This document shows positions 1-45,026 of a stretch of 45,026 bases of DNA, piece after piece (the stretch's first letter is position 1; each line of letters begins with the position of its first letter). The stretch is taken from assembly GCF_000231055.2 (NCBI RefSeq), contig NZ_CM001466.1, positions 739,418 through 784,443 of the forward strand. Direction: 5' to 3'. The notes beneath the pieces were generated by a model, which worked only from the letters and a program-made list of their open reading frames with translations, made no database searches and had not been told where the DNA came from. The translations under genes were made by a program, and so were the position numbers. Source of the stretch: Saccharomonospora azurea NA-128 (GTDB taxonomy: Bacteria; Actinomycetota; Actinomycetes; Mycobacteriales; Pseudonocardiaceae).

Positions 1-1054
1 CGGCCACGGCGAACGTCCCCGCCGCCGAGTACGCGCGGCCGAGCCCCGCCGCCACGGCGGTCACCGGCACTCGGTCGAACGACGGGCCGAGCACTTCCCG
101 CACCGCGCTGATCTCGGCGCGGTCCGCTGCGGGCACCGCCATGCCGTCGGCGAACACCGCGTCGATCTCGGCGGGGTCGACGTGCGCGTCGGCTATGGCG
201 AGCCGGATGGCGGCGGCAAGTGCTTCCCCCGCCCGGCTCCAGTAGTCGCCGTCGGTCGTGGACTGCGCGCCGGTGAAGGTCGCGGCGTGCCCGGCCACCA
301 CGGCGAGCGGACGCGCGTCGCGGGCCTGGGCGTGCGCGGCGTCCTCCAGCAGCAGCACCGCTCCCCCCTCGCCCGGCACGTATCCCGAGGCGTCGTGGGC
401 GAACGGGCGGTACGCCCCCGGGGAGTCGCGTTCGCTCAGCAGGCCCGACGGCAGCTGGCACGTGAGCGCGTACGGACTCACCGGCGCCTCGGTGCCACCA
501 CAGACCTGCACGGGACAGCCCTGCCGGACGGCCCGGCGGGCGTGGGCCACCGCGTCCAACCCGCCCGCGGACTCGCTGCTCACCACCGCGCACGGGCCCC
601 GCATCGCGTTGCCGATGGAGATCTGTCCCGTGGACGCCGCGTAGAACCACGCGATGGACTGGTACGGACCGACGTGTCGCGGGCCGTGTGCCCACAGCGC
701 CTCGATCTCCCGCTGCCCGAACGCGTTGCCACCCGAACTCGCCGACGTGGTGACGCCGACGTCGAAACTGTCGAGGGCACGGGGGTCGAGCGACGCCGAC
801 TCCAGCACCTGCCGGGTTCCTTCGAGGACGAACTGCGTCCACAGGTCCGTCTGCACCACGATGCGCGGGTCGAGCACGGCGGTCGGGTCGAAGTTCGCGA
901 CCTCCCCCGCGTAGCGCACCGGGTAGCGGCGCGAGTCGAACCGGCTGATGCGACGGATGCCGCTCGCGCCGGCCAAGGCCGCCCGCCAGAACGTGTCGGT
1001 GTCGAGCCCGGTCGGCGCCACCACGCCGAGCCCGGTGATCACCACCTCGGTCAT
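1..1054 (-). CDS. Type II polyketide chain-length factor (KS beta), 3' part cut by window edge
   Basis: About 351 codons are visible; the C-terminus lies beyond the left edge. The reading [16 protein letters not shown] is the thiolase-fold start of ketosynthase subunits, and the protein should pair with the KS alpha encoded just upstream to set chain length. The KS active-site Cys is absent, as expected for a CLF. The hallmark Gln of CLFs (usual context E-Q-A-G-G-L-D) is also absent: the sequence reads [12 protein letters not shown], so Ser162 takes the Gln position. The start codon overlaps the KS stop (ATGA at 1051-1054), implying translational coupling. Seen: the frame, the motif and the overlap. 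Family knowledge: CLF role and Gln. Inference: part of a spore-pigment synthase. The ACP and cyclases expected next lie outside the window. Confidence 0.93.
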
Positions 1055-2319
1055 CGCGCCCTCCGCCCCGCCGTGTCGAGCACCACGGCCGACTGGAATC
1101 CGCCGAAGCCGCTGCCCACGCTCAGCACGAGGTCGATGCCCTGTTCCCGGGCCTCGACGGGCACGTAGTCCAGATCGCACTCCGGATCGCGGTGCTCGTA
1201 GTTCGCCGTGGGCGGCACGACACTCGTGTCGAGCGCCAGCACGCAGGCGACGAGTTCGAGGCTGCCGATCGCGCCGAGCGAGTGCCCGATCATCGACTTG
1301 ATGGAGCTCATCGGCGTCCGGTACGCGTGGTCGCCCAGACTCCGCTTGACGGCCGCCGTCTCGTGGCGGTCGTTCTGCTTCGTGCTGGAGCCGTGCGCGT
1401 TGACGTACCCGACCTCGTCGGGTGCCGCCTTCGCCGACCGCAGGGCCGTCGTGATCGCCCTCGCCATCTCGATCCCCTCGGTCGTCAACCCGGTCATGTG
1501 GTGGGCGTTGCCGAAGGTGGCGAACCCGGAGACCTCGCAGTACACCCGCGCACCCCGGCTCCGGGCGCGCTCCAGGTCCTCCAGCACGAGCACCGCCGCG
1601 CCCTCCCCGAGCACGAAACCGTCGCGCAGGGCGTCGAACGGCCGGCTCGCCCGCTCCGGTTCGTCGTTGCGGGTACTGGTGGCCTTGATCGCGTCGAAAC
1701 AGGCGACCGTGATCGGCGAGATCGGCGCGTCCGACGCTCCCGCGATCACGACGTCCGCGGCGCCCTCCTCGATGACCATCGCCCCGTACCCGACGGCGTC
1801 GAGCCCCGACGTGCAGCCGGTGGAGATGGTGCGCACCGCGCCGCGGGCCCCGTGCGCGTCGGCGATCTCCGCGGCCAGCGTGCTCGGCACCAGCGCGTGG
1901 TACAGGTGCGGGTCCGCCCGGCTCGGATCGACGAGCCAGTCGGCTCCCCCGCCGGAGACCTGGACGTAGCCCTCCTCCAACCGGATCGTCGACCCGACCG
2001 CCGTTCCCATGCTCACCCCGACCCGCCACGGGTTCAGCGGACCGAGTTCGAGCCCGGAGTCGTCCACCGCCTCCCGCGCCGCCACGAGCGCGAACTGCAC
2101 GTGCCGGTCAAGGCGGGCGATGTCCGCCGAGCTCAACCCTTCGGTGACCGGGTCGAAGTCGCACTCCGCAGCGATCCGCGAGCGGAAACCCTGCGGGTCG
2201 AACAGCGTGATGCCCCGGGTCGCGGTGGTACCGGACGTCAGCAGATCCCAGAACGCCTTGACGCCGATGCCACCGGGGGCCACGACACCGAGGCCGGTGA
2301 CGGCGACCCGGCGCGTCAT
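1051..2319 (-). CDS. Type II polyketide ketosynthase alpha (whiE-ORFIII type)
   Basis: A 422-residue beta-ketoacyl synthase that elongates the poly-beta-keto chain with its CLF and ACP partners. The catalytic triad is intact: Cys169 in [11 protein letters not shown], His309 in [11 protein letters not shown], His346 in [12 protein letters not shown] chose the ATG at 2319 because GGGAGGTGG sits just upstream and because it overlaps the cupin stop codon (ATGA). An in-frame extension upstream to 2502 is not KS-like and lies over the cupin gene. The N-terminus and the neighbourhood (SchA/CurD protein, cupin, KS, CLF in this order) match the Streptomyces coelicolor whiE spore-pigment locus from family knowledge, so a pigment-type aromatic polyketide is the best guess rather than a named antibiotic. 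Confidence 0.96.
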
Positions 2320-2792
2320 CTGCCACCTCCCAGATCCGGTTGCGGTGACGCCGCGCTCTCGGTGTCCACGTGCCCGAGCTCGGGCCGGGGTGCGAGCGGG
2401 CCGAGCTGGAACACGACCCGCGCCGGTTCCCCGCCCTCGTTGCGCAGCCGGTGCCGGGTGCCCGGTGGGACGAGCAGCGCGGAACCGGTGCCCACGTGCC
2501 ACGGCTCCCCGTCGAGGTCCACGGTCACCTCGCCGTCGGCGACGTAGAGGAACTCCTCCGAGTAGGGGTGGTAGTGCTCGGCGATGCTCTCGCCCGGTTG
2601 CAACCGCGCCACGCCGAGGAAACCCGACACCGACGCCGCGTTGCGCGGACTCAGCAGCGTGCGGATCTCAGCGCCGCGGCGGCGGTCGGCGGGGATCTCC
2701 GATTCGTGCACGCGGACCAGAGGGCGGTCGGTCGGGCGTTCGTGCACTGGAACGGGCCCCGCCTCGACGGAGGTCTCGACCGCGTCCACCAT
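2316..2792 (-). CDS. Cupin-domain protein of the polyketide locus (whiE-ORFII type)
   Basis: A 158-residue single-cupin protein. Cupin motif 1 is visible as [17 protein letters not shown] (two His plus Glu metal ligands near residues 79-85) and motif 2 as [13 protein letters not shown]. Such cupins accompany spore-pigment type II PKS genes and are thought to help fold, cyclise or oxidise the polyketide; the exact reaction is not fixed by sequence. The ATG at 2792 has GGGAGG close upstream. The stop overlaps the KS start (ATGA), and the upstream SchA/CurD stop is 14 bp away, so all are one operon. The longer open frame upstream runs over the SchA/CurD gene and is rejected. Confidence 0.9.
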
Positions 2793-2806
2793 GATGCCTC
2801 CCACAG

Positions 2807-3568
2807 TCAACTCGACGACGGAAAGTCGGCACCGAGATCGGTGCCTCTCGCCGTGCCGTCGGCCTCGCGATGCGTCACGAGGGTCAGGCGTGCTTCGGCG
2901 AGAAACTTCGCGCGACCGGCGGCCGTGGCGAGGTTGCACCCCGGCTCGAGCAGCTCGGTCAACGCTGCGGCGGTGGGCCCGCCGATGACAGTGGGGCCGA
3001 GTCGCTCGATCGCCTCGTCGGCATCGCCCTCGACGTCGAGGACCCGCACGACGAAGTCGCCGTGCCGGAACACCGTCGTCCCCGCCAGCCCCGTGCGCAG
3101 AGCGGCTCCCAGCGGCAGGGACTGGCCCCACGCGAAGATCCGCGCCGCCGCCTCGCCCCGGCCCGGACGAACGGGGTAGCGCAACGCCACGCGGGTCCGC
3201 TTCCCCCGGGGCATTCGCGGAGTCGGTGACGCCTCCTGATGCACGACGCGCGTCATCATCGCGCGGCGGAAGAACCAGCCGACCGACTCCGGATCGCTGA
3301 AGTCGCGGGGCCGCACCAGCAGCGGGTTGAGCTTCTCCTCGGTCTCGCGGATCGCGGGATCGTTGGCCAGGTGCCGCATCACCACGGGGAGCGGACCCTC
3401 CACATCGATCACCCGGACGACGTGGTTCTCCCACAGGAACACCGAGGTCGCGAGCAGCCGGCACCCGTTGCCGATGTGGGTCTGCGGGCGGGGGTACTCC
3501 GAGAGCACGCGGCGCACCGCGTCCACGCTTCCCGGCCGCACCGGGAAGGTCAGGGCATGTCGTTCCAT
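2807..3568 (-). CDS. SchA/CurD-like protein (whiE-ORFI type), two-domain
   Basis: A 253-residue protein with an internal duplication: an N-terminal half ([18 protein letters not shown] ... [18 protein letters not shown]) and a C-terminal half ([17 protein letters not shown] ... [17 protein letters not shown]) share the same pattern, typical of the SchA/CurD family found beside spore-pigment PKS genes. The fold is dimeric alpha/beta-barrel-like and a cyclase, monooxygenase or scaffold role is likely but unproven. No cofactor motif is seen. The ATG at 3568 lies 16 bp after the ABM gene. The ordered set SchA/CurD, cupin, KS, CLF is the main reason for calling the locus whiE-like. Confidence 0.88.
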
Positions 3569-3584
3569 CGTTCTTCCTCTCGGA

Positions 3585-3947
3585 TCAGCACGACCGGGGA
3601 TCCGCCGACTCGCTCGGCTCGGGCGACTCGGACGCCCGGCGAACGGTCTCTCGGTGCACCACGTAGCGCAGGGAGCGCCGGTGGGAGACGGCCGACAGCA
3701 TCGGCGCGGCGAGGGCTCGGTGTTCCGGTGTCCGCTCCCAGGCCAGGAAGTCCTCCGCGCTGCGCCACTGGCTGGTGAGCAGCCACGCGTCGGGGTCGTC
3801 GGTCGACTGGCAGACCTGGTCGCCCAGATGGCCGGGGACGCTCGCGACGGCCCAGCGCACGGCCTCGTAGGCGTCCAGGAACGTCTTCTCCATCCCCGGC
3901 TTCAGGGTGAGCAGGAAGACGACGCGGTAGCCGGCTTTCTCGGTCAT
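3585..3947 (-). CDS. Antibiotic biosynthesis monooxygenase (ABM)-fold protein
   Basis: A 120-residue small protein. It opens GYRVVFLLTLKPGMEKTFLDAYEAVRW and carries LLTSQWRSAEDFLAWERTPEH, the usual strand-helix signature of ABM/dimeric ferredoxin-like proteins that bind and oxidise or cyclise polyketides without a bound cofactor. The last 25 residues are Ser/Glu/Pro-rich and probably disordered. GGAG lies directly before the ATG at 3947. It sits second in the putative pigment operon, 16 bp before the SchA/CurD gene. A tailoring (quinone-forming) role is inferred from family and context; a plain stress ABM protein is less likely here. Confidence 0.85.
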   Translation of the reverse strand: MTEKAGYRVVFLLTLKPGMEKTFLDAYEAVRWAVASVPGHLGDQVCQSTDDPDAWLLTSQWRSAEDFLAWERTPEHRALAAPMLSAVSHRRSLRYVVHRETVRRASESPEPSESADPRSC

Positions 3948-3995
3948 GGGGCTCCTCTTCGGTTCGTCTCGGGTCCACCGGGGACGCCGTCGGGA

Positions 3996-4502
3996 TCACC
4001 CGGCACGGCGCAGGGCGGGGCCGTGTGGAGCGCGCAACGACCGGGCGACGCGGGTGAGGCGGCGGCCGAGTGCCTCCGCGGCGCTCGGGTCGCCGTCCTC
4101 GGCCGGTGTCGTGACGCACGAGCCCGGCAGGAGCAGGCAGTCCCACGCGAGCAGACCGCGGTAGAGCTCCGGCACGAGCGGCGCGCCGTGGCCTCCGTCG
4201 TGGTCGACGGCGCGGGCGGCCACGACCTTGTCCGGCAGCCGCAGTCGTTCGCGTCGCCGTGCCGCGACGTCGACCAGACGCCGGACCGGTGGCGCTACCG
4301 CGCCGCCGTGGCTCGCCGCGATCACGACGATTCCGTCGGCCCACACCATTGCCTCGAACACCTCGTCGAGCGGCGACTCGGTGTTCGCCACGCGACGCAG
4401 TCGGATGTCAGCGCCCGCCGCGACCGCCCCGAAACGCACCGCCGACACCGTCGATTCAAGGCCACATCCCTCACCCGAAGAAACAATCACCACGCGAGTC
4501 AT
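3996..4502 (-). CDS. Flavodoxin-like NAD(P)H-dependent FMN reductase family protein
   Basis: A 168-residue protein. MTRVVIVSSGEGCGLESTV resembles the phosphate-binding loop of flavodoxin-like proteins, and WADGIVVIAASHGGAVAPPVRRLVD resembles the second flavin-contacting loop of the WrbA/NADPH-dependent FMN reductase group. It is the first gene of the leftward polyketide operon, 48 bp ahead of the ABM gene. A likely role is supply of reduced flavin or quinone/hydroquinone reduction for pigment tailoring. The C-terminus is Arg-rich and short for the family. The flavin loop TxxT/S is weakly conserved, so FMN binding is not certain. Confidence 0.65.
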   Translation of the reverse strand: MTRVVIVSSGEGCGLESTVSAVRFGAVAAGADIRLRRVANTESPLDEVFEAMVWADGIVVIAASHGGAVAPPVRRLVDVAARRRERLRLPDKVVAARAVDHDGGHGAPLVPELYRGLLAWDCLLLPGSCVTTPAEDGDPSAAEALGRRLTRVARSLRAPHGPALRRAG

Positions 4503-4655
4503 CGTGATCCCCTCGCCGTTATTTCCCCTTCAGCCTCGCCCACCGGGAATTCGATTGTCAATACGAAAAACGGATTACCCGGGAATGCGAACGAAACGGG
4601 AGTGAATCACATCGAACAGAATACGAAATGGGACCGTTTCGATGATCTCGATTGA
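4503..4655 (-). promoter_or_regulatory. Putative promoter region of the polyketide operon
   Basis: This 153-bp gap between the upstream marR stop and the flavodoxin-like start is clearly more AT-rich than the flanking genes (runs such as aatacgaaaaacgg and gattgattaatcgg). It is the only sizeable gap upstream of the six leftward polyketide genes, so their promoter should be here. An imperfect inverted repeat CGATT-N4-AATCG lies at its edge (4649-4662) and includes the marR stop codon. No exact -35/-10 pair could be assigned with confidence. Confidence 0.45.
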
Positions 4656-5135
4656 TTAATCGGAATGAGCCTCGGCGTTCGGAGAGCCCGAGCCGGAGCC
4701 AGGGCCGTCCAGGGCTTTCTCGACCCGCGCCAACATGTCGAGCAGCTGCCCCCGCTCGGCCTCCGACAGCAGCGCCAGCGCGTCGGCCTCCAGGCCGTCG
4801 ACGACGCCGGGGACGACCTCGCGCAGGGCACTTCCCCGGTGGGTCAACCACACCCGCACTCGGCGACCGTCCTCCTCGTCACCGGCCACCCGCACCAGCC
4901 CCGCGTCCGTCATCCGCCGCACGGCACGGGTCACCGTCGGAGCCTCGACCGAGACCCGGGTCGCGATCTCCCCGGGCGTCAGCCCGTCACTGTCCCAGAG
5001 ACACGCGAGGACGAACTCCTGTCCGGCGTGCACACCATGACGAGCGAGACGTCGTCCCGCCTCGCTGCGCAGTCTCCGCGACACCAGGGTCACGCGGGAG
5101 AGGAAACCGTCCGTCCGATGGCGCACGATCAGCAT
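4656..5135 (-). CDS. MarR-family transcriptional regulator
   Basis: A 159-residue winged-helix regulator. The core reads GLTPGEIATRVSVEAPTVTRAVRRM (recognition helix) followed by the wing DEEDGRRVRVWLTHRG, as in MarR proteins. The C-terminus is a Gly/Ser tail. The ATG at 5135 was chosen because the MarR N-terminal helix (VRHRTDGFLSRVTLVSRRL) starts there; the open frame upstream is antisense noise over the TetR gene. It is co-oriented with the polyketide operon (153 bp downstream) and 46 bp after the tetR-like gene. A perfect inverted repeat spans its start codon (5127-5145), consistent with autoregulation. Control of the pigment operon is an inference from position. Confidence 0.88.
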   Translation of the reverse strand: MLIVRHRTDGFLSRVTLVSRRLRSEAGRRLARHGVHAGQEFVLACLWDSDGLTPGEIATRVSVEAPTVTRAVRRMTDAGLVRVAGDEEDGRRVRVWLTHRGSALREVVPGVVDGLEADALALLSEAERGQLLDMLARVEKALDGPGSGSGSPNAEAHSD

Positions 5136-5145
5136 GCTACTGATC
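5127..5145. promoter_or_regulatory. Inverted repeat over the marR start codon, candidate operator
   Basis: GATCAG, 7-nt spacer, CTGATC: a perfect 6-bp inverted repeat whose spacer contains the start codon of the MarR gene, with the self-complementary AGCATGCT inside (5131-5138). Size and position fit a MarR dimer site that blocks its own expression. Binding is inferred, not shown. Confidence 0.5.
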
Positions 5146-5181
5146 AAGCGACCACAGTCGAACGGCGATGATCGCCGAAGG

Positions 5182-5910
5182 TCAGTCCCGGCCATCCGAT
5201 GCGCCGTCCTCGATGAGGTGTCCGGCGAGAACGTGATCGACGATCCGGGCCGCGCGCTCGCCGGGCGGCGCCTCCGGCGCCGCGTCACCCAGCACCACAC
5301 GCGACAGCACCGCCCCGACGAGCGCCGTCGACAACGTGTCCACGTCACTGTGGTCCGCGAGCGCCCCGCGGCGGACACCGCCGGCCAGCACCTCCCGGAC
5401 GGCCGCGATGCGCGGGTCGACGACCAGCCGCACATAGTGGCCGTACAACGTCGGCGCACTCATCAACCGCGGCAACAACCGCGCCGACCGCGACTCCGCG
5501 ACCCACCGGCAGAGCTCCTCCACCACCATGGTCACGTCCTGGCGCACGTCGCCGCCCTCCACCCGCGACTGCGGCTCGACCAGCGATTCGAGCGCCTCCA
5601 GCAGGACCGCTTCCTTGTTGGGCCAGCGGCGGTAGAGCGTCGCCTTGCTGACACCGGCCCGTGCCGCGACCGCCTCCACCGAGAGCGCGTCCACGGACAC
5701 GCCCTCCTGCAGCAGTTCCAGAGCCGCCCGGATGATGGCGCGACTGGCCCGCTCGCTGCGTGGCCGCCCGGGGGTGCGCCGGTGGACGGGCTCGACAACC
5801 TCGACAGCCTCGACGACCTCGACGACCTCGACGACCTCGGCAGCCTTCGCGACCTCGGACGCCGACTCACGGTCGGTCGGCGTGGACCGCGCGGACGACA
5901 TCGGGTTCAT
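5182..5910 (-). CDS. TetR-family transcriptional regulator with a (VVE)n N-terminal extension
   Basis: A 242-residue TetR protein. After a low-complexity N-terminus (AAEVVEVVEVVEAVEVVEP, residues about 23-41) comes the DNA-binding domain: IIRAALELLQEGVSVDALSVEAVAARAGVSKATLYRRW, ending with the usual PNKEAVLLEALE. The C-terminal ligand domain has the TetR_C pattern (LRRGALADHSDVDTLSTALVGAVLSRVVL-like helices). The ATG at 5910 is the first in frame, with a second at 5901. The extension is coded by a 9-bp tandem repeat and is not part of the family fold. The gene precedes the marR gene by 46 bp and may be cotranscribed with it. Targets are unknown; pigment control is possible. Confidence 0.9.
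   Translation of the reverse strand: MNPMSSARSTPTDRESASEVAKAAEVVEVVEVVEAVEVVEPVHRRTPGRPRSERASRAIIRAALELLQEGVSVDALSVEAVAARAGVSKATLYRRWPNKEAVLLEALESLVEPQSRVEGGDVRQDVTMVVEELCRWVAESRSARLLPRLMSAPTLYGHYVRLVVDPRIAAVREVLAGGVRRGALADHSDVDTLSTALVGAVLSRVVLGDAAPEAPPGERAARIVDHVLAGHLIEDGASDGRD
5791..5844. repeat. 9-bp in-frame tandem repeat (unit CTCGACGAC) inside the tetR gene
   Basis: Six consecutive 9-bp units, three of them exact copies of CTCGACGAC and the others with one or two changes. Because the unit is a multiple of three it encodes a Val-Val-Glu (or Val-Ala-Glu) ladder in the regulator. Such arrays change length by replication slippage without breaking the frame. Confidence 0.85.
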
Positions 5911-6210
5911 TCAGACCACCTCGCGGACGTGTCGCGGCGCGGTGCCGTCCTGGCGCTGCGACTCTGCACTGAGACCCTCACGTGCGTCCCCCTTGCCCGT
6001 ATGCCGAAGTCGGCGGCATGCAAAATGCCACAGGACTCCCGAAAACGCGAAACCACTTCCATCTCCTTCGCGTTTCAGGAGCCCCCGAAAGCGATCGAAC
6101 CTCCAAAGACGGAGAATGAGTATAACCACGGCCGCGAGAGTTCATTTAGCCAGCTAAGCGAGAATCCGAACGACGCCTGGAGCCGAATAGTATTCACGGT
6201 GACTCGCGCG
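5911..6210 (-). promoter_or_regulatory. Gap upstream of the tetR gene with palindrome TTAGC-N2-GCTAA
   Basis: This 300-bp stretch between the tetR start and the upstream marR stop has no convincing gene. It is AT-richer than its surroundings, notably 6040-6200. It contains TTAGCCAGCTAA at 6146-6157, a perfect 5-bp inverted repeat with a 2-bp spacer. From memory such TTAGC/GCTAA sites are typical of MarR-type operators in actinobacteria, so one of the two flanking MarR proteins could act here on tetR transcription. This is inference; no clear -10/-35 pair was fixed. Confidence 0.45.
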
Positions 6211-6636
6211 TCAATCACCCGTCTTCGTGAGCAACATTCGCAGGAGCGCGTACTCGGAGCCGCTGAGATTCGCCACGAGCCGCTCCTCCGCCCGCAACCA
6301 GAGCTCCTCCACCGTCGACCGCGCCGCCCAGCCGCGTTCGGTGAGGAACACACGGCTTCCCCGCCGCCCCGGTCGACGCTCCCGGTGCACGAAACCGGCA
6401 CGCTCCATCCGTTGCAGCATCCGGGTGATCGTCGCGGGCGCCGCCTGCACGCGCTCGGCCAGCTCCGACTGCGTGAAGCCGCGATCGTCCCACGGCTGCA
6501 GCAACACCTGTTCCTGACCGCTGTACATCCCGAGAGCGGCGAGATCGCGCGCCAGCTCCGTCCGGCGCTGCCGAGCCGCGATCACGATCCAGTACAGCGC
6601 GGTCTCGGTGAGGCAGTTGCCACCGCGCTCCTGCAC
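6211..6636 (-). CDS. MarR-family transcriptional regulator
   Basis: About 141 residues. The MarR signature is clear: GFTQSELAERVQAAPATITRMLQRMERAGFVHRERRPGRRGSRVFLTERG (recognition helix and wing), preceded by the dimer helix ETALYWIVIAARQRRTELARDL. The frame is open up to 6792, but the upstream residues are Arg/Pro-rich and unlike the family, so the GTG at 6636 is preferred; no strong ribosome-binding site settles it. It is the most upstream of three consecutive leftward regulators. The gene it controls is not evident from the sequence. Confidence 0.8.
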   Translation of the reverse strand: MQERGGNCLTETALYWIVIAARQRRTELARDLAALGMYSGQEQVLLQPWDDRGFTQSELAERVQAAPATITRMLQRMERAGFVHRERRPGRRGSRVFLTERGWAARSTVEELWLRAEERLVANLSGSEYALLRMLLTKTGD

Positions 6637-6870
6637 CGGAGTGCACCGGCCGTAGGGCGGCTCCGCGACCCTATCCCGATCCACGAGCCCTCCCGGCCGT
6701 GCCGGCCGCACGGCCCGCGGCGTCCACCACCTGACGACCGGGTGTCGAGCACAGGTCCGCGGCTCCGCACCTCCGGCGTCGCGGCAGGCCATCGGTGTCG
6801 CGATCAGTCACTGCGCCCTCCGAACGGTCGGGCAACAGCTTCGGCGCGGCACGGGTGGTCGTCAAGTCCG

Positions 6871-6890
6871 CGTGCCCCCTTCGGGGCACG
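6871..6890. other. Short perfect hairpin in the gap upstream of marR
   Basis: CGTGCCCC, 4-nt loop CTTC, GGGGCACG: a perfect 8-bp GC-rich stem. There is no following T-run on either strand. It may be a factor-independent terminator relic or a 5' leader structure of the marR transcript. Confidence 0.45.
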
Positions 6891-6930
6891 TGACGACACC
6901 GTGATCGTCCCGAGCCGACCGGCATGATCA

Positions 6931-6944
6931 ACTACATCTGTAGT
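6931..6944. promoter_or_regulatory. BlaI/MecI-like operator ACTACA-N2-TGTAGT without a nearby BlaI gene
   Basis: A perfect 14-bp inverted repeat ACTACATCTGTAGT. From memory, mycobacterial and actinobacterial BlaI/CopY-type repressors recognise TACTACA-N2-TGTAGTA-like sites. It lies 17 bp beyond the htpG terminator hairpin and upstream of the leftward marR gene. No BlaI-type repressor or BlaR protease is encoded in the window, so if used it belongs to a distant regulon. Confidence 0.45.
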
Positions 6945-6960
6945 GCGACTTTTCGAGACG

Positions 6961-7003
6961 CGAACGGTCGGTGTTCCACCCAGCGCGGAACACCGACCGT
7001 TCG
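6961..7003 (-). terminator. htpG terminator hairpin
   Basis: A perfect 17-bp stem (6961-6977 with 6987-7003; arms begin CGAACGGTCGG and end CCGACCGTTCG) and a 9-nt loop, starting 8 bp after the htpG stop. There is no long U-run, as is usual for high-GC actinobacterial terminators. It would also insulate htpG from the marR region. Confidence 0.8.
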
Positions 7004-7011
7004 ACGCACCC

Positions 7012-8949
7012 TTACAGCGACTCGGCCAACCTGTTGGCCAGCACCGTGGTGAACCGCTGCGGGTCGGACAGCTCACTGCCCTCGGCCAGCAGAGCCATCC
7101 CGTACAGCAGTTCGGCGGTCTCGCGCAGTGCCGTCTCGTCGGCACCGGCCTGCTGGGCGTCGCGCAGGCCCGTCACCAACGCGTGCTGGGGGTTGAGCTC
7201 CAGAACGCGCTTCGCGACCGGAACCTCCTGACCCGCCTGCTGGTACATCTTCGCGAGGGCCGGCGGGAGGTCGTAGGTGTCGCCGACCAGGCACGCCGGG
7301 GAGGTGACCAGCCGGTTCGAGAGCCGGACCTCCTTCACGTGGTCCGACAACGTCGTGGCGAGCCACTCGCGCAGTGCGTCGAAGCTGCCGTGGTCGGTCC
7401 TGTCGTCGCTCGACTCGCCGTCCTCGCCGTCCTTGCCGCCCTGCTCGCCGTCGAGGTCGACCTGGCCCTTGGCGATCGAGGTGAACGTCCTGCCCTCGTA
7501 CTCGCCGACCTGCTCGACCCAGAACTCGTCGATGGGGTCGGTGAGGACGAGCACCTCCAGACCCCTCGCGCGGAACGCCTCCATGTGTGGGGAGTTCTCG
7601 ACGACCGACCGCGAGGCGCCCGTGAGGTAGTAGATGTGCTTCTGGTCGTCCTTCGCGCGCTCGACGTACTCGCGCAGCGTGGTGAGCTCGTCGGCGGAGT
7701 GGGTGGAGGCGAACGAGGCGATGTCGAGGATGGCCTTGCGGTTGTCGGCGTCCTCGACCAGGCCCTCCTTGACGACCCGCCCGAACTCGCGCCAGAAGGT
7801 GTCGTAGCGGGCCCGGTCGTCCTTCATCATCTCCTTGACCTCGCCCAGCACCTTCCTCACCAGGCGGCGCCGCATGAGCTGGATCTGCCGGTCCTGCTGC
7901 AAGATCTCGCGCGAGACGTTGAGCGAGAGGTCCGCGGCGTCGACCACGCCCTTGACGAAGCGCAGGTAGTCGGGCACCAGCGCCTCGCAGTTGTCCATGA
8001 TGAACACGCGCTTGACGTAGAGCTGCACGCCGCGCTTCGCGTCCCGGTAGTACAGGTCCATCGGAGCCCGCGACGGCAGGAACAGCAACGCCTGGTACTC
8101 GAACGTCCCTTCCGCCTTCACGGTGATCGTGCGGAGCGGGTCGAGCCAGTCGTGGCTGATGTGCTTGTAGAACTCGCGGTACTCCTCCTCGGAGACCTCG
8201 CCCTTCGGCCGCGCCCACAGCGCCTTGCGGGAGTTGATCGTCTCCCACTCGTGGGTGGTCTTGCCGTCCTCGGTCTTCTCCGTGCGCAGCCGGATCGGCC
8301 ACGTGACGAAGTCGGAGTAGCGGCGCACGAGGTCCCGCAGCACGCTCTCCGCGGTGTAGTCGTGGAGCTGGTCCTCGGCGTCCTCGGGCTTGAGGTGCAG
8401 GGTGATCGCGGTGCCCACCGGGGCGTCCGCGTCGTCGAGGGTCTCGACCGTGTACGTGCCGCTGCCGTCGGAGGACCAGCGCGTCACCTCGGACCGGCCC
8501 GCCTTCCGCGTCACGAGGGTGACCGTGTCGGCGACCATGAACGCCGAGTAGAACCCGACACCGAACTGGCCGATCAGGTCGACGTTCGCCGAGTTCTTCG
8601 CCTCGCGGAGTTGTTTGATCAGCTCACCCGTTCCCGACTTGGCGATCGTGCCGATGAGCCCCACGACCTCGTCCCGCGACATGCCGATGCCGTTGTCGCG
8701 GACGGTGAGCGTACGCGCGACGCGGTCGACCTCCAGATCGATGTGGAGGTCGTCGATGTCGATGCCGCCGGCGTCGGCGAGATCCTTGTCGCGGAACGTC
8801 TCCAGCCGGAGCTTGTCCAGGGCGTCGGATGCGTTCGAGACGAGCTCACGCAGGAAGATGTCCTTGTTCGAGTAGATGGAGTGAACCATCAGCTGCAGGA
8901 GCTGGCGAGCTTCCGCCTGGAACTCATGCGTCTCGATTTGAGCAGTCAC
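7012..8949 (-). CDS. htpG: Molecular chaperone HtpG (Hsp90)
   Basis: A full-length 645-residue Hsp90 homologue, an ATP-driven cytosolic chaperone. The GHKL ATPase motifs are present: [35 protein letters not shown] with SGT lid start, and [15 protein letters not shown]; the middle-domain catalytic arginine region reads [12 protein letters not shown]. The C-terminal dimerisation domain ends LANRLAESL and lacks the eukaryotic MEEVD. An acidic Gly/Asp/Glu linker ([16 protein letters not shown]) interrupts the C-terminal part. The GTG at 8949 is preceded by GAGGAG. It is a single gene with its own terminator hairpin and a 153-bp divergent promoter region shared with the peptidase gene. Confidence 0.98.
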
Positions 8950-9102
8950 TCAGGTCTCCTCGCGGAAATACCGGTTTCGAGTGGGTCGCGGGTGGCGACC
9001 TCACGTCGCAGTATCTCGCGGGCTCGACGACCGGGAGCAGCACGGGCCACTCACCCGGACAGCGGTTCACAACACCGGGAGTCGCGGTGAAAATCACTCG
9101 CC

Positions 9103-10344
9103 ATGCGCAGGCGCCTGCTGTCCTTGACCCTCGCCGCCGCCCTCGTGGCCACGGTGTCGCCCGCCGCGTCCGGGGCGAGCGCCGAACCGGCCGCGGGCGC
9201 GGAGCCCACCGCGGAGATCGACTACCACGAGTGGGCCGACGTGGCGGCCTTCCACCGCGGTGAGTCCGACGGCGTGCGCGCCACCGGCACCGGCCTCCGG
9301 CTCACCCGGGCGACGCCCGCCGACGACGGCACGGAGTACGGCCGCTGGACCTCACCGTGGTACGAACCGGGCTTCGCCGCCACCGAACTCGTCGCCTCCT
9401 GGAACGCCACCACCCCGGACGGCACGTGGGTGACCATCGAGGCCACCGCGCGGACGGACAGCGGCGAGAACACGGCGTGGTACGTGCTCGGGAAGTGGGC
9501 GTTCGGCGACGGCGACATCGAGCGCACCACGGTGGCGGGCCAGCGTGACGAGCACGCCGCCGTGTACGTGGACACGCTCGCGGCCGCCGACGGTATCGCG
9601 TTCGAGGCCTACCGGCTTCGGGTCACCCTGCACCGCGAGGATTCGACCTCGGCCACACCGCGCGTGCGTGCGCTGGGCGCGATGACGTCGGACGTCCCCG
9701 ACCGCTTCACGGTGCCGACCTCCGAACCCGGCGCGGCCCGGGGCATCGAGCTGCCCGTCCCGCGGTACGCGCAGAACCTGCACTCGGGCAACTATCCCGA
9801 GTACGGCGGCGGTGGTCAGAACTGGTGCAGTCCCACCTCGACCGAGATGGTCCTGGAGTACTGGGGGCGCGGCCCGGACTCCTCCGAGCTGTCGTGGCTG
9901 CCCGACGACTACGTCGATCCGACCGTGGCACACGCTGCGCGGCACACCTACGACTACTCCTACGAGGGCACGGGCAACTGGCCGTTCAACACGGCCTACG
10001 CCGCCCACTACGGGCTGCGCGGCCACGTCACGCGCATGCACTCGCTGGCCGAGCTGGAGGACTACGTGGCCGCGGGCGTTCCGGTGGTGACGTCGGTGTC
10101 CTTCCTGGAGAGCGAGCTCGACGGCGCGGGCTACGGCACCAACGGCCACCTCATGGTCGTGATCGGCTTCACGCCCGACGGCGACGTCATCGTCAACGAC
10201 CCCGCCTCCAACACCAACGAGGGCGTGCGCAACGTCTACCGGCGCGACCAGTTCGAGACCGTGTGGCAGCGCACCCAGCGGCACACCGCCGACGGAGGCG
10301 TGGCGGGCGGCCCCGGCGGCATCGCCTACGTCATCCGACCCTGA
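9103..10344 (+). CDS. Secreted C39-like cysteine peptidase
   Basis: A 413-residue exported protein. Residues 1 to about 28 form a Sec signal peptide (MRRRLLSLTLAAALVATVSPA, then SGASAEP). Residues 30-200 are a beta-rich region of unknown function. The C-terminal peptidase domain shows Cys242 in GGQNWCSPTSTEMVLEYWG, His349 in NGHLMVVIGF and Asp366 in VIVNDPAS, the C39_2 (peptidase C39-like) triad. It probably cleaves proteins or cell-wall peptides outside the cell; the substrate is unknown. The ATG at 9103 fits the signal peptide but lacks a strong ribosome-binding site. It stands alone, divergent from htpG. Confidence 0.9.
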   Translation: MRRRLLSLTLAAALVATVSPAASGASAEPAAGAEPTAEIDYHEWADVAAFHRGESDGVRATGTGLRLTRATPADDGTEYGRWTSPWYEPGFAATELVASWNATTPDGTWVTIEATARTDSGENTAWYVLGKWAFGDGDIERTTVAGQRDEHAAVYVDTLAAADGIAFEAYRLRVTLHREDSTSATPRVRALGAMTSDVPDRFTVPTSEPGAARGIELPVPRYAQNLHSGNYPEYGGGGQNWCSPTSTEMVLEYWGRGPDSSELSWLPDDYVDPTVAHAARHTYDYSYEGTGNWPFNTAYAAHYGLRGHVTRMHSLAELEDYVAAGVPVVTSVSFLESELDGAGYGTNGHLMVVIGFTPDGDVIVNDPASNTNEGVRNVYRRDQFETVWQRTQRHTADGGVAGGPGGIAYVIRP

Positions 10345-10409
10345 TCCGCGGCACCCCGCCGACCCGATTTCGATTGACGCGCTCCACGACTCGGGACCAT
10401 GATCACCCG

Positions 10410-10931
10410 ATGACTCAGCCGGGCTCCGTCCACAACACCGCGGAACGGCCTCCCCTGGTCGCCGAACCGCCCCTTCCCGACCTCGTGCTCGCCCCGATGA
10501 CCGACGGCGACGCCGCGGAGGTGCTCGTCCTCCAGCGGTGCTGCTGGGTGCAGGAAGCCGTCGCGAACGACATGCTCGACATCCCCGCGCTGCACGAGAC
10601 CGTCGAGGACGTGGCCGGCTGGCTCCCGAGCTGGCAGGCGTGGTGTGTCCGCAGGCAGGGACGCCTGGTCGCGGCCGTCCGGGCCCAGGCCGAGGGCACC
10701 ACCTGGGAGATCGGCCGGCTCATGGTCGCGCCCGACCTGGCCGGGCAGGGACTCGGGAGCTGGCTCCTGGACTACGCCGAACGACAGGCGCCGACGGGAA
10801 CGACGACGTACTCGCTGTTCACGGGAGTGCACAGCCATCGCAACCTCGCTCTGTACCGGCGCGCCGGCTACGTCGTCCGACCCGACGCAGATGCTCCGGC
10901 GGGCGCCGTGGCACTGACGAAGAGTCGCTGA
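10410..10931 (+). CDS. GNAT-family N-acetyltransferase
   Basis: A 173-residue acetyltransferase. The acetyl-CoA-binding motif A is clear, IGRLMVAPDLAGQGLGSWLLDYAE (Gln-Gly-Leu-Gly loop), followed by FTGVHSHRNLALYRRAGYV (motif B). The N-terminal half (LQRCCWVQEAVANDMLDIPAL) resembles actinobacterial GNAT proteins of unknown substrate. The ATG at 10410 is the first in frame, 65 bp after the peptidase stop. It faces the DUF2017 gene with 43 bp between stops. The substrate cannot be told from the sequence. Confidence 0.88.
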   Translation: MTQPGSVHNTAERPPLVAEPPLPDLVLAPMTDGDAAEVLVLQRCCWVQEAVANDMLDIPALHETVEDVAGWLPSWQAWCVRRQGRLVAAVRAQAEGTTWEIGRLMVAPDLAGQGLGSWLLDYAERQAPTGTTTYSLFTGVHSHRNLALYRRAGYVVRPDADAPAGAVALTKSR

Positions 10932-10974
10932 CGACGACTTCCCTCAGGACGAGGGGACACGCGCGCCTGTGCCG

Positions 10975-11466
10975 TCACAGCCGAAGGTCGTGGTGCAGCA
11001 GCTCGGGACTCGACGCGAGCACGAGACTGTCCTGGACGTGGTTGAACCACAGGGAACTCAGGTCGAGCTTGCCCCGGCTCCGGCGCCACCACCGACGACG
11101 GGGCGGGTCCACGAACCGCGCCAACGCGAAGGTTTCGATCCAGTCGTGCACCTCGGGCGGCGACAACACGTGGTGCGGCGCGGCCGCGAGCTGATCGCGT
11201 ACCCGTCGAGGGGCGGCGCTGTCGCGCAGCCGCGCCGCATGCCGAAGCCGAAACTCCGCCGAGTCGGCGGGCGTCGCGTAGGCGTCGGGAAACATCCACA
11301 CCAGGGTCCGCTCGTCACCGCTCTCCAGAACCCGCACGAGCCGGTCGGCGTGGTCGTGGAGGGTCGACGCGAGATGGCTCCCCATCCGCACGGCGACTCC
11401 GCCCGCGGCGGGAACGGCGTCGAAGTAGTCCGGCGTCACGTCGCGCCACTGGACGTCGTCGGTCAT
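10975..11466 (-). CDS. DUF2017-like protein paired with a ClpS-like protein
   Basis: A 163-residue protein that I do not recognise by strong motif but which follows the DUF2017 layout: LESGDERTLVWMFPDAYATP, a helix with DSAEFRLRH, then LSPPEVHDWIETFALARF and the C-terminal SSLWFNHVQDSLVLAS. In actinobacteria DUF2017 genes normally follow clpS (for example the Rv1331-Rv1332 pair, from memory). The same order and an ATGA overlap with the upstream ClpS-like gene occur here. The ATG at 11466 is fixed by that overlap. Function is unknown; a ClpS co-factor or regulator is a fair inference. An insert of basic residues (PPRRRWWRRSRGK) is unusual. Confidence 0.65.
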   Translation of the reverse strand: MTDDVQWRDVTPDYFDAVPAAGGVAVRMGSHLASTLHDHADRLVRVLESGDERTLVWMFPDAYATPADSAEFRLRHAARLRDSAAPRRVRDQLAAAPHHVLSPPEVHDWIETFALARFVDPPRRRWWRRSRGKLDLSSLWFNHVQDSLVLASSPELLHHDLRL

Positions 11467-11750
11467 CGGCACCACACCGTCGTCCGCAGGCCACAGCGCT
11501 GCAGGGACACCGCGAGATTCTCCGCCTCGGCCTGGCTTCCCGGCGCAGGGACGTCCGCCGACCGCCCCCAGTGCACCCGGCGCGTGAGGTCGATCGCGTT
11601 CGGCCAGGGCAGCCCGCACAGCCGGTGCAGCGCGTCGATCACCACGAGCGCCGAGGTGATCTCGTCGTTGTGAATTCGTACAAACCACTCACGCGACACC
11701 GGCACATCGTGCCATGGCCGGCCATCCGGCCCCGTGCTGCCCGCGATCAT
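11463..11750 (-). CDS. Divergent ClpS-like N-degron adaptor
   Basis: About 95 residues from the ATG at 11750 (a TTG at 11777 would add nine). The body WFVRIHNDEITSALVVIDALHRL ... AIDLTRRVHWG ... GSQAEAENLAVSLQRCGL lines up with the ClpS fold. The E. coli N-degron pocket residues Asn34, Asp35, Thr38 and His66 correspond to Asn28, Asp29, Thr32 and His60. The hydrophobic pocket residues Met40 and Met62 are replaced by Ala34 and Thr56. The normal housekeeping clpS neighbours are absent, so this looks like a second-type ClpS with altered end-residue preference. It overlaps the DUF2017 gene and follows the LuxR regulator gene on the opposite side of a 48-bp gap. The Clp link is inferred. Confidence 0.72.
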   Translation of the reverse strand: MIAGSTGPDGRPWHDVPVSREWFVRIHNDEITSALVVIDALHRLCGLPWPNAIDLTRRVHWGRSADVPAPGSQAEAENLAVSLQRCGLRTTVWCR

Positions 11751-11798
11751 CGCTCGAACAGGGGCGCAACGACTCAACCGGCCTCTGTACGAACAGGA

Positions 11799-12824
11799 TC
11801 AGTCGAGGTTCGGCTCACCCGAGAGCACTCCCGCGCGCGCGGCCGCGACACCGAGCTGGAACCGGGTCGCCACCCCGAACCGCTCGTAGAGCCCGGTGAT
11901 GTACCGGCGGAGCGTGCGGGTCGAGATGTCGAGCCGCCGCGCGATCGCCTCGTCCGACCGGCCGGTGCTCAGCTCCACCAGTACCAGGAGTTCGATCTCC
12001 CGCCACACGTCCTTGTCGTAGTCGTACTCCGACACCGGGAGCGCGCTGTCCCACGCGTCCTCGAAGAACTGGGCGAAGAAGGCGACGATGTTCGGGTCGC
12101 GGGCGATCACCCCGCCCTCGCCGCACGACCGGGACTGCAGGACGGCCACGCGGTCGTCCACGAGCACCACACGGCTCGGCACCGACACCGTCGTGCGGCA
12201 CTGCCCGCCGATCTCCTGAACGTGCCGCAGGTAGTTCAGACCTTCTCGCTGCCTGCGAGCGGTGTGGGGGTAGATGGAGCGGATCTCGATGCCCCGCTCG
12301 TACAGGGCACGATCCGCCGAGAAGTCGACGCGCACCGCGTCGTCGGAGGCGACCGTGGGATGCATGGCCCGCACGCTGTGGCGGGCGCCCACGACCAGCT
12401 CGGTCAAGGTCGTCTGGAGGTCCTCCGGCACGCGGATCTTCTCGACGCCCGGCTGCACCTGCTCCCGGTTCGTCTCGGCGAGCATCGCCGCCTGCAGTTC
12501 GTCGAGGACGGAGCTCAACGAGGTCGTGCGCTCGGTGAGTTTCGTGTACTCGGCCCGCAGCCTGGACAGGAAGTCGACGAACGCCAGCCGCGGCCGCGTG
12601 GCGACCCACCGCGAAGGCTCACCACCCTGCGCCTCCACCGATCCGGCGTCGGTGAGGCACTCGAGAACGGATCTCACCGTCCACGTGTCCCATCCCGTCG
12701 CGGCGCAGCATTCGGCAAGCGTCGCGGGGCCGCGGGACAGGAACCGATAGACCTCCATAGCGGCGTGGGTGAGGTGGCGGAACGCGGTAGCGGGATCATC
12801 TTCCGGGCCGTGCTCGTCACTCAT
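11799..12824 (-). CDS. LuxR-type HTH regulator with TrmB-like N-terminus and PLD-like sensor region
   Basis: A 341-residue regulator. An N-terminal winged-helix-like segment (AAMEVYRFLSRGPATLAECCAATGW) is followed by a coiled region (FLSRLRAEYTKLTERTTSLSSVLDELQ) and a central domain with a phospholipase-D-like pattern (RALYERGIEIRSIYPHTARR ... VPSRVVLVDDRVAVLQ). It ends in a LuxR DNA-binding domain: LLVLVELSTGRSDEAIARRLDISTRTLRRYITGLYERFGV. This architecture is common for orphan actinobacterial regulators. The ATG at 12824 has AGGAG seven bases upstream; the frame is open farther up but is not protein-like. It is transcribed toward the ClpS pair. Inverted repeats upstream (12889-12907, 13069-13094) may be its targets. 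Confidence 0.87.
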   Translation of the reverse strand: MSDEHGPEDDPATAFRHLTHAAMEVYRFLSRGPATLAECCAATGWDTWTVRSVLECLTDAGSVEAQGGEPSRWVATRPRLAFVDFLSRLRAEYTKLTERTTSLSSVLDELQAAMLAETNREQVQPGVEKIRVPEDLQTTLTELVVGARHSVRAMHPTVASDDAVRVDFSADRALYERGIEIRSIYPHTARRQREGLNYLRHVQEIGGQCRTTVSVPSRVVLVDDRVAVLQSRSCGEGGVIARDPNIVAFFAQFFEDAWDSALPVSEYDYDKDVWREIELLVLVELSTGRSDEAIARRLDISTRTLRRYITGLYERFGVATRFQLGVAAARAGVLSGEPNLD

Positions 12825-12888
12825 GGAACTCCTGCGATCGTCGCCTGAACGCCTCGACGACCGATTCGACGCCACCGTGCCGCAGCTG

Positions 12889-12907
12889 GTTCCCGTGTTG
12901 CGGGAAC
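12889..12907. promoter_or_regulatory. Inverted repeat GTTCCC-N7-GGGAAC upstream of the LuxR-type gene
   Basis: A perfect 6-bp inverted repeat with a 7-nt spacer, 65 bp upstream of the LuxR-type start. Its 19-bp span suits a dimeric regulator, perhaps autoregulation by the LuxR protein. No direct support for binding. Confidence 0.4.
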
Positions 12908-13068
12908 GTGACCGTGCCGAATCGTTTCGCGCGCCGCTTCGCACAGGCACACGTTCATCCACTGTGGACGCAGGTCGCCACCCGAACGGACCAGAGCGGC
13001 ACACCACTCGCCCCTCGGGACGGAAAGCCCCGACCCGACCACTGAACGTGAGGCTTGTTCACACTTTG

Positions 13069-13094
13069 CGACTTTTGGACCAGGCCGAAAGTCG
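13069..13094. promoter_or_regulatory. 26-bp inverted repeat between LuxR-type and LysR-HTH genes
   Basis: Arms CGACTTTTGG (13069-13078) and CCGAAAGTCG (13085-13094) match in 9 of 10 positions around the 6-nt spacer ACCAGG. It sits in the AT-rich part of the divergent gap. It could be an operator or a hairpin in a leader transcript. Confidence 0.5.
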
Positions 13095-13392
13095 GATGTG
13101 TCCCGTTCCTGACACGCTGTGACCTTTTCCGGCCATCGGCAACGCTGGCATGATCAACGCGCTGTGCGGTTTCCTGGTGCCGCCAGCGACCGGCCCCTGG
13201 AAGACAGGAACAGCGGACGATGGGACCGACGACCGTTGCGTGGCTCGCACTCCACCCGAGCCGACCAGCCACCCCTCAGGCTTTCGTCAACGGCCGACAC
13301 TCGCCGTCCCACCTGACCCGGTCGTCGGCAGCGTGCCCTGCGAGAGCGCGGCACCGAGAGTGACCGCACCCCCACAAGAGTTTGGAGTTGCT

Positions 13393-13749
13393 ATGGACGA
13401 GCGACAGTTCCGCGCGTTCGTGTCGATCGCCGAAGTCGGCCGGATGGACCTGGCCGCGGAGGCGCTGGGATACTCGCAGCCCGCGATCAGCTACCAGATC
13501 AAGTGCCTGGAAACGAGCCTTCGCGCGAAGCTGTTCACTCGTGACTCCACCGGCGCACGACTCACCACGCAGGGGCAGATGCTGCTCCCCGCCGCCAGAG
13601 CCGTCGTCACGCTGTTCGACAGCATCAAGCAGACGTTCGACGCCTACGACCCCGCTTCCGGCCCGGCCGCGGCCCGCAACCGGATTCCCGCGACCCGAGG
13701 CACCCGCACCACGACGGTCGGCCGCCCCCGCAAGCCCATCGAGCACTAG
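13393..13749 (+). CDS. HTH-only LysR-type protein with a basic AT-hook-like tail
   Basis: A complete 118-residue protein made only of a LysR DNA-binding domain: QFRAFVSIAEVGRMDLAAEALGYSQPAISYQIKCLETSLRAKLFTR (helices and wing), then GARLTTQGQMLLPAARAVV and the start of the linker helix. A normal LysR protein continues for about 200 residues of ligand domain; here the chain ends in a Thr/Arg-rich tail containing TVGRPRKP, which resembles an AT-hook core (GRP flanked by basic residues). GGAG precedes the ATG at 13393. No frameshifted ligand domain follows before the terminator hairpin at 13797, so it is not simply a broken gene. A constitutive DNA binder or antagonist of a full LysR protein is possible. 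Confidence 0.82.
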   Translation: MDERQFRAFVSIAEVGRMDLAAEALGYSQPAISYQIKCLETSLRAKLFTRDSTGARLTTQGQMLLPAARAVVTLFDSIKQTFDAYDPASGPAAARNRIPATRGTRTTTVGRPRKPIEH

Positions 13750-13796
13750 GTCCCGCGGAGCGGGAGGAATCTCACGATCCCCGCTCCCCGACCGGA

Positions 13797-13824
13797 CACA
13801 GGGGACTCCCCACTGTCCCCTGTG
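13797..13824. terminator. Bidirectional terminator hairpin
   Basis: Perfect 10-bp arms CACAGGGGAC and GTCCCCTGTG with an 8-nt loop, between the converging LysR-HTH gene and MmcQ-like gene. Position and strength fit termination for both. Confidence 0.7.
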
Positions 13825-13958
13825 CATCGGCCGAAACCCTGCTCTCACAACACTACGGTGACATCCGGACGGACCGCGCCCAACGACAGTTCGAACAGTT
13901 CGAAGCACCGGGTGCGGCCCGACCGGCCGACAGGGCACGCCTGCGTACGGTGGCGGCG

Positions 13959-14303
13959 CTAACGGACGAACGGGTACTCGGCGGCGAGCTCGGCCGGCGC
14001 GGACAACCGCCACGCCTCGTAGACCAGCTCCTCCACCTCGTCGACGTCGATGCGGGGCAGGTGCACCACCACCCAGCCGAAACCGCCCATGGTGAACTGC
14101 ACCTCGAAGACGTCCGGCCGCTCGGCCACCAACGCGGCCTGCTCCGACAACGTCTGCTTCAGGCCCACCGTCTCGGTGCGCGGCCAGTGGTAACCGAACC
14201 GCACACCGCGCACGCCGAACGCGGTGTAGTCACGCCCGGGAGTTCTCTGCAGCTCCGCGAGTCCGTCGAGGATCCGCTCCAGCGCCGTCGCTGACACACC
14301 CAT
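13959..14303 (-). CDS. MmcQ/YjbR family (DUF419) protein
   Basis: A 114-residue protein. RPDVFEVQFTMGGFGWVVVHLPRIDVDEVEELVYEAWRLSAP matches the C-terminal half of MmcQ/YjbR proteins, a small DNA-binding-like fold of unknown role; the N-terminus LQRTPGRDYTAFGVRGVRFGYHWPRTETVGLKQTLSEQAALVAE fits the rest. The start is either ATG at 14303 or ATG at 14312 (the latter with GTGAGA close upstream). It is a single gene between the terminator hairpin and the spo0M gene. No functional prediction is warranted. Confidence 0.82.
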   Translation of the reverse strand: MGVSATALERILDGLAELQRTPGRDYTAFGVRGVRFGYHWPRTETVGLKQTLSEQAALVAERPDVFEVQFTMGGFGWVVVHLPRIDVDEVEELVYEAWRLSAPAELAAEYPFVR

Positions 14304-14424
14304 ACGGCACATTCTCACGAGAACCCCCGACAGATTCGACGGCAACGTCCACGCGAGAACCCGAGGGACCCGCGGAACAGGACCGATCGCCGGGCGGCGA
14401 CCCGGCACATCGGCCCTTCCGGCG

Positions 14425-15483
14425 TCACTCCTCGAAGTCCATCTCCTCGGCGACGTCCATCTCCTCCTCGTCGCCGTCGAAGACCTCCTCCAGGACCTCC
14501 CCCAGCACCATGCCGCCGACGACACCGGCCGCCGCACCGGCGATGACACCGCCCATGCCGGGACCCCGGCGTTCCTGGTACTCGCCCGGGTGCCCGTAGG
14601 GAGCGGGCTGGCCGTACGCGCCCGGCTGACCGTAGGGAGCCTGGCCGCCGAAGGCCGGGTTGCCGTACTGACCGGGGTGTCCGCCGAAGGCCGGGTTGCC
14701 GTGGCCCGCGGAACGGCGGTCGGCGGCCTGATCCATCCACTGCCCGATCAACGAGGCCCAGTCCATGCTCTCGGCCTCGAGGTGCGGCGCGGCGAAGCGA
14801 CCGAACGTGTCACCGCCCTGGCGGAAGAGGCCACCCCGCTTGTCCGCCTCCAGCACCACGTGCACCTCGTGCGGAGTGGTGACGAAGGTCAGTTCCACCT
14901 GGTTGAGCCGCCCCGAGTGCGCCGCGGGCGGGTAGAACTCCAGCTCCTGGTAGAACGGCAGCTGCTGCGGCACACCGTGCACGCGGCCCGCCTCCACGTC
15001 GGCGCTCTGGAACAGGAAGCCGAGGGCGCCGAACGCGTCGAGCACCGCGTTCTGCGACGGCAGCGGGTGGATCTCCACCGGGTCGAGGTCGCCCTTGTCC
15101 GGCGCTCCGGCGATCACGAGTTCCGTCCGCACGCCGACGGTCATCCCGGGCAGGCGCTGCCCGCCCACCGCGGTGATCGGGGTCTCCCAGGGGATGTCGA
15201 GCTGGAACGGCACCGCCAGCGGTTGTCCCGCGGGCACGCGCACGCCGCGCTGCACGACGACGCGGTGGAACTCGCTGGTGCCGTTGAACTCGTGGTCACC
15301 GCGTTCGATCTCGACCTGCGTCACCAGGGACAGCGCGATCTCGCCGATCTCCACGTCGTTGCTGCCGCCCTGGATGCGAACCTGACCGGTGACGGCCTGG
15401 CCGGGCATCGCGTGCGGGGTGTCCAGCACCGTGTCGACGGATGGACCACCGACGCCGAACGCGCCGAGCAACCGTTTGAACAT
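14425..15483 (-). CDS. Spo0M (SpoOM) family sporulation-control protein with repetitive C-terminal tail
   Basis: A 352-residue protein. Residues 1 to about 240 are the Spo0M arrestin-like domain (start MFKRLLGAFGVGGPSVDTVL, then PHAMPGQAVTGQVRIQGG and a beta-sandwich with RGVRVPAGQPLAVPFQLDIPWETP). After LIGQWMDQAADR comes a Gly/Pro/Tyr/Gln-rich stretch with GNPAFGG twice and PYGQPGAYGQPAPYG-type repeats, then a glycine-rich apolar segment (GMGGVIAGAAAGVVGGMVLG) and a highly acidic tail. AGGAGG stands 13 bases before the ATG at 15483. Spo0M proteins are linked to sporulation and cell-shape control in Bacillus and actinobacteria; the exact activity is unknown. Confidence 0.9.
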   Translation of the reverse strand: MFKRLLGAFGVGGPSVDTVLDTPHAMPGQAVTGQVRIQGGSNDVEIGEIALSLVTQVEIERGDHEFNGTSEFHRVVVQRGVRVPAGQPLAVPFQLDIPWETPITAVGGQRLPGMTVGVRTELVIAGAPDKGDLDPVEIHPLPSQNAVLDAFGALGFLFQSADVEAGRVHGVPQQLPFYQELEFYPPAAHSGRLNQVELTFVTTPHEVHVVLEADKRGGLFRQGGDTFGRFAAPHLEAESMDWASLIGQWMDQAADRRSAGHGNPAFGGHPGQYGNPAFGGQAPYGQPGAYGQPAPYGHPGEYQERRGPGMGGVIAGAAAGVVGGMVLGEVLEEVFDGDEEEMDVAEEMDFEE

Positions 15484-15735
15484 GAACGGGGTTCCTCCTC
15501 GGGAAGACCAGTCAATTGCTTTCCGTAACTGGAATGTGACCGAAAGCATAGCGAGATCGAGGTGGTCACCGCCCGTACACATGATCATGGTCACGATCGC
15601 GTGCGTTATCGGTGGTTTCTCCGATTTCCGGAGGGTTTCGCTGTCCTCCCCGAGTTCGGCCGGGTCGGATCTCGCCGGCTGATGTGGCAGCTCAAGGGCG
15701 ACCCCGGCGGTGTGCCGGTGCGCCCGGCCGGCGGG

Positions 15736-17043
15736 TCAGCACACGCTGTCGGACGGCTTCGGCACGCCGAGGCCGAACACCGGGCGCAGTTTGATGCCCA
15801 CCCACGTTCCGGCGAGGGCGAACACCGCCCACAGCCAGCCGTGCAGGCTGCCCGTGGAGATGCCGCCGAGGTACGCGCCGATGTTGCAGCCGCCGGCCAG
15901 GCGCGCGCCCACGCCCATGAGCGCGCCGCCGAGCACGGCCGCCGCCGCGGTGCGCCACGGGATCGAGGTGTGTAGCTTCCAGGCGCCCGCCGCCGCGGCG
16001 GCGACGGCGGCACCCAGGATGATGCCGATGTTGGTGAGACTCGTCTTCTCGGTCAGCACGGGGTTGGCGAGCAACTCGGCGTAGCGGTCCGACTGCCAGA
16101 ACTCCCACGTCTCCGGGTGCAGCCCGAACATCTGCAGCAGCTTCGCACCCCAGAGCGCGAACGCCGTGGTGACACCCCAGATCCCACCGGAGACGAGCAT
16201 GACGGCGCCGGCGAGGACACCGAGAACGACCGCACCGACCCACTTCGGCCACGAACCCCGCACGACGCGCGCGACACCGCGAGCCGACGGCACGGTGCCC
16301 TGGGGCGGCGGGTTCCGCCGAGCCTGGACCACCCTGCTGGCCACCACGACCGCGGCGAGCGCGAGCATCGTGACCGCCCAGCTGCCGAACCAGCCCAGGT
16401 GGTCGGACAGCAGGACACCGGGCACCTCGGGCCAGCCGTCGAACGCCGGGAACGCCCAGGTGTAGAACACCGAACCCGCGATGAACCCGCCCAGCGTGAA
16501 CACGATCGTCGACTGCCCCGAGCCGACGGCGAACAGCGTGCCCGACGCGCACGCGCCACCGAGCTGCATGCCGATGGCGAACACGGCCGCGCCGACGAAG
16601 AGCGGCAGGCCGATGGCTCCGGCCGACGGGGCCGGAGTGGAACCGAAGAGTCCCGCGCCGGTGGCCACCACGAGGGCGATGAGGGTGCTCGCCGTGCCCA
16701 GCAGCAACGTGTGGGCGCGCAGTCCCTCCCCGTTGCCCACGGCCATCAGTTGCCGCCAGGCCGAGGTGAAGCCGAACCGCGAGTGGAACAGCGCGACACC
16801 GAGGAACAGCCCGATGACGAGCAGGGCGCCGAACTTGGCACCGTGGACCGACCAGACGTACCAGCTCAGTGCCACCGCCAGCAGGCCCGCGACGACGAGG
16901 GGGCCGCGGCTCACGCGCCCGAGCGGATCGGGCGGCGGTGGCGCGACGGAGGTCGGTGCGGTCAGCAGACCGACACGACGCGTTCGGGTCGGGGTGGCCG
17001 ACGCCGTGGACGGCGCGGGCGAGGTGGTGGACGAATCGGACAC
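15736..17043 (-). CDS. TsuA/YeeE-YedE family sulfur (thiosulfate) transporter
   Basis: A 435-residue membrane protein with about nine to eleven apolar segments. The two family signatures are present: GMQLGGACASGTLFAVGSGQ in the first half and VGARLAGGCNIGAYLGGIS in the second, each with the Cys that relays thiosulfate through hydrogen bonds in the Spirochaeta TsuA structure. The first 55 residues are a Thr/Pro/Ser-rich cytoplasmic extension, and the chain ends DSVC with an extra Cys. Start is GTG at 17043 with GGAG upstream. No TusA/TsuB partner gene is next to it, unlike many such loci. An 80-bp gap separates it from the FAD monooxygenase. Confidence 0.87.
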   Translation of the reverse strand: MSDSSTTSPAPSTASATPTRTRRVGLLTAPTSVAPPPPDPLGRVSRGPLVVAGLLAVALSWYVWSVHGAKFGALLVIGLFLGVALFHSRFGFTSAWRQLMAVGNGEGLRAHTLLLGTASTLIALVVATGAGLFGSTPAPSAGAIGLPLFVGAAVFAIGMQLGGACASGTLFAVGSGQSTIVFTLGGFIAGSVFYTWAFPAFDGWPEVPGVLLSDHLGWFGSWAVTMLALAAVVVASRVVQARRNPPPQGTVPSARGVARVVRGSWPKWVGAVVLGVLAGAVMLVSGGIWGVTTAFALWGAKLLQMFGLHPETWEFWQSDRYAELLANPVLTEKTSLTNIGIILGAAVAAAAAGAWKLHTSIPWRTAAAAVLGGALMGVGARLAGGCNIGAYLGGISTGSLHGWLWAVFALAGTWVGIKLRPVFGLGVPKPSDSVC

Positions 17044-17123
17044 GGACGCTCCCGTTACGTGAGACCCACGATCTGGCCGAAAGGCGAGACTAGTTCGCTC
17101 CGGACCGTGCTCTCACGATGTGG

Positions 17124-18716
17124 TCACGCGTGCGGTGACGTCCGCGGCACCCGCCGTGGTCGCGGCGCGGGCACCCCGGCGACCGCGCGCCGCAGCGCCT
17201 CCACGAGCGCGGTGGGCTCGGTCACGACCGCGGCCACGTAGGCGTCGGGCCGGACCAACCACAGTTCGCCCGGACGCATGCCCAGCGCCCGGGCGATGCC
17301 GCCGTCGTGGTCGGCCTCGGAGAGCCGCAGCACACGCACCGGCCACGGCACCGTCGACACGTCGGGCGGCTCGGCCCCCGGGGCGGCGAGCACGCAGAAC
17401 CCGTCGCGCAGCAGTTCGCGCAGCCGCGAGGACTCCCCCAGAGGAACATCGGGGGTGAGGATGCCCGGCCCCGGCGGGGGCACCGTGCCTCGCGGTGGGC
17501 GGCCCGCGAACGGCCGGGTCGGGTCGGGCGTGGTGAGAGGCGAGCGCACGTACCAGAACGGTTCGGAGAACCGCCCGGAGTCCACCTGCGCCCGCAGGGC
17601 GGGGTCGGTGGCCGCCCCGGTCAACACCGACTCGCGCCGCGCCCGCTGGTCGTCGTCGTGCGGGACGAGGAAGTCCATCGTGGCGGTGGTGACGTCGAGG
17701 TTCTCGACGGCCGCCGCGTGCCGCTCGGCGTGGTAGGTGTCGAGCAGTGCCTCGCCCGCCCAGCCCCGCAGCACGTACGCGAGCTTCCAGGCGGCGTTCT
17801 CCGCGTCGCCCACGCCCGAGTTCAGCCCGCGCGCGCCGAACGGCGACATCAGGTGAGCGCAGTCACCGGCCAGCAGGACCCGGCCCACGCGCAGCCGGTC
17901 GGCCACCCGCGAGTGGAACCGGTACACCGACTTCCAGACGATCTCGTAGTCCGCGTCCCCCACGATCGCCCGGATGCGCCTGTCGAGCGCACCGCTGCGC
18001 ACCTCCTCGGCGAGGTCGTAGTCGCCGGGCACCTGCCAGTCGATGCGGAAGAGGGAGTCCGGACACGGGTGGATGAGGACCTGCCGACCGGGGTTCCACA
18101 CCGGGTCGAACCAGAAGCGGCGTTCCCGGGCCCAGCCGGGGAGGTCGGCGCGGATGTCGCAGATGAGGAACCGGTCGTCGAACGAGTGCCCCTCGAACGC
18201 GACACCCAGCGTGCGGTGCAGGTCCTCGCAGTGCGCGCCCGTGCACGCGACCGCGTAGTCGGCGGCGACGCGCTCGCCCGTGTCGGTGCCGAGCCGGACA
18301 CCGGTGTCGTCCTGCTCGACGTCCACGACGCGGTGACCCCACCGCACGTCGATCAGCGGCTGCGCCGCGATCCGCTCGTCCAAAATTTCCTCGACGCGCG
18401 CCTGCGAGATGTTGACGAACGGAGGGAACACGGATGTGCCCGCATCGTCGAGGGTGAGGGCGAACAGCTCGGTGTCGCGGTGGAACGTCCGCGCGGTCGC
18501 CCACGTCACGCCTTCGGCCGCGATGCGACGCCCGGCGCCCACCGACTCCCACACGTCGAGGACGTCGCGCTGCTGGCAGATGGCCTTGGACCCGACCTTG
18601 TCCCGGGCGGGTCGCCCGTCCAGCAACACGACGGGCACACCTCGGCGCGCGAGCAGCAGCGCCGTCGTCTGCCCCACCGGTCCGTTGCCGATCACCGCCA
18701 CGCTGCGGTCTCGCAC
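17124..18716 (-). CDS. FAD-dependent aromatic monooxygenase, MhpA-like
   Basis: A 530-residue group A flavoprotein hydroxylase. The dinucleotide fold is at the N-terminus (SVAVIGNGPVGQTTALLLARRG), the DG motif region appears as VACTGAHCEDLHRTLGV, and the second FAD motif reads GRVLLAGDCAHLMSPFGARGLNSGVGDAENAAWKLAYVLRG. A thioredoxin-like C-terminal domain follows (LLRDGFCVLAAPG ... ELWLVRPDAYVAAVV), as in 3-(3-hydroxyphenyl)propionate hydroxylase and related phenol hydroxylases. Start is GTG at 18716 with GGAGG upstream. It follows the MBL gene by 20 bp, and an MHS transporter is divergent, so uptake and ring hydroxylation of an aromatic acid is the inferred role. A polyketide hydroxylase is the alternative. 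Confidence 0.9.
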   Translation of the reverse strand: MRDRSVAVIGNGPVGQTTALLLARRGVPVVLLDGRPARDKVGSKAICQQRDVLDVWESVGAGRRIAAEGVTWATARTFHRDTELFALTLDDAGTSVFPPFVNISQARVEEILDERIAAQPLIDVRWGHRVVDVEQDDTGVRLGTDTGERVAADYAVACTGAHCEDLHRTLGVAFEGHSFDDRFLICDIRADLPGWARERRFWFDPVWNPGRQVLIHPCPDSLFRIDWQVPGDYDLAEEVRSGALDRRIRAIVGDADYEIVWKSVYRFHSRVADRLRVGRVLLAGDCAHLMSPFGARGLNSGVGDAENAAWKLAYVLRGWAGEALLDTYHAERHAAAVENLDVTTATMDFLVPHDDDQRARRESVLTGAATDPALRAQVDSGRFSEPFWYVRSPLTTPDPTRPFAGRPPRGTVPPPGPGILTPDVPLGESSRLRELLRDGFCVLAAPGAEPPDVSTVPWPVRVLRLSEADHDGGIARALGMRPGELWLVRPDAYVAAVVTEPTALVEALRRAVAGVPAPRPRRVPRTSPHA

Positions 18717-18736
18717 GGGTCATCGCCTCCGTCGGC

Positions 18737-19732
18737 TCAGTCCTGCAGCAGGGCCCACACCTCACGGTCGCGTTCGGCCGTCCAGATCACCGGCCGTTCG
18801 ATCCCGGACAGCTCGTCCCAGAGCCGGGACACGTCGAAGGGCAGGCAGTGCTCGAAGATCGGCCACCGGCCGTAGCGCGGGGCCAGCGCCGCACGCGTGC
18901 GTTCGAACGCTTCCTTCAGGGTGCCGCCGCCGTGGTGCACCGCGCCAACCTCGCGGATCATGATCCGCAGGAAGTCGCGGGTCTGCTCGACGGCGGCGTC
19001 GACGGCGTCCCTGCCGTGACTCACCGCGCCCCGGCCTCCGACCAGGGCCTCCGCACCGAACGCCTTGATCCGGTCCAGCGTCGAGGACGCCCAGTCGCGA
19101 TGGAAGGCGTCGCCCGTGTACAGCGCGGCCTCGGCCTCCACCAGATCGCCCGCGAACAGGATGCGGTGCTTCGGCAACCACGCGACGATGTCGCCCTCGG
19201 TGTGCCCGCGACCGCAGTGCTGCAGCACGAGATCACCCCGGTCGCCGCCGAGGTCGATCGTGAGGCGGTCGGAGAAGGTCAGCGTCGGCCAGGTCAGCCC
19301 CGGCACCGTGTCCGCGGCCTTGGCCAGCCGCGGCATCCGCGCGAACTCGCTCTCCCAGTCCTCCAGTCCGCGCTCGGCCACCAGCGCCCGGGTGTTCTCG
19401 TGGGCGACGATCACCTCGGCATCGAAGGCCGCCGCGCCGAGTACCCGCACCGCGTGGTAGTGCGACAACACCAGGTAGCGCACGGGTTTGTCGGTGTGTT
19501 CCCGGAGCTTCGCGAGCCACTCGCGGGCGGCCACCGGGGTGGCCATGGCCTCGAAGCAGACGAGGAAGTCCTCGCCCTCGATCGCGCCGACGTTGGGGTC
19601 GCCCTCAGCGGTGAGCGCGTAGACGCCGTCGGCCAACACCTCCAGCGTCTGTTCCTTGTCGTCCAGATCCGCGGACGAGGCGAACGCCTTCCGGCCCACG
19701 ACGCCACCTCCGATGGTTAACGTCTTGATCAT
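18737..19732 (-). CDS. Metallo-beta-lactamase-fold hydrolase with altered metal motif
   Basis: A 331-residue MBL-fold protein. The fold is recognised from YLVLSHYHAVRVLGAAAF, LQHCGRGHTEGDIVAWLPKHRILFAGDLVE and the C-terminal helices. The first metal motif is HxHxDH in the family but here His91-Tyr-His93-Ala-Val95-Arg96: the Asp and third His are missing, while the later His and Asp ligands (GRGHTEGD, AGDLV) remain. The protein may bind one metal or work differently. ATG at 19732. It lies first in a unit with the FAD monooxygenase, divergent from the MHS transporter. It may hydrolyse a ring-cleavage or ester intermediate, which is inference only. Confidence 0.88.
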   Translation of the reverse strand: MIKTLTIGGGVVGRKAFASSADLDDKEQTLEVLADGVYALTAEGDPNVGAIEGEDFLVCFEAMATPVAAREWLAKLREHTDKPVRYLVLSHYHAVRVLGAAAFDAEVIVAHENTRALVAERGLEDWESEFARMPRLAKAADTVPGLTWPTLTFSDRLTIDLGGDRGDLVLQHCGRGHTEGDIVAWLPKHRILFAGDLVEAEAALYTGDAFHRDWASSTLDRIKAFGAEALVGGRGAVSHGRDAVDAAVEQTRDFLRIMIREVGAVHHGGGTLKEAFERTRAALAPRYGRWPIFEHCLPFDVSRLWDELSGIERPVIWTAERDREVWALLQD

Positions 19733-19797
19733 TCGGTTGTCGAGACTAGATCGCGAACCGGCGGAACGGAAGACCGCGCCCGGGTCGGTTTCGGGGG

Positions 19798-19827
19798 CTG
19801 ACGCACGGCGCGGCGTGTGCCTAGTAT
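19798..19827 (+). promoter_or_regulatory. Candidate promoter of the MHS transporter gene
   Basis: CTGACG at 19798-19803 and TAGTAT at 19822-19827, 18 bp apart, resemble a housekeeping-sigma -35/-10 pair. The -10 ends 36 bp before the ATG at 19864, leaving room for a leader with CGGAG ribosome-binding site. Assigned by eye. Confidence 0.5.
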
Positions 19828-19863
19828 CTGCCCACTTGTTCCGTCCCCCCGAACGGAGTTCCC

Positions 19864-21192
19864 ATGGCCGCTTCGACATCGGCGTCCGACCGGCCACCAC
19901 TGTCGACTGAGGAACGCCGAGTGCTGCTCAGCACGCTTGCCGGCACGTCGATCGAGTGGTACGACTTCTTCATCTACGCCCAGGCCGCCAGCCTGGTCCT
20001 GGCTCCTCTCTTCTTCGCCCCCGTCAGCGACGACTCCCCCGGCCTCGCCACGGTGCTGTCACTGGCCACCATCGGCATCAGCTTCCTGTTCCGCCCCCTC
20101 GGTGCGATCGTCGCCGGCCGGTTCGGCGACCGGTTGGGGCGCAAGAAGATGCTGGTGTTCACCCTCGTGACGATGGGGGCTGCCACCGCGCTCATCGGGC
20201 TGCTGCCCACGTACGGCGACATCGGCGTCGCCGCCCCCGTGGCGCTGATGCTGTTGCGGATCGTGCAGGGCTTCTCCGCGGGCGGCGAGTGGGGCGGTGC
20301 GGCCCTGATGTCGGTGGAGCACGCCCCGGTGCACCGACGTGGCCTCTTCGGCGCGTACCCGCAGATCGGTGTCCCGATCGGGCTGATCCTCGCCACGGGC
20401 GTGCTGTGGCTGATGACGACGGTGACGACCCCGGAGCAGTTCGAGGCGTGGGGTTGGCGCGTGCCGTTCCTGCTGTCCGTGCTGCTAGTGGCGATCGGCT
20501 ACCTCATCCGCCGCGCGGTCGAGGAAAGCCCGGTGTTCAAGGAGATGCTCGCACGCAAGCAGGAGTCCTCGGCACCACTGCGGGACCTGTTCCGCCGCAA
20601 CGCGAAGGAGGTTCTGCTCACGGCGCTGGTTTTCGTCGCCAACAACGCCGCCGGCTACCTCGTCATCGCCTACTTCATCTCCTACGGCACGGCCGTGTTG
20701 GGACTACCCAGGCCGTCGGTCCTCCTCGCCACGGTGTTCGCGTCGGTCGGCTGGCTGGTGTTCACGCTCTACGGAGGGGCACTGTCCGACCGCATCGGTC
20801 GCGTGAGGACGTTCCAGATCGGCTACGCGTGGGTGTTCGTGTGGATGGTGCCGATGTTCCTGCTCATCGACCTCGGCAACATCGTCGTGTTCAGCTTGGC
20901 GATCTTCGTCCTCACCATCGGCCTCGGCTTGTCGTACGGACCGATGTCGGCGCTGTACGCGGAGCTGTTCCCCGTGTCGGTGCGGTACTCGGGAGTGTCG
21001 ATCGGTTACGCGCTCGGCGCGATCCTCGGTGGGGCGTTCGCCCCGACCATCGCGGAACTGCTGATGCAGAACACCGGCTGGTCCGGTTCGGTCGGCGTCT
21101 ACATCATGGTGCTGTGCGTGGTGTCGTTCGGCGGGGCCACCGCGATCAAGGAACCGAAGGGGGCGGACCTGGGCGTCGCGCACCGCTCGTGA
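19864..21192 (+). CDS. MHS-family (metabolite:H+ symporter) major facilitator transporter
   Basis: A 442-residue, 12-helix major facilitator. Family signatures are the N-terminal SIEWYDFFIYA, the loop RFGDRLGRKKMLVFTLVTMG, and the long motif IVQGFSAGGEWGGAALMSVEHAP typical of MHS carriers such as shikimate, proline/betaine and alpha-ketoglutarate permeases. ATG at 19864 with GGAG nine bases upstream. It is divergent from the MBL/monooxygenase pair, which suggests it imports the substrate they act on, perhaps an aromatic acid. The exact substrate cannot be read from sequence. Confidence 0.94.
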   Translation: MAASTSASDRPPLSTEERRVLLSTLAGTSIEWYDFFIYAQAASLVLAPLFFAPVSDDSPGLATVLSLATIGISFLFRPLGAIVAGRFGDRLGRKKMLVFTLVTMGAATALIGLLPTYGDIGVAAPVALMLLRIVQGFSAGGEWGGAALMSVEHAPVHRRGLFGAYPQIGVPIGLILATGVLWLMTTVTTPEQFEAWGWRVPFLLSVLLVAIGYLIRRAVEESPVFKEMLARKQESSAPLRDLFRRNAKEVLLTALVFVANNAAGYLVIAYFISYGTAVLGLPRPSVLLATVFASVGWLVFTLYGGALSDRIGRVRTFQIGYAWVFVWMVPMFLLIDLGNIVVFSLAIFVLTIGLGLSYGPMSALYAELFPVSVRYSGVSIGYALGAILGGAFAPTIAELLMQNTGWSGSVGVYIMVLCVVSFGGATAIKEPKGADLGVAHRS

Positions 21193-21236
21193 CGAGGTGA
21201 GGGTTGGCCCGGCCCGCGCCGGGCAAACCTGATCGC

Positions 21237-21914
21237 ATGGACACGGCCCTCATCCTCGACGTGGACGGAACGCTGGTCGACACGACCTACCATCACGCTC
21301 TCGCGTGGTATCGCGCCTTCCGGGAGGTCGGGGTGGCCGTGCCCGTGTGGCGTCTGCACCGGGCCATCGGCATGGGCGGGGACCAGCTCGTCGCCGCAGT
21401 CGCCGGTGACGAGGTCGAGCGGTCCCACGGCGACCGCGTCCGCGAACTGTGGAAGGCGGAGGCCGACCGGCTGATGCCCGAGATCCGCCCCTTCGACGGC
21501 GCCGTCGAGCTACTCGACGCCGCCGGGGCCGAGGGATTTCGGGTCGTGCTCGCGAGCTCCGGCAAGCCCGACCACGTCGACCACTATCTCGACCTCATCG
21601 GTGGCCGGGAGCGCGCGAGCGCGTGGACGAGCTCCGCCGACGTGTCGGCGACCAAGCCGCATCCCGAGTTGCTGGAAGCCGCCTGGGAACGAGCCGGGAC
21701 CACGCACGCGCTCGCGGTCGGCGACTCGGTGTGGGACTGCGACGCGGCGGGCAAGCTCGGTATTCCCGCGGTGGGCGTGCGCACCGGCGGGTTCGGGGTC
21801 GACGAACTCACCGAGCACGGCGCCCGCGCGGTGTACGAGGACCTGCACGAACTACGGCGGGATCTCGGCAGGTTGGCCCGACTCGCCGCCGAGGCCCGTC
21901 CGAACCGGACGTGA
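21237..21914 (+). CDS. HAD-superfamily phosphatase (phosphoglycolate/beta-phosphoglucomutase type)
   Basis: A 225-residue HAD hydrolase. Motif I is LILDVDGTLVDTTYHHALAW with nucleophile Asp; motif II is RVVLASSGKPDHVD; the Lys is in SATKPHPELLEAA; motif III/IV is LAVGDSVWDCDAAGKLGIPAVGV. The cap domain is helical (type C1). ATG at 21237, 44 bp after the transporter stop, so cotranscription with the MHS gene is possible. Substrate unknown; such enzymes dephosphorylate small metabolites. Confidence 0.93.
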   Translation: MDTALILDVDGTLVDTTYHHALAWYRAFREVGVAVPVWRLHRAIGMGGDQLVAAVAGDEVERSHGDRVRELWKAEADRLMPEIRPFDGAVELLDAAGAEGFRVVLASSGKPDHVDHYLDLIGGRERASAWTSSADVSATKPHPELLEAAWERAGTTHALAVGDSVWDCDAAGKLGIPAVGVRTGGFGVDELTEHGARAVYEDLHELRRDLGRLARLAAEARPNRT

Positions 21915-21964
21915 GCGGCCGGTAGCGCGGCATCTGCGTCCACAGTGGAGCGAATCGGAAGCTG

Positions 21965-22378
21965 TCAGGCCGCGGGGAGTCCGATGTCGACCAACCACTG
22001 GATGCCGAATCGGTCGACGCACATGCCGAACTCGTCGCCCCACATCTGCTTCTCCAACGGGACGAGAACGGTCGCGCCCTCCGCGAGCTTCGACCAGTAC
22101 CCGCGCAGGGTCTCGAGGTCGTCGCCGCTGACGCTGACACTGACGTTGGTGCCCGGCGTGTAGCTCTCCCCCGACGACACGTCGGCGCCCATGAGGGTGA
22201 AGCCTCTGTCGGTCTCGAGCTCGGCGTGCATGACCTTGTCGGCGTCCGGGGAGTCATCCGCACCGTACTGGCCGAACGTGTTCACGGTGAGGTCACCGCC
22301 GAACACGCTCTGGTAGAACTCCATCGCCTCGCGGGCGTTGCCGGAGAAGTTGAGATACGGGTTGAGCCGGGACACCAT
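21965..22378 (-). CDS. VOC-family protein (PhnB/glyoxalase-like)
   Basis: A 137-residue single VOC protein. LNPYLNFSGNAREAMEFYQSVFGGDL at the start and MWGDEFGMCVDRFGIQWLVDI at the end are the PhnB/3-demethylubiquinone-methyltransferase-like pattern. Its typical metal-ligand positions are only partly conserved, so enzymatic activity is uncertain. ATG at 22378 with AAGGAGCG upstream. A TAGTCT sequence (minus strand, 22410-22415) could be its -10 box. It is followed by nothing on its strand; the OhrR-like gene upstream is 99 bp away in the same direction. Confidence 0.88.
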   Translation of the reverse strand: MVSRLNPYLNFSGNAREAMEFYQSVFGGDLTVNTFGQYGADDSPDADKVMHAELETDRGFTLMGADVSSGESYTPGTNVSVSVSGDDLETLRGYWSKLAEGATVLVPLEKQMWGDEFGMCVDRFGIQWLVDIGLPAA

Positions 22379-22477
22379 CGCGCGCTCCTTCCCAGATGGT
22401 CTCTCATCGAGACTAGAACCGAGCGCGGGCGCCCGCAGAGCTTCCGGCGCCAGGTGATCGAGGCGCCGCCGCCCGGC

Positions 22478-22933
22478 TCACGCCGGATCGGCCGGCCGGG
22501 TCGCCGCGATGACCTTGCCGAGCATCCCGTGCAGCTCCTCCAGTTCGCGGACCTCCATCCCCAGTCGCTCGACGACCTGGTACGGGATCTTCTCCGCCTC
22601 GGCACGCAACGCTCGACCGGCCTCGGTCAGGTCGACGGACAGCGAGCGTTCGTCCGCGCGGTCACGCCGTCGGCTGACGTACCCCAGCGCTTCGAGCCGC
22701 TTCAGCAGCGGCGACAGCGTCGCGGGCTCCGCGCACAGGAGCTCGCTGAGCGACTTCATGCTCCTCGGCGCGTGCTCCCACAACGCCAGCAACACCAGGT
22801 ACTGCGGGTGCGTCAGCCCGTACGGCTTGAGCAGCGGACGGTACAACCCGATGACGCTGCGGGAGGCGACCGAGAGCGCGAAACACACCTGCCGGTCGAG
22901 CGCCAGCGGATCCTCTCCCAGGTCGATCTGCAT
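22478..22933 (-). CDS. OhrR-like MarR-family redox regulator
   Basis: A 151-residue MarR protein closest to OhrR: LDRQVCFALSVASRSVIGLYRPLLKPYGLTHPQYLVLLALWEH, then ATLSPLLKRLEALGYVSRRRDRADERSLSVDLTEAG. Cys17 aligns with the reactive Cys15 of B. subtilis OhrR, which senses organic hydroperoxides; the local LCF becomes VCF, and one of the usual Tyr partners (YASS) is replaced by Val in SVAS. A second Cys is in the recognition region (LLCAEPATL). ATG at 22933, just inside a GTG at 22936. The usual target gene ohr is not in the window; the downstream VOC gene is the nearest candidate. Confidence 0.85.
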   Translation of the reverse strand: MQIDLGEDPLALDRQVCFALSVASRSVIGLYRPLLKPYGLTHPQYLVLLALWEHAPRSMKSLSELLCAEPATLSPLLKRLEALGYVSRRRDRADERSLSVDLTEAGRALRAEAEKIPYQVVERLGMEVRELEELHGMLGKVIAATRPADPA

Positions 22934-22936
22934 CAC

Positions 22937-23258
22937 ACCATCCTAACTTCGGCAGGATCTTGACCAGCATGAACACGAGCGCCGTGGGACAGACGGGGGA
23001 CACGTCCCTGCGGGTGCCTCGGGACCGGTGTCCCACGGCGGGTGAATCGCACTGTATGCGAATGCAAAAGAGGAGGTGCGGATGCGGCCGCGACGGCGCC
23101 GTGATCAAAAAGGTCCGTTTTGTGACCGTTTCGCAAAGTCCCGATTGCGACGAAACCGGCACCGGCGCCGATGAACCGAACGAGCCCGCCAGAGATGCCG
23201 GGTCCGGCGACACCGAACCCATGACCGACATAGATGCCCACGGGCAAGGAGACCTCGC
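22937..23258. other. Gap upstream of two small ORFs; no firm gene
   Basis: These 322 bp hold an open frame on the plus strand (22967-23262) that ends in an ATGA overlap with the next small gene, but its composition is mixed and it has no ribosome-binding site. The AT-rich part 23040-23135 (gatcaaaaaggtccgttttg) looks like promoter DNA for the two small genes downstream. The promoter of the OhrR-like gene should lie near 22937-23000. Confidence 0.4.
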
Positions 23259-23501
23259 ATGAGCCACCACCGACTCACCGGCCGGGAAGCCGGTTCGCCG
23301 ACTCCGCTGCCGTCGAGGTCGCGTGAGCGGGCAGTGATCGCGCTCCAGCAGCAGCAATGGACGACCGCGAACAACACGGAGCACGGATGGCTGTCGCCCG
23401 CCGACGATCAGGACACGGTGTCGATCCCGTGCACACCCGGCGATCACCGCACCTGTGGGAGCAAGCGGCATGACCTCCGGCGCTCAGGTGTGCAGTGCTG
23501 A
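23259..23501 (+). CDS. Small hypothetical protein upstream of a zinc-ribbon protein
   Basis: An 80-residue open frame with a good ribosome-binding site (AAGGAG, spacing about 8) before the ATG at 23259. Its stop overlaps the GTG start of the zinc-ribbon gene by a few bases, the main reason to list it. The sequence is polar with a QQQQ run and two Cys; no family is recognised. It may be a leader or partner of the downstream protein, or not expressed. Confidence 0.4.
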   Translation: MSHHRLTGREAGSPTPLPSRSRERAVIALQQQQWTTANNTEHGWLSPADDQDTVSIPCTPGDHRTCGSKRHDLRRSGVQC

Positions 23502-23743
23502 GGCAGCCGTGGCGGTTCACGGCGGTGCAGGGCCCGATCCCGGTGTTCGACCTGCGCCGCCGCTGCCCCAAATGCCAGTGCCGGTGGGTGCGCACCAGAT
23601 GGGTGCGCATCCCGAAAGACATCACCACACCCGACGACACGCAGCTGGTGCGTGAGTACCTCGCCCGCATCTGTTGGCGCTGCCGTTACTGGTGGCCCGA
23701 GAGACCTTCGATCGACGACGGACTTGAGGGCAGTGCCTGGTGA
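23495..23743 (+). CDS. Small zinc-ribbon-like protein
   Basis: An 82-residue protein from the GTG at 23495. It carries two CxxC knuckles about 30 residues apart, RRCPKCQCRWVRTRW and RICWRCRYWWPE, a pattern of a small treble-clef or rubredoxin-like zinc ribbon. It is rich in Trp and Arg, which suggests nucleic-acid or protein binding. Such short proteins are scattered in actinomycete genomes near regulators; I do not recognise this one. It overlaps the small gene before it. Confidence 0.55.
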   Translation: MLRQPWRFTAVQGPIPVFDLRRRCPKCQCRWVRTRWVRIPKDITTPDDTQLVREYLARICWRCRYWWPERPSIDDGLEGSAW

Positions 23744-23907
23744 CCGGACGTCGGCCGCCCTCGGGCCGAACGTGGGACGGACCCGGATGGCCGGTCACTA
23801 CGATCGGACCCGCGGGAACGTGCGGTCTGCGGGCGTCGGCCCCGATCCGCTCCCCACCGGGGTTTCCGCAGGTGGGGATCCGGCGAACCGGACACCATCC
23901 CAATCAC

Positions 23908-23919
23908 TTAGTGCACTAA
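23908..23919. promoter_or_regulatory. Perfect palindrome TTAGTGCACTAA upstream of the DUF5313 gene
   Basis: A 12-bp perfect palindrome ending 17 bp before the ATG at 23936. From memory, TAGT(N)ACTA cores are bound by YtrA-type GntR and some MarR repressors. At this position a bound protein would block transcription start or elongation. No GntR gene is in the window. Confidence 0.5.
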
Positions 23920-23935
23920 ATGTTAGGGTGCTGAC

Positions 23936-24334
23936 ATGGCAGGTCAGCTTCGCCGTCCCAGCCCGCATCTGTGGTTGTGGTACGCCCTCGGCGGGCGACT
24001 CCCCGACCGGTACCGGGAATGGGTGCTGCACGACGTCACGAGCAAGACCTGGCTCTGGCGGCACGGAGCGCGCACGACCTTCCTCGTCGGCCCACTGAGC
24101 GCCCTGTGGCTCCTCCTGCCCGGCCCGCTCTGGCTGCGCCTCTGCCTCGTCCTCCTGGCAGTACTCGTGGGCTACTTCTACTCGTTCGCCTTCGCCGAGG
24201 AGAACGTCGAGCATCGCCTCACCAAGCACGGCTACAGCTACGGCGCGGGCAGGCGACTGCGTGCCGCCGCCAGGGCCGAGGCCGAGGCCGACGTCCGGGA
24301 ACGCTACCTCGCCCGCTACCGCCAGTCGGAGTGA
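23936..24334 (+). CDS. DUF5313-type small membrane protein
   Basis: A 132-residue protein of the DUF5313 type (family name from memory). The start RRPSPHLWLWYALGGRLPDRYREWVLHDVTSKTWLWRH is the family hallmark. It is followed by two apolar segments (FLVGPLSALWLLLPG and LWLRLCLVLLAVLVGYFYSFAF) and a basic, amphipathic C-terminus. It should sit in the cytoplasmic membrane with both ends inside. Function is unknown. ATG at 23936; the palindrome at 23908 lies just upstream. Confidence 0.8.
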   Translation: MAGQLRRPSPHLWLWYALGGRLPDRYREWVLHDVTSKTWLWRHGARTTFLVGPLSALWLLLPGPLWLRLCLVLLAVLVGYFYSFAFAEENVEHRLTKHGYSYGAGRRLRAAARAEAEADVRERYLARYRQSE

Positions 24335-24346
24335 ACGCGCGTTCGA
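24331..24346. promoter_or_regulatory. LexA-like site overlapping the DUF5313 stop codon
   Basis: GTGAACGCGCGTTCGA matches the actinobacterial SOS box TCGAAC-N4-GTTCGA in 10 of its 12 fixed positions, with a perfect GAAC-GCGC-GTTC core. It lies 175 bp upstream of the DUF3040 remnant. It may be a chance palindrome; a gene it could now control is not apparent. Confidence 0.35.
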
Positions 24347-24520
24347 CGCTTGCGTGAACGGCACCGTCCGAATCACGATTCACGCTGCGAATTCAGTCGT
24401 TCACGATTTCCGCGGCCCGCACTCTCGGCGCTCGTCGAAAGCGAACGGGAACACAGCGGCGCTGTGACGACGACCATTGTGATCACAGGTCGGTAACGTG
24501 CCTTGTCCTCGGGTGATCGA

Positions 24521-24616
24521 ATGTCGCTGAACGAGGAGAGACTGAACAGTCTCAAGCAGCTGGAATCGGAGCTGCGGGCGGACGATCCGCGACTCGACCG
24601 CTCACTACGCCGCATG
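24521..24616 (+). pseudogene. Truncated DUF3040 gene remnant
   Basis: The ATG at 24521 opens MSLNEERLNSLKQLESELR followed by ADDPRLDRSL, the conserved N-terminus of DUF3040 membrane proteins (family name from memory). The family continues with two transmembrane helices, but here the frame runs straight into the terminator hairpin at 24619 and then antisense of the M14 gene until a stop at 24760. Only about 32 family residues remain, so this is a broken copy, cut at the terminator of the neighbouring gene. An upstream AT-rich stretch (24440-24500) may be its old promoter. Confidence 0.7.
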
Positions 24617-24618
24617 GT

Positions 24619-24663
24619 GGGTTCCGGGGCGGTGGCATCGCGCTCGCCACCGCCCCGGAACCC
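24619..24663 (-). terminator. Strong terminator hairpin after the M14 peptidase gene
   Basis: A perfect 18-bp stem (24619-24636 with 24646-24663; loop 9 nt), beginning 6 bp after the M14 peptidase stop. The stem starts GGGTTCCGGGGCGGTGGC. It is one of the strongest structures in the window and also marks the break in the DUF3040 remnant. Confidence 0.85.
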
Positions 24664-24669
24664 GTCGAC

Positions 24670-25920
24670 TCAGGCCTGGTTACCCGCCTCGGTGAGCAGG
24701 ATCTCCACCGCCTCGTCGTTGCGCTGCGTCTCGGGCTCGATGCGCTCGTCGGGCGGGTAGAACCCGTCCAGACCACCACCACCGGCCGGGTACATCTCGA
24801 AGGTCAGACTGAGGATGCCGTGCTCGGCCCACATCCAGTCGTTGATCGAGCCGTCGGTGATGTAGAGGTCGCTGGACTGCTGCGGCGTGTAGCCGTTGCT
24901 CGCCGCGAGTGCCTCGCCGACCTCCTGGAAACGCTTCGCCTCCTCGGGCGACATCGTGTCGTTCGAGTCGTCGTAGGTGTAGCCGTAGGGCCAGAGCACC
25001 AGCTCGGAGTAGGAGTGGAAGTCGATGTGCGCCGTGATCTGCTGGGCGCCACCGACGACCCGGGAGTCGACGAACGACGCGACGGCCGTCGTCTCGGGCG
25101 CCGAGAACGCCGACGGGCCCCGGTAGGTCTCGCTCGACGGCGATCCGCTGGAGCCGCCGCAGCAACCCCACTCATAGCCCCAGTTGCGGTTGAGGTCGGT
25201 GCCGCTGTCCTGCCGGTTCTTGCGCCAGCCCTTGTAGCGGCCGCCCTCGATGTCGTACTCCGCGCCGTCCGGGTTGACCGTCGGGATCACGTAGATCTCG
25301 CGGCTGTCGACCAGCTCGGTGACCGTCGGGTCGCTGCCGTACTCGTCGGTGAAGCGTTCGACGATGCGCAGGCACATCTCCGTGGTCAGGTGCTCCCGGG
25401 CGTGCTGGTTGCACGTGAACAGCACTTCGGGCTCGTCCTCGTCCTGCGCCACGTTGTCGCTGATCTTGATCAGGTGCAGCGCGCGCCCCTCGTGCGAGTC
25501 GCCCACGCTCGACAGCGAGGCGATGTCGCCGTGGTCGGCCACCGCCTGCTCCAGCACCTCGGTGAGCTCGCCGTAGGTGTGGTAGCCCTCGTCCCCGGCG
25601 GGGAACTCGTCGGCCGCAGCGCGGACACCCGGGCTGCGCTCGACCAGCAACTCGTCGACGTCGCCGACCTTCTCGACGTCGAGTCCCCGACCGCGCAACG
25701 CCTGCGCCTGCGCGGGCTCCGCGGCGAAGGTCAGGGTGCCGTCGTGCGTCCCCCACACGTCGACACCGGCCTGCGCGATGGTGGTCCGTTCGGCGCTGTC
25801 CGTCCCGCGCACCTCGTACAGACCACGACCGGACTCGTGTGGCGCCGCGCCCGCCGGCACGGCCGTGGCGAGTAGTAGCAGTCCCGCTGCTGCGGTGATT
25901 CCCCGACGTAGTGTGCCCAT
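24670..25920 (-). CDS. Secreted M14 zinc carboxypeptidase
   Basis: A 416-residue exported enzyme. Signal peptide MGTLRRGITAAAGLLLLATA (cleavage near AGAAPHE). A propeptide-like part (residues 35-110) precedes the peptidase domain, which begins at YHTYGELTEVLE. The zinc ligands are in NQHAREHLTTE (HxxE) and the third His in DFHSYSELVLWPYGY; the catalytic Glu is in LSLTFEMYPAG; the substrate-binding Asn-Arg is in DLNRNWGYEWG. The CC pair in WGCCGGSSG is unusual but occurs in actinobacterial homologues. ATG at 25920. It releases C-terminal residues from peptides outside the cell. Single gene with its own terminator. Confidence 0.95.
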   Translation of the reverse strand: MGTLRRGITAAAGLLLLATAVPAGAAPHESGRGLYEVRGTDSAERTTIAQAGVDVWGTHDGTLTFAAEPAQAQALRGRGLDVEKVGDVDELLVERSPGVRAAADEFPAGDEGYHTYGELTEVLEQAVADHGDIASLSSVGDSHEGRALHLIKISDNVAQDEDEPEVLFTCNQHAREHLTTEMCLRIVERFTDEYGSDPTVTELVDSREIYVIPTVNPDGAEYDIEGGRYKGWRKNRQDSGTDLNRNWGYEWGCCGGSSGSPSSETYRGPSAFSAPETTAVASFVDSRVVGGAQQITAHIDFHSYSELVLWPYGYTYDDSNDTMSPEEAKRFQEVGEALAASNGYTPQQSSDLYITDGSINDWMWAEHGILSLTFEMYPAGGGGLDGFYPPDERIEPETQRNDEAVEILLTEAGNQA

Positions 25921-26051
25921 GCAGTGAGGCTGGCGGAGGCGGCCGGCGGGCGGCAACCCTCGAAAGTCGGAACCGGATTCGCCGCGGGGCCGCCACCGTG
26001 GGGGGACGGCCCCTGGCTCCGGTGTCCTGTGAGGACACCTCCGACGAGCGG

Positions 26052-27017
26052 TCAGCCGACGAGCGCGCGCCAGGTGATCGGGCCCGCGACGCCGTCCACG
26101 GTCAACCGGTTCGTGCTCTGGAAGTTGCGGACGGCGGTGTTGGTGACGGAGCCGAAGTCACCGTCGACCAGCAGCCCCGCACTGCGCTTGTTCAACGCGG
26201 TCTGCAGGCCCTTCACGTGGTTGCCGCCGGCCCCTCGCTGCAGGGAGTAGACGAGCTTGGGCCACGTCTTCGGCCCCACCTGGCCATCGGCGACCAGGCC
26301 GCTCGCGCTCTGGAAGCGCTTCACGGCGTTCGTGCTGGTCGGCCCGAGCCACCCGTCGACCTCGAGGCCGTATCCGCGCTGGTTGAGCAGGTGCTGGATG
26401 GCCCGCACCCGCTGGCCGCTCGCGCCGGAGTCCAGCGCAGGCCATCCACCGCCGAGGTCGACGCCTCGCCCGGACATGAACGTCACCGGGTTGACCACCC
26501 TGCCCAAGCTCCCGTTGTGGGTCTCGAAGTGCAGGTGGGGGCCGGTGACGTTACCCGTGGCCCCCATGTCGCCGATGCGCTGCCCGGCCGACACTTTCTG
26601 GTTCAGGGACACCCGGTAGGCGTTGAGATGTCCGTAGTAGGTGTAGAGGCCGCTGCCGTGCGAGAGGACGATGCCGTTGCCGGTGCGGCCCGTGAGCCCA
26701 CCGCCCCACTGCCGCCGGATCACCGTTCCCGCCGCGGCCGCGTACACGCCGGTGCCGGTGGAGTTCGTGACGTCCTGCCCAGCGTGGGAGACGCCGCCAC
26801 GCGGGGCCCCGAAGTGGCCGCCGTTCGGGAAGTACCCGAGCGCGGGGTTGCACCACTTCCCGTTCTTCGCCGTCGCGGCCTGCGCGGCGGGAAGTCCGAC
26901 GCCCAGCACGCCGAGCCCGAGTCCGAGCCCCGTGCCCACCAGCAGCGCACGCCTGGACACCCCGCCGCCACGCTGCTCCGGGTCGTTCAGGTCCACGCCC
27001 TCGCACGACTCACACAT
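26052..27017 (-). CDS. Tat-exported M23 endopeptidase with two peptidoglycan-binding domains
   Basis: A 321-residue cell-wall protein. The N-terminus MCESCEGVDLNDPEQRGG precedes a twin-arginine signal (VSRRALLVGTGLGLGLGVLG). The M23/LytM domain has the His-Asp zinc motif HAGQD (preceded by RGGVS) and the second His pair GPHLHFETHNGSLG; both are intact, so it should cut peptidoglycan cross-bridges. Two PG_binding_1 repeats follow (QRVRAIQHLLNQRGYGLEVDG and HVKGLQTALNKRSAGLLVDG), the second ending VDGVAGPITWRAL. ATG at 27017. Folding in the cytosol before export (Tat) is unusual but known for some amidases. Confidence 0.93.
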   Translation of the reverse strand: MCESCEGVDLNDPEQRGGGVSRRALLVGTGLGLGLGVLGVGLPAAQAATAKNGKWCNPALGYFPNGGHFGAPRGGVSHAGQDVTNSTGTGVYAAAAGTVIRRQWGGGLTGRTGNGIVLSHGSGLYTYYGHLNAYRVSLNQKVSAGQRIGDMGATGNVTGPHLHFETHNGSLGRVVNPVTFMSGRGVDLGGGWPALDSGASGQRVRAIQHLLNQRGYGLEVDGWLGPTSTNAVKRFQSASGLVADGQVGPKTWPKLVYSLQRGAGGNHVKGLQTALNKRSAGLLVDGDFGSVTNTAVRNFQSTNRLTVDGVAGPITWRALVG

Positions 27018-27164
27018 CCGTCCCACCCCAGTCCGTCTTGCCCGAATCCCGATGTCGGGTCCGGAGTGTACGAAGCTGGGCGGCGTCAACAGCAGGTCAA
27101 CGGCAGAGATTTGCCGACACCCTTGACCCGGTGCGAGAAGGGCGGACAATGGCGGCGCGCGAGA

Positions 27165-27830
27165 TCACGCGTCGCGGCGCACCCGCACCACGCTGTCGGG
27201 GCGCCGGCCGGGCCTGCCCTCGGGGTCGGGCAGTTCGGTCTCGACGACCTCGGCGACGTCCACGGTCCAGCCGTCAGGCAGCTCCAACGCGTCCACGACC
27301 TCGCGCACGGTCGGGAACCGGTGGTCGAACGGCGGCGACTCCACCCACGACGGCCATCCGGCGTGGCTGCCGATGAGCAAGATCCCTCCCGGCGCGACCG
27401 CGGACAGCGCCCGCCGCAGCACGGTCTCCCGCTCGCCCTCCTCGGCGACGGGCGAGTGCAGGAACTGCGCGGAAACCAGGTCGAACGTGCCCTCCGGCAG
27501 GGACGTGGCGAGATCGTGCCGCTGCCAGTCGATGGCGTCGGCGACCCCGGCGTCCTTCGCGTGCGCGGCACCGCGCCGCAACGCCACGTCCGACACGTCC
27601 ACGGCCGTGACGCGCCATCCCCGTTGCGCGAGCCAGATGGCGTCGCCGCCTTCGCCGCAGCCGAGGTCGAGGACGGTGCCGGGCGGGAGGTCGGCCACCT
27701 GCCGCACGAGCAGGGCGTTGGGCTTGCCGCTCCATACCGTGTCCTTCTCGGCGTAGAAGTCGTCCCAGAACTGGGCGGTGGAGCGCGTGTCCTGATCGGG
27801 ATCCGACTCGTGTCGGTGCGTCGATGTCAT
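27165..27830 (-). CDS. Class I SAM-dependent methyltransferase
   Basis: A 221-residue protein. The SAM-binding motif I is VLDLGCGEGGDAIWLAQRGW, with acidic motif II VTAVDVSDVAL and motif III region HDLATSLPEGTFDLVSAQFLHSP. The overall form (FWDDFYAEKDTVWSGKPN at the start) matches TehB/thiopurine-like small-molecule methyltransferases of actinobacteria. GGAGG precedes the ATG at 27830. It runs away from the LysR gene and stands alone. Substrate unknown. Confidence 0.92.
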   Translation of the reverse strand: MTSTHRHESDPDQDTRSTAQFWDDFYAEKDTVWSGKPNALLVRQVADLPPGTVLDLGCGEGGDAIWLAQRGWRVTAVDVSDVALRRGAAHAKDAGVADAIDWQRHDLATSLPEGTFDLVSAQFLHSPVAEEGERETVLRRALSAVAPGGILLIGSHAGWPSWVESPPFDHRFPTVREVVDALELPDGWTVDVAEVVETELPDPEGRPGRRPDSVVRVRRDA

Positions 27831-27896
27831 GCCTCCAGGGTGGGACCTCCTCGCCAATCCTGGCCAGTTTTGTTGCCGGTCCAGCAAAGTGCTGCG

Positions 27897-28793
27897 TCAA
27901 CGGCGCACGGGGAGGTCGAGAAGTCGCAGGAACGCTTCGGCGGCGGGCCGGGGATCGGAGCGGCTCCACACCAGGTACTCGACCCGCTGCGGGGCATCGC
28001 TCACCGGAATCGTCGCGACACCGCTCAGCCCGGGAACGAACGCCGACGGCAGCATCGCCACGCCGAGGCGCTGCTGCACGAGCCGCACCATGATGTCGAC
28101 CGCACCGACCTCGAGCGCGACCTCACGGTCGACACCCGCGGCCTCGAAGGCCAGATCGGACTGCGCACGCCCCGCCGATCCGAGCGGGAAGTCGACGAAG
28201 ACCTCCGACGCGAGCGTGCTCAGTGCGACCTCGTTCGCTCCGGCCAGCGGGTGGTCGGGAGCCACCACCGCGACGTGCCGGTCACGAACGAACTCGTGTA
28301 CGCGGACGCCCCGCGGTTCGACCGTGGCCGGAAGCCCGAGGAACGCGAGGTCGAGCTCGCCGCGCTTCACCTGTTCGACGAGTTCGCGACTGCTTCCCAC
28401 CCGCAGAACGACGTGGACCTGCGGATGGCGCAGGCGGAACTCCCGCAGGACCGACGGCAGGTCGACGGCCGCGACCGTGGGGATCACCCCCAGTCTGAGT
28501 CGCCCACGCACCTCGCCGAGCGCCGCGGCGACGTCGGCGACCGCGCGTTCGGCGGCTTCCAGGCACTGCCTCGCCGCCGGCAGGAACGCCTCGCCCGCGG
28601 CGGTGAGCTGAACTCGACGACTGGTCCGGTCGAACAACCGGGCACCCAGTTCCCGCTCCAGGCGCGCGATCTGGTGACTCAACGCCGACTGGACGACCAG
28701 ACACCGCTCGGCGGCTCTGGTGAAACTCTTCGTCTCGGCCACGGCCAGTACGTAACGCAGCTGCTGCAACTCCACCGATCCATGATCGGTCAT
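27897..28793 (-). CDS. LysR-family transcriptional regulator
   Basis: A full LysR protein of about 298 residues. The HTH is ELQQLRYVLAVAETKSFTRAAERCLVVQSALSHQIARLERELGARLFDR, and the ligand domain continues with LRLGVIPTVAAVDLPSVLREF to the end VEYLVWSRSDP. Starts possible are ATG 28793 (used here), ATG 28796, or GTG 28775 directly before ELQQLRY. It is divergent from the EamA/NAD-binding pair across about 60 bp; ATGATcggTCAT-type repeats in this gap (28782-28793) fit a LysR site. It probably controls that pair. Confidence 0.93.
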   Translation of the reverse strand: MTDHGSVELQQLRYVLAVAETKSFTRAAERCLVVQSALSHQIARLERELGARLFDRTSRRVQLTAAGEAFLPAARQCLEAAERAVADVAAALGEVRGRLRLGVIPTVAAVDLPSVLREFRLRHPQVHVVLRVGSSRELVEQVKRGELDLAFLGLPATVEPRGVRVHEFVRDRHVAVVAPDHPLAGANEVALSTLASEVFVDFPLGSAGRAQSDLAFEAAGVDREVALEVGAVDIMVRLVQQRLGVAMLPSAFVPGLSGVATIPVSDAPQRVEYLVWSRSDPRPAAEAFLRLLDLPVRR

Positions 28794-28854
28794 CATCGAT
28801 GGGATGAAAATCATGTGTTGGACTCATTGATCGGCCCGGCGAAGACTGGCCGTC

Positions 28855-29784
28855 ATGACGACCCGCTCACCGTCGAACGCGGCCACCGCTCAGGCCGGCC
28901 GCCTTCTGGCCACGGCGCTCGCGCCCGCGGTGTGGGGCACGACCTACGTCGTGACCACCGAACTGTTGCCCGCCGGTCATCCGCTCTTCGCCGCGCTCCT
29001 GCGCGCCCTGCCCGCCGGGCTCCTCGGGATCGCGCTGACCCGCGCCCTCCCGCGCGGCGTGTGGCGGGCGCGCGTGGCGGTGCTCGGCGTCCTGAACATC
29101 GGCCTGTTCTTCCCACTGCTCTTCGTCGCGGCCGAGCGGCTGCCCGGCGGCGTGGCCGCCACGCTGGCCGCGACCCAACCGGTCGTCGTCGTGGGCCTGG
29201 CCGTGCTGCTGCTGCGGGAACGCCCGTCCGCGTGGCGGTGCACGTGGGCGATCGCCGGTGTCCTCGGCGTGGCGTTGGTGGTGTTGCGCCCTGCCTCGGT
29301 GGCGTTCGACCTCGTCGGAGTGCTCGCGGCGCTGGGCAGCGCCGTCAGCATGGCGTTCGGCGTCATCCTCACCAAACGGTGGGGGCGGCCGGACGGCGTC
29401 GGACCCACCGCGTTCGCCTCGTGGCTGCTCACCTCCGGTGGTCTGTTCCTCCTCCCGCTCACCCTCCTCGTCGAAGGCACACCGCCGACCGTCGACGGCC
29501 CCGCCGTGCTCGGTTACCTGTGGTTGGGCCTGATCGGCGGACTTCTCGCCTACGTGCTGTGGTTCCGCGGACTCGCCACCCTGCCCGTCACCTCGGTCGC
29601 GCTGCTGAGCCCGCTCTCCCCGACCGTCGCCGCGCTGCTCGGCGTCCTGGTGCTCGGCCAGACGTTGGGACCGGTCCAGCTCGCGGGCTTCGCCCTCTCC
29701 CTCGTGGCCGTCACCGCCGGGCAGTGGACGCCACGCCCCCGCGCCGTCCCCAGCCGGAATCCGAAGGAAAGGATCGATTCGTGA
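28855..29784 (+). CDS. EamA/DMT-family transporter
   Basis: A 309-residue, 10-helix drug/metabolite transporter. Two EamA halves are seen: residues 15-145 (ALAPAVWGTTYVVTTELLPAGHPLFAALLRALPAGLL ... RPSAWRCTWAIAGVLGVALVVLRP) and 155-295 (GVLAALGSAVSMAFGVILTKRWG ... TLGPVQLAGFALSLVAVTAG). This family exports amino acids or small metabolites. ATG at 28855. Its stop overlaps the next gene's GTG (GTGA at 29781), and the LysR gene is divergent, so it forms a small regulated transport unit. Confidence 0.93.
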   Translation: MTTRSPSNAATAQAGRLLATALAPAVWGTTYVVTTELLPAGHPLFAALLRALPAGLLGIALTRALPRGVWRARVAVLGVLNIGLFFPLLFVAAERLPGGVAATLAATQPVVVVGLAVLLLRERPSAWRCTWAIAGVLGVALVVLRPASVAFDLVGVLAALGSAVSMAFGVILTKRWGRPDGVGPTAFASWLLTSGGLFLLPLTLLVEGTPPTVDGPAVLGYLWLGLIGGLLAYVLWFRGLATLPVTSVALLSPLSPTVAALLGVLVLGQTLGPVQLAGFALSLVAVTAGQWTPRPRAVPSRNPKERIDS

Positions 29785-30401
29785 AACTGCTCGTCATCGG
29801 CGCCACCGGCATGGCCGGCTCGCGGGTGGTCGGCGAGGCGCTCGCCCGTGGCCACGAGGTCACCGCCGTCTCCCGCAACGGCGGCTCCATGCCGCCCTCG
29901 GTCACGGCCGTGCGCGCGGACGTCACCGACGTCGGCCGCATGACCTCGCTCTTCGCCGCCGCCGACACGGTCGTGTGCGCCATCAGGCCACGGCGAGGTG
30001 AGGAGCCGTCGGCGACGACGACGGCGCTGCTCGATGTCGCGGCCACGACTCGCACGCGCGTCGTCGTGGTGGGCGGAACGGGTCCCTTGCGCAGTCCGGG
30101 CCGCGGCGACCTGCTCGTCGTCGACGATCCGCGCTACGTCGCACCCGAGTGGCGCGCCGCGGCCGTCACGAGTGTCGAGCAGTTCCGGCTCTGCCAGGCC
30201 CATCCCGCCGACTGCGTCTACGTGAGCCCCGCGGCCCTGCTGGAGCCCGGTGTCCGTACCGGGCATTACCGCCGCGGCACGGACACCCTCGTCGTCGCCC
30301 CGGACGGGACGTCGCGGATCTCCGCGGAGGACCTGGCGGCGGCCGTACTCGACGAGATCGAGCAGGCGGGCGGCCGGCGGCACATCGCCGTCGGCTACTA
30401 G
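29781..30401 (+). CDS. NAD(P)-binding protein of the NmrA/atypical SDR type
   Basis: A 206-residue Rossmann protein. The nucleotide motif is VIGATGMAGSRVVGEALARGHEV, with later ADVTDVGRM, VVVVGGTGPLR and a C-terminal DGTSRISAEDLAAAVLDEIE. No catalytic YxxxK is present, as in atypical SDRs that act as NAD(P) sensors or isomerases. The GTG at 29781 overlaps the EamA stop; GGAAAGG lies upstream. Function in the EamA/LysR unit is not evident; it may modify or sense the transported compound. Confidence 0.9.
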   Translation: MKLLVIGATGMAGSRVVGEALARGHEVTAVSRNGGSMPPSVTAVRADVTDVGRMTSLFAAADTVVCAIRPRRGEEPSATTTALLDVAATTRTRVVVVGGTGPLRSPGRGDLLVVDDPRYVAPEWRAAAVTSVEQFRLCQAHPADCVYVSPAALLEPGVRTGHYRRGTDTLVVAPDGTSRISAEDLAAAVLDEIEQAGGRRHIAVGY

Positions 30402-30479
30402 GGCCGGCGTCGAGCGGGTGCTGTGGGTGCGGTGGCCGGTCGTCGCCGACGACGGGGCGAAGGCCAGCGAAGGTGAAGG

Positions 30480-30498
30480 TCACTGCCCACGGCAGTGA
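30480..30498. promoter_or_regulatory. 19-bp inverted repeat upstream of the DHA2 exporter
   Basis: TCACTGCC-CAC-GGCAGTGA: a perfect 8-bp inverted repeat with a 3-nt spacer, 133 bp before the MFS start and 78 bp after the NmrA-like gene. Size and symmetry fit a TetR- or MarR-type repressor site for the exporter. No regulator gene lies next to it, so the regulator would act from elsewhere. Confidence 0.5.
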
Positions 30499-30631
30499 TA
30501 AGACGTCGCTGCCGACCGGCCGCTCGGGCTAGGCTCTGCGCGGGGGAGTCACGCGTCGCGACATCGGTGTCCGCTTTCGGCGACTCCACCACATCCGCTG
30601 CGAACTCACGTGCGACGAGGTTGCCCCATTC

Positions 30632-32107
30632 ATGATCGAGAATTCCCCCGCCGAACACTCCGCATCCGACCGCGGCTCCGGCCAAGCGCGCAGTGGCACG
30701 CTGATCGCGGTCCTCGTCGCGTCGGCGTTCGTCATGATCCTGAACGAGACGATCCTCAGCGTCGCGCTGCGGGATCTGACCGTGGAACTCGGGGTCGCGA
30801 CCACCACGGTGCAGTGGTTGACCAGCGGATTCCTGCTGACCATGGCCGTCGTCATCCCGACCACCGGTTTCCTGCTGGAGCGGTTCACGCCACGGCAGAT
30901 CTTCCTCGCGTCGCTGACCTTGTTCAGCACGGGCACGCTGCTGTGCGCCCTGGCACCCGGTTTCGGCCTCCTGCTCGTCGGCAGGATCGTGCAGGCGTGC
31001 GGCACCGCCGTGATGGTGCCCCTGCTGATGACCTCGGTGCTTCGCCTCATCCCGCCGGAACGGCGGGGCTCGATGATGGGCACGATCACGATCGTCATCG
31101 CCGTCGCGCCCGCCGTGGGTCCCACCATCGGCGGCGCCCTGCTGTCCTCGATGGGCTGGCGGTGGATGTTCGTCCTCGTCCTCCCGCTGGCGCTGATCGC
31201 GCTGGCCGTGGGCTGGAAGTGGTTCCACCTGCACAGTCCCACCCGCGCCGTTCCGCTCGACCTGGTGTCGGTGCTGCTGTCCGCGTTCGGGTTCGGCGGC
31301 CTGCTCTACGGCCTCGCCTCCATCGGGTCGCCGGCCGAGGCAGCCGTCGTCCCGCCGTGGGTGGCCATCGCGATCGGGGTGCTGGCACTGGCCGCGTTCA
31401 CGCTGCGGCAGCTCGCCCTGCAACGCGCCGACCGTGCGCTGCTCGACCTGCGCCCCTTCACACACCGCAGCTTCGTGGTGGGCGTGGTGCTGTCCGGACT
31501 GCTCTTCATCTGCCTGCTGGGCGTCGGCTCGATCATGTTGCCGCTCTACCTGCAAACGGTGCTCGGCACGAGCACGTTCGTCAGTGGACTCGCGGTGCTG
31601 CCCGGCGGTCTGATCCTCGGCCTGCTCGGCCGCCCCGTGGGCGCCCTGTACGACCGGCTCGGGCCGCGGCCCCTGGTCGTCCCGGGCGCTCTGGCGATGG
31701 CGACGGCGCTGTGGTCGTTCACCGCGCTCGGGCCGACGTCGCCGCTGGAACTGGTGATCGCCATCCACGTCGTGCTCATGGTCGGGCTGTCGTTGATGAT
31801 GACGCCGCTGATGACCGAGTCGCTGGGTGTGCTGCCCGACCACCTGCACTCCCACGGCAGCGCGATCCTGTCGACCCTGCAGCAGGTCGCGGGTGCGCTC
31901 GGCACGGCCGTCTTCGTCACCGTGGCCGCACTCGGCAGCGCCGCCGACGCCGTGAGCCCGGACGCCGACGGGCTCCACGCGGCGTTCGTCACCGCCGGCT
32001 GCATCGCGGTGGTCGTGGTGCTCACGTCGCTGTTCGTCCGTCGCGCAGCGTCGGTCGGACCCGGCGGTCAGGCGAGCGCGGAGCTGGAGCACGACACGGC
32101 GCCCTGA
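30632..32107 (+). CDS. DHA2-family (EmrB/QacA-like) multidrug exporter
   Basis: A 491-residue, 14-helix major facilitator. The N-terminal helix reads VLVASAFVMILNETILSVALRDL (the usual D-A-T-I/V of this family is N-E-T-I), then VQWLTSGFLLTMAVVIPTTGFLLERF and the family loop GRIVQACGTAVMVPLLMTSVLRLIPPERRG. Loops and lengths fit QacA/EmrB-type drug:H+ antiporters. ATG at 30632 lies after a 230-bp gap with the 19-bp inverted repeat; a TAGGCT -10-like box lies at about 30530. It ends 37 bp before the convergent lipoprotein gene. Confidence 0.93.
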   Translation: MIENSPAEHSASDRGSGQARSGTLIAVLVASAFVMILNETILSVALRDLTVELGVATTTVQWLTSGFLLTMAVVIPTTGFLLERFTPRQIFLASLTLFSTGTLLCALAPGFGLLLVGRIVQACGTAVMVPLLMTSVLRLIPPERRGSMMGTITIVIAVAPAVGPTIGGALLSSMGWRWMFVLVLPLALIALAVGWKWFHLHSPTRAVPLDLVSVLLSAFGFGGLLYGLASIGSPAEAAVVPPWVAIAIGVLALAAFTLRQLALQRADRALLDLRPFTHRSFVVGVVLSGLLFICLLGVGSIMLPLYLQTVLGTSTFVSGLAVLPGGLILGLLGRPVGALYDRLGPRPLVVPGALAMATALWSFTALGPTSPLELVIAIHVVLMVGLSLMMTPLMTESLGVLPDHLHSHGSAILSTLQQVAGALGTAVFVTVAALGSAADAVSPDADGLHAAFVTAGCIAVVVVLTSLFVRRAASVGPGGQASAELEHDTAP

Positions 32108-32144
32108 GCCGGGGGCGCGCGTGACCTCACCGCACCGGATCACC

Positions 32145-32699
32145 TCACCGGTGCCACGCGCTCACCCCGAGCGTGCCCGTGGTGCCCAGGTCGATGTGCA
32201 GGCCGTTCGGGAACCGGTCGTCCAGCTCCACGGGCTGCCACGGCTCGCCCCGCGCGGGTGCGATCGACACCGTGTGACCGACCGCCTGCGCGCCGCCGCT
32301 GGTGTCGGTGTTGCGCCACACGATGCTCGCCCCGGCCACCTCGCCGGTCTCCAACGTCAGCGGTTCGGGCGCCACCTCGAAGCTCTCGATCGTCGCGATC
32401 CCCTCCGCACCGTGCTGGACCCGGACGTCGAGCTGCTCGCCCTCGGGCCCCAGCACCCGTAGCGACGGGTAGCCGTCGAGGTGGTACGGCGCGTCGCCGC
32501 AGTTGGTGAGTTCGAGCCCGATCACCCGCAGGCCCATCGCCGCCTCCTCCAGCCCCACGGAGGCACGCACGCCGCTGTCCGGGCAGGTCGGCTCCACAGG
32601 CGGCTCCGACGAGGTCGGCGACGGCGGAGGCGGTCCCGGCTCGGGGGTGCAGGCGGCCAGTACGAGCGCCAGACAAGCGAGCAGCAAGCGACGTTCCAC
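32145..32699 (-). CDS. DUF4232-type lipoprotein
   Basis: A 184-residue lipoprotein. The signal with lipobox is MERRLLLACLALVLAACTPEP (lipid-bearing Cys17 after LAA), then a Pro/Ser linker and the DUF4232 domain (VIGLELTNCGDAPYHLDGYPSLRVLG ... PVELDDRFPNGLHIDLGTTGTLGVSAW). DUF4232 proteins are surface beta-sandwich proteins of unknown role. Start GTG at 32699 without a clear ribosome-binding site. It is divergent from the YbjN-like gene across 85 bp and convergent with the exporter. Confidence 0.85.
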   Translation of the reverse strand: MERRLLLACLALVLAACTPEPGPPPPSPTSSEPPVEPTCPDSGVRASVGLEEAAMGLRVIGLELTNCGDAPYHLDGYPSLRVLGPEGEQLDVRVQHGAEGIATIESFEVAPEPLTLETGEVAGASIVWRNTDTSGGAQAVGHTVSIAPARGEPWQPVELDDRFPNGLHIDLGTTGTLGVSAWHR

Positions 32700-32784
32700 C
32701 CGCTGATTGTGCCGAGGACGGGCTAGTCTTGATCATCTGGGTGGTCGAGTCCGGCCGCATCGGGGAACTGGGGAGGGAGTCCGG

Positions 32785-33177
32785 GTGGCAACGTGGGGCG
32801 ATCTGGTGGCCTACGTCCGCGAGAGCTACGACGTGATCCGCGACGAGCCCGACGAGATCCGCGTGCGGATCTCCTTCGACGACCGGCGGGCGCAGGTCGT
32901 GGTGATCGCGAGAGAACTGCTCGACCGCAAGGAGGAGTGGGTCCAGATCGCGACCCCGTTCGCCCGCGCCGACGAGGTCGACCTGCACGCGGTGCTGACC
33001 GAGATCGGCGACACCATCGTGGTCGGCGGCGCCGTGCTGATGGGCGAGCACCTGGTGCTGCGCCACTCGCTGCCTCTGGTGAACCTCGACATCAACGAGT
33101 TCATCGACCCGCTCGAACTCGTCACCGGCTCCGCCGAACTGCTGGAGGAGCAGTTCACGGGCCGCGACGACTACTGA
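32785..33177 (+). CDS. YbjN/type III chaperone-like small protein
   Basis: A 130-residue protein. The beta-strand pattern IRVRISFDDRRAQVVVIARELLDRKEEWVQIATPFARADEVDLHAVL and IVVGGAVLMGEHLVLRHSLPLVNLDINEFIDPLELVTGSAELLEE matches the CesT/YbjN chaperone-like fold, which in actinobacteria is often found beside type VII (ESX) genes. GGGAGGG precedes the GTG at 32785. Its position 650 bp from an ESX-type trio makes a secretion-chaperone role a reasonable inference. Confidence 0.78.
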   Translation: MATWGDLVAYVRESYDVIRDEPDEIRVRISFDDRRAQVVVIARELLDRKEEWVQIATPFARADEVDLHAVLTEIGDTIVVGGAVLMGEHLVLRHSLPLVNLDINEFIDPLELVTGSAELLEEQFTGRDDY

Positions 33178-33233
33178 GTCGCCGCTCCGCGCGGCCGCCG
33201 GACGGACGCGGACACAGGCCGTAGGCTCCCGCC

Positions 33234-33800
33234 GTGGACTTGTTCACCGCACCGACGCTGTTCGTCGAGCATCCCGGCGGTTTTCGTCGCGCGCTCTGGC
33301 GTACGACCTACGACGTCTCGGTCTACGACGAGCACGACCGCGCCCTCGCCACGGTCGGCGAACGGTCCGGGCCGGGGCCGCTGTCCCTGGTGCGGGCCAC
33401 CGGGTTCTCCGGTCACACGCCGTTCGACCTGCGCGTGGCGCTTCCCGACGGGCGCGAGGTCCTCGGCATCCGGAAGAGCTTCTCCGTGCGCCACACCCGG
33501 GTGTTCGTCACCGACCCCTCCGGGGTGTCGCTCGGTTCCCTGGCCCGGCAGGGCCCCTCCGACATCGTCCTGGCCGATGGCACGGGCACGCCGCTGGGGC
33601 GCCTCGGCGACCTCGCCCCGCTGCGGGTCGGTGCCCTGGCCACACGGGACGGCCGAAGGGTCCGCCGGGATGTCCTGCGACTGCACCCGGACCTCGGCTC
33701 ACCGGCTCGACAGCTCGCGATCGCCGCGGCGTTGGCCTGGGACATCGTGCACAACCGGGGTACCACGAAACCGTCCGGATCCGCGTGGCCCGCCGGCTGA
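33234..33800 (+). CDS. Hypothetical protein with LURP-one/scramblase-like pattern
   Basis: A 188-residue protein from the GTG at 33234. It contains YDVSVYDEHDRALATVGER, the sequence FDLRVALPDGREVLGIRKSF, and TRVFVTDPSGVSLGSLARQGPSDIVLADGTGTPLGRLGD: alternating strands with charged turns as in LURP-one-related/scramblase-like beta barrels. A helix AIAAALAWDIVHN near the end could be the family's central helix. Assignment is by pattern only. It is 56 bp after the YbjN-like gene, same direction. Confidence 0.55.
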   Translation: MDLFTAPTLFVEHPGGFRRALWRTTYDVSVYDEHDRALATVGERSGPGPLSLVRATGFSGHTPFDLRVALPDGREVLGIRKSFSVRHTRVFVTDPSGVSLGSLARQGPSDIVLADGTGTPLGRLGDLAPLRVGALATRDGRRVRRDVLRLHPDLGSPARQLAIAAALAWDIVHNRGTTKPSGSAWPAG

Positions 33801-33813
33801 GCACGACGTCACC

Positions 33814-34221
33814 TCACCAGCCGCGGCGCAGGATCGAGCCGCCCTCCTCGTCGTCACCCTGTGCCGCACCGATGATGTCGTCGGGATCCTGTCCCTCGCG
33901 CAGCTCCTGATGGGCACGGGCGAGGTCGGGCAGCGCTGCGGCCATGGCCGCCTGCACTCCCTCGTCGTCGAGTGCGCGGCCGGAGGAGATGTCCGACCAC
34001 GTGAGTTCACCCTCCTTGATCCGCGAGACCAGGTCCTTCAACTCACGAGGAGCCCGGGCGCTCTCCGCATGCCGCTCGATGGCGGCGAGGTCCTGCTCGG
34101 ACAGTCCCGACGAGCGGACCTCCACCCGGTTCGCTTCCGAAGCCGCCCGGTCCACTGCGACGAGCTTCGCGTCCACGTCGGCGACCAGCGCGTCCAGCCG
34201 GTCCCGGTCGTAGAAGGTCAT
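33814..34221 (-). CDS. Small ESX-associated hypothetical protein
   Basis: A 135-residue, helix-rich acidic protein (RDRLDALVADVDAKLVAVDRAASEANR ... LKDLVSRIKEGELTWSDISSGRALDDEG), ending GGSILRRGW. It has no known motif, but its start ATG overlaps the stop of the WXG-type gene (ATGA at 34218-34221). It is the third gene of the type VII substrate trio. It could be a chaperone or secreted partner. I do not recognise the family. Confidence 0.65.
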   Translation of the reverse strand: MTFYDRDRLDALVADVDAKLVAVDRAASEANRVEVRSSGLSEQDLAAIERHAESARAPRELKDLVSRIKEGELTWSDISSGRALDDEGVQAAMAAALPDLARAHQELREGQDPDDIIGAAQGDDEEGGSILRRGW

Positions 34222-35129
34222 GGCGTGCCTCCGGTGTTTCCGGTGTTCGAGGACGGAGCGGGCGGGGACGACGGCGTGGTGGGCGTGCCGGGCGACGCGG
34301 GATAACGCCCGGTCGCGGAGTTGACGGCGCCGTTCAGCTTGTAGCCGTTCATCGCGACGCCGAAAGCGCCCGACTTGGCCGCGCTGAGCCCGTTGGCGTA
34401 GGTCTCCTGGCCCTGCTGGTAGGAGTCCAGCACGTCGAGCGCGTCGTTGACGTCCCGGATGTCCTTGATCTTCATCAGCGCGGTGCCCATGCCCACGATC
34501 CCGTCGACCATGCCCTGCACGCCCTCGATCAGCGTCTGGATCGAGATGATGATCTTGCGGATGGCGTCGACGATCTGGACGGCGTCGTAGACCATCCAGA
34601 CCGCCTTGCCCCAGCCCACCACGGGAATCCACGCGGTCATGGCGGCTTCCAGGAGCTTGGTGACGAGCTTGTCGAGCAGCGACAAGGCGATACTCGTCGC
34701 CGTCCGGCACGTGTTCGCCATGCTCTTGAAGCGGTCACCGATCATGCGCGCGACCTGAGAATCGGCCTCGATGGCCAGCGCCCACATCGAGTCCATGCGG
34801 CGGGCGAAACTCGACGCGCCGTCGCCCTGCCAGTACTCGCCGAGCTGGTCGACACCCGCGTCGAGGTTGCGTCGCACCGAGTCGAGCGCCTTGGACACCT
34901 GGTCCCAGGCGTTCGCGTTGGCATCGATCTTCTCGAAATCGCCGAGCAGCGGATTGATGAGCGACTCGACGAGGTTCTCGCCGGTCACCTTCTCGTAGAT
35001 CCAGTTGACGCCCTGGATCTTCCAGCCGGCCTTCTCGATGAGCTCCTTGGTGCTCTGTCGACCGGGGCGATCGTCGGCGGCCGCCGAGAGCGCGGCGGCC
35101 GGGTCCTCCACATCGGCGTAGGCGGTCAC
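34218..35129 (-). CDS. WXG-type type VII secretion substrate (long)
   Basis: A 303-residue protein. The middle of its N-terminal half has the WxG motif in LDAGVDQLGEYWQGDGASSFARRMDSMW, within long helices as in WXG100/LXG ESX substrates. A hydrophobic stretch AAMTAWIPVVGWGKAVWMVYDAVQIVDAIRKIIISIQTLIEGVQGMVDGIV follows, and the C-terminus is Pro/Ser/Thr/Gly-rich. Start GTG at 35129 overlaps the EspC-type stop. It lacks a recognisable toxin domain. It is probably exported by an ESX system encoded elsewhere. Confidence 0.8.
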   Translation of the reverse strand: MTAYADVEDPAAALSAAADDRPGRQSTKELIEKAGWKIQGVNWIYEKVTGENLVESLINPLLGDFEKIDANANAWDQVSKALDSVRRNLDAGVDQLGEYWQGDGASSFARRMDSMWALAIEADSQVARMIGDRFKSMANTCRTATSIALSLLDKLVTKLLEAAMTAWIPVVGWGKAVWMVYDAVQIVDAIRKIIISIQTLIEGVQGMVDGIVGMGTALMKIKDIRDVNDALDVLDSYQQGQETYANGLSAAKSGAFGVAMNGYKLNGAVNSATGRYPASPGTPTTPSSPPAPSSNTGNTGGTP

Positions 35130-35479
35130 CGCGCACCTCCCAGCACCGGCGCGCCGGGCACCGTGTTGATGCCCTGCTCGATGAGACCCAGGTTCTCCCC
35201 GTTGAGCTGGTCCCGCTTCTCGTACGCCTGCGCGGCCTTCTCCAGCCCCGCCGCGTCCTTCGTCAACATCTGGTGACCGAAGTCGAGCGTCGCGCCGTAG
35301 AGGTCCGCCACCGTGGTCACCACGGGGACGAGCAGCGACAACAAGCCCGTGAAGCCGGAGGTGTCACCGCCCTTCGACACCGCGTGTTCCTTGATGGTCA
35401 GGAAGTGCTCCGCGTTGCGTTTCATGAGCTCGGCGTATCCCACGAGCTCGGCGGGCTCGACCTTGAATCCGTCCGCCAC
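35126..35479 (-). CDS. EspC-like (DUF2580) ESX-associated protein
   Basis: A 117-residue protein. FKVEPAELVGYAELMKRNAEHFLTIKEHAVSKGGDTSGFTGLLSLLVPVV fits the ESX-1 EspC/DUF2580 group: a helix pair with the G-x-x-T/S-G-F-T turn. Start GTG at 35479 is preceded by AAGGAGG; a GTG at 35482 is the alternative. It is the first gene of the three-gene unit with GTGA and ATGA overlaps, like EspA-C-type substrate operons in which partners are coexpressed and coexported. Confidence 0.82.
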   Translation of the reverse strand: MADGFKVEPAELVGYAELMKRNAEHFLTIKEHAVSKGGDTSGFTGLLSLLVPVVTTVADLYGATLDFGHQMLTKDAAGLEKAAQAYEKRDQLNGENLGLIEQGINTVPGAPVLGGAR

Positions 35480-35561
35480 CACTCCTCCTTCGCACGGTGC
35501 ATGATGCGGCGTTCGACGCAGCACCGGTGCGGTCGGTTCCAGGCGGCTCGGGGCCGGTCGG

Positions 35562-36266
35562 TCAACACCCGGCCCCGGCGGGGTCGAGGCTGCGGGTGTC
35601 GACGTGCACGCCGTCGAGGAGCCGTCCTCCGGAGGTCGCGACCGCGGCCAGACAGAAGCGCACCCACATGTTGAGCTGCACCTCCTTGGCCAGCCGCAGG
35701 TGCGAGTACAGCAGGTGCACGAGCCGGCCGGCGGGGCGCGCCCAGAGTTCGATCACGAACACGAGCACCCCGTCCTCGGAATCGGCGCGGAACTCCACCT
35801 GCCCGGCCTCCAGGTGACCGCGCAGCGTCACGAACCGCAACGACGTGGTGTCCCGGTGCGTGACCCGCACCGGACCGTTCCAGGGGCCCGGCATCTCCAC
35901 CAGCAGCTCGTCGCCGACGTCGAGCCCTCGTCCGTTCACGCCGTCGGCCCGGATGCCGACGACCTCACGGGGAACGAAGTGTTCGAAGTCGCAGATCACG
36001 CGGTCGACGAGCTGCGCGGCGTCGAGCCGGGCGTCCGCGATCCTCACCTGGAACCGCCGGTGGAAGAACGGCCCGTGCCCGTCCGCCGCCAGCTGCGCGC
36101 GGTCGTCGACGACGTGCTCCGGTACCGGCGGGGCCCCGTCGTGCTCGTCTCCCCGGCATTCGTACCGGTGCAGTGGCGTGGTGTCCCAGAGGTACCGCCA
36201 GGTGACGAGGGTGGTGCCCCAGAGCCACCGCGACACGACGGCAGCCCCCTGACGAACTCGCTCCAT
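35562..36266 (-). CDS. DUF1990-like protein
   Basis: A 234-residue protein from the ATG at 36266. The middle reads GPFFHRRFQVRIADARLDAAQLVDRVICDFEHFVPREVVGIRADGVNG and then GPWNGPVRVTHRDTTSLRFVTLRGHLEAGQVEFRA, a DUF1990-type beta layout (assigned from pattern). The N-terminus has an apolar segment (AAVVSRWLWGTTLVTWRYLW) that could anchor it. Function unknown. It is divergent from the two plus-strand genes at 36373 across 106 bp, one of which is a second DUF1990-like gene. Confidence 0.6.
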   Translation of the reverse strand: MERVRQGAAVVSRWLWGTTLVTWRYLWDTTPLHRYECRGDEHDGAPPVPEHVVDDRAQLAADGHGPFFHRRFQVRIADARLDAAQLVDRVICDFEHFVPREVVGIRADGVNGRGLDVGDELLVEMPGPWNGPVRVTHRDTTSLRFVTLRGHLEAGQVEFRADSEDGVLVFVIELWARPAGRLVHLLYSHLRLAKEVQLNMWVRFCLAAVATSGGRLLDGVHVDTRSLDPAGAGC

Positions 36267-36372
36267 CCGCGCCCTCCAGCCGTTGTCCGGGGTCGAGGAC
36301 CGACGAGAATCGGGTACAGACTCCGAGTACCCGCGCCCGGCGCGCTGACACGAGTCGACGAGGAGAACGCAC

Positions 36373-36585
36373 ATGGTGGTTCGGCTACTGCACCGGACAG
36401 GACTGCGCAGCAACCACTTCCACCTGGCCTCGCTGGGCACGATCGCACTGTGTGTGGGGTTGTGGGTGCGCGCCAAGACGGTCGACCAGCAACAGCGGGG
36501 CAACGCCGAGCGGCGTGCGCTCTTCGTGGGACTCTGGCCGCCGATGATGTGGTCGATCGGTGAGTCGCTGCGGGACGTCGAGTGA
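36373..36585 (+). CDS. Small membrane protein linked to a DUF1990-like gene
   Basis: A 70-residue protein with AGGAG seven bases before the ATG at 36373. One apolar segment (FHLASLGTIALCVGLWV) and a second weaker one (RALFVGLWPPMMWSIGES) are visible. Its stop codon overlaps the GTG of the following DUF1990-like gene (GTGA at 36582-36585), which supports translation. No family is recognised. Confidence 0.65.
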   Translation: MVVRLLHRTGLRSNHFHLASLGTIALCVGLWVRAKTVDQQQRGNAERRALFVGLWPPMMWSIGESLRDVE

Positions 36586-37313
36586 CCCCGCGGGGCGACT
36601 GGGTCTTCGGGCACCTCGACCCCGCACGGGCGTGGGCCGACCTCGCCGACGCCGACATCAACTACTCGGTCGACGAGGTGCGCCGTCCCGCCTGGAACAT
36701 CGACACGCACCACGCCGCGCTGCCTGCGGAGAAGCCGGGGGAGCCGGAGCCGGGCGGCTCCTGGGAGGCTGCCCGCGAGTTGGTGCGGGACTACGAGTTC
36801 TCCCCGCCCGAGATCATCCGGGCCGTGTTCGACCCGGCCTCTCCCCTGCTCGGGCGCGACCTGCTGCTGGAAGCCCGGTTCCACCTGATGCACTTCTACT
36901 GCGGTGTGCGGATCACCGACGTCGTCGACGAACACCGCGCCAACGGCGACAGAGCGTGGGGCTGGGCGTACGAGACGCTGGAGGGCCACCTGGAGCGCGG
37001 CAAGGTCACCTACGAGGTGGTGAAACACCAGCACTCGGGGGAGGTCGAGTTCGTGGCGTCCAGCTACTCCCAGGACGCGCCGACGCTCGGCCGTCTCACC
37101 TCGCTGGGCTGGCGCCTCTTCGGGCGCCGCACCCAGTTGCGCTTCTACCGCCGCTGCGGTGAACGGCTGCGCGGCTTCGTGGAGGCCCGGCTGCGCGGGG
37201 AGCAGGCCCCCGCCGGGGAGGGGATGCGAGTCGGCCGGCTGGTGGTCGCTCCCACGGACGCCGCGCTCCACCGCTGGGACACCCTGGCGCTGCACCGGGT
37301 CGCCCCCGGGTGA
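36582..37313 (+). CDS. DUF1990-like protein (second copy type)
   Basis: A 243-residue protein. VRRPAWNIDTHHAALPAEKPGEPEPGGSWEAARELVRDYEFSPPEIIRAVFDPASPLLGRDLLLEARF and later WGWAYETLEGHLERGKVTYEVVKHQHSGEVEFVASSYS match a DUF1990-type signature I recall. It also ends LFGRRTQLRFYRRCGERLR. Start GTG at 36582 overlaps the small membrane gene. Role unknown. Its divergent neighbour at 35562 is a related but distinct DUF1990-like protein. Confidence 0.7.
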   Translation: MTPRGDWVFGHLDPARAWADLADADINYSVDEVRRPAWNIDTHHAALPAEKPGEPEPGGSWEAARELVRDYEFSPPEIIRAVFDPASPLLGRDLLLEARFHLMHFYCGVRITDVVDEHRANGDRAWGWAYETLEGHLERGKVTYEVVKHQHSGEVEFVASSYSQDAPTLGRLTSLGWRLFGRRTQLRFYRRCGERLRGFVEARLRGEQAPAGEGMRVGRLVVAPTDAALHRWDTLALHRVAPG

Positions 37314-37452
37314 GGCTTTTTTCACGACGACTCGCGGCACCCCCGCGTCGTCCTGTGAAATATTTCCCACGGCTACCGACACTGCTCGATCGACGTGATA
37401 CCACTGTCTTTGCGAGAAGGTTTTTCACGTCGACGGAAACGGCGGGACGATC
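37314..37452 (+). promoter_or_regulatory. Upstream region of the dihydroxybenzoate dehydrogenase gene
   Basis: This 139-bp AT-richer gap should hold the entA promoter. It shows an imperfect large inverted repeat (arms 37321-37337 and 37343-37359, TTCAC...GTGAA outer ends) and the perfect palindrome GAAATATTTC at 37357-37366. No match to the 19-bp actinobacterial iron box (TTAGGTTAGGCTAACCTAA) is visible, so iron control, expected for a siderophore gene, is not shown here. Confidence 0.45.
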
Positions 37453-38220
37453 GTGGGTTCACAGGGAATCGACGGAAAGGTCGCCTTGGTCACCGGGGCG
37501 GGTCGGGGAATCGGTGCGGCGGTGGCCCGCGCACTGCGCGACAACGGGGCCGTGGTCGCGGCGGCCGACCGCTCCCCCGACGTTCGCGAGTCCTACGCGG
37601 ACAGTGAAAGGATCACCGGTTTCACCACCGACGTCACGGATTCGAGGGCGGTCGCCGACCTCGTCGCCGAGGTCGAGAGCACGCTGGGGCCGATCGACGT
37701 GCTCGCCAACGTGGCGGGCGTGCTGCAGCTCGGCACCGTGGTGGAGTGCACCGACGAGGAATGGGCACGCACGTTCGACGTCAATTCGACGGGCGTTTTC
37801 ACCGTGTCCCGAGAAGTCACCCGGAGAATGATTCCCCGGCGCCGCGGCTGCGTGGTCACGGTGTCGTCGAATGCGGCCGGAGTGCCGCGCAGCGGAATGG
37901 CCGCCTATGCCGCATCGAAGGCCGCCGCGACCATGTTCACGAAATGCCTCGGCCTCGAACTCGCGGAGTACGGCATCCGGTGCAACGTCGTGGCACCGGG
38001 ATCGACGGACACCCCGATGCAGCGGTCGATGTGGACGGAGCAGGGCGCCGATCCGGTCGTGCGGGGCGATCTGGACAGCTACCGCGTGGGCATCCCCCTC
38101 GGCCGGATCGCCGCCCCGGAGGACATCGCCGCGGCGGTGGTGTTCCTGGCCTCCGACCAGGCGCGGCACATCACGATGCACGACCTCTACGTGGACGGGG
38201 GTGCGACCCTGCGCGCGTGA
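37453..38220 (+). CDS. entA: 2,3-dihydro-2,3-dihydroxybenzoate dehydrogenase (EntA/DhbA)
   Basis: A 255-residue short-chain dehydrogenase. The NAD motif is [20 protein letters not shown]; the catalytic Ser-Tyr-Lys are in [61 protein letters not shown], a pattern diagnostic of EntA. It makes 2,3-dihydroxybenzoate for catecholate siderophores. GTG at 37453. Neighbours fit: it runs toward an exporter and an NRPS on the other strand, overlapping the exporter's 3' end by 50 bp. The isochorismate synthase, EntB and EntE genes expected in such clusters lie outside the window. Confidence 0.93.
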
Positions 38221-39616
38221 GCGCCCCGCGGCCTCGTGAGGGGTGCTCAGCGGGCAGGCGGAGCGCCCCGAGCAGGGCCATGACGCACAACGAGAGCACG
38301 CACCAGAACGTGGTGGAGAACGCGCTCGTGGGTGCCTCGACCGTGAGCCGCAGTTCGAGCAGGACCGCCACCACCGCCGTGCCGATCGCTCCGCCGACGT
38401 GGTTGAGCAAGGCGAAGGCACTCGACGCTCGCGGCAGCAGGGCCCGGTCGACGGTGCTGAAGACAAGGTTGAGCACGGGCGAGGCGATCATGGCAGTGCC
38501 GAGTCCCCGCACCAGCAGCACGCCGGCGAGCATGCCGTCCGAAAGTGCGGCGAGCTGGGTCAACGGCGCCGTCGCGACGAGGACGAGCGCGACCCCCGTG
38601 ACCGCGAGCGTGCGCGGCGCGAACCGGTCGATGGTCCGGTTCACGACCAGCGAGCCGAGCACCGCGCCCAACCCCTGCGGGGCCAGCACGAGTCCGGTGT
38701 CCCACGTCGAGAGTCCGCGGCCCGCCTGCAGGTACATCGGCAGCAGGAACATCGTGCCGAACACCGACGCGGCGGCCACGAACAGAGCCAGCGCCGCCGC
38801 CCGAGTCGGAGGTGTCGCGAACAGCCGGAGATCGAGCAGAGGCACGCGGTCGCCGCGCAGTGCGTGCCGGGTGAACGCCGTGAGCAGGATCGCCCCGAGC
38901 GCGAGCGGCGGCACGGTCGACACGGCGTTCGCCCGGTCGGAGGCCAGTTCGGTGAGGCCGAGGACGAGCAGAGCCAGCCCCGGCGACAGCAGCAGCGCGC
39001 CGCGCACGTCGAACCGCGTCACGGCGTCGCGCGGCGGCACCGTCGGCACGAGTCGTCGCGCGAGCAGGATCGCGACGAGCCCGACCGGCACGTTGATCGC
39101 GAAGAGCCACGGCCAGTCGGCCACGCGCAGGATCAGACCTCCGGCGAGCGGCCCCACGACGGGCGCGAGCATCGGGACGATCCCGACGATGCTCATGATC
39201 CGCCCCATGCGCCCCGGGCCCGCGATCGCGGCCAGGAGCGCCTGCCCGGTGGGAGCCAGCAGGCCGCCTCCGAGGCCCTGCACCACCCGGAACACCACGA
39301 GCGAGCCGATCGACCAGGCGAGCGCGCACGCCGCCGAGCCGATCAGAAACACCGTCACCGCGCCCAGCCAGGTGCGGCGCAGCCCGAAACGTTCCCCGAG
39401 CCAGCCCGTCATCGGCGCCGCGGCCACCACGGCCAGCAGGTAGGCGGTGCCCGTCCACTGGACCTCGGTGATCGAGGCGTCGAAGTCCAGGCTCAGCACG
39501 CGCAGCCCGACGTTGACGATGGTCGCGTCGAGGGAGGCCATGAACGTGCCGAGGACGAGCACCGAGGCGATGCCGAGCAGCCTGCCGTCGACGCGCTCCC
39601 GGGTGTCTCCGCTCAT
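38171..39616 (-). CDS. DHA2-family MFS exporter of the siderophore cluster
   Basis: A 481-residue, 14-helix major facilitator. [51 protein letters not shown] and [30 protein letters not shown] are DHA2 signatures. Start ATG at 39616 overlaps the NRPS stop (ATGA at 39613-39616), so it is translated with the NRPS and is the likely siderophore exporter. Its last 50 bp overlap the converging entA gene. The longer frame upstream (to 42061) is out of register with the NRPS and not real protein. Confidence 0.92.
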
Positions 39617-42600
39617 CGGTGCCTCACCCCGCGTCCACAGAGGTCGAGCAGGGCGGTGACGTCGGCGTCGAGCACACCCGGGTCGGCCAGCGCACGCAGG
39701 GCCTCCCACAGCGTGGCGGCCAGCGCCTCGGCGTCGACCCGGGTCACCGCGCCACGACGCCACGCCACGATGCCGCGCCAGCCCTTCCCCTCCGGCATGA
39801 GGGTGACCGTCACCGGGTGGTGGGTGAACTCGCGGAACCGCGTGCCCACCACGCGCAGCCCCGGAGCGGGCTCGGCGAGGGCGTCGGGGTCCACCGGATA
39901 GTTCTCGAACACGAGGAGGCTGTCGACCAGGCGCCGCAGGCCGGTGGCGCGTTCGAGCTCGGCGAGCTCGACGGCGTGTCGGCCTTCGAGGGCCTGCTGC
40001 CGCGCCTGTACCGCGCCGAACGCCTCGGCGGCCGTTCCGGTGAGCCGCGTCCGCACGGGCACGGTGTTGGCGAGCAACCCGACGATGTGTTCCACGCCGT
40101 CCACGTCCGGGGTCCGCCCGGACACCATCGTGCCGAAACACACGTCGCGACGCCCGGACCACGCCGCCAGCACTGCCGCCCACGCGCCGTTGACGAGCGT
40201 GCCCGCGGTCAACCCGCGGGCCGCCGCGACCTCGGTCAGGCGGCGCACCAGCTCCGGCTCGACCTCGAACACGACCGGGGCGGGATGGGCCGCTCCGGTG
40301 TCGAGCGCGGCAGTGTCGCCGACGAGGTAATCCCCCTCGCCCAGGCCCGCGAGTTCGCCCTGCCAGGCGGCGAGGTCGGCGTCGCGGTCCCGCTCGGCCA
40401 GCCAGCGCAGGTACCGGGTGAACGGCACGGGCGCGGGCAGCGTCCGCGCCGGGTCGGCACCCGTGGTGCGCGCCGTGTAGGCGGCGAAGATCTCCCCGAG
40501 CATCCTCGGCGCGGACCAGCCGTCGGAGAGGACGTGGTGGCTGGTGAGCACGAGCTCCACGCGCCGCGCGTCGCGACGGACGACGGTGAGCCGGATCGGC
40601 GCTCCGGCGGCGAGGTCGAATCGCTCGGCGAAGTCGTTCGCGAGGAGCTCGTCGACTCTCCGCTCCTGCTCGTCCACATCGGATACGTCGGACAGGTCGA
40701 CGTAGCGGCAGTCCGGGGCCGCGTCGGCGAGGAGCACCTGCACCGAGTCCAGCCCCGGCTCGTCGGGGAACGCGGCACCCAGGTTGGCGTGCCGGGCCAC
40801 CAGGTCGGCTGCCGCCGCGTGCAGGGCCGGCACGTCCACCTCGCCGGAGTGGGCGTCGAGCGAGAACGCCGCCTGCACGGTGTACGGGTCGACCCCGCCG
40901 ACCGACGCGCGCGTGTGCTCCAGCATCAGCCGCTGCAACGGGCTCAGCGGCAGCACGTCGACGACGCGATAGCGCTGTTCGAGCCGGTCCACCGCGGACT
41001 GGTCGAGGTGGGCCAGCGGGAAGTCCGACGGCGTGTGCCCTGCGCCAGCCGGCAGGTCCGGGTCGGCGGCGAGCGTCGCGAGCTGCTCGCGCAACGCCTC
41101 CCCCAGCGCGGCGATCTCGTTGTCGGTGAACAGCGCGCGCGGCCACGTGAGGCGGGCGTGCAACGTCGCGCCGTCGCCGTCGTCCCACGCCATGGCGTCC
41201 ACCATGAGGCCGAAGGGCATGGGCAGGGCGTCGCCTCCGGAGCCGAACGGGGTCGCGCCGGGCGGCGCCTGCCACGGTCGTTCGGTCTGCGGCGCGGGCG
41301 GGAACTGGCCCAGGTAGTTCCAGCTCACCTGCGGCCGTGGCGCCGACAGCAGCTCGGGTTCCCCCGCGGCGGCCAGGATTCCGTGCCCCAGCCCGTCGCC
41401 GTGGGCGCGCAGCTGCTCCTTCACCGCCTTCACCGCGGCGGCGGACGTCTCCTCGGGCGCCGTGAGGTGCGCCGGGTACACGGCGGTGAACCACCCCACC
41501 GTCCGCGACAGGTCCACCTCGCCCGTCCCGTCGGGCCGGTGCGCGGGCCTGCCGTGGCTCTCGAGTGCGACGACGAGCTCCGGTGCCCGGTCGCGCCACT
41601 GTGCGACGGCGCGGAGGAACGCGGTGAGCAGGACTGCGTCCGGCGTCGTGTGGAACGCCGCGGGCAGCGTCGTCAGCAGGGTGCGCGTGAGCTCCGGAGT
41701 CAGCTGGAGCTCGTGGTGCACCGCGGTGGCCGCCGTGTCGCGCGCCGGGTCGAACGGGACGGCCGACAGCGGCTTCCCGCCGAGACCGTCGACCACCCGC
41801 TTCCAGTGCGGCGACTCCGTCCGCCGTTGGTCCGCCGCGGCACGCAGGGCCCGGGTCCAGCCGAGGAACGACGTTCCGCTCCCCGCCGTGCTCGGGCTCT
41901 CCGCACCGGAGGACACGGCGGCGTAGGCCTGGGCCAGGTCGTCGATCAGGATGCGCCAGGACACCCCGTCGACCAGCAGGTGGTGGGCGACGAGGACCAG
42001 CCTGCCGAGCTCGTCCGGCCCGCGGTCCACCCACACGGCACGCAGGAGCGGTCCGCGCCACAGGTCCAGCTCGCCGCGCGCGGCGGCGATCCGCGCGTCG
42101 ACGATCTCCCGCACGTCCTCACCGGGCCGGGCGACGACGTGGGTGAGCACGTCGGCCGCCGTCACCGCGCCGGGCGCGGGGATGCGCAACACCGGCTCGT
42201 CGCCACCGTGCGCGAGGTGTGCGCGCAGGACGGCGTGGCGCGTGAGCAGACCGTCGAGCACGGCGCGCCACACCTCGGGCGAACCGCCCGCCGGGACGCA
42301 GAGCTCGGTCCACTGGCAGAAGTCCCGCGCCGCGTCCAGGCCCTGGGGCGTGTCGGCGCAGCGGCGGAGCAGGTCGAGCATCACCGGGGTGAGCGGGGCG
42401 TCCCCGGTCGCGGGGCCCGTGAGGTCGTCGGTGGTCTCGCCCTCCTCGGCGCAGCGGGCGGCGATACCGGCCAGCGTGACGCCGTCGAGCACGTCGCGGG
42501 GACGCAGCCGCAGGCCGTGCCGCCGAGCCCGCGACACCAGCTGGAGCGACACGATGCTGTCGCCGCCGATCTCCAGGAACCGGTCGTCGAGCCCGACGTC

Positions 42601-45026
42601 GTCGGTGCCGAGAAGCTCGCGCACGAGGCGCAGCAACACCTCCTCCGCCCGCGTTTCCGGCTCCCGTGCCGGGCGGGCCGGGCCACGCTCCGGTGCGGGC
42701 AGCGCAGCCTCGTCGAGCTTGCCGCCCGGCGTGAGCGGCAGCCGGTCCAGCGCCACGAAGGCCGTGGGAACGAGGTGGTCGGGCAACTCGGCGAGCAGGT
42801 CCTCACGCAGCCGTTCCGGGTCGAACGTCGCCTCCCCGGCGGGGATGACGTACCCGACGAGCCGGCGTTCGCGGTCGTCGCGCACCACGACGGCGCACCC
42901 GCGCACGTCCGGGTGGCTGCTGAGCGCCGACTCGATCTCGCCCAGCTCGATGCGGAACCCACGGATCTTGACCTGCCGGTCGGCCCGCCCGAGGAAGACG
43001 AGCTGCCCGTCCGGGCGCCAGGCCACCAGGTCACCGGTGCGGTACATCCGCGCGCCGGGCTGGTCGGCGAACGGGTCGGCGACGAACGCCTGCGCGGTGC
43101 GCCCGGGCAGACCCAGGTAGCCGCGGGCGAGCTTCGGCCCCCCGAGGTACAGCTCGCCGATCACGCCGACGCCCACCGGTCGCAACGCCTCGTCGAGGAC
43201 GTAGGCGTGGACGTTCGGGTCGGGCCGCCCGATGGGGACGGTGCCGGACTCGCCGGGTTCGTACCGCCAGGTCACCGAGTTGATCGTGACCTCGGTCGGG
43301 CCGTAGGCGTTGAACAGCGCGCGGCGTCCCTCACCCCAGCGGCGGGCGAGTTCGGGGTCGAGCCGCTCGGCGCCGACGACGAAGAACACGTCCTCGTCCA
43401 CCGTGCGGTCCTCCGGCATGGCCGCGAGGAACGACGGCAGCAGGTTCACCCCGGTGACGCGGTGCTCGGCGATGTAGTCGAGCAGCTCGTCCCCGGGCAC
43501 CCGCACCTCCTCCGGTGCGACGACGAGCGTGCCTCCGGACAGCAGCGGCACCATCGTCTGCCAGAACGCCACGTCGAAACTCGTCGACGCGAAGTGGAGG
43601 TACCGGTCGTGCTCGGTGACCCCGACGACGTCCTCCTGCAATGAGACCAGGTCGGGCACACCGCGGTGCGGCACGGCGACGCCCTTCGGCTTACCGGTGG
43701 TGCCGGACGTGTAGACGACGTAGGCCAGCGAGTCCTCGGCCAGCCCCGCCCGCGCGTGCTCGGGGTCGGTGTCGCGGTTCGGATCGGCCGCGGGCATCGC
43801 CGGATCGCCGAGCACGTGCGGGTCGTCCACGCGCACCATCGGGGCGGCGGGGTCGCCCGGCACGGTGCCGCCGAGCGTCTCCAGGGCCGCGGCGTCGGTG
43901 ACGAACGCCGTGGGCCGGGCGTCGCCGACCATGTAGGCGAGGCGCTCGGCCGGGTAGCTCGGGTCGAGCGGCAGGTACACCGCGCCCGCCTTCAGCACAC
44001 CGAACAGGGCCACGATCATCTCGACGTCGCGCCCCAGCAGCACACCCACGGGGTCCTCCCGCCGGACTCCGGCGGCTAGCAGCGCGTGCGCGAGCCGGTT
44101 GGCCAGCCGGTCGAGCTCGGCGTAGGTGAGCCGCCGGTCGCGGCACACGACGGCCTCGGCGTCGGGCTTGCGCCGTACCCAGCGGCCGAACTCGGTCAAA
44201 CACGAATCCCGTCGCCGGGTCGAGGCACCGGCGCCGAGCCGCACCATCCGCGCGGTCTCCTCCGCGTCGAGCGTCGGCACCCGCCCCACGGGGCGGTCGG
44301 CGTCCGCGACGATCTCCCGCAGCAGCGTGTGCAGCCAGCGGCCGTAGTCGCGGACGGTGTCCTCGGAGAAGGCGTGCGGCTGGTACCCGAACCCCACGGT
44401 GATCTCGTCCTCGGGGATCACGACGACCGTCAACGGGTAGTGGGTCGCGTCGGTGATGTGGACGCCGGACAGCTCCAGTCCCGGCGCCACGGGCATCGAG
44501 CCCCGGCCGGAGAACGGGAAGTTCTCCATCACGAGCATCGTGTCGAACAGCTCCTGCACGCCCACCGCGCGCTGGATGTCCGGCAGCCCGAGGTGATGGT
44601 GCTCCGTGAGGGCGACCGACTCCTCATGCACGCGGGCGAGCAGGTCGGCCACCCGCTGCCGGGGGCTGCACCGCACCCGCACCGGGATGGTGTTGCCGAG
44701 CTGACCGACCATCGACTCCACGCCGTCGACCTCGGCGGGCCGTCCGGACACGGGGCAGCCGAAGACGACGTCACGGCGCCGGGTGAGCCTGCCCAGCAGC
44801 AGGCCCCACGCCGTCTGGAACACGGTCGTCACCGTGACGCCCCGCTCGCGCGTGAACGTGCGGAGCCGGTCACTGAACGCGCGGCCGAGCTCGACTGTCA
44901 CGCGTCCCGGGCGGTCCACCCTCGTCGGCGCGGTCGCCGGGGCGAGTCGCGTTCCCTCGTCGACCCCGGCGAGCGCCTCCCGCCACGCCGTCCGCGCGAC
45001 GTCGCGGTCGCGCTCGGCCAGCCACT
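39613..45026 (-). CDS. Non-ribosomal peptide synthetase, C(partial)-A-T-E-C, 5' end cut by window edge
   Basis: At least 1,800 residues are visible; the start lies beyond the right edge. Domain order: the end of a condensation domain (to about 44260); an adenylation domain (A3 YTSGTTGKPKGVAVPH, A5 NAYGPTEVTI, A7 YRTGDLVAWRPDGQ, A10 LPLTPGGKLDEA); a carrier domain with the GGDSIVSL Ser near 42557; an epimerisation domain with HHLLVDGVSW; and a terminal condensation domain with SHHVLSDGWS. It ends there without a carrier or thioesterase. My eye-alignment of the A-domain pocket gives D-V-W-N-V-G-A-I-N-K, which is closest, from memory, to Arg-type and Thr-type codes. With entA and the exporter this points to a catechol peptide siderophore containing a D-residue. 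The stop overlaps the exporter start. Confidence 0.95.
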   Translation of the reverse strand, partial: WLAERDRDVARTAWREALAGVDEGTRLAPATAPTRVDRPGRVTVELGRAFSDRLRTFTRERGVTVTTVFQTAWGLLLGRLTRRRDVVFGCPVSGRPAEVDGVESMVGQLGNTIPVRVRCSPRQRVADLLARVHEESVALTEHHHLGLPDIQRAVGVQELFDTMLVMENFPFSGRGSMPVAPGLELSGVHITDATHYPLTVVVIPEDEITVGFGYQPHAFSEDTVRDYGRWLHTLLREIVADADRPVGRVPTLDAEETARMVRLGAGASTRRRDSCLTEFGRWVRRKPDAEAVVCRDRRLTYAELDRLANRLAHALLAAGVRREDPVGVLLGRDVEMIVALFGVLKAGAVYLPLDPSYPAERLAYMVGDARPTAFVTDAAALETLGGTVPGDPAAPMVRVDDPHVLGDPAMPAADPNRDTDPEHARAGLAEDSLAYVVYTSGTTGKPKGVAVPHRGVPDLVSLQEDVVGVTEHDRYLHFASTSFDVAFWQTMVPLLSGGTLVVAPEEVRVPGDELLDYIAEHRVTGVNLLPSFLAAMPEDRTVDEDVFFVVGAERLDPELARRWGEGRRALFNAYGPTEVTINSVTWRYEPGESGTVPIGRPDPNVHAYVLDEALRPVGVGVIGELYLGGPKLARGYLGLPGRTAQAFVADPFADQPGARMYRTGDLVAWRPDGQLVFLGRADRQVKIRGFRIELGEIESALSSHPDVRGCAVVVRDDRERRLVGYVIPAGEATFDPERLREDLLAELPDHLVPTAFVALDRLPLTPGGKLDEAALPAPERGPARPAREPETRAEEVLLRLVRELLGTDDVGLDDRFLEIGGDSIVSLQLVSRARRHGLRLRPRDVLDGVTLAGIAARCAEEGETTDDLTGPATGDAPLTPVMLDLLRRCADTPQGLDAARDFCQWTELCVPAGGSPEVWRAVLDGLLTRHAVLRAHLAHGGDEPVLRIPAPGAVTAADVLTHVVARPGEDVREIVDARIAAARGELDLWRGPLLRAVWVDRGPDELGRLVLVAHHLLVDGVSWRILIDDLAQAYAAVSSGAESPSTAGSGTSFLGWTRALRAAADQRRTESPHWKRVVDGLGGKPLSAVPFDPARDTAATAVHHELQLTPELTRTLLTTLPAAFHTTPDAVLLTAFLRAVAQWRDRAPELVVALESHGRPAHRPDGTGEVDLSRTVGWFTAVYPAHLTAPEETSAAAVKAVKEQLRAHGDGLGHGILAAAGEPELLSAPRPQVSWNYLGQFPPAPQTERPWQAPPGATPFGSGGDALPMPFGLMVDAMAWDDGDGATLHARLTWPRALFTDNEIAALGEALREQLATLAADPDLPAGAGHTPSDFPLAHLDQSAVDRLEQRYRVVDVLPLSPLQRLMLEHTRASVGGVDPYTVQAAFSLDAHSGEVDVPALHAAAADLVARHANLGAAFPDEPGLDSVQVLLADAAPDCRYVDLSDVSDVDEQERRVDELLANDFAERFDLAAGAPIRLTVVRRDARRVELVLTSHHVLSDGWSAPRMLGEIFAAYTARTTGADPARTLPAPVPFTRYLRWLAERDRDADLAAWQGELAGLGEGDYLVGDTAALDTGAAHPAPVVFEVEPELVRRLTEVAAARGLTAGTLVNGAWAAVLAAWSGRRDVCFGTMVSGRTPDVDGVEHIVGLLANTVPVRTRLTGTAAEAFGAVQARQQALEGRHAVELAELERATGLRRLVDSLLVFENYPVDPDALAEPAPGLRVVGTRFREFTHHPVTVTLMPEGKGWRGIVAWRRGAVTRVDAEALAATLWEALRALADPGVLDADVTALLDLCGRGVRHR

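Follow-up and report, generated by a model that had tools for sequence, protein, structure and literature searches.

A divergent ClpS coupled to a DUF2017-like protein in Saccharomonospora azurea, a candidate re-tuned adaptor pair

In E. coli, according to PMC12493166, Met40 of the adaptor ClpS acts as a gatekeeper that shuts out beta-branched residues, and ClpA is contacted by Glu79, Glu82, and Lys84; delivery requires the N-terminal extension of ClpS, which is fed into the ClpA channel (PMC9663308). Divergent second ClpS proteins include cyanobacterial ClpS2, Agrobacterium ClpS2 (4yjm), and Leptospira ClpS1. The cyanobacterial protein has another specificity, with Leu, Phe, Tyr, Val, and Ile as bound residues (PMC7966870), and Leptospira ClpS1 has Tyr as its gatekeeper, Asp in place of His, and Val in place of Lys84 (PMC12493166). 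A similar two-protein arrangement, with a second protein working alongside ClpS, is that of plant plastid ClpS1 and ClpF, proposed in PMC7966870 to be a binary adaptor.

Our literature search recognised no paper on the ClpS-DUF2017 paralogs described here, and none using the word DUF2017. In the housekeeping arrangement of Actinomycetota, ClpS (PF02617) is paired with a DUF2017 protein (PF09438), a family that to our knowledge has no known function. Here we examine a second pair of this kind in a window of 45,026 nucleotides, the whole stretch of DNA analysed, from the 4.76 Mb, one-contig genome of Saccharomonospora azurea NA-128. Fold, gene order, a four-nucleotide overlap, Asp35, and Glu82 are common to the two arrangements; in contrast to housekeeping ClpS, the paralogs have Met40 and Met62 replaced, carry a mostly aliphatic residue rather than Asp at position 84, and do not conserve Asn34 and His66, and the window pair lies outside the housekeeping operon. 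Unlike the other second ClpS proteins, the ClpS here is coupled or fused to DUF2017, and whereas ClpF carries uvrB/C and YccV domains, neither is among the Pfam matches of the DUF2017 paralogs.

The locus and the three ClpS/DUF2017 pairs of the genome

The features discussed below are these, in window coordinates except for the last:

11463..11750 including the stop (coding 11466-11750), minus strand: ClpS-like paralog of 95 aa (ClpS2), from the ORF list, PF02617, and fold
10975..11466, minus strand: divergent DUF2017 paralog of 163 aa, its start overlapping the clpS stop through ATGA
11799..12824, minus strand: LuxR-type (GerE) regulator by Pfam, the adjoining neighbour, ending 48 bp upstream of clpS2
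10410..10931, plus strand: GNAT acetyltransferase by Pfam, a convergent neighbour downstream of the pair
9103..10344, plus strand: secreted-looking Peptidase_C39_2 protein by Pfam, syntenic across the genus
7012..8949, minus strand: HtpG-like (Hsp90) gene, to judge by its sequence, syntenic across the genus, a neighbour
L005:4497-5368, contig C1 of the same genome: second divergent pair, inside the housekeeping clpS operon

Both reading frames of the pair and their ATGA overlap, reported in an earlier note made from the letters alone, are present (L127 in our locus set is the window's own locus), and Pfam bears out the neighbours named there, giving GerE for the LuxR regulator and GNAT for the acetyltransferase. 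The start of clpS2 is taken as the ATG at 11750, with TTG 11777 or a GTG closer to the core as possible alternatives. A frame-bias gene caller overlooked the pair and chose an antisense ORF instead, and an initial scan of genome contigs with the window ClpS as query returned no relative. These are two real genes: other genera carry the same pair, and in each of the seven comparisons made dN falls below dS, so the pair is not a product of chance.

The window ClpS2 barely passes the PF02617 cut-off of 23 bits (23.5 bits), and it has a clear ClpS fold, in which roughly 20 low-confidence N-terminal residues precede the ClpS core; score and fold together make it a true ClpS paralog, as had been proposed. 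At E<=0.1 PF02617 matches 19/19 rows of alignment A1, three of which are housekeeping. The likeness of its partner to DUF2017 also holds, though through its family rather than through a Pfam match of its own. The window protein has no match to PF09438 up to E 1 and is one of two misses in alignment A2, whose other members (10/12) match at E<=0.1; profile-profile comparison of the paralog family with DUF2017 by hhalign gives 91.8% and E 7.5e-7. A DUF2017-paralog HMM matches 155/345 genomes of the class, our own genome counted, and also picks up the housekeeping DUF2017 of other families: at the outside-family loci inspected, 19/19 matches score with the housekeeping DUF2017 model too and have a ClpS in the same locus. 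The immunity protein Imm75 (PF15660) was rejected as an identity for the window protein, at 18.5 bits against a cut-off of 25 and with the window as the only one of the 12 A2 members to match.

PF02617 locates three sites in the genome, scoring 86, 32, and 23 bits with the window as the weakest, and the genome holds three ClpS/DUF2017 pairs. The search for a housekeeping locus that the earlier note had called for found one elsewhere, so the window gene is not the only clpS of the genome. There, a strong DUF2017 (185.6 bits) comes directly after clpS and overlaps it at GTGA; a Peptidase_S58 gene is next, and then the second divergent pair, again overlapping at GTGA. The ClpS of that pair has His at the Asn34 site and Gln at the His66 site, and its DUF2017-like protein matches the paralog HMM at 2.0e-10, with no Pfam match at E 0.001. 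The ORFs downstream of this second pair resemble what are presumably Mec, CysO, and CysM.

Coupling, fusion, and descent of the pair

The ClpS paralog family is real and patchy within Pseudonocardiaceae. With the window ClpS as query, matches were found in 43/200 genomes of the family and 14/46 genera. The DUF2017-paralog alignment reached 87/297 genomes and 22/46 genera at E<=0.001, although at least three of its weakest matches (G010, G052, and G091) sit where the housekeeping DUF2017 is expected, and 72/297 genomes at E<=1e-6 by manual count. Among the 30 best DUF2017-paralog loci, window counted, a ClpS domain lies directly upstream in 28; no upstream ClpS was found at L136 or at L143, the DUF2017 match of the latter being partial. 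Where the two genes are separate (24 pairs), the clpS stop reads ATGA in nine, GTGA in ten (19/24 together, some of which also allow a start displaced downstream by a few bases), and CTGA in five. Two-frame splits of ClpS occur at L140 and at L125, a locus (G265, 496-1980) with two paralog pairs in tandem, of which the first is affected.

In four of the 28 coupled loci (G283, G140, G285, and G204), ClpS and DUF2017 form a single ORF. The 266-aa fusion of G283 exceeds both Pfam cut-offs (ClpS 46.3 and DUF2017 47.6 bits); in G285 ClpS is above its cut-off and DUF2017, at 17.5 bits, under it, and in G140 and G204 only ClpS is above the Pfam cut-off, the DUF2017 part being recognised by the paralog HMM alone. 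The three fused genes of one genus cluster together in the tree (100/98) and G283 falls elsewhere, so fusion likely arose at least twice. Being encoded apart in most of these genomes and as one ORF in others is a classical sign of partners, and this, with the gene coupling, supports the proposal that DUF2017 is a likely physical partner of ClpS2. We regard this fusion and coupling evidence for a partnership of DUF2017 with ClpS as the strongest new point. That the pairs are kept side by side, and fused in a few relatives, suggests that ClpS2 and DUF2017 work together and may have been re-tuned toward another target.

A DUF2017 tree of 52 rows, which kept 14/40 housekeeping rows, separates the housekeeping proteins from the rest by a starred branch (100/100). 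Paralog copies labelled in-operon or dispersed are intermixed in it, these labels having been assigned from match positions and several "dispersed" ones assumed. When DUF2017 proteins of other families are added (18, one of 19 being under the 70-bit cut) and the paralog set is reduced to 23 chosen members, these still form one side of a branch (100/99). Inner forks are often weak and branches long in these trees.

Family searches list 11 to 12 genomes of Saccharomonospora, and we compared the locus in four. By the NG86 method, clpS2 has dN 0.194 and dS 0.80 between the window and G111 and 0.357 and 0.747 between the window and G144, and the DUF2017 paralog 0.256 and 0.961 between the window and G144. 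The htpG-like and C39 genes of the window are 82-92% identical to those of G111, G144, and G128, whereas clpS2 is 70% identical in G111 and 52% in G144, and DUF2017 64% in G144; the pair evolves fast relative to its neighbours. It looks intact in the window and G144. In G111 (L065, 6447-6938) the DUF2017 paralog ends in one frame and has its middle in another, through indels or assembly errors. G128 keeps the htpG, C39, GNAT, and LuxR genes at 85-92% identity to the window, and between its intact GNAT and LuxR genes (L082, about 5960-6260) there is a decayed clpS with a 29-residue match and, within that locus, no DUF2017 match. The pair is therefore lost in one and disrupted in one of the four genomes: it is decaying within the genus and is dispensable in G128, where both genes were lost together. 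The LuxR and GNAT genes adjoin this decayed locus. In G111 and G144 neither of them is next to the pair; a LuxR homolog in G144 sits at a distance of about 4.5 kb.

Pocket and docking-face residues

We tabulated residues for ClpS sequences of both kinds, 31 distinct housekeeping ones and 49 paralogs (window counted), with relatedness unweighted; anything scoring under 40 bits was dropped, as were duplicates and one copy of the window gene. Housekeeping ClpS has N34, D35, N38, M40, M62, and H66 in 31/31. At the same positions the window ClpS2 has N, D, T, A, T, and H, and G111 is identical there; the earlier description of Asn34, Asp35, Thr38, and His66 as present, with Met40 replaced by Ala and Met62 by Thr, was thus accurate. 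The genus ortholog in G144 has D, D, T, M, T, and Q.

Across the 49 paralogs, position 34 is N in 28 and D in 18, position 66 is His in 30, and Asn34, Asp35, and His66, the set that binds the alpha-amine, occur all together in 18, the window and G111 included, by an eye count in which two rows were incomplete. Position 40 is highly mixed (F16, Y6, A5, T4, I4, M4, V3, D3, L2, G1, K1) and position 62 is T22, A20, and M5, so that, of the hydrophobic gate, Met40 is retained in 4/49 and Met62 in 5/49. By these counts the paralogs usually lack both Met residues and do not usually keep the polar set. The Caulobacter ClpS variant M53A reportedly accepts beta-branched residues, and solved structures of it exist (3g3p and 3g1b).

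Asp35 is found in 48 paralogs with one gap, and so is Glu82. The other two sites of Hsp100 contact vary: position 79 is E14, A13, D10, and others, against E26 and D5 in housekeeping ClpS, and position 84 is L23, V8, I7, M4, and others (L/V/I/M in 42/48 scorable rows), against Asp in 31/31. The window ClpS2 keeps Glu82 and has Ala at 79 and Leu at 84. Counted from the ATG, if that is its start, 21 residues precede the core Trp; six relatives have two to seven, at starts picked by hand near the core.

What the pair may do

We tentatively favour, at a strength somewhat short of probable, a reading in which ClpS2 and its DUF2017 are a duplicated binary adaptor, docked through Glu82 on an Hsp100, most likely ClpC, with a remodelled pocket for another ligand. 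After duplication of the clpS-DUF2017 pair, ClpS2 and the DUF2017 paralog would bind each other, ClpS2 would dock on the Hsp100 N-domain through the retained Glu82 of helix 3, and the remodelled pocket, together with DUF2017, would select a different, lineage-specific ligand for presumed delivery to ClpP. In place of Phe/Leu/Trp/Tyr N-degrons this ligand might be one specific partner peptide, or an N-terminal residue that is smaller or beta-branched. The altered contact sites 79 and 84, the absence of Asn34 or His66 from many paralogs, including the G144 ortholog, and the loss or disruption of the pair in 2/4 genus genomes speak against this reading. Against simple delivery stand the short extensions of the six relatives, a weak argument since their starts were hand-picked. 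The earlier note had also proposed a specialised adaptor, with the kept polar set as a pointer to other N-terminal residues. The ClpS paralog and its likely DUF2017 partner stand, but the pointer does not: with the polar set in only 18/49 paralogs, D34, M40, and Q66 in G144, and a variable position 40, a different N-degron is one option among several.

Retention of Glu82 while the pocket residues drift would also fit an anti-adaptor or decoy, in which ClpS2-DUF2017 occupies the ClpC N-domain, or the housekeeping ClpS/DUF2017, without substrate handover, and so damps N-degron or other ClpC proteolysis. The short extensions of several relatives at the chosen starts are in keeping with this, as are the reports that ClpS-assisted delivery is inhibited when the extension is kept out of the ClpA channel (PMC9663308) and that both Leptospira ClpS proteins inhibit the ClpA ATPase (PMC12493166). 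We hold it to be unlikely, however: the window copy has its 21 residues if ATG 11750 is the start, and Asp35 in 48/48 scorable rows implies that the pocket was not simply abandoned. The mostly aliphatic position 84, where housekeeping ClpS has Asp, and the ClpS-DUF2017 fusions could instead reflect a Clp-independent complex, in which the ClpS fold serves as a structural partner and its former ClpA-facing surface is buried on DUF2017; with Glu82 in 48/48 scorable rows, and the same coupling (GTGA) in the housekeeping pair whose face is unchanged, this is distinctly improbable. Slightly more doubtful again is a duplicate that was once useful and is now weakly constrained and being lost from Saccharomonospora. 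The G128 locus, with its four conserved flanking genes and clpS remnant, the displaced middle of the G111 DUF2017, the fast evolution relative to neighbours, and the frame-split ClpS of L140 and one L125 copy all point that way, but intact overlapping pairs in many genomes, the grouping of the paralogs on one side of a supported branch, and dN below dS all count against it.

Three further links were considered and rejected. The ClpI paper (PMC10149685) suggests that ClpS may serve ClpI, a third Hsp100. There was no co-occurrence in 20 chosen genomes, with ClpI proxied by PF10431 counts: four PF10431 matches occur in the genus members G062 and G024, both without a window-ClpS match, and G090, with its operon copy only, as in G000, and G193 has the pair with only three. 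Those three, judged by frame lengths, are probably ClpB, ClpC, and ClpX. In G193 (L071, 1856-6870) dnaK-grpE-dnaJ and a MerR-type gene come immediately before the pair, as though it closed a heat-shock operon. A heat-shock link is not general, however; chaperone neighbours were seen there and in the window genus (htpG-like), and no further one by eye at the other paralog loci inspected. An HspR-type HAIR repeat is absent from the window, the number of ClgR-box-like matches (67, with 55 expected) is close to chance, and the minus strand upstream of the pair showed no promoter-like site.

The C39 protein (9103-10344) has at least 585 relatives, the best 80 of which are mostly from Pseudonocardiaceae with some from Micromonosporaceae. 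The pair was found by HMM in 0/80 of these other loci; among the 80 is L164, where G128 has its decayed copy. An htpG-like gene lies in the flanks of the C39 gene in 2/80, and the closest named relative among the matches listed is from Saccharomonospora sp. NB11 (87%).

The single-ORF fusions predict that DUF2017 is the partner of ClpS in the housekeeping pair too. In its widest form, which we judge rather doubtful though conceivable, DUF2017 would be a dedicated physical co-adaptor of ClpS across Actinomycetota, and the Pseudonocardiaceae would have duplicated, moved, and re-tuned the module into a family of binary adaptors with their own pockets and a common glutamate for docking on the Clp unfoldase. 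With its pocket varied around the ClpS gatekeeper, the paralog family offers a ready-made natural collection that may be of use for understanding N-degron specificity and for N-terminal amino-acid binders.
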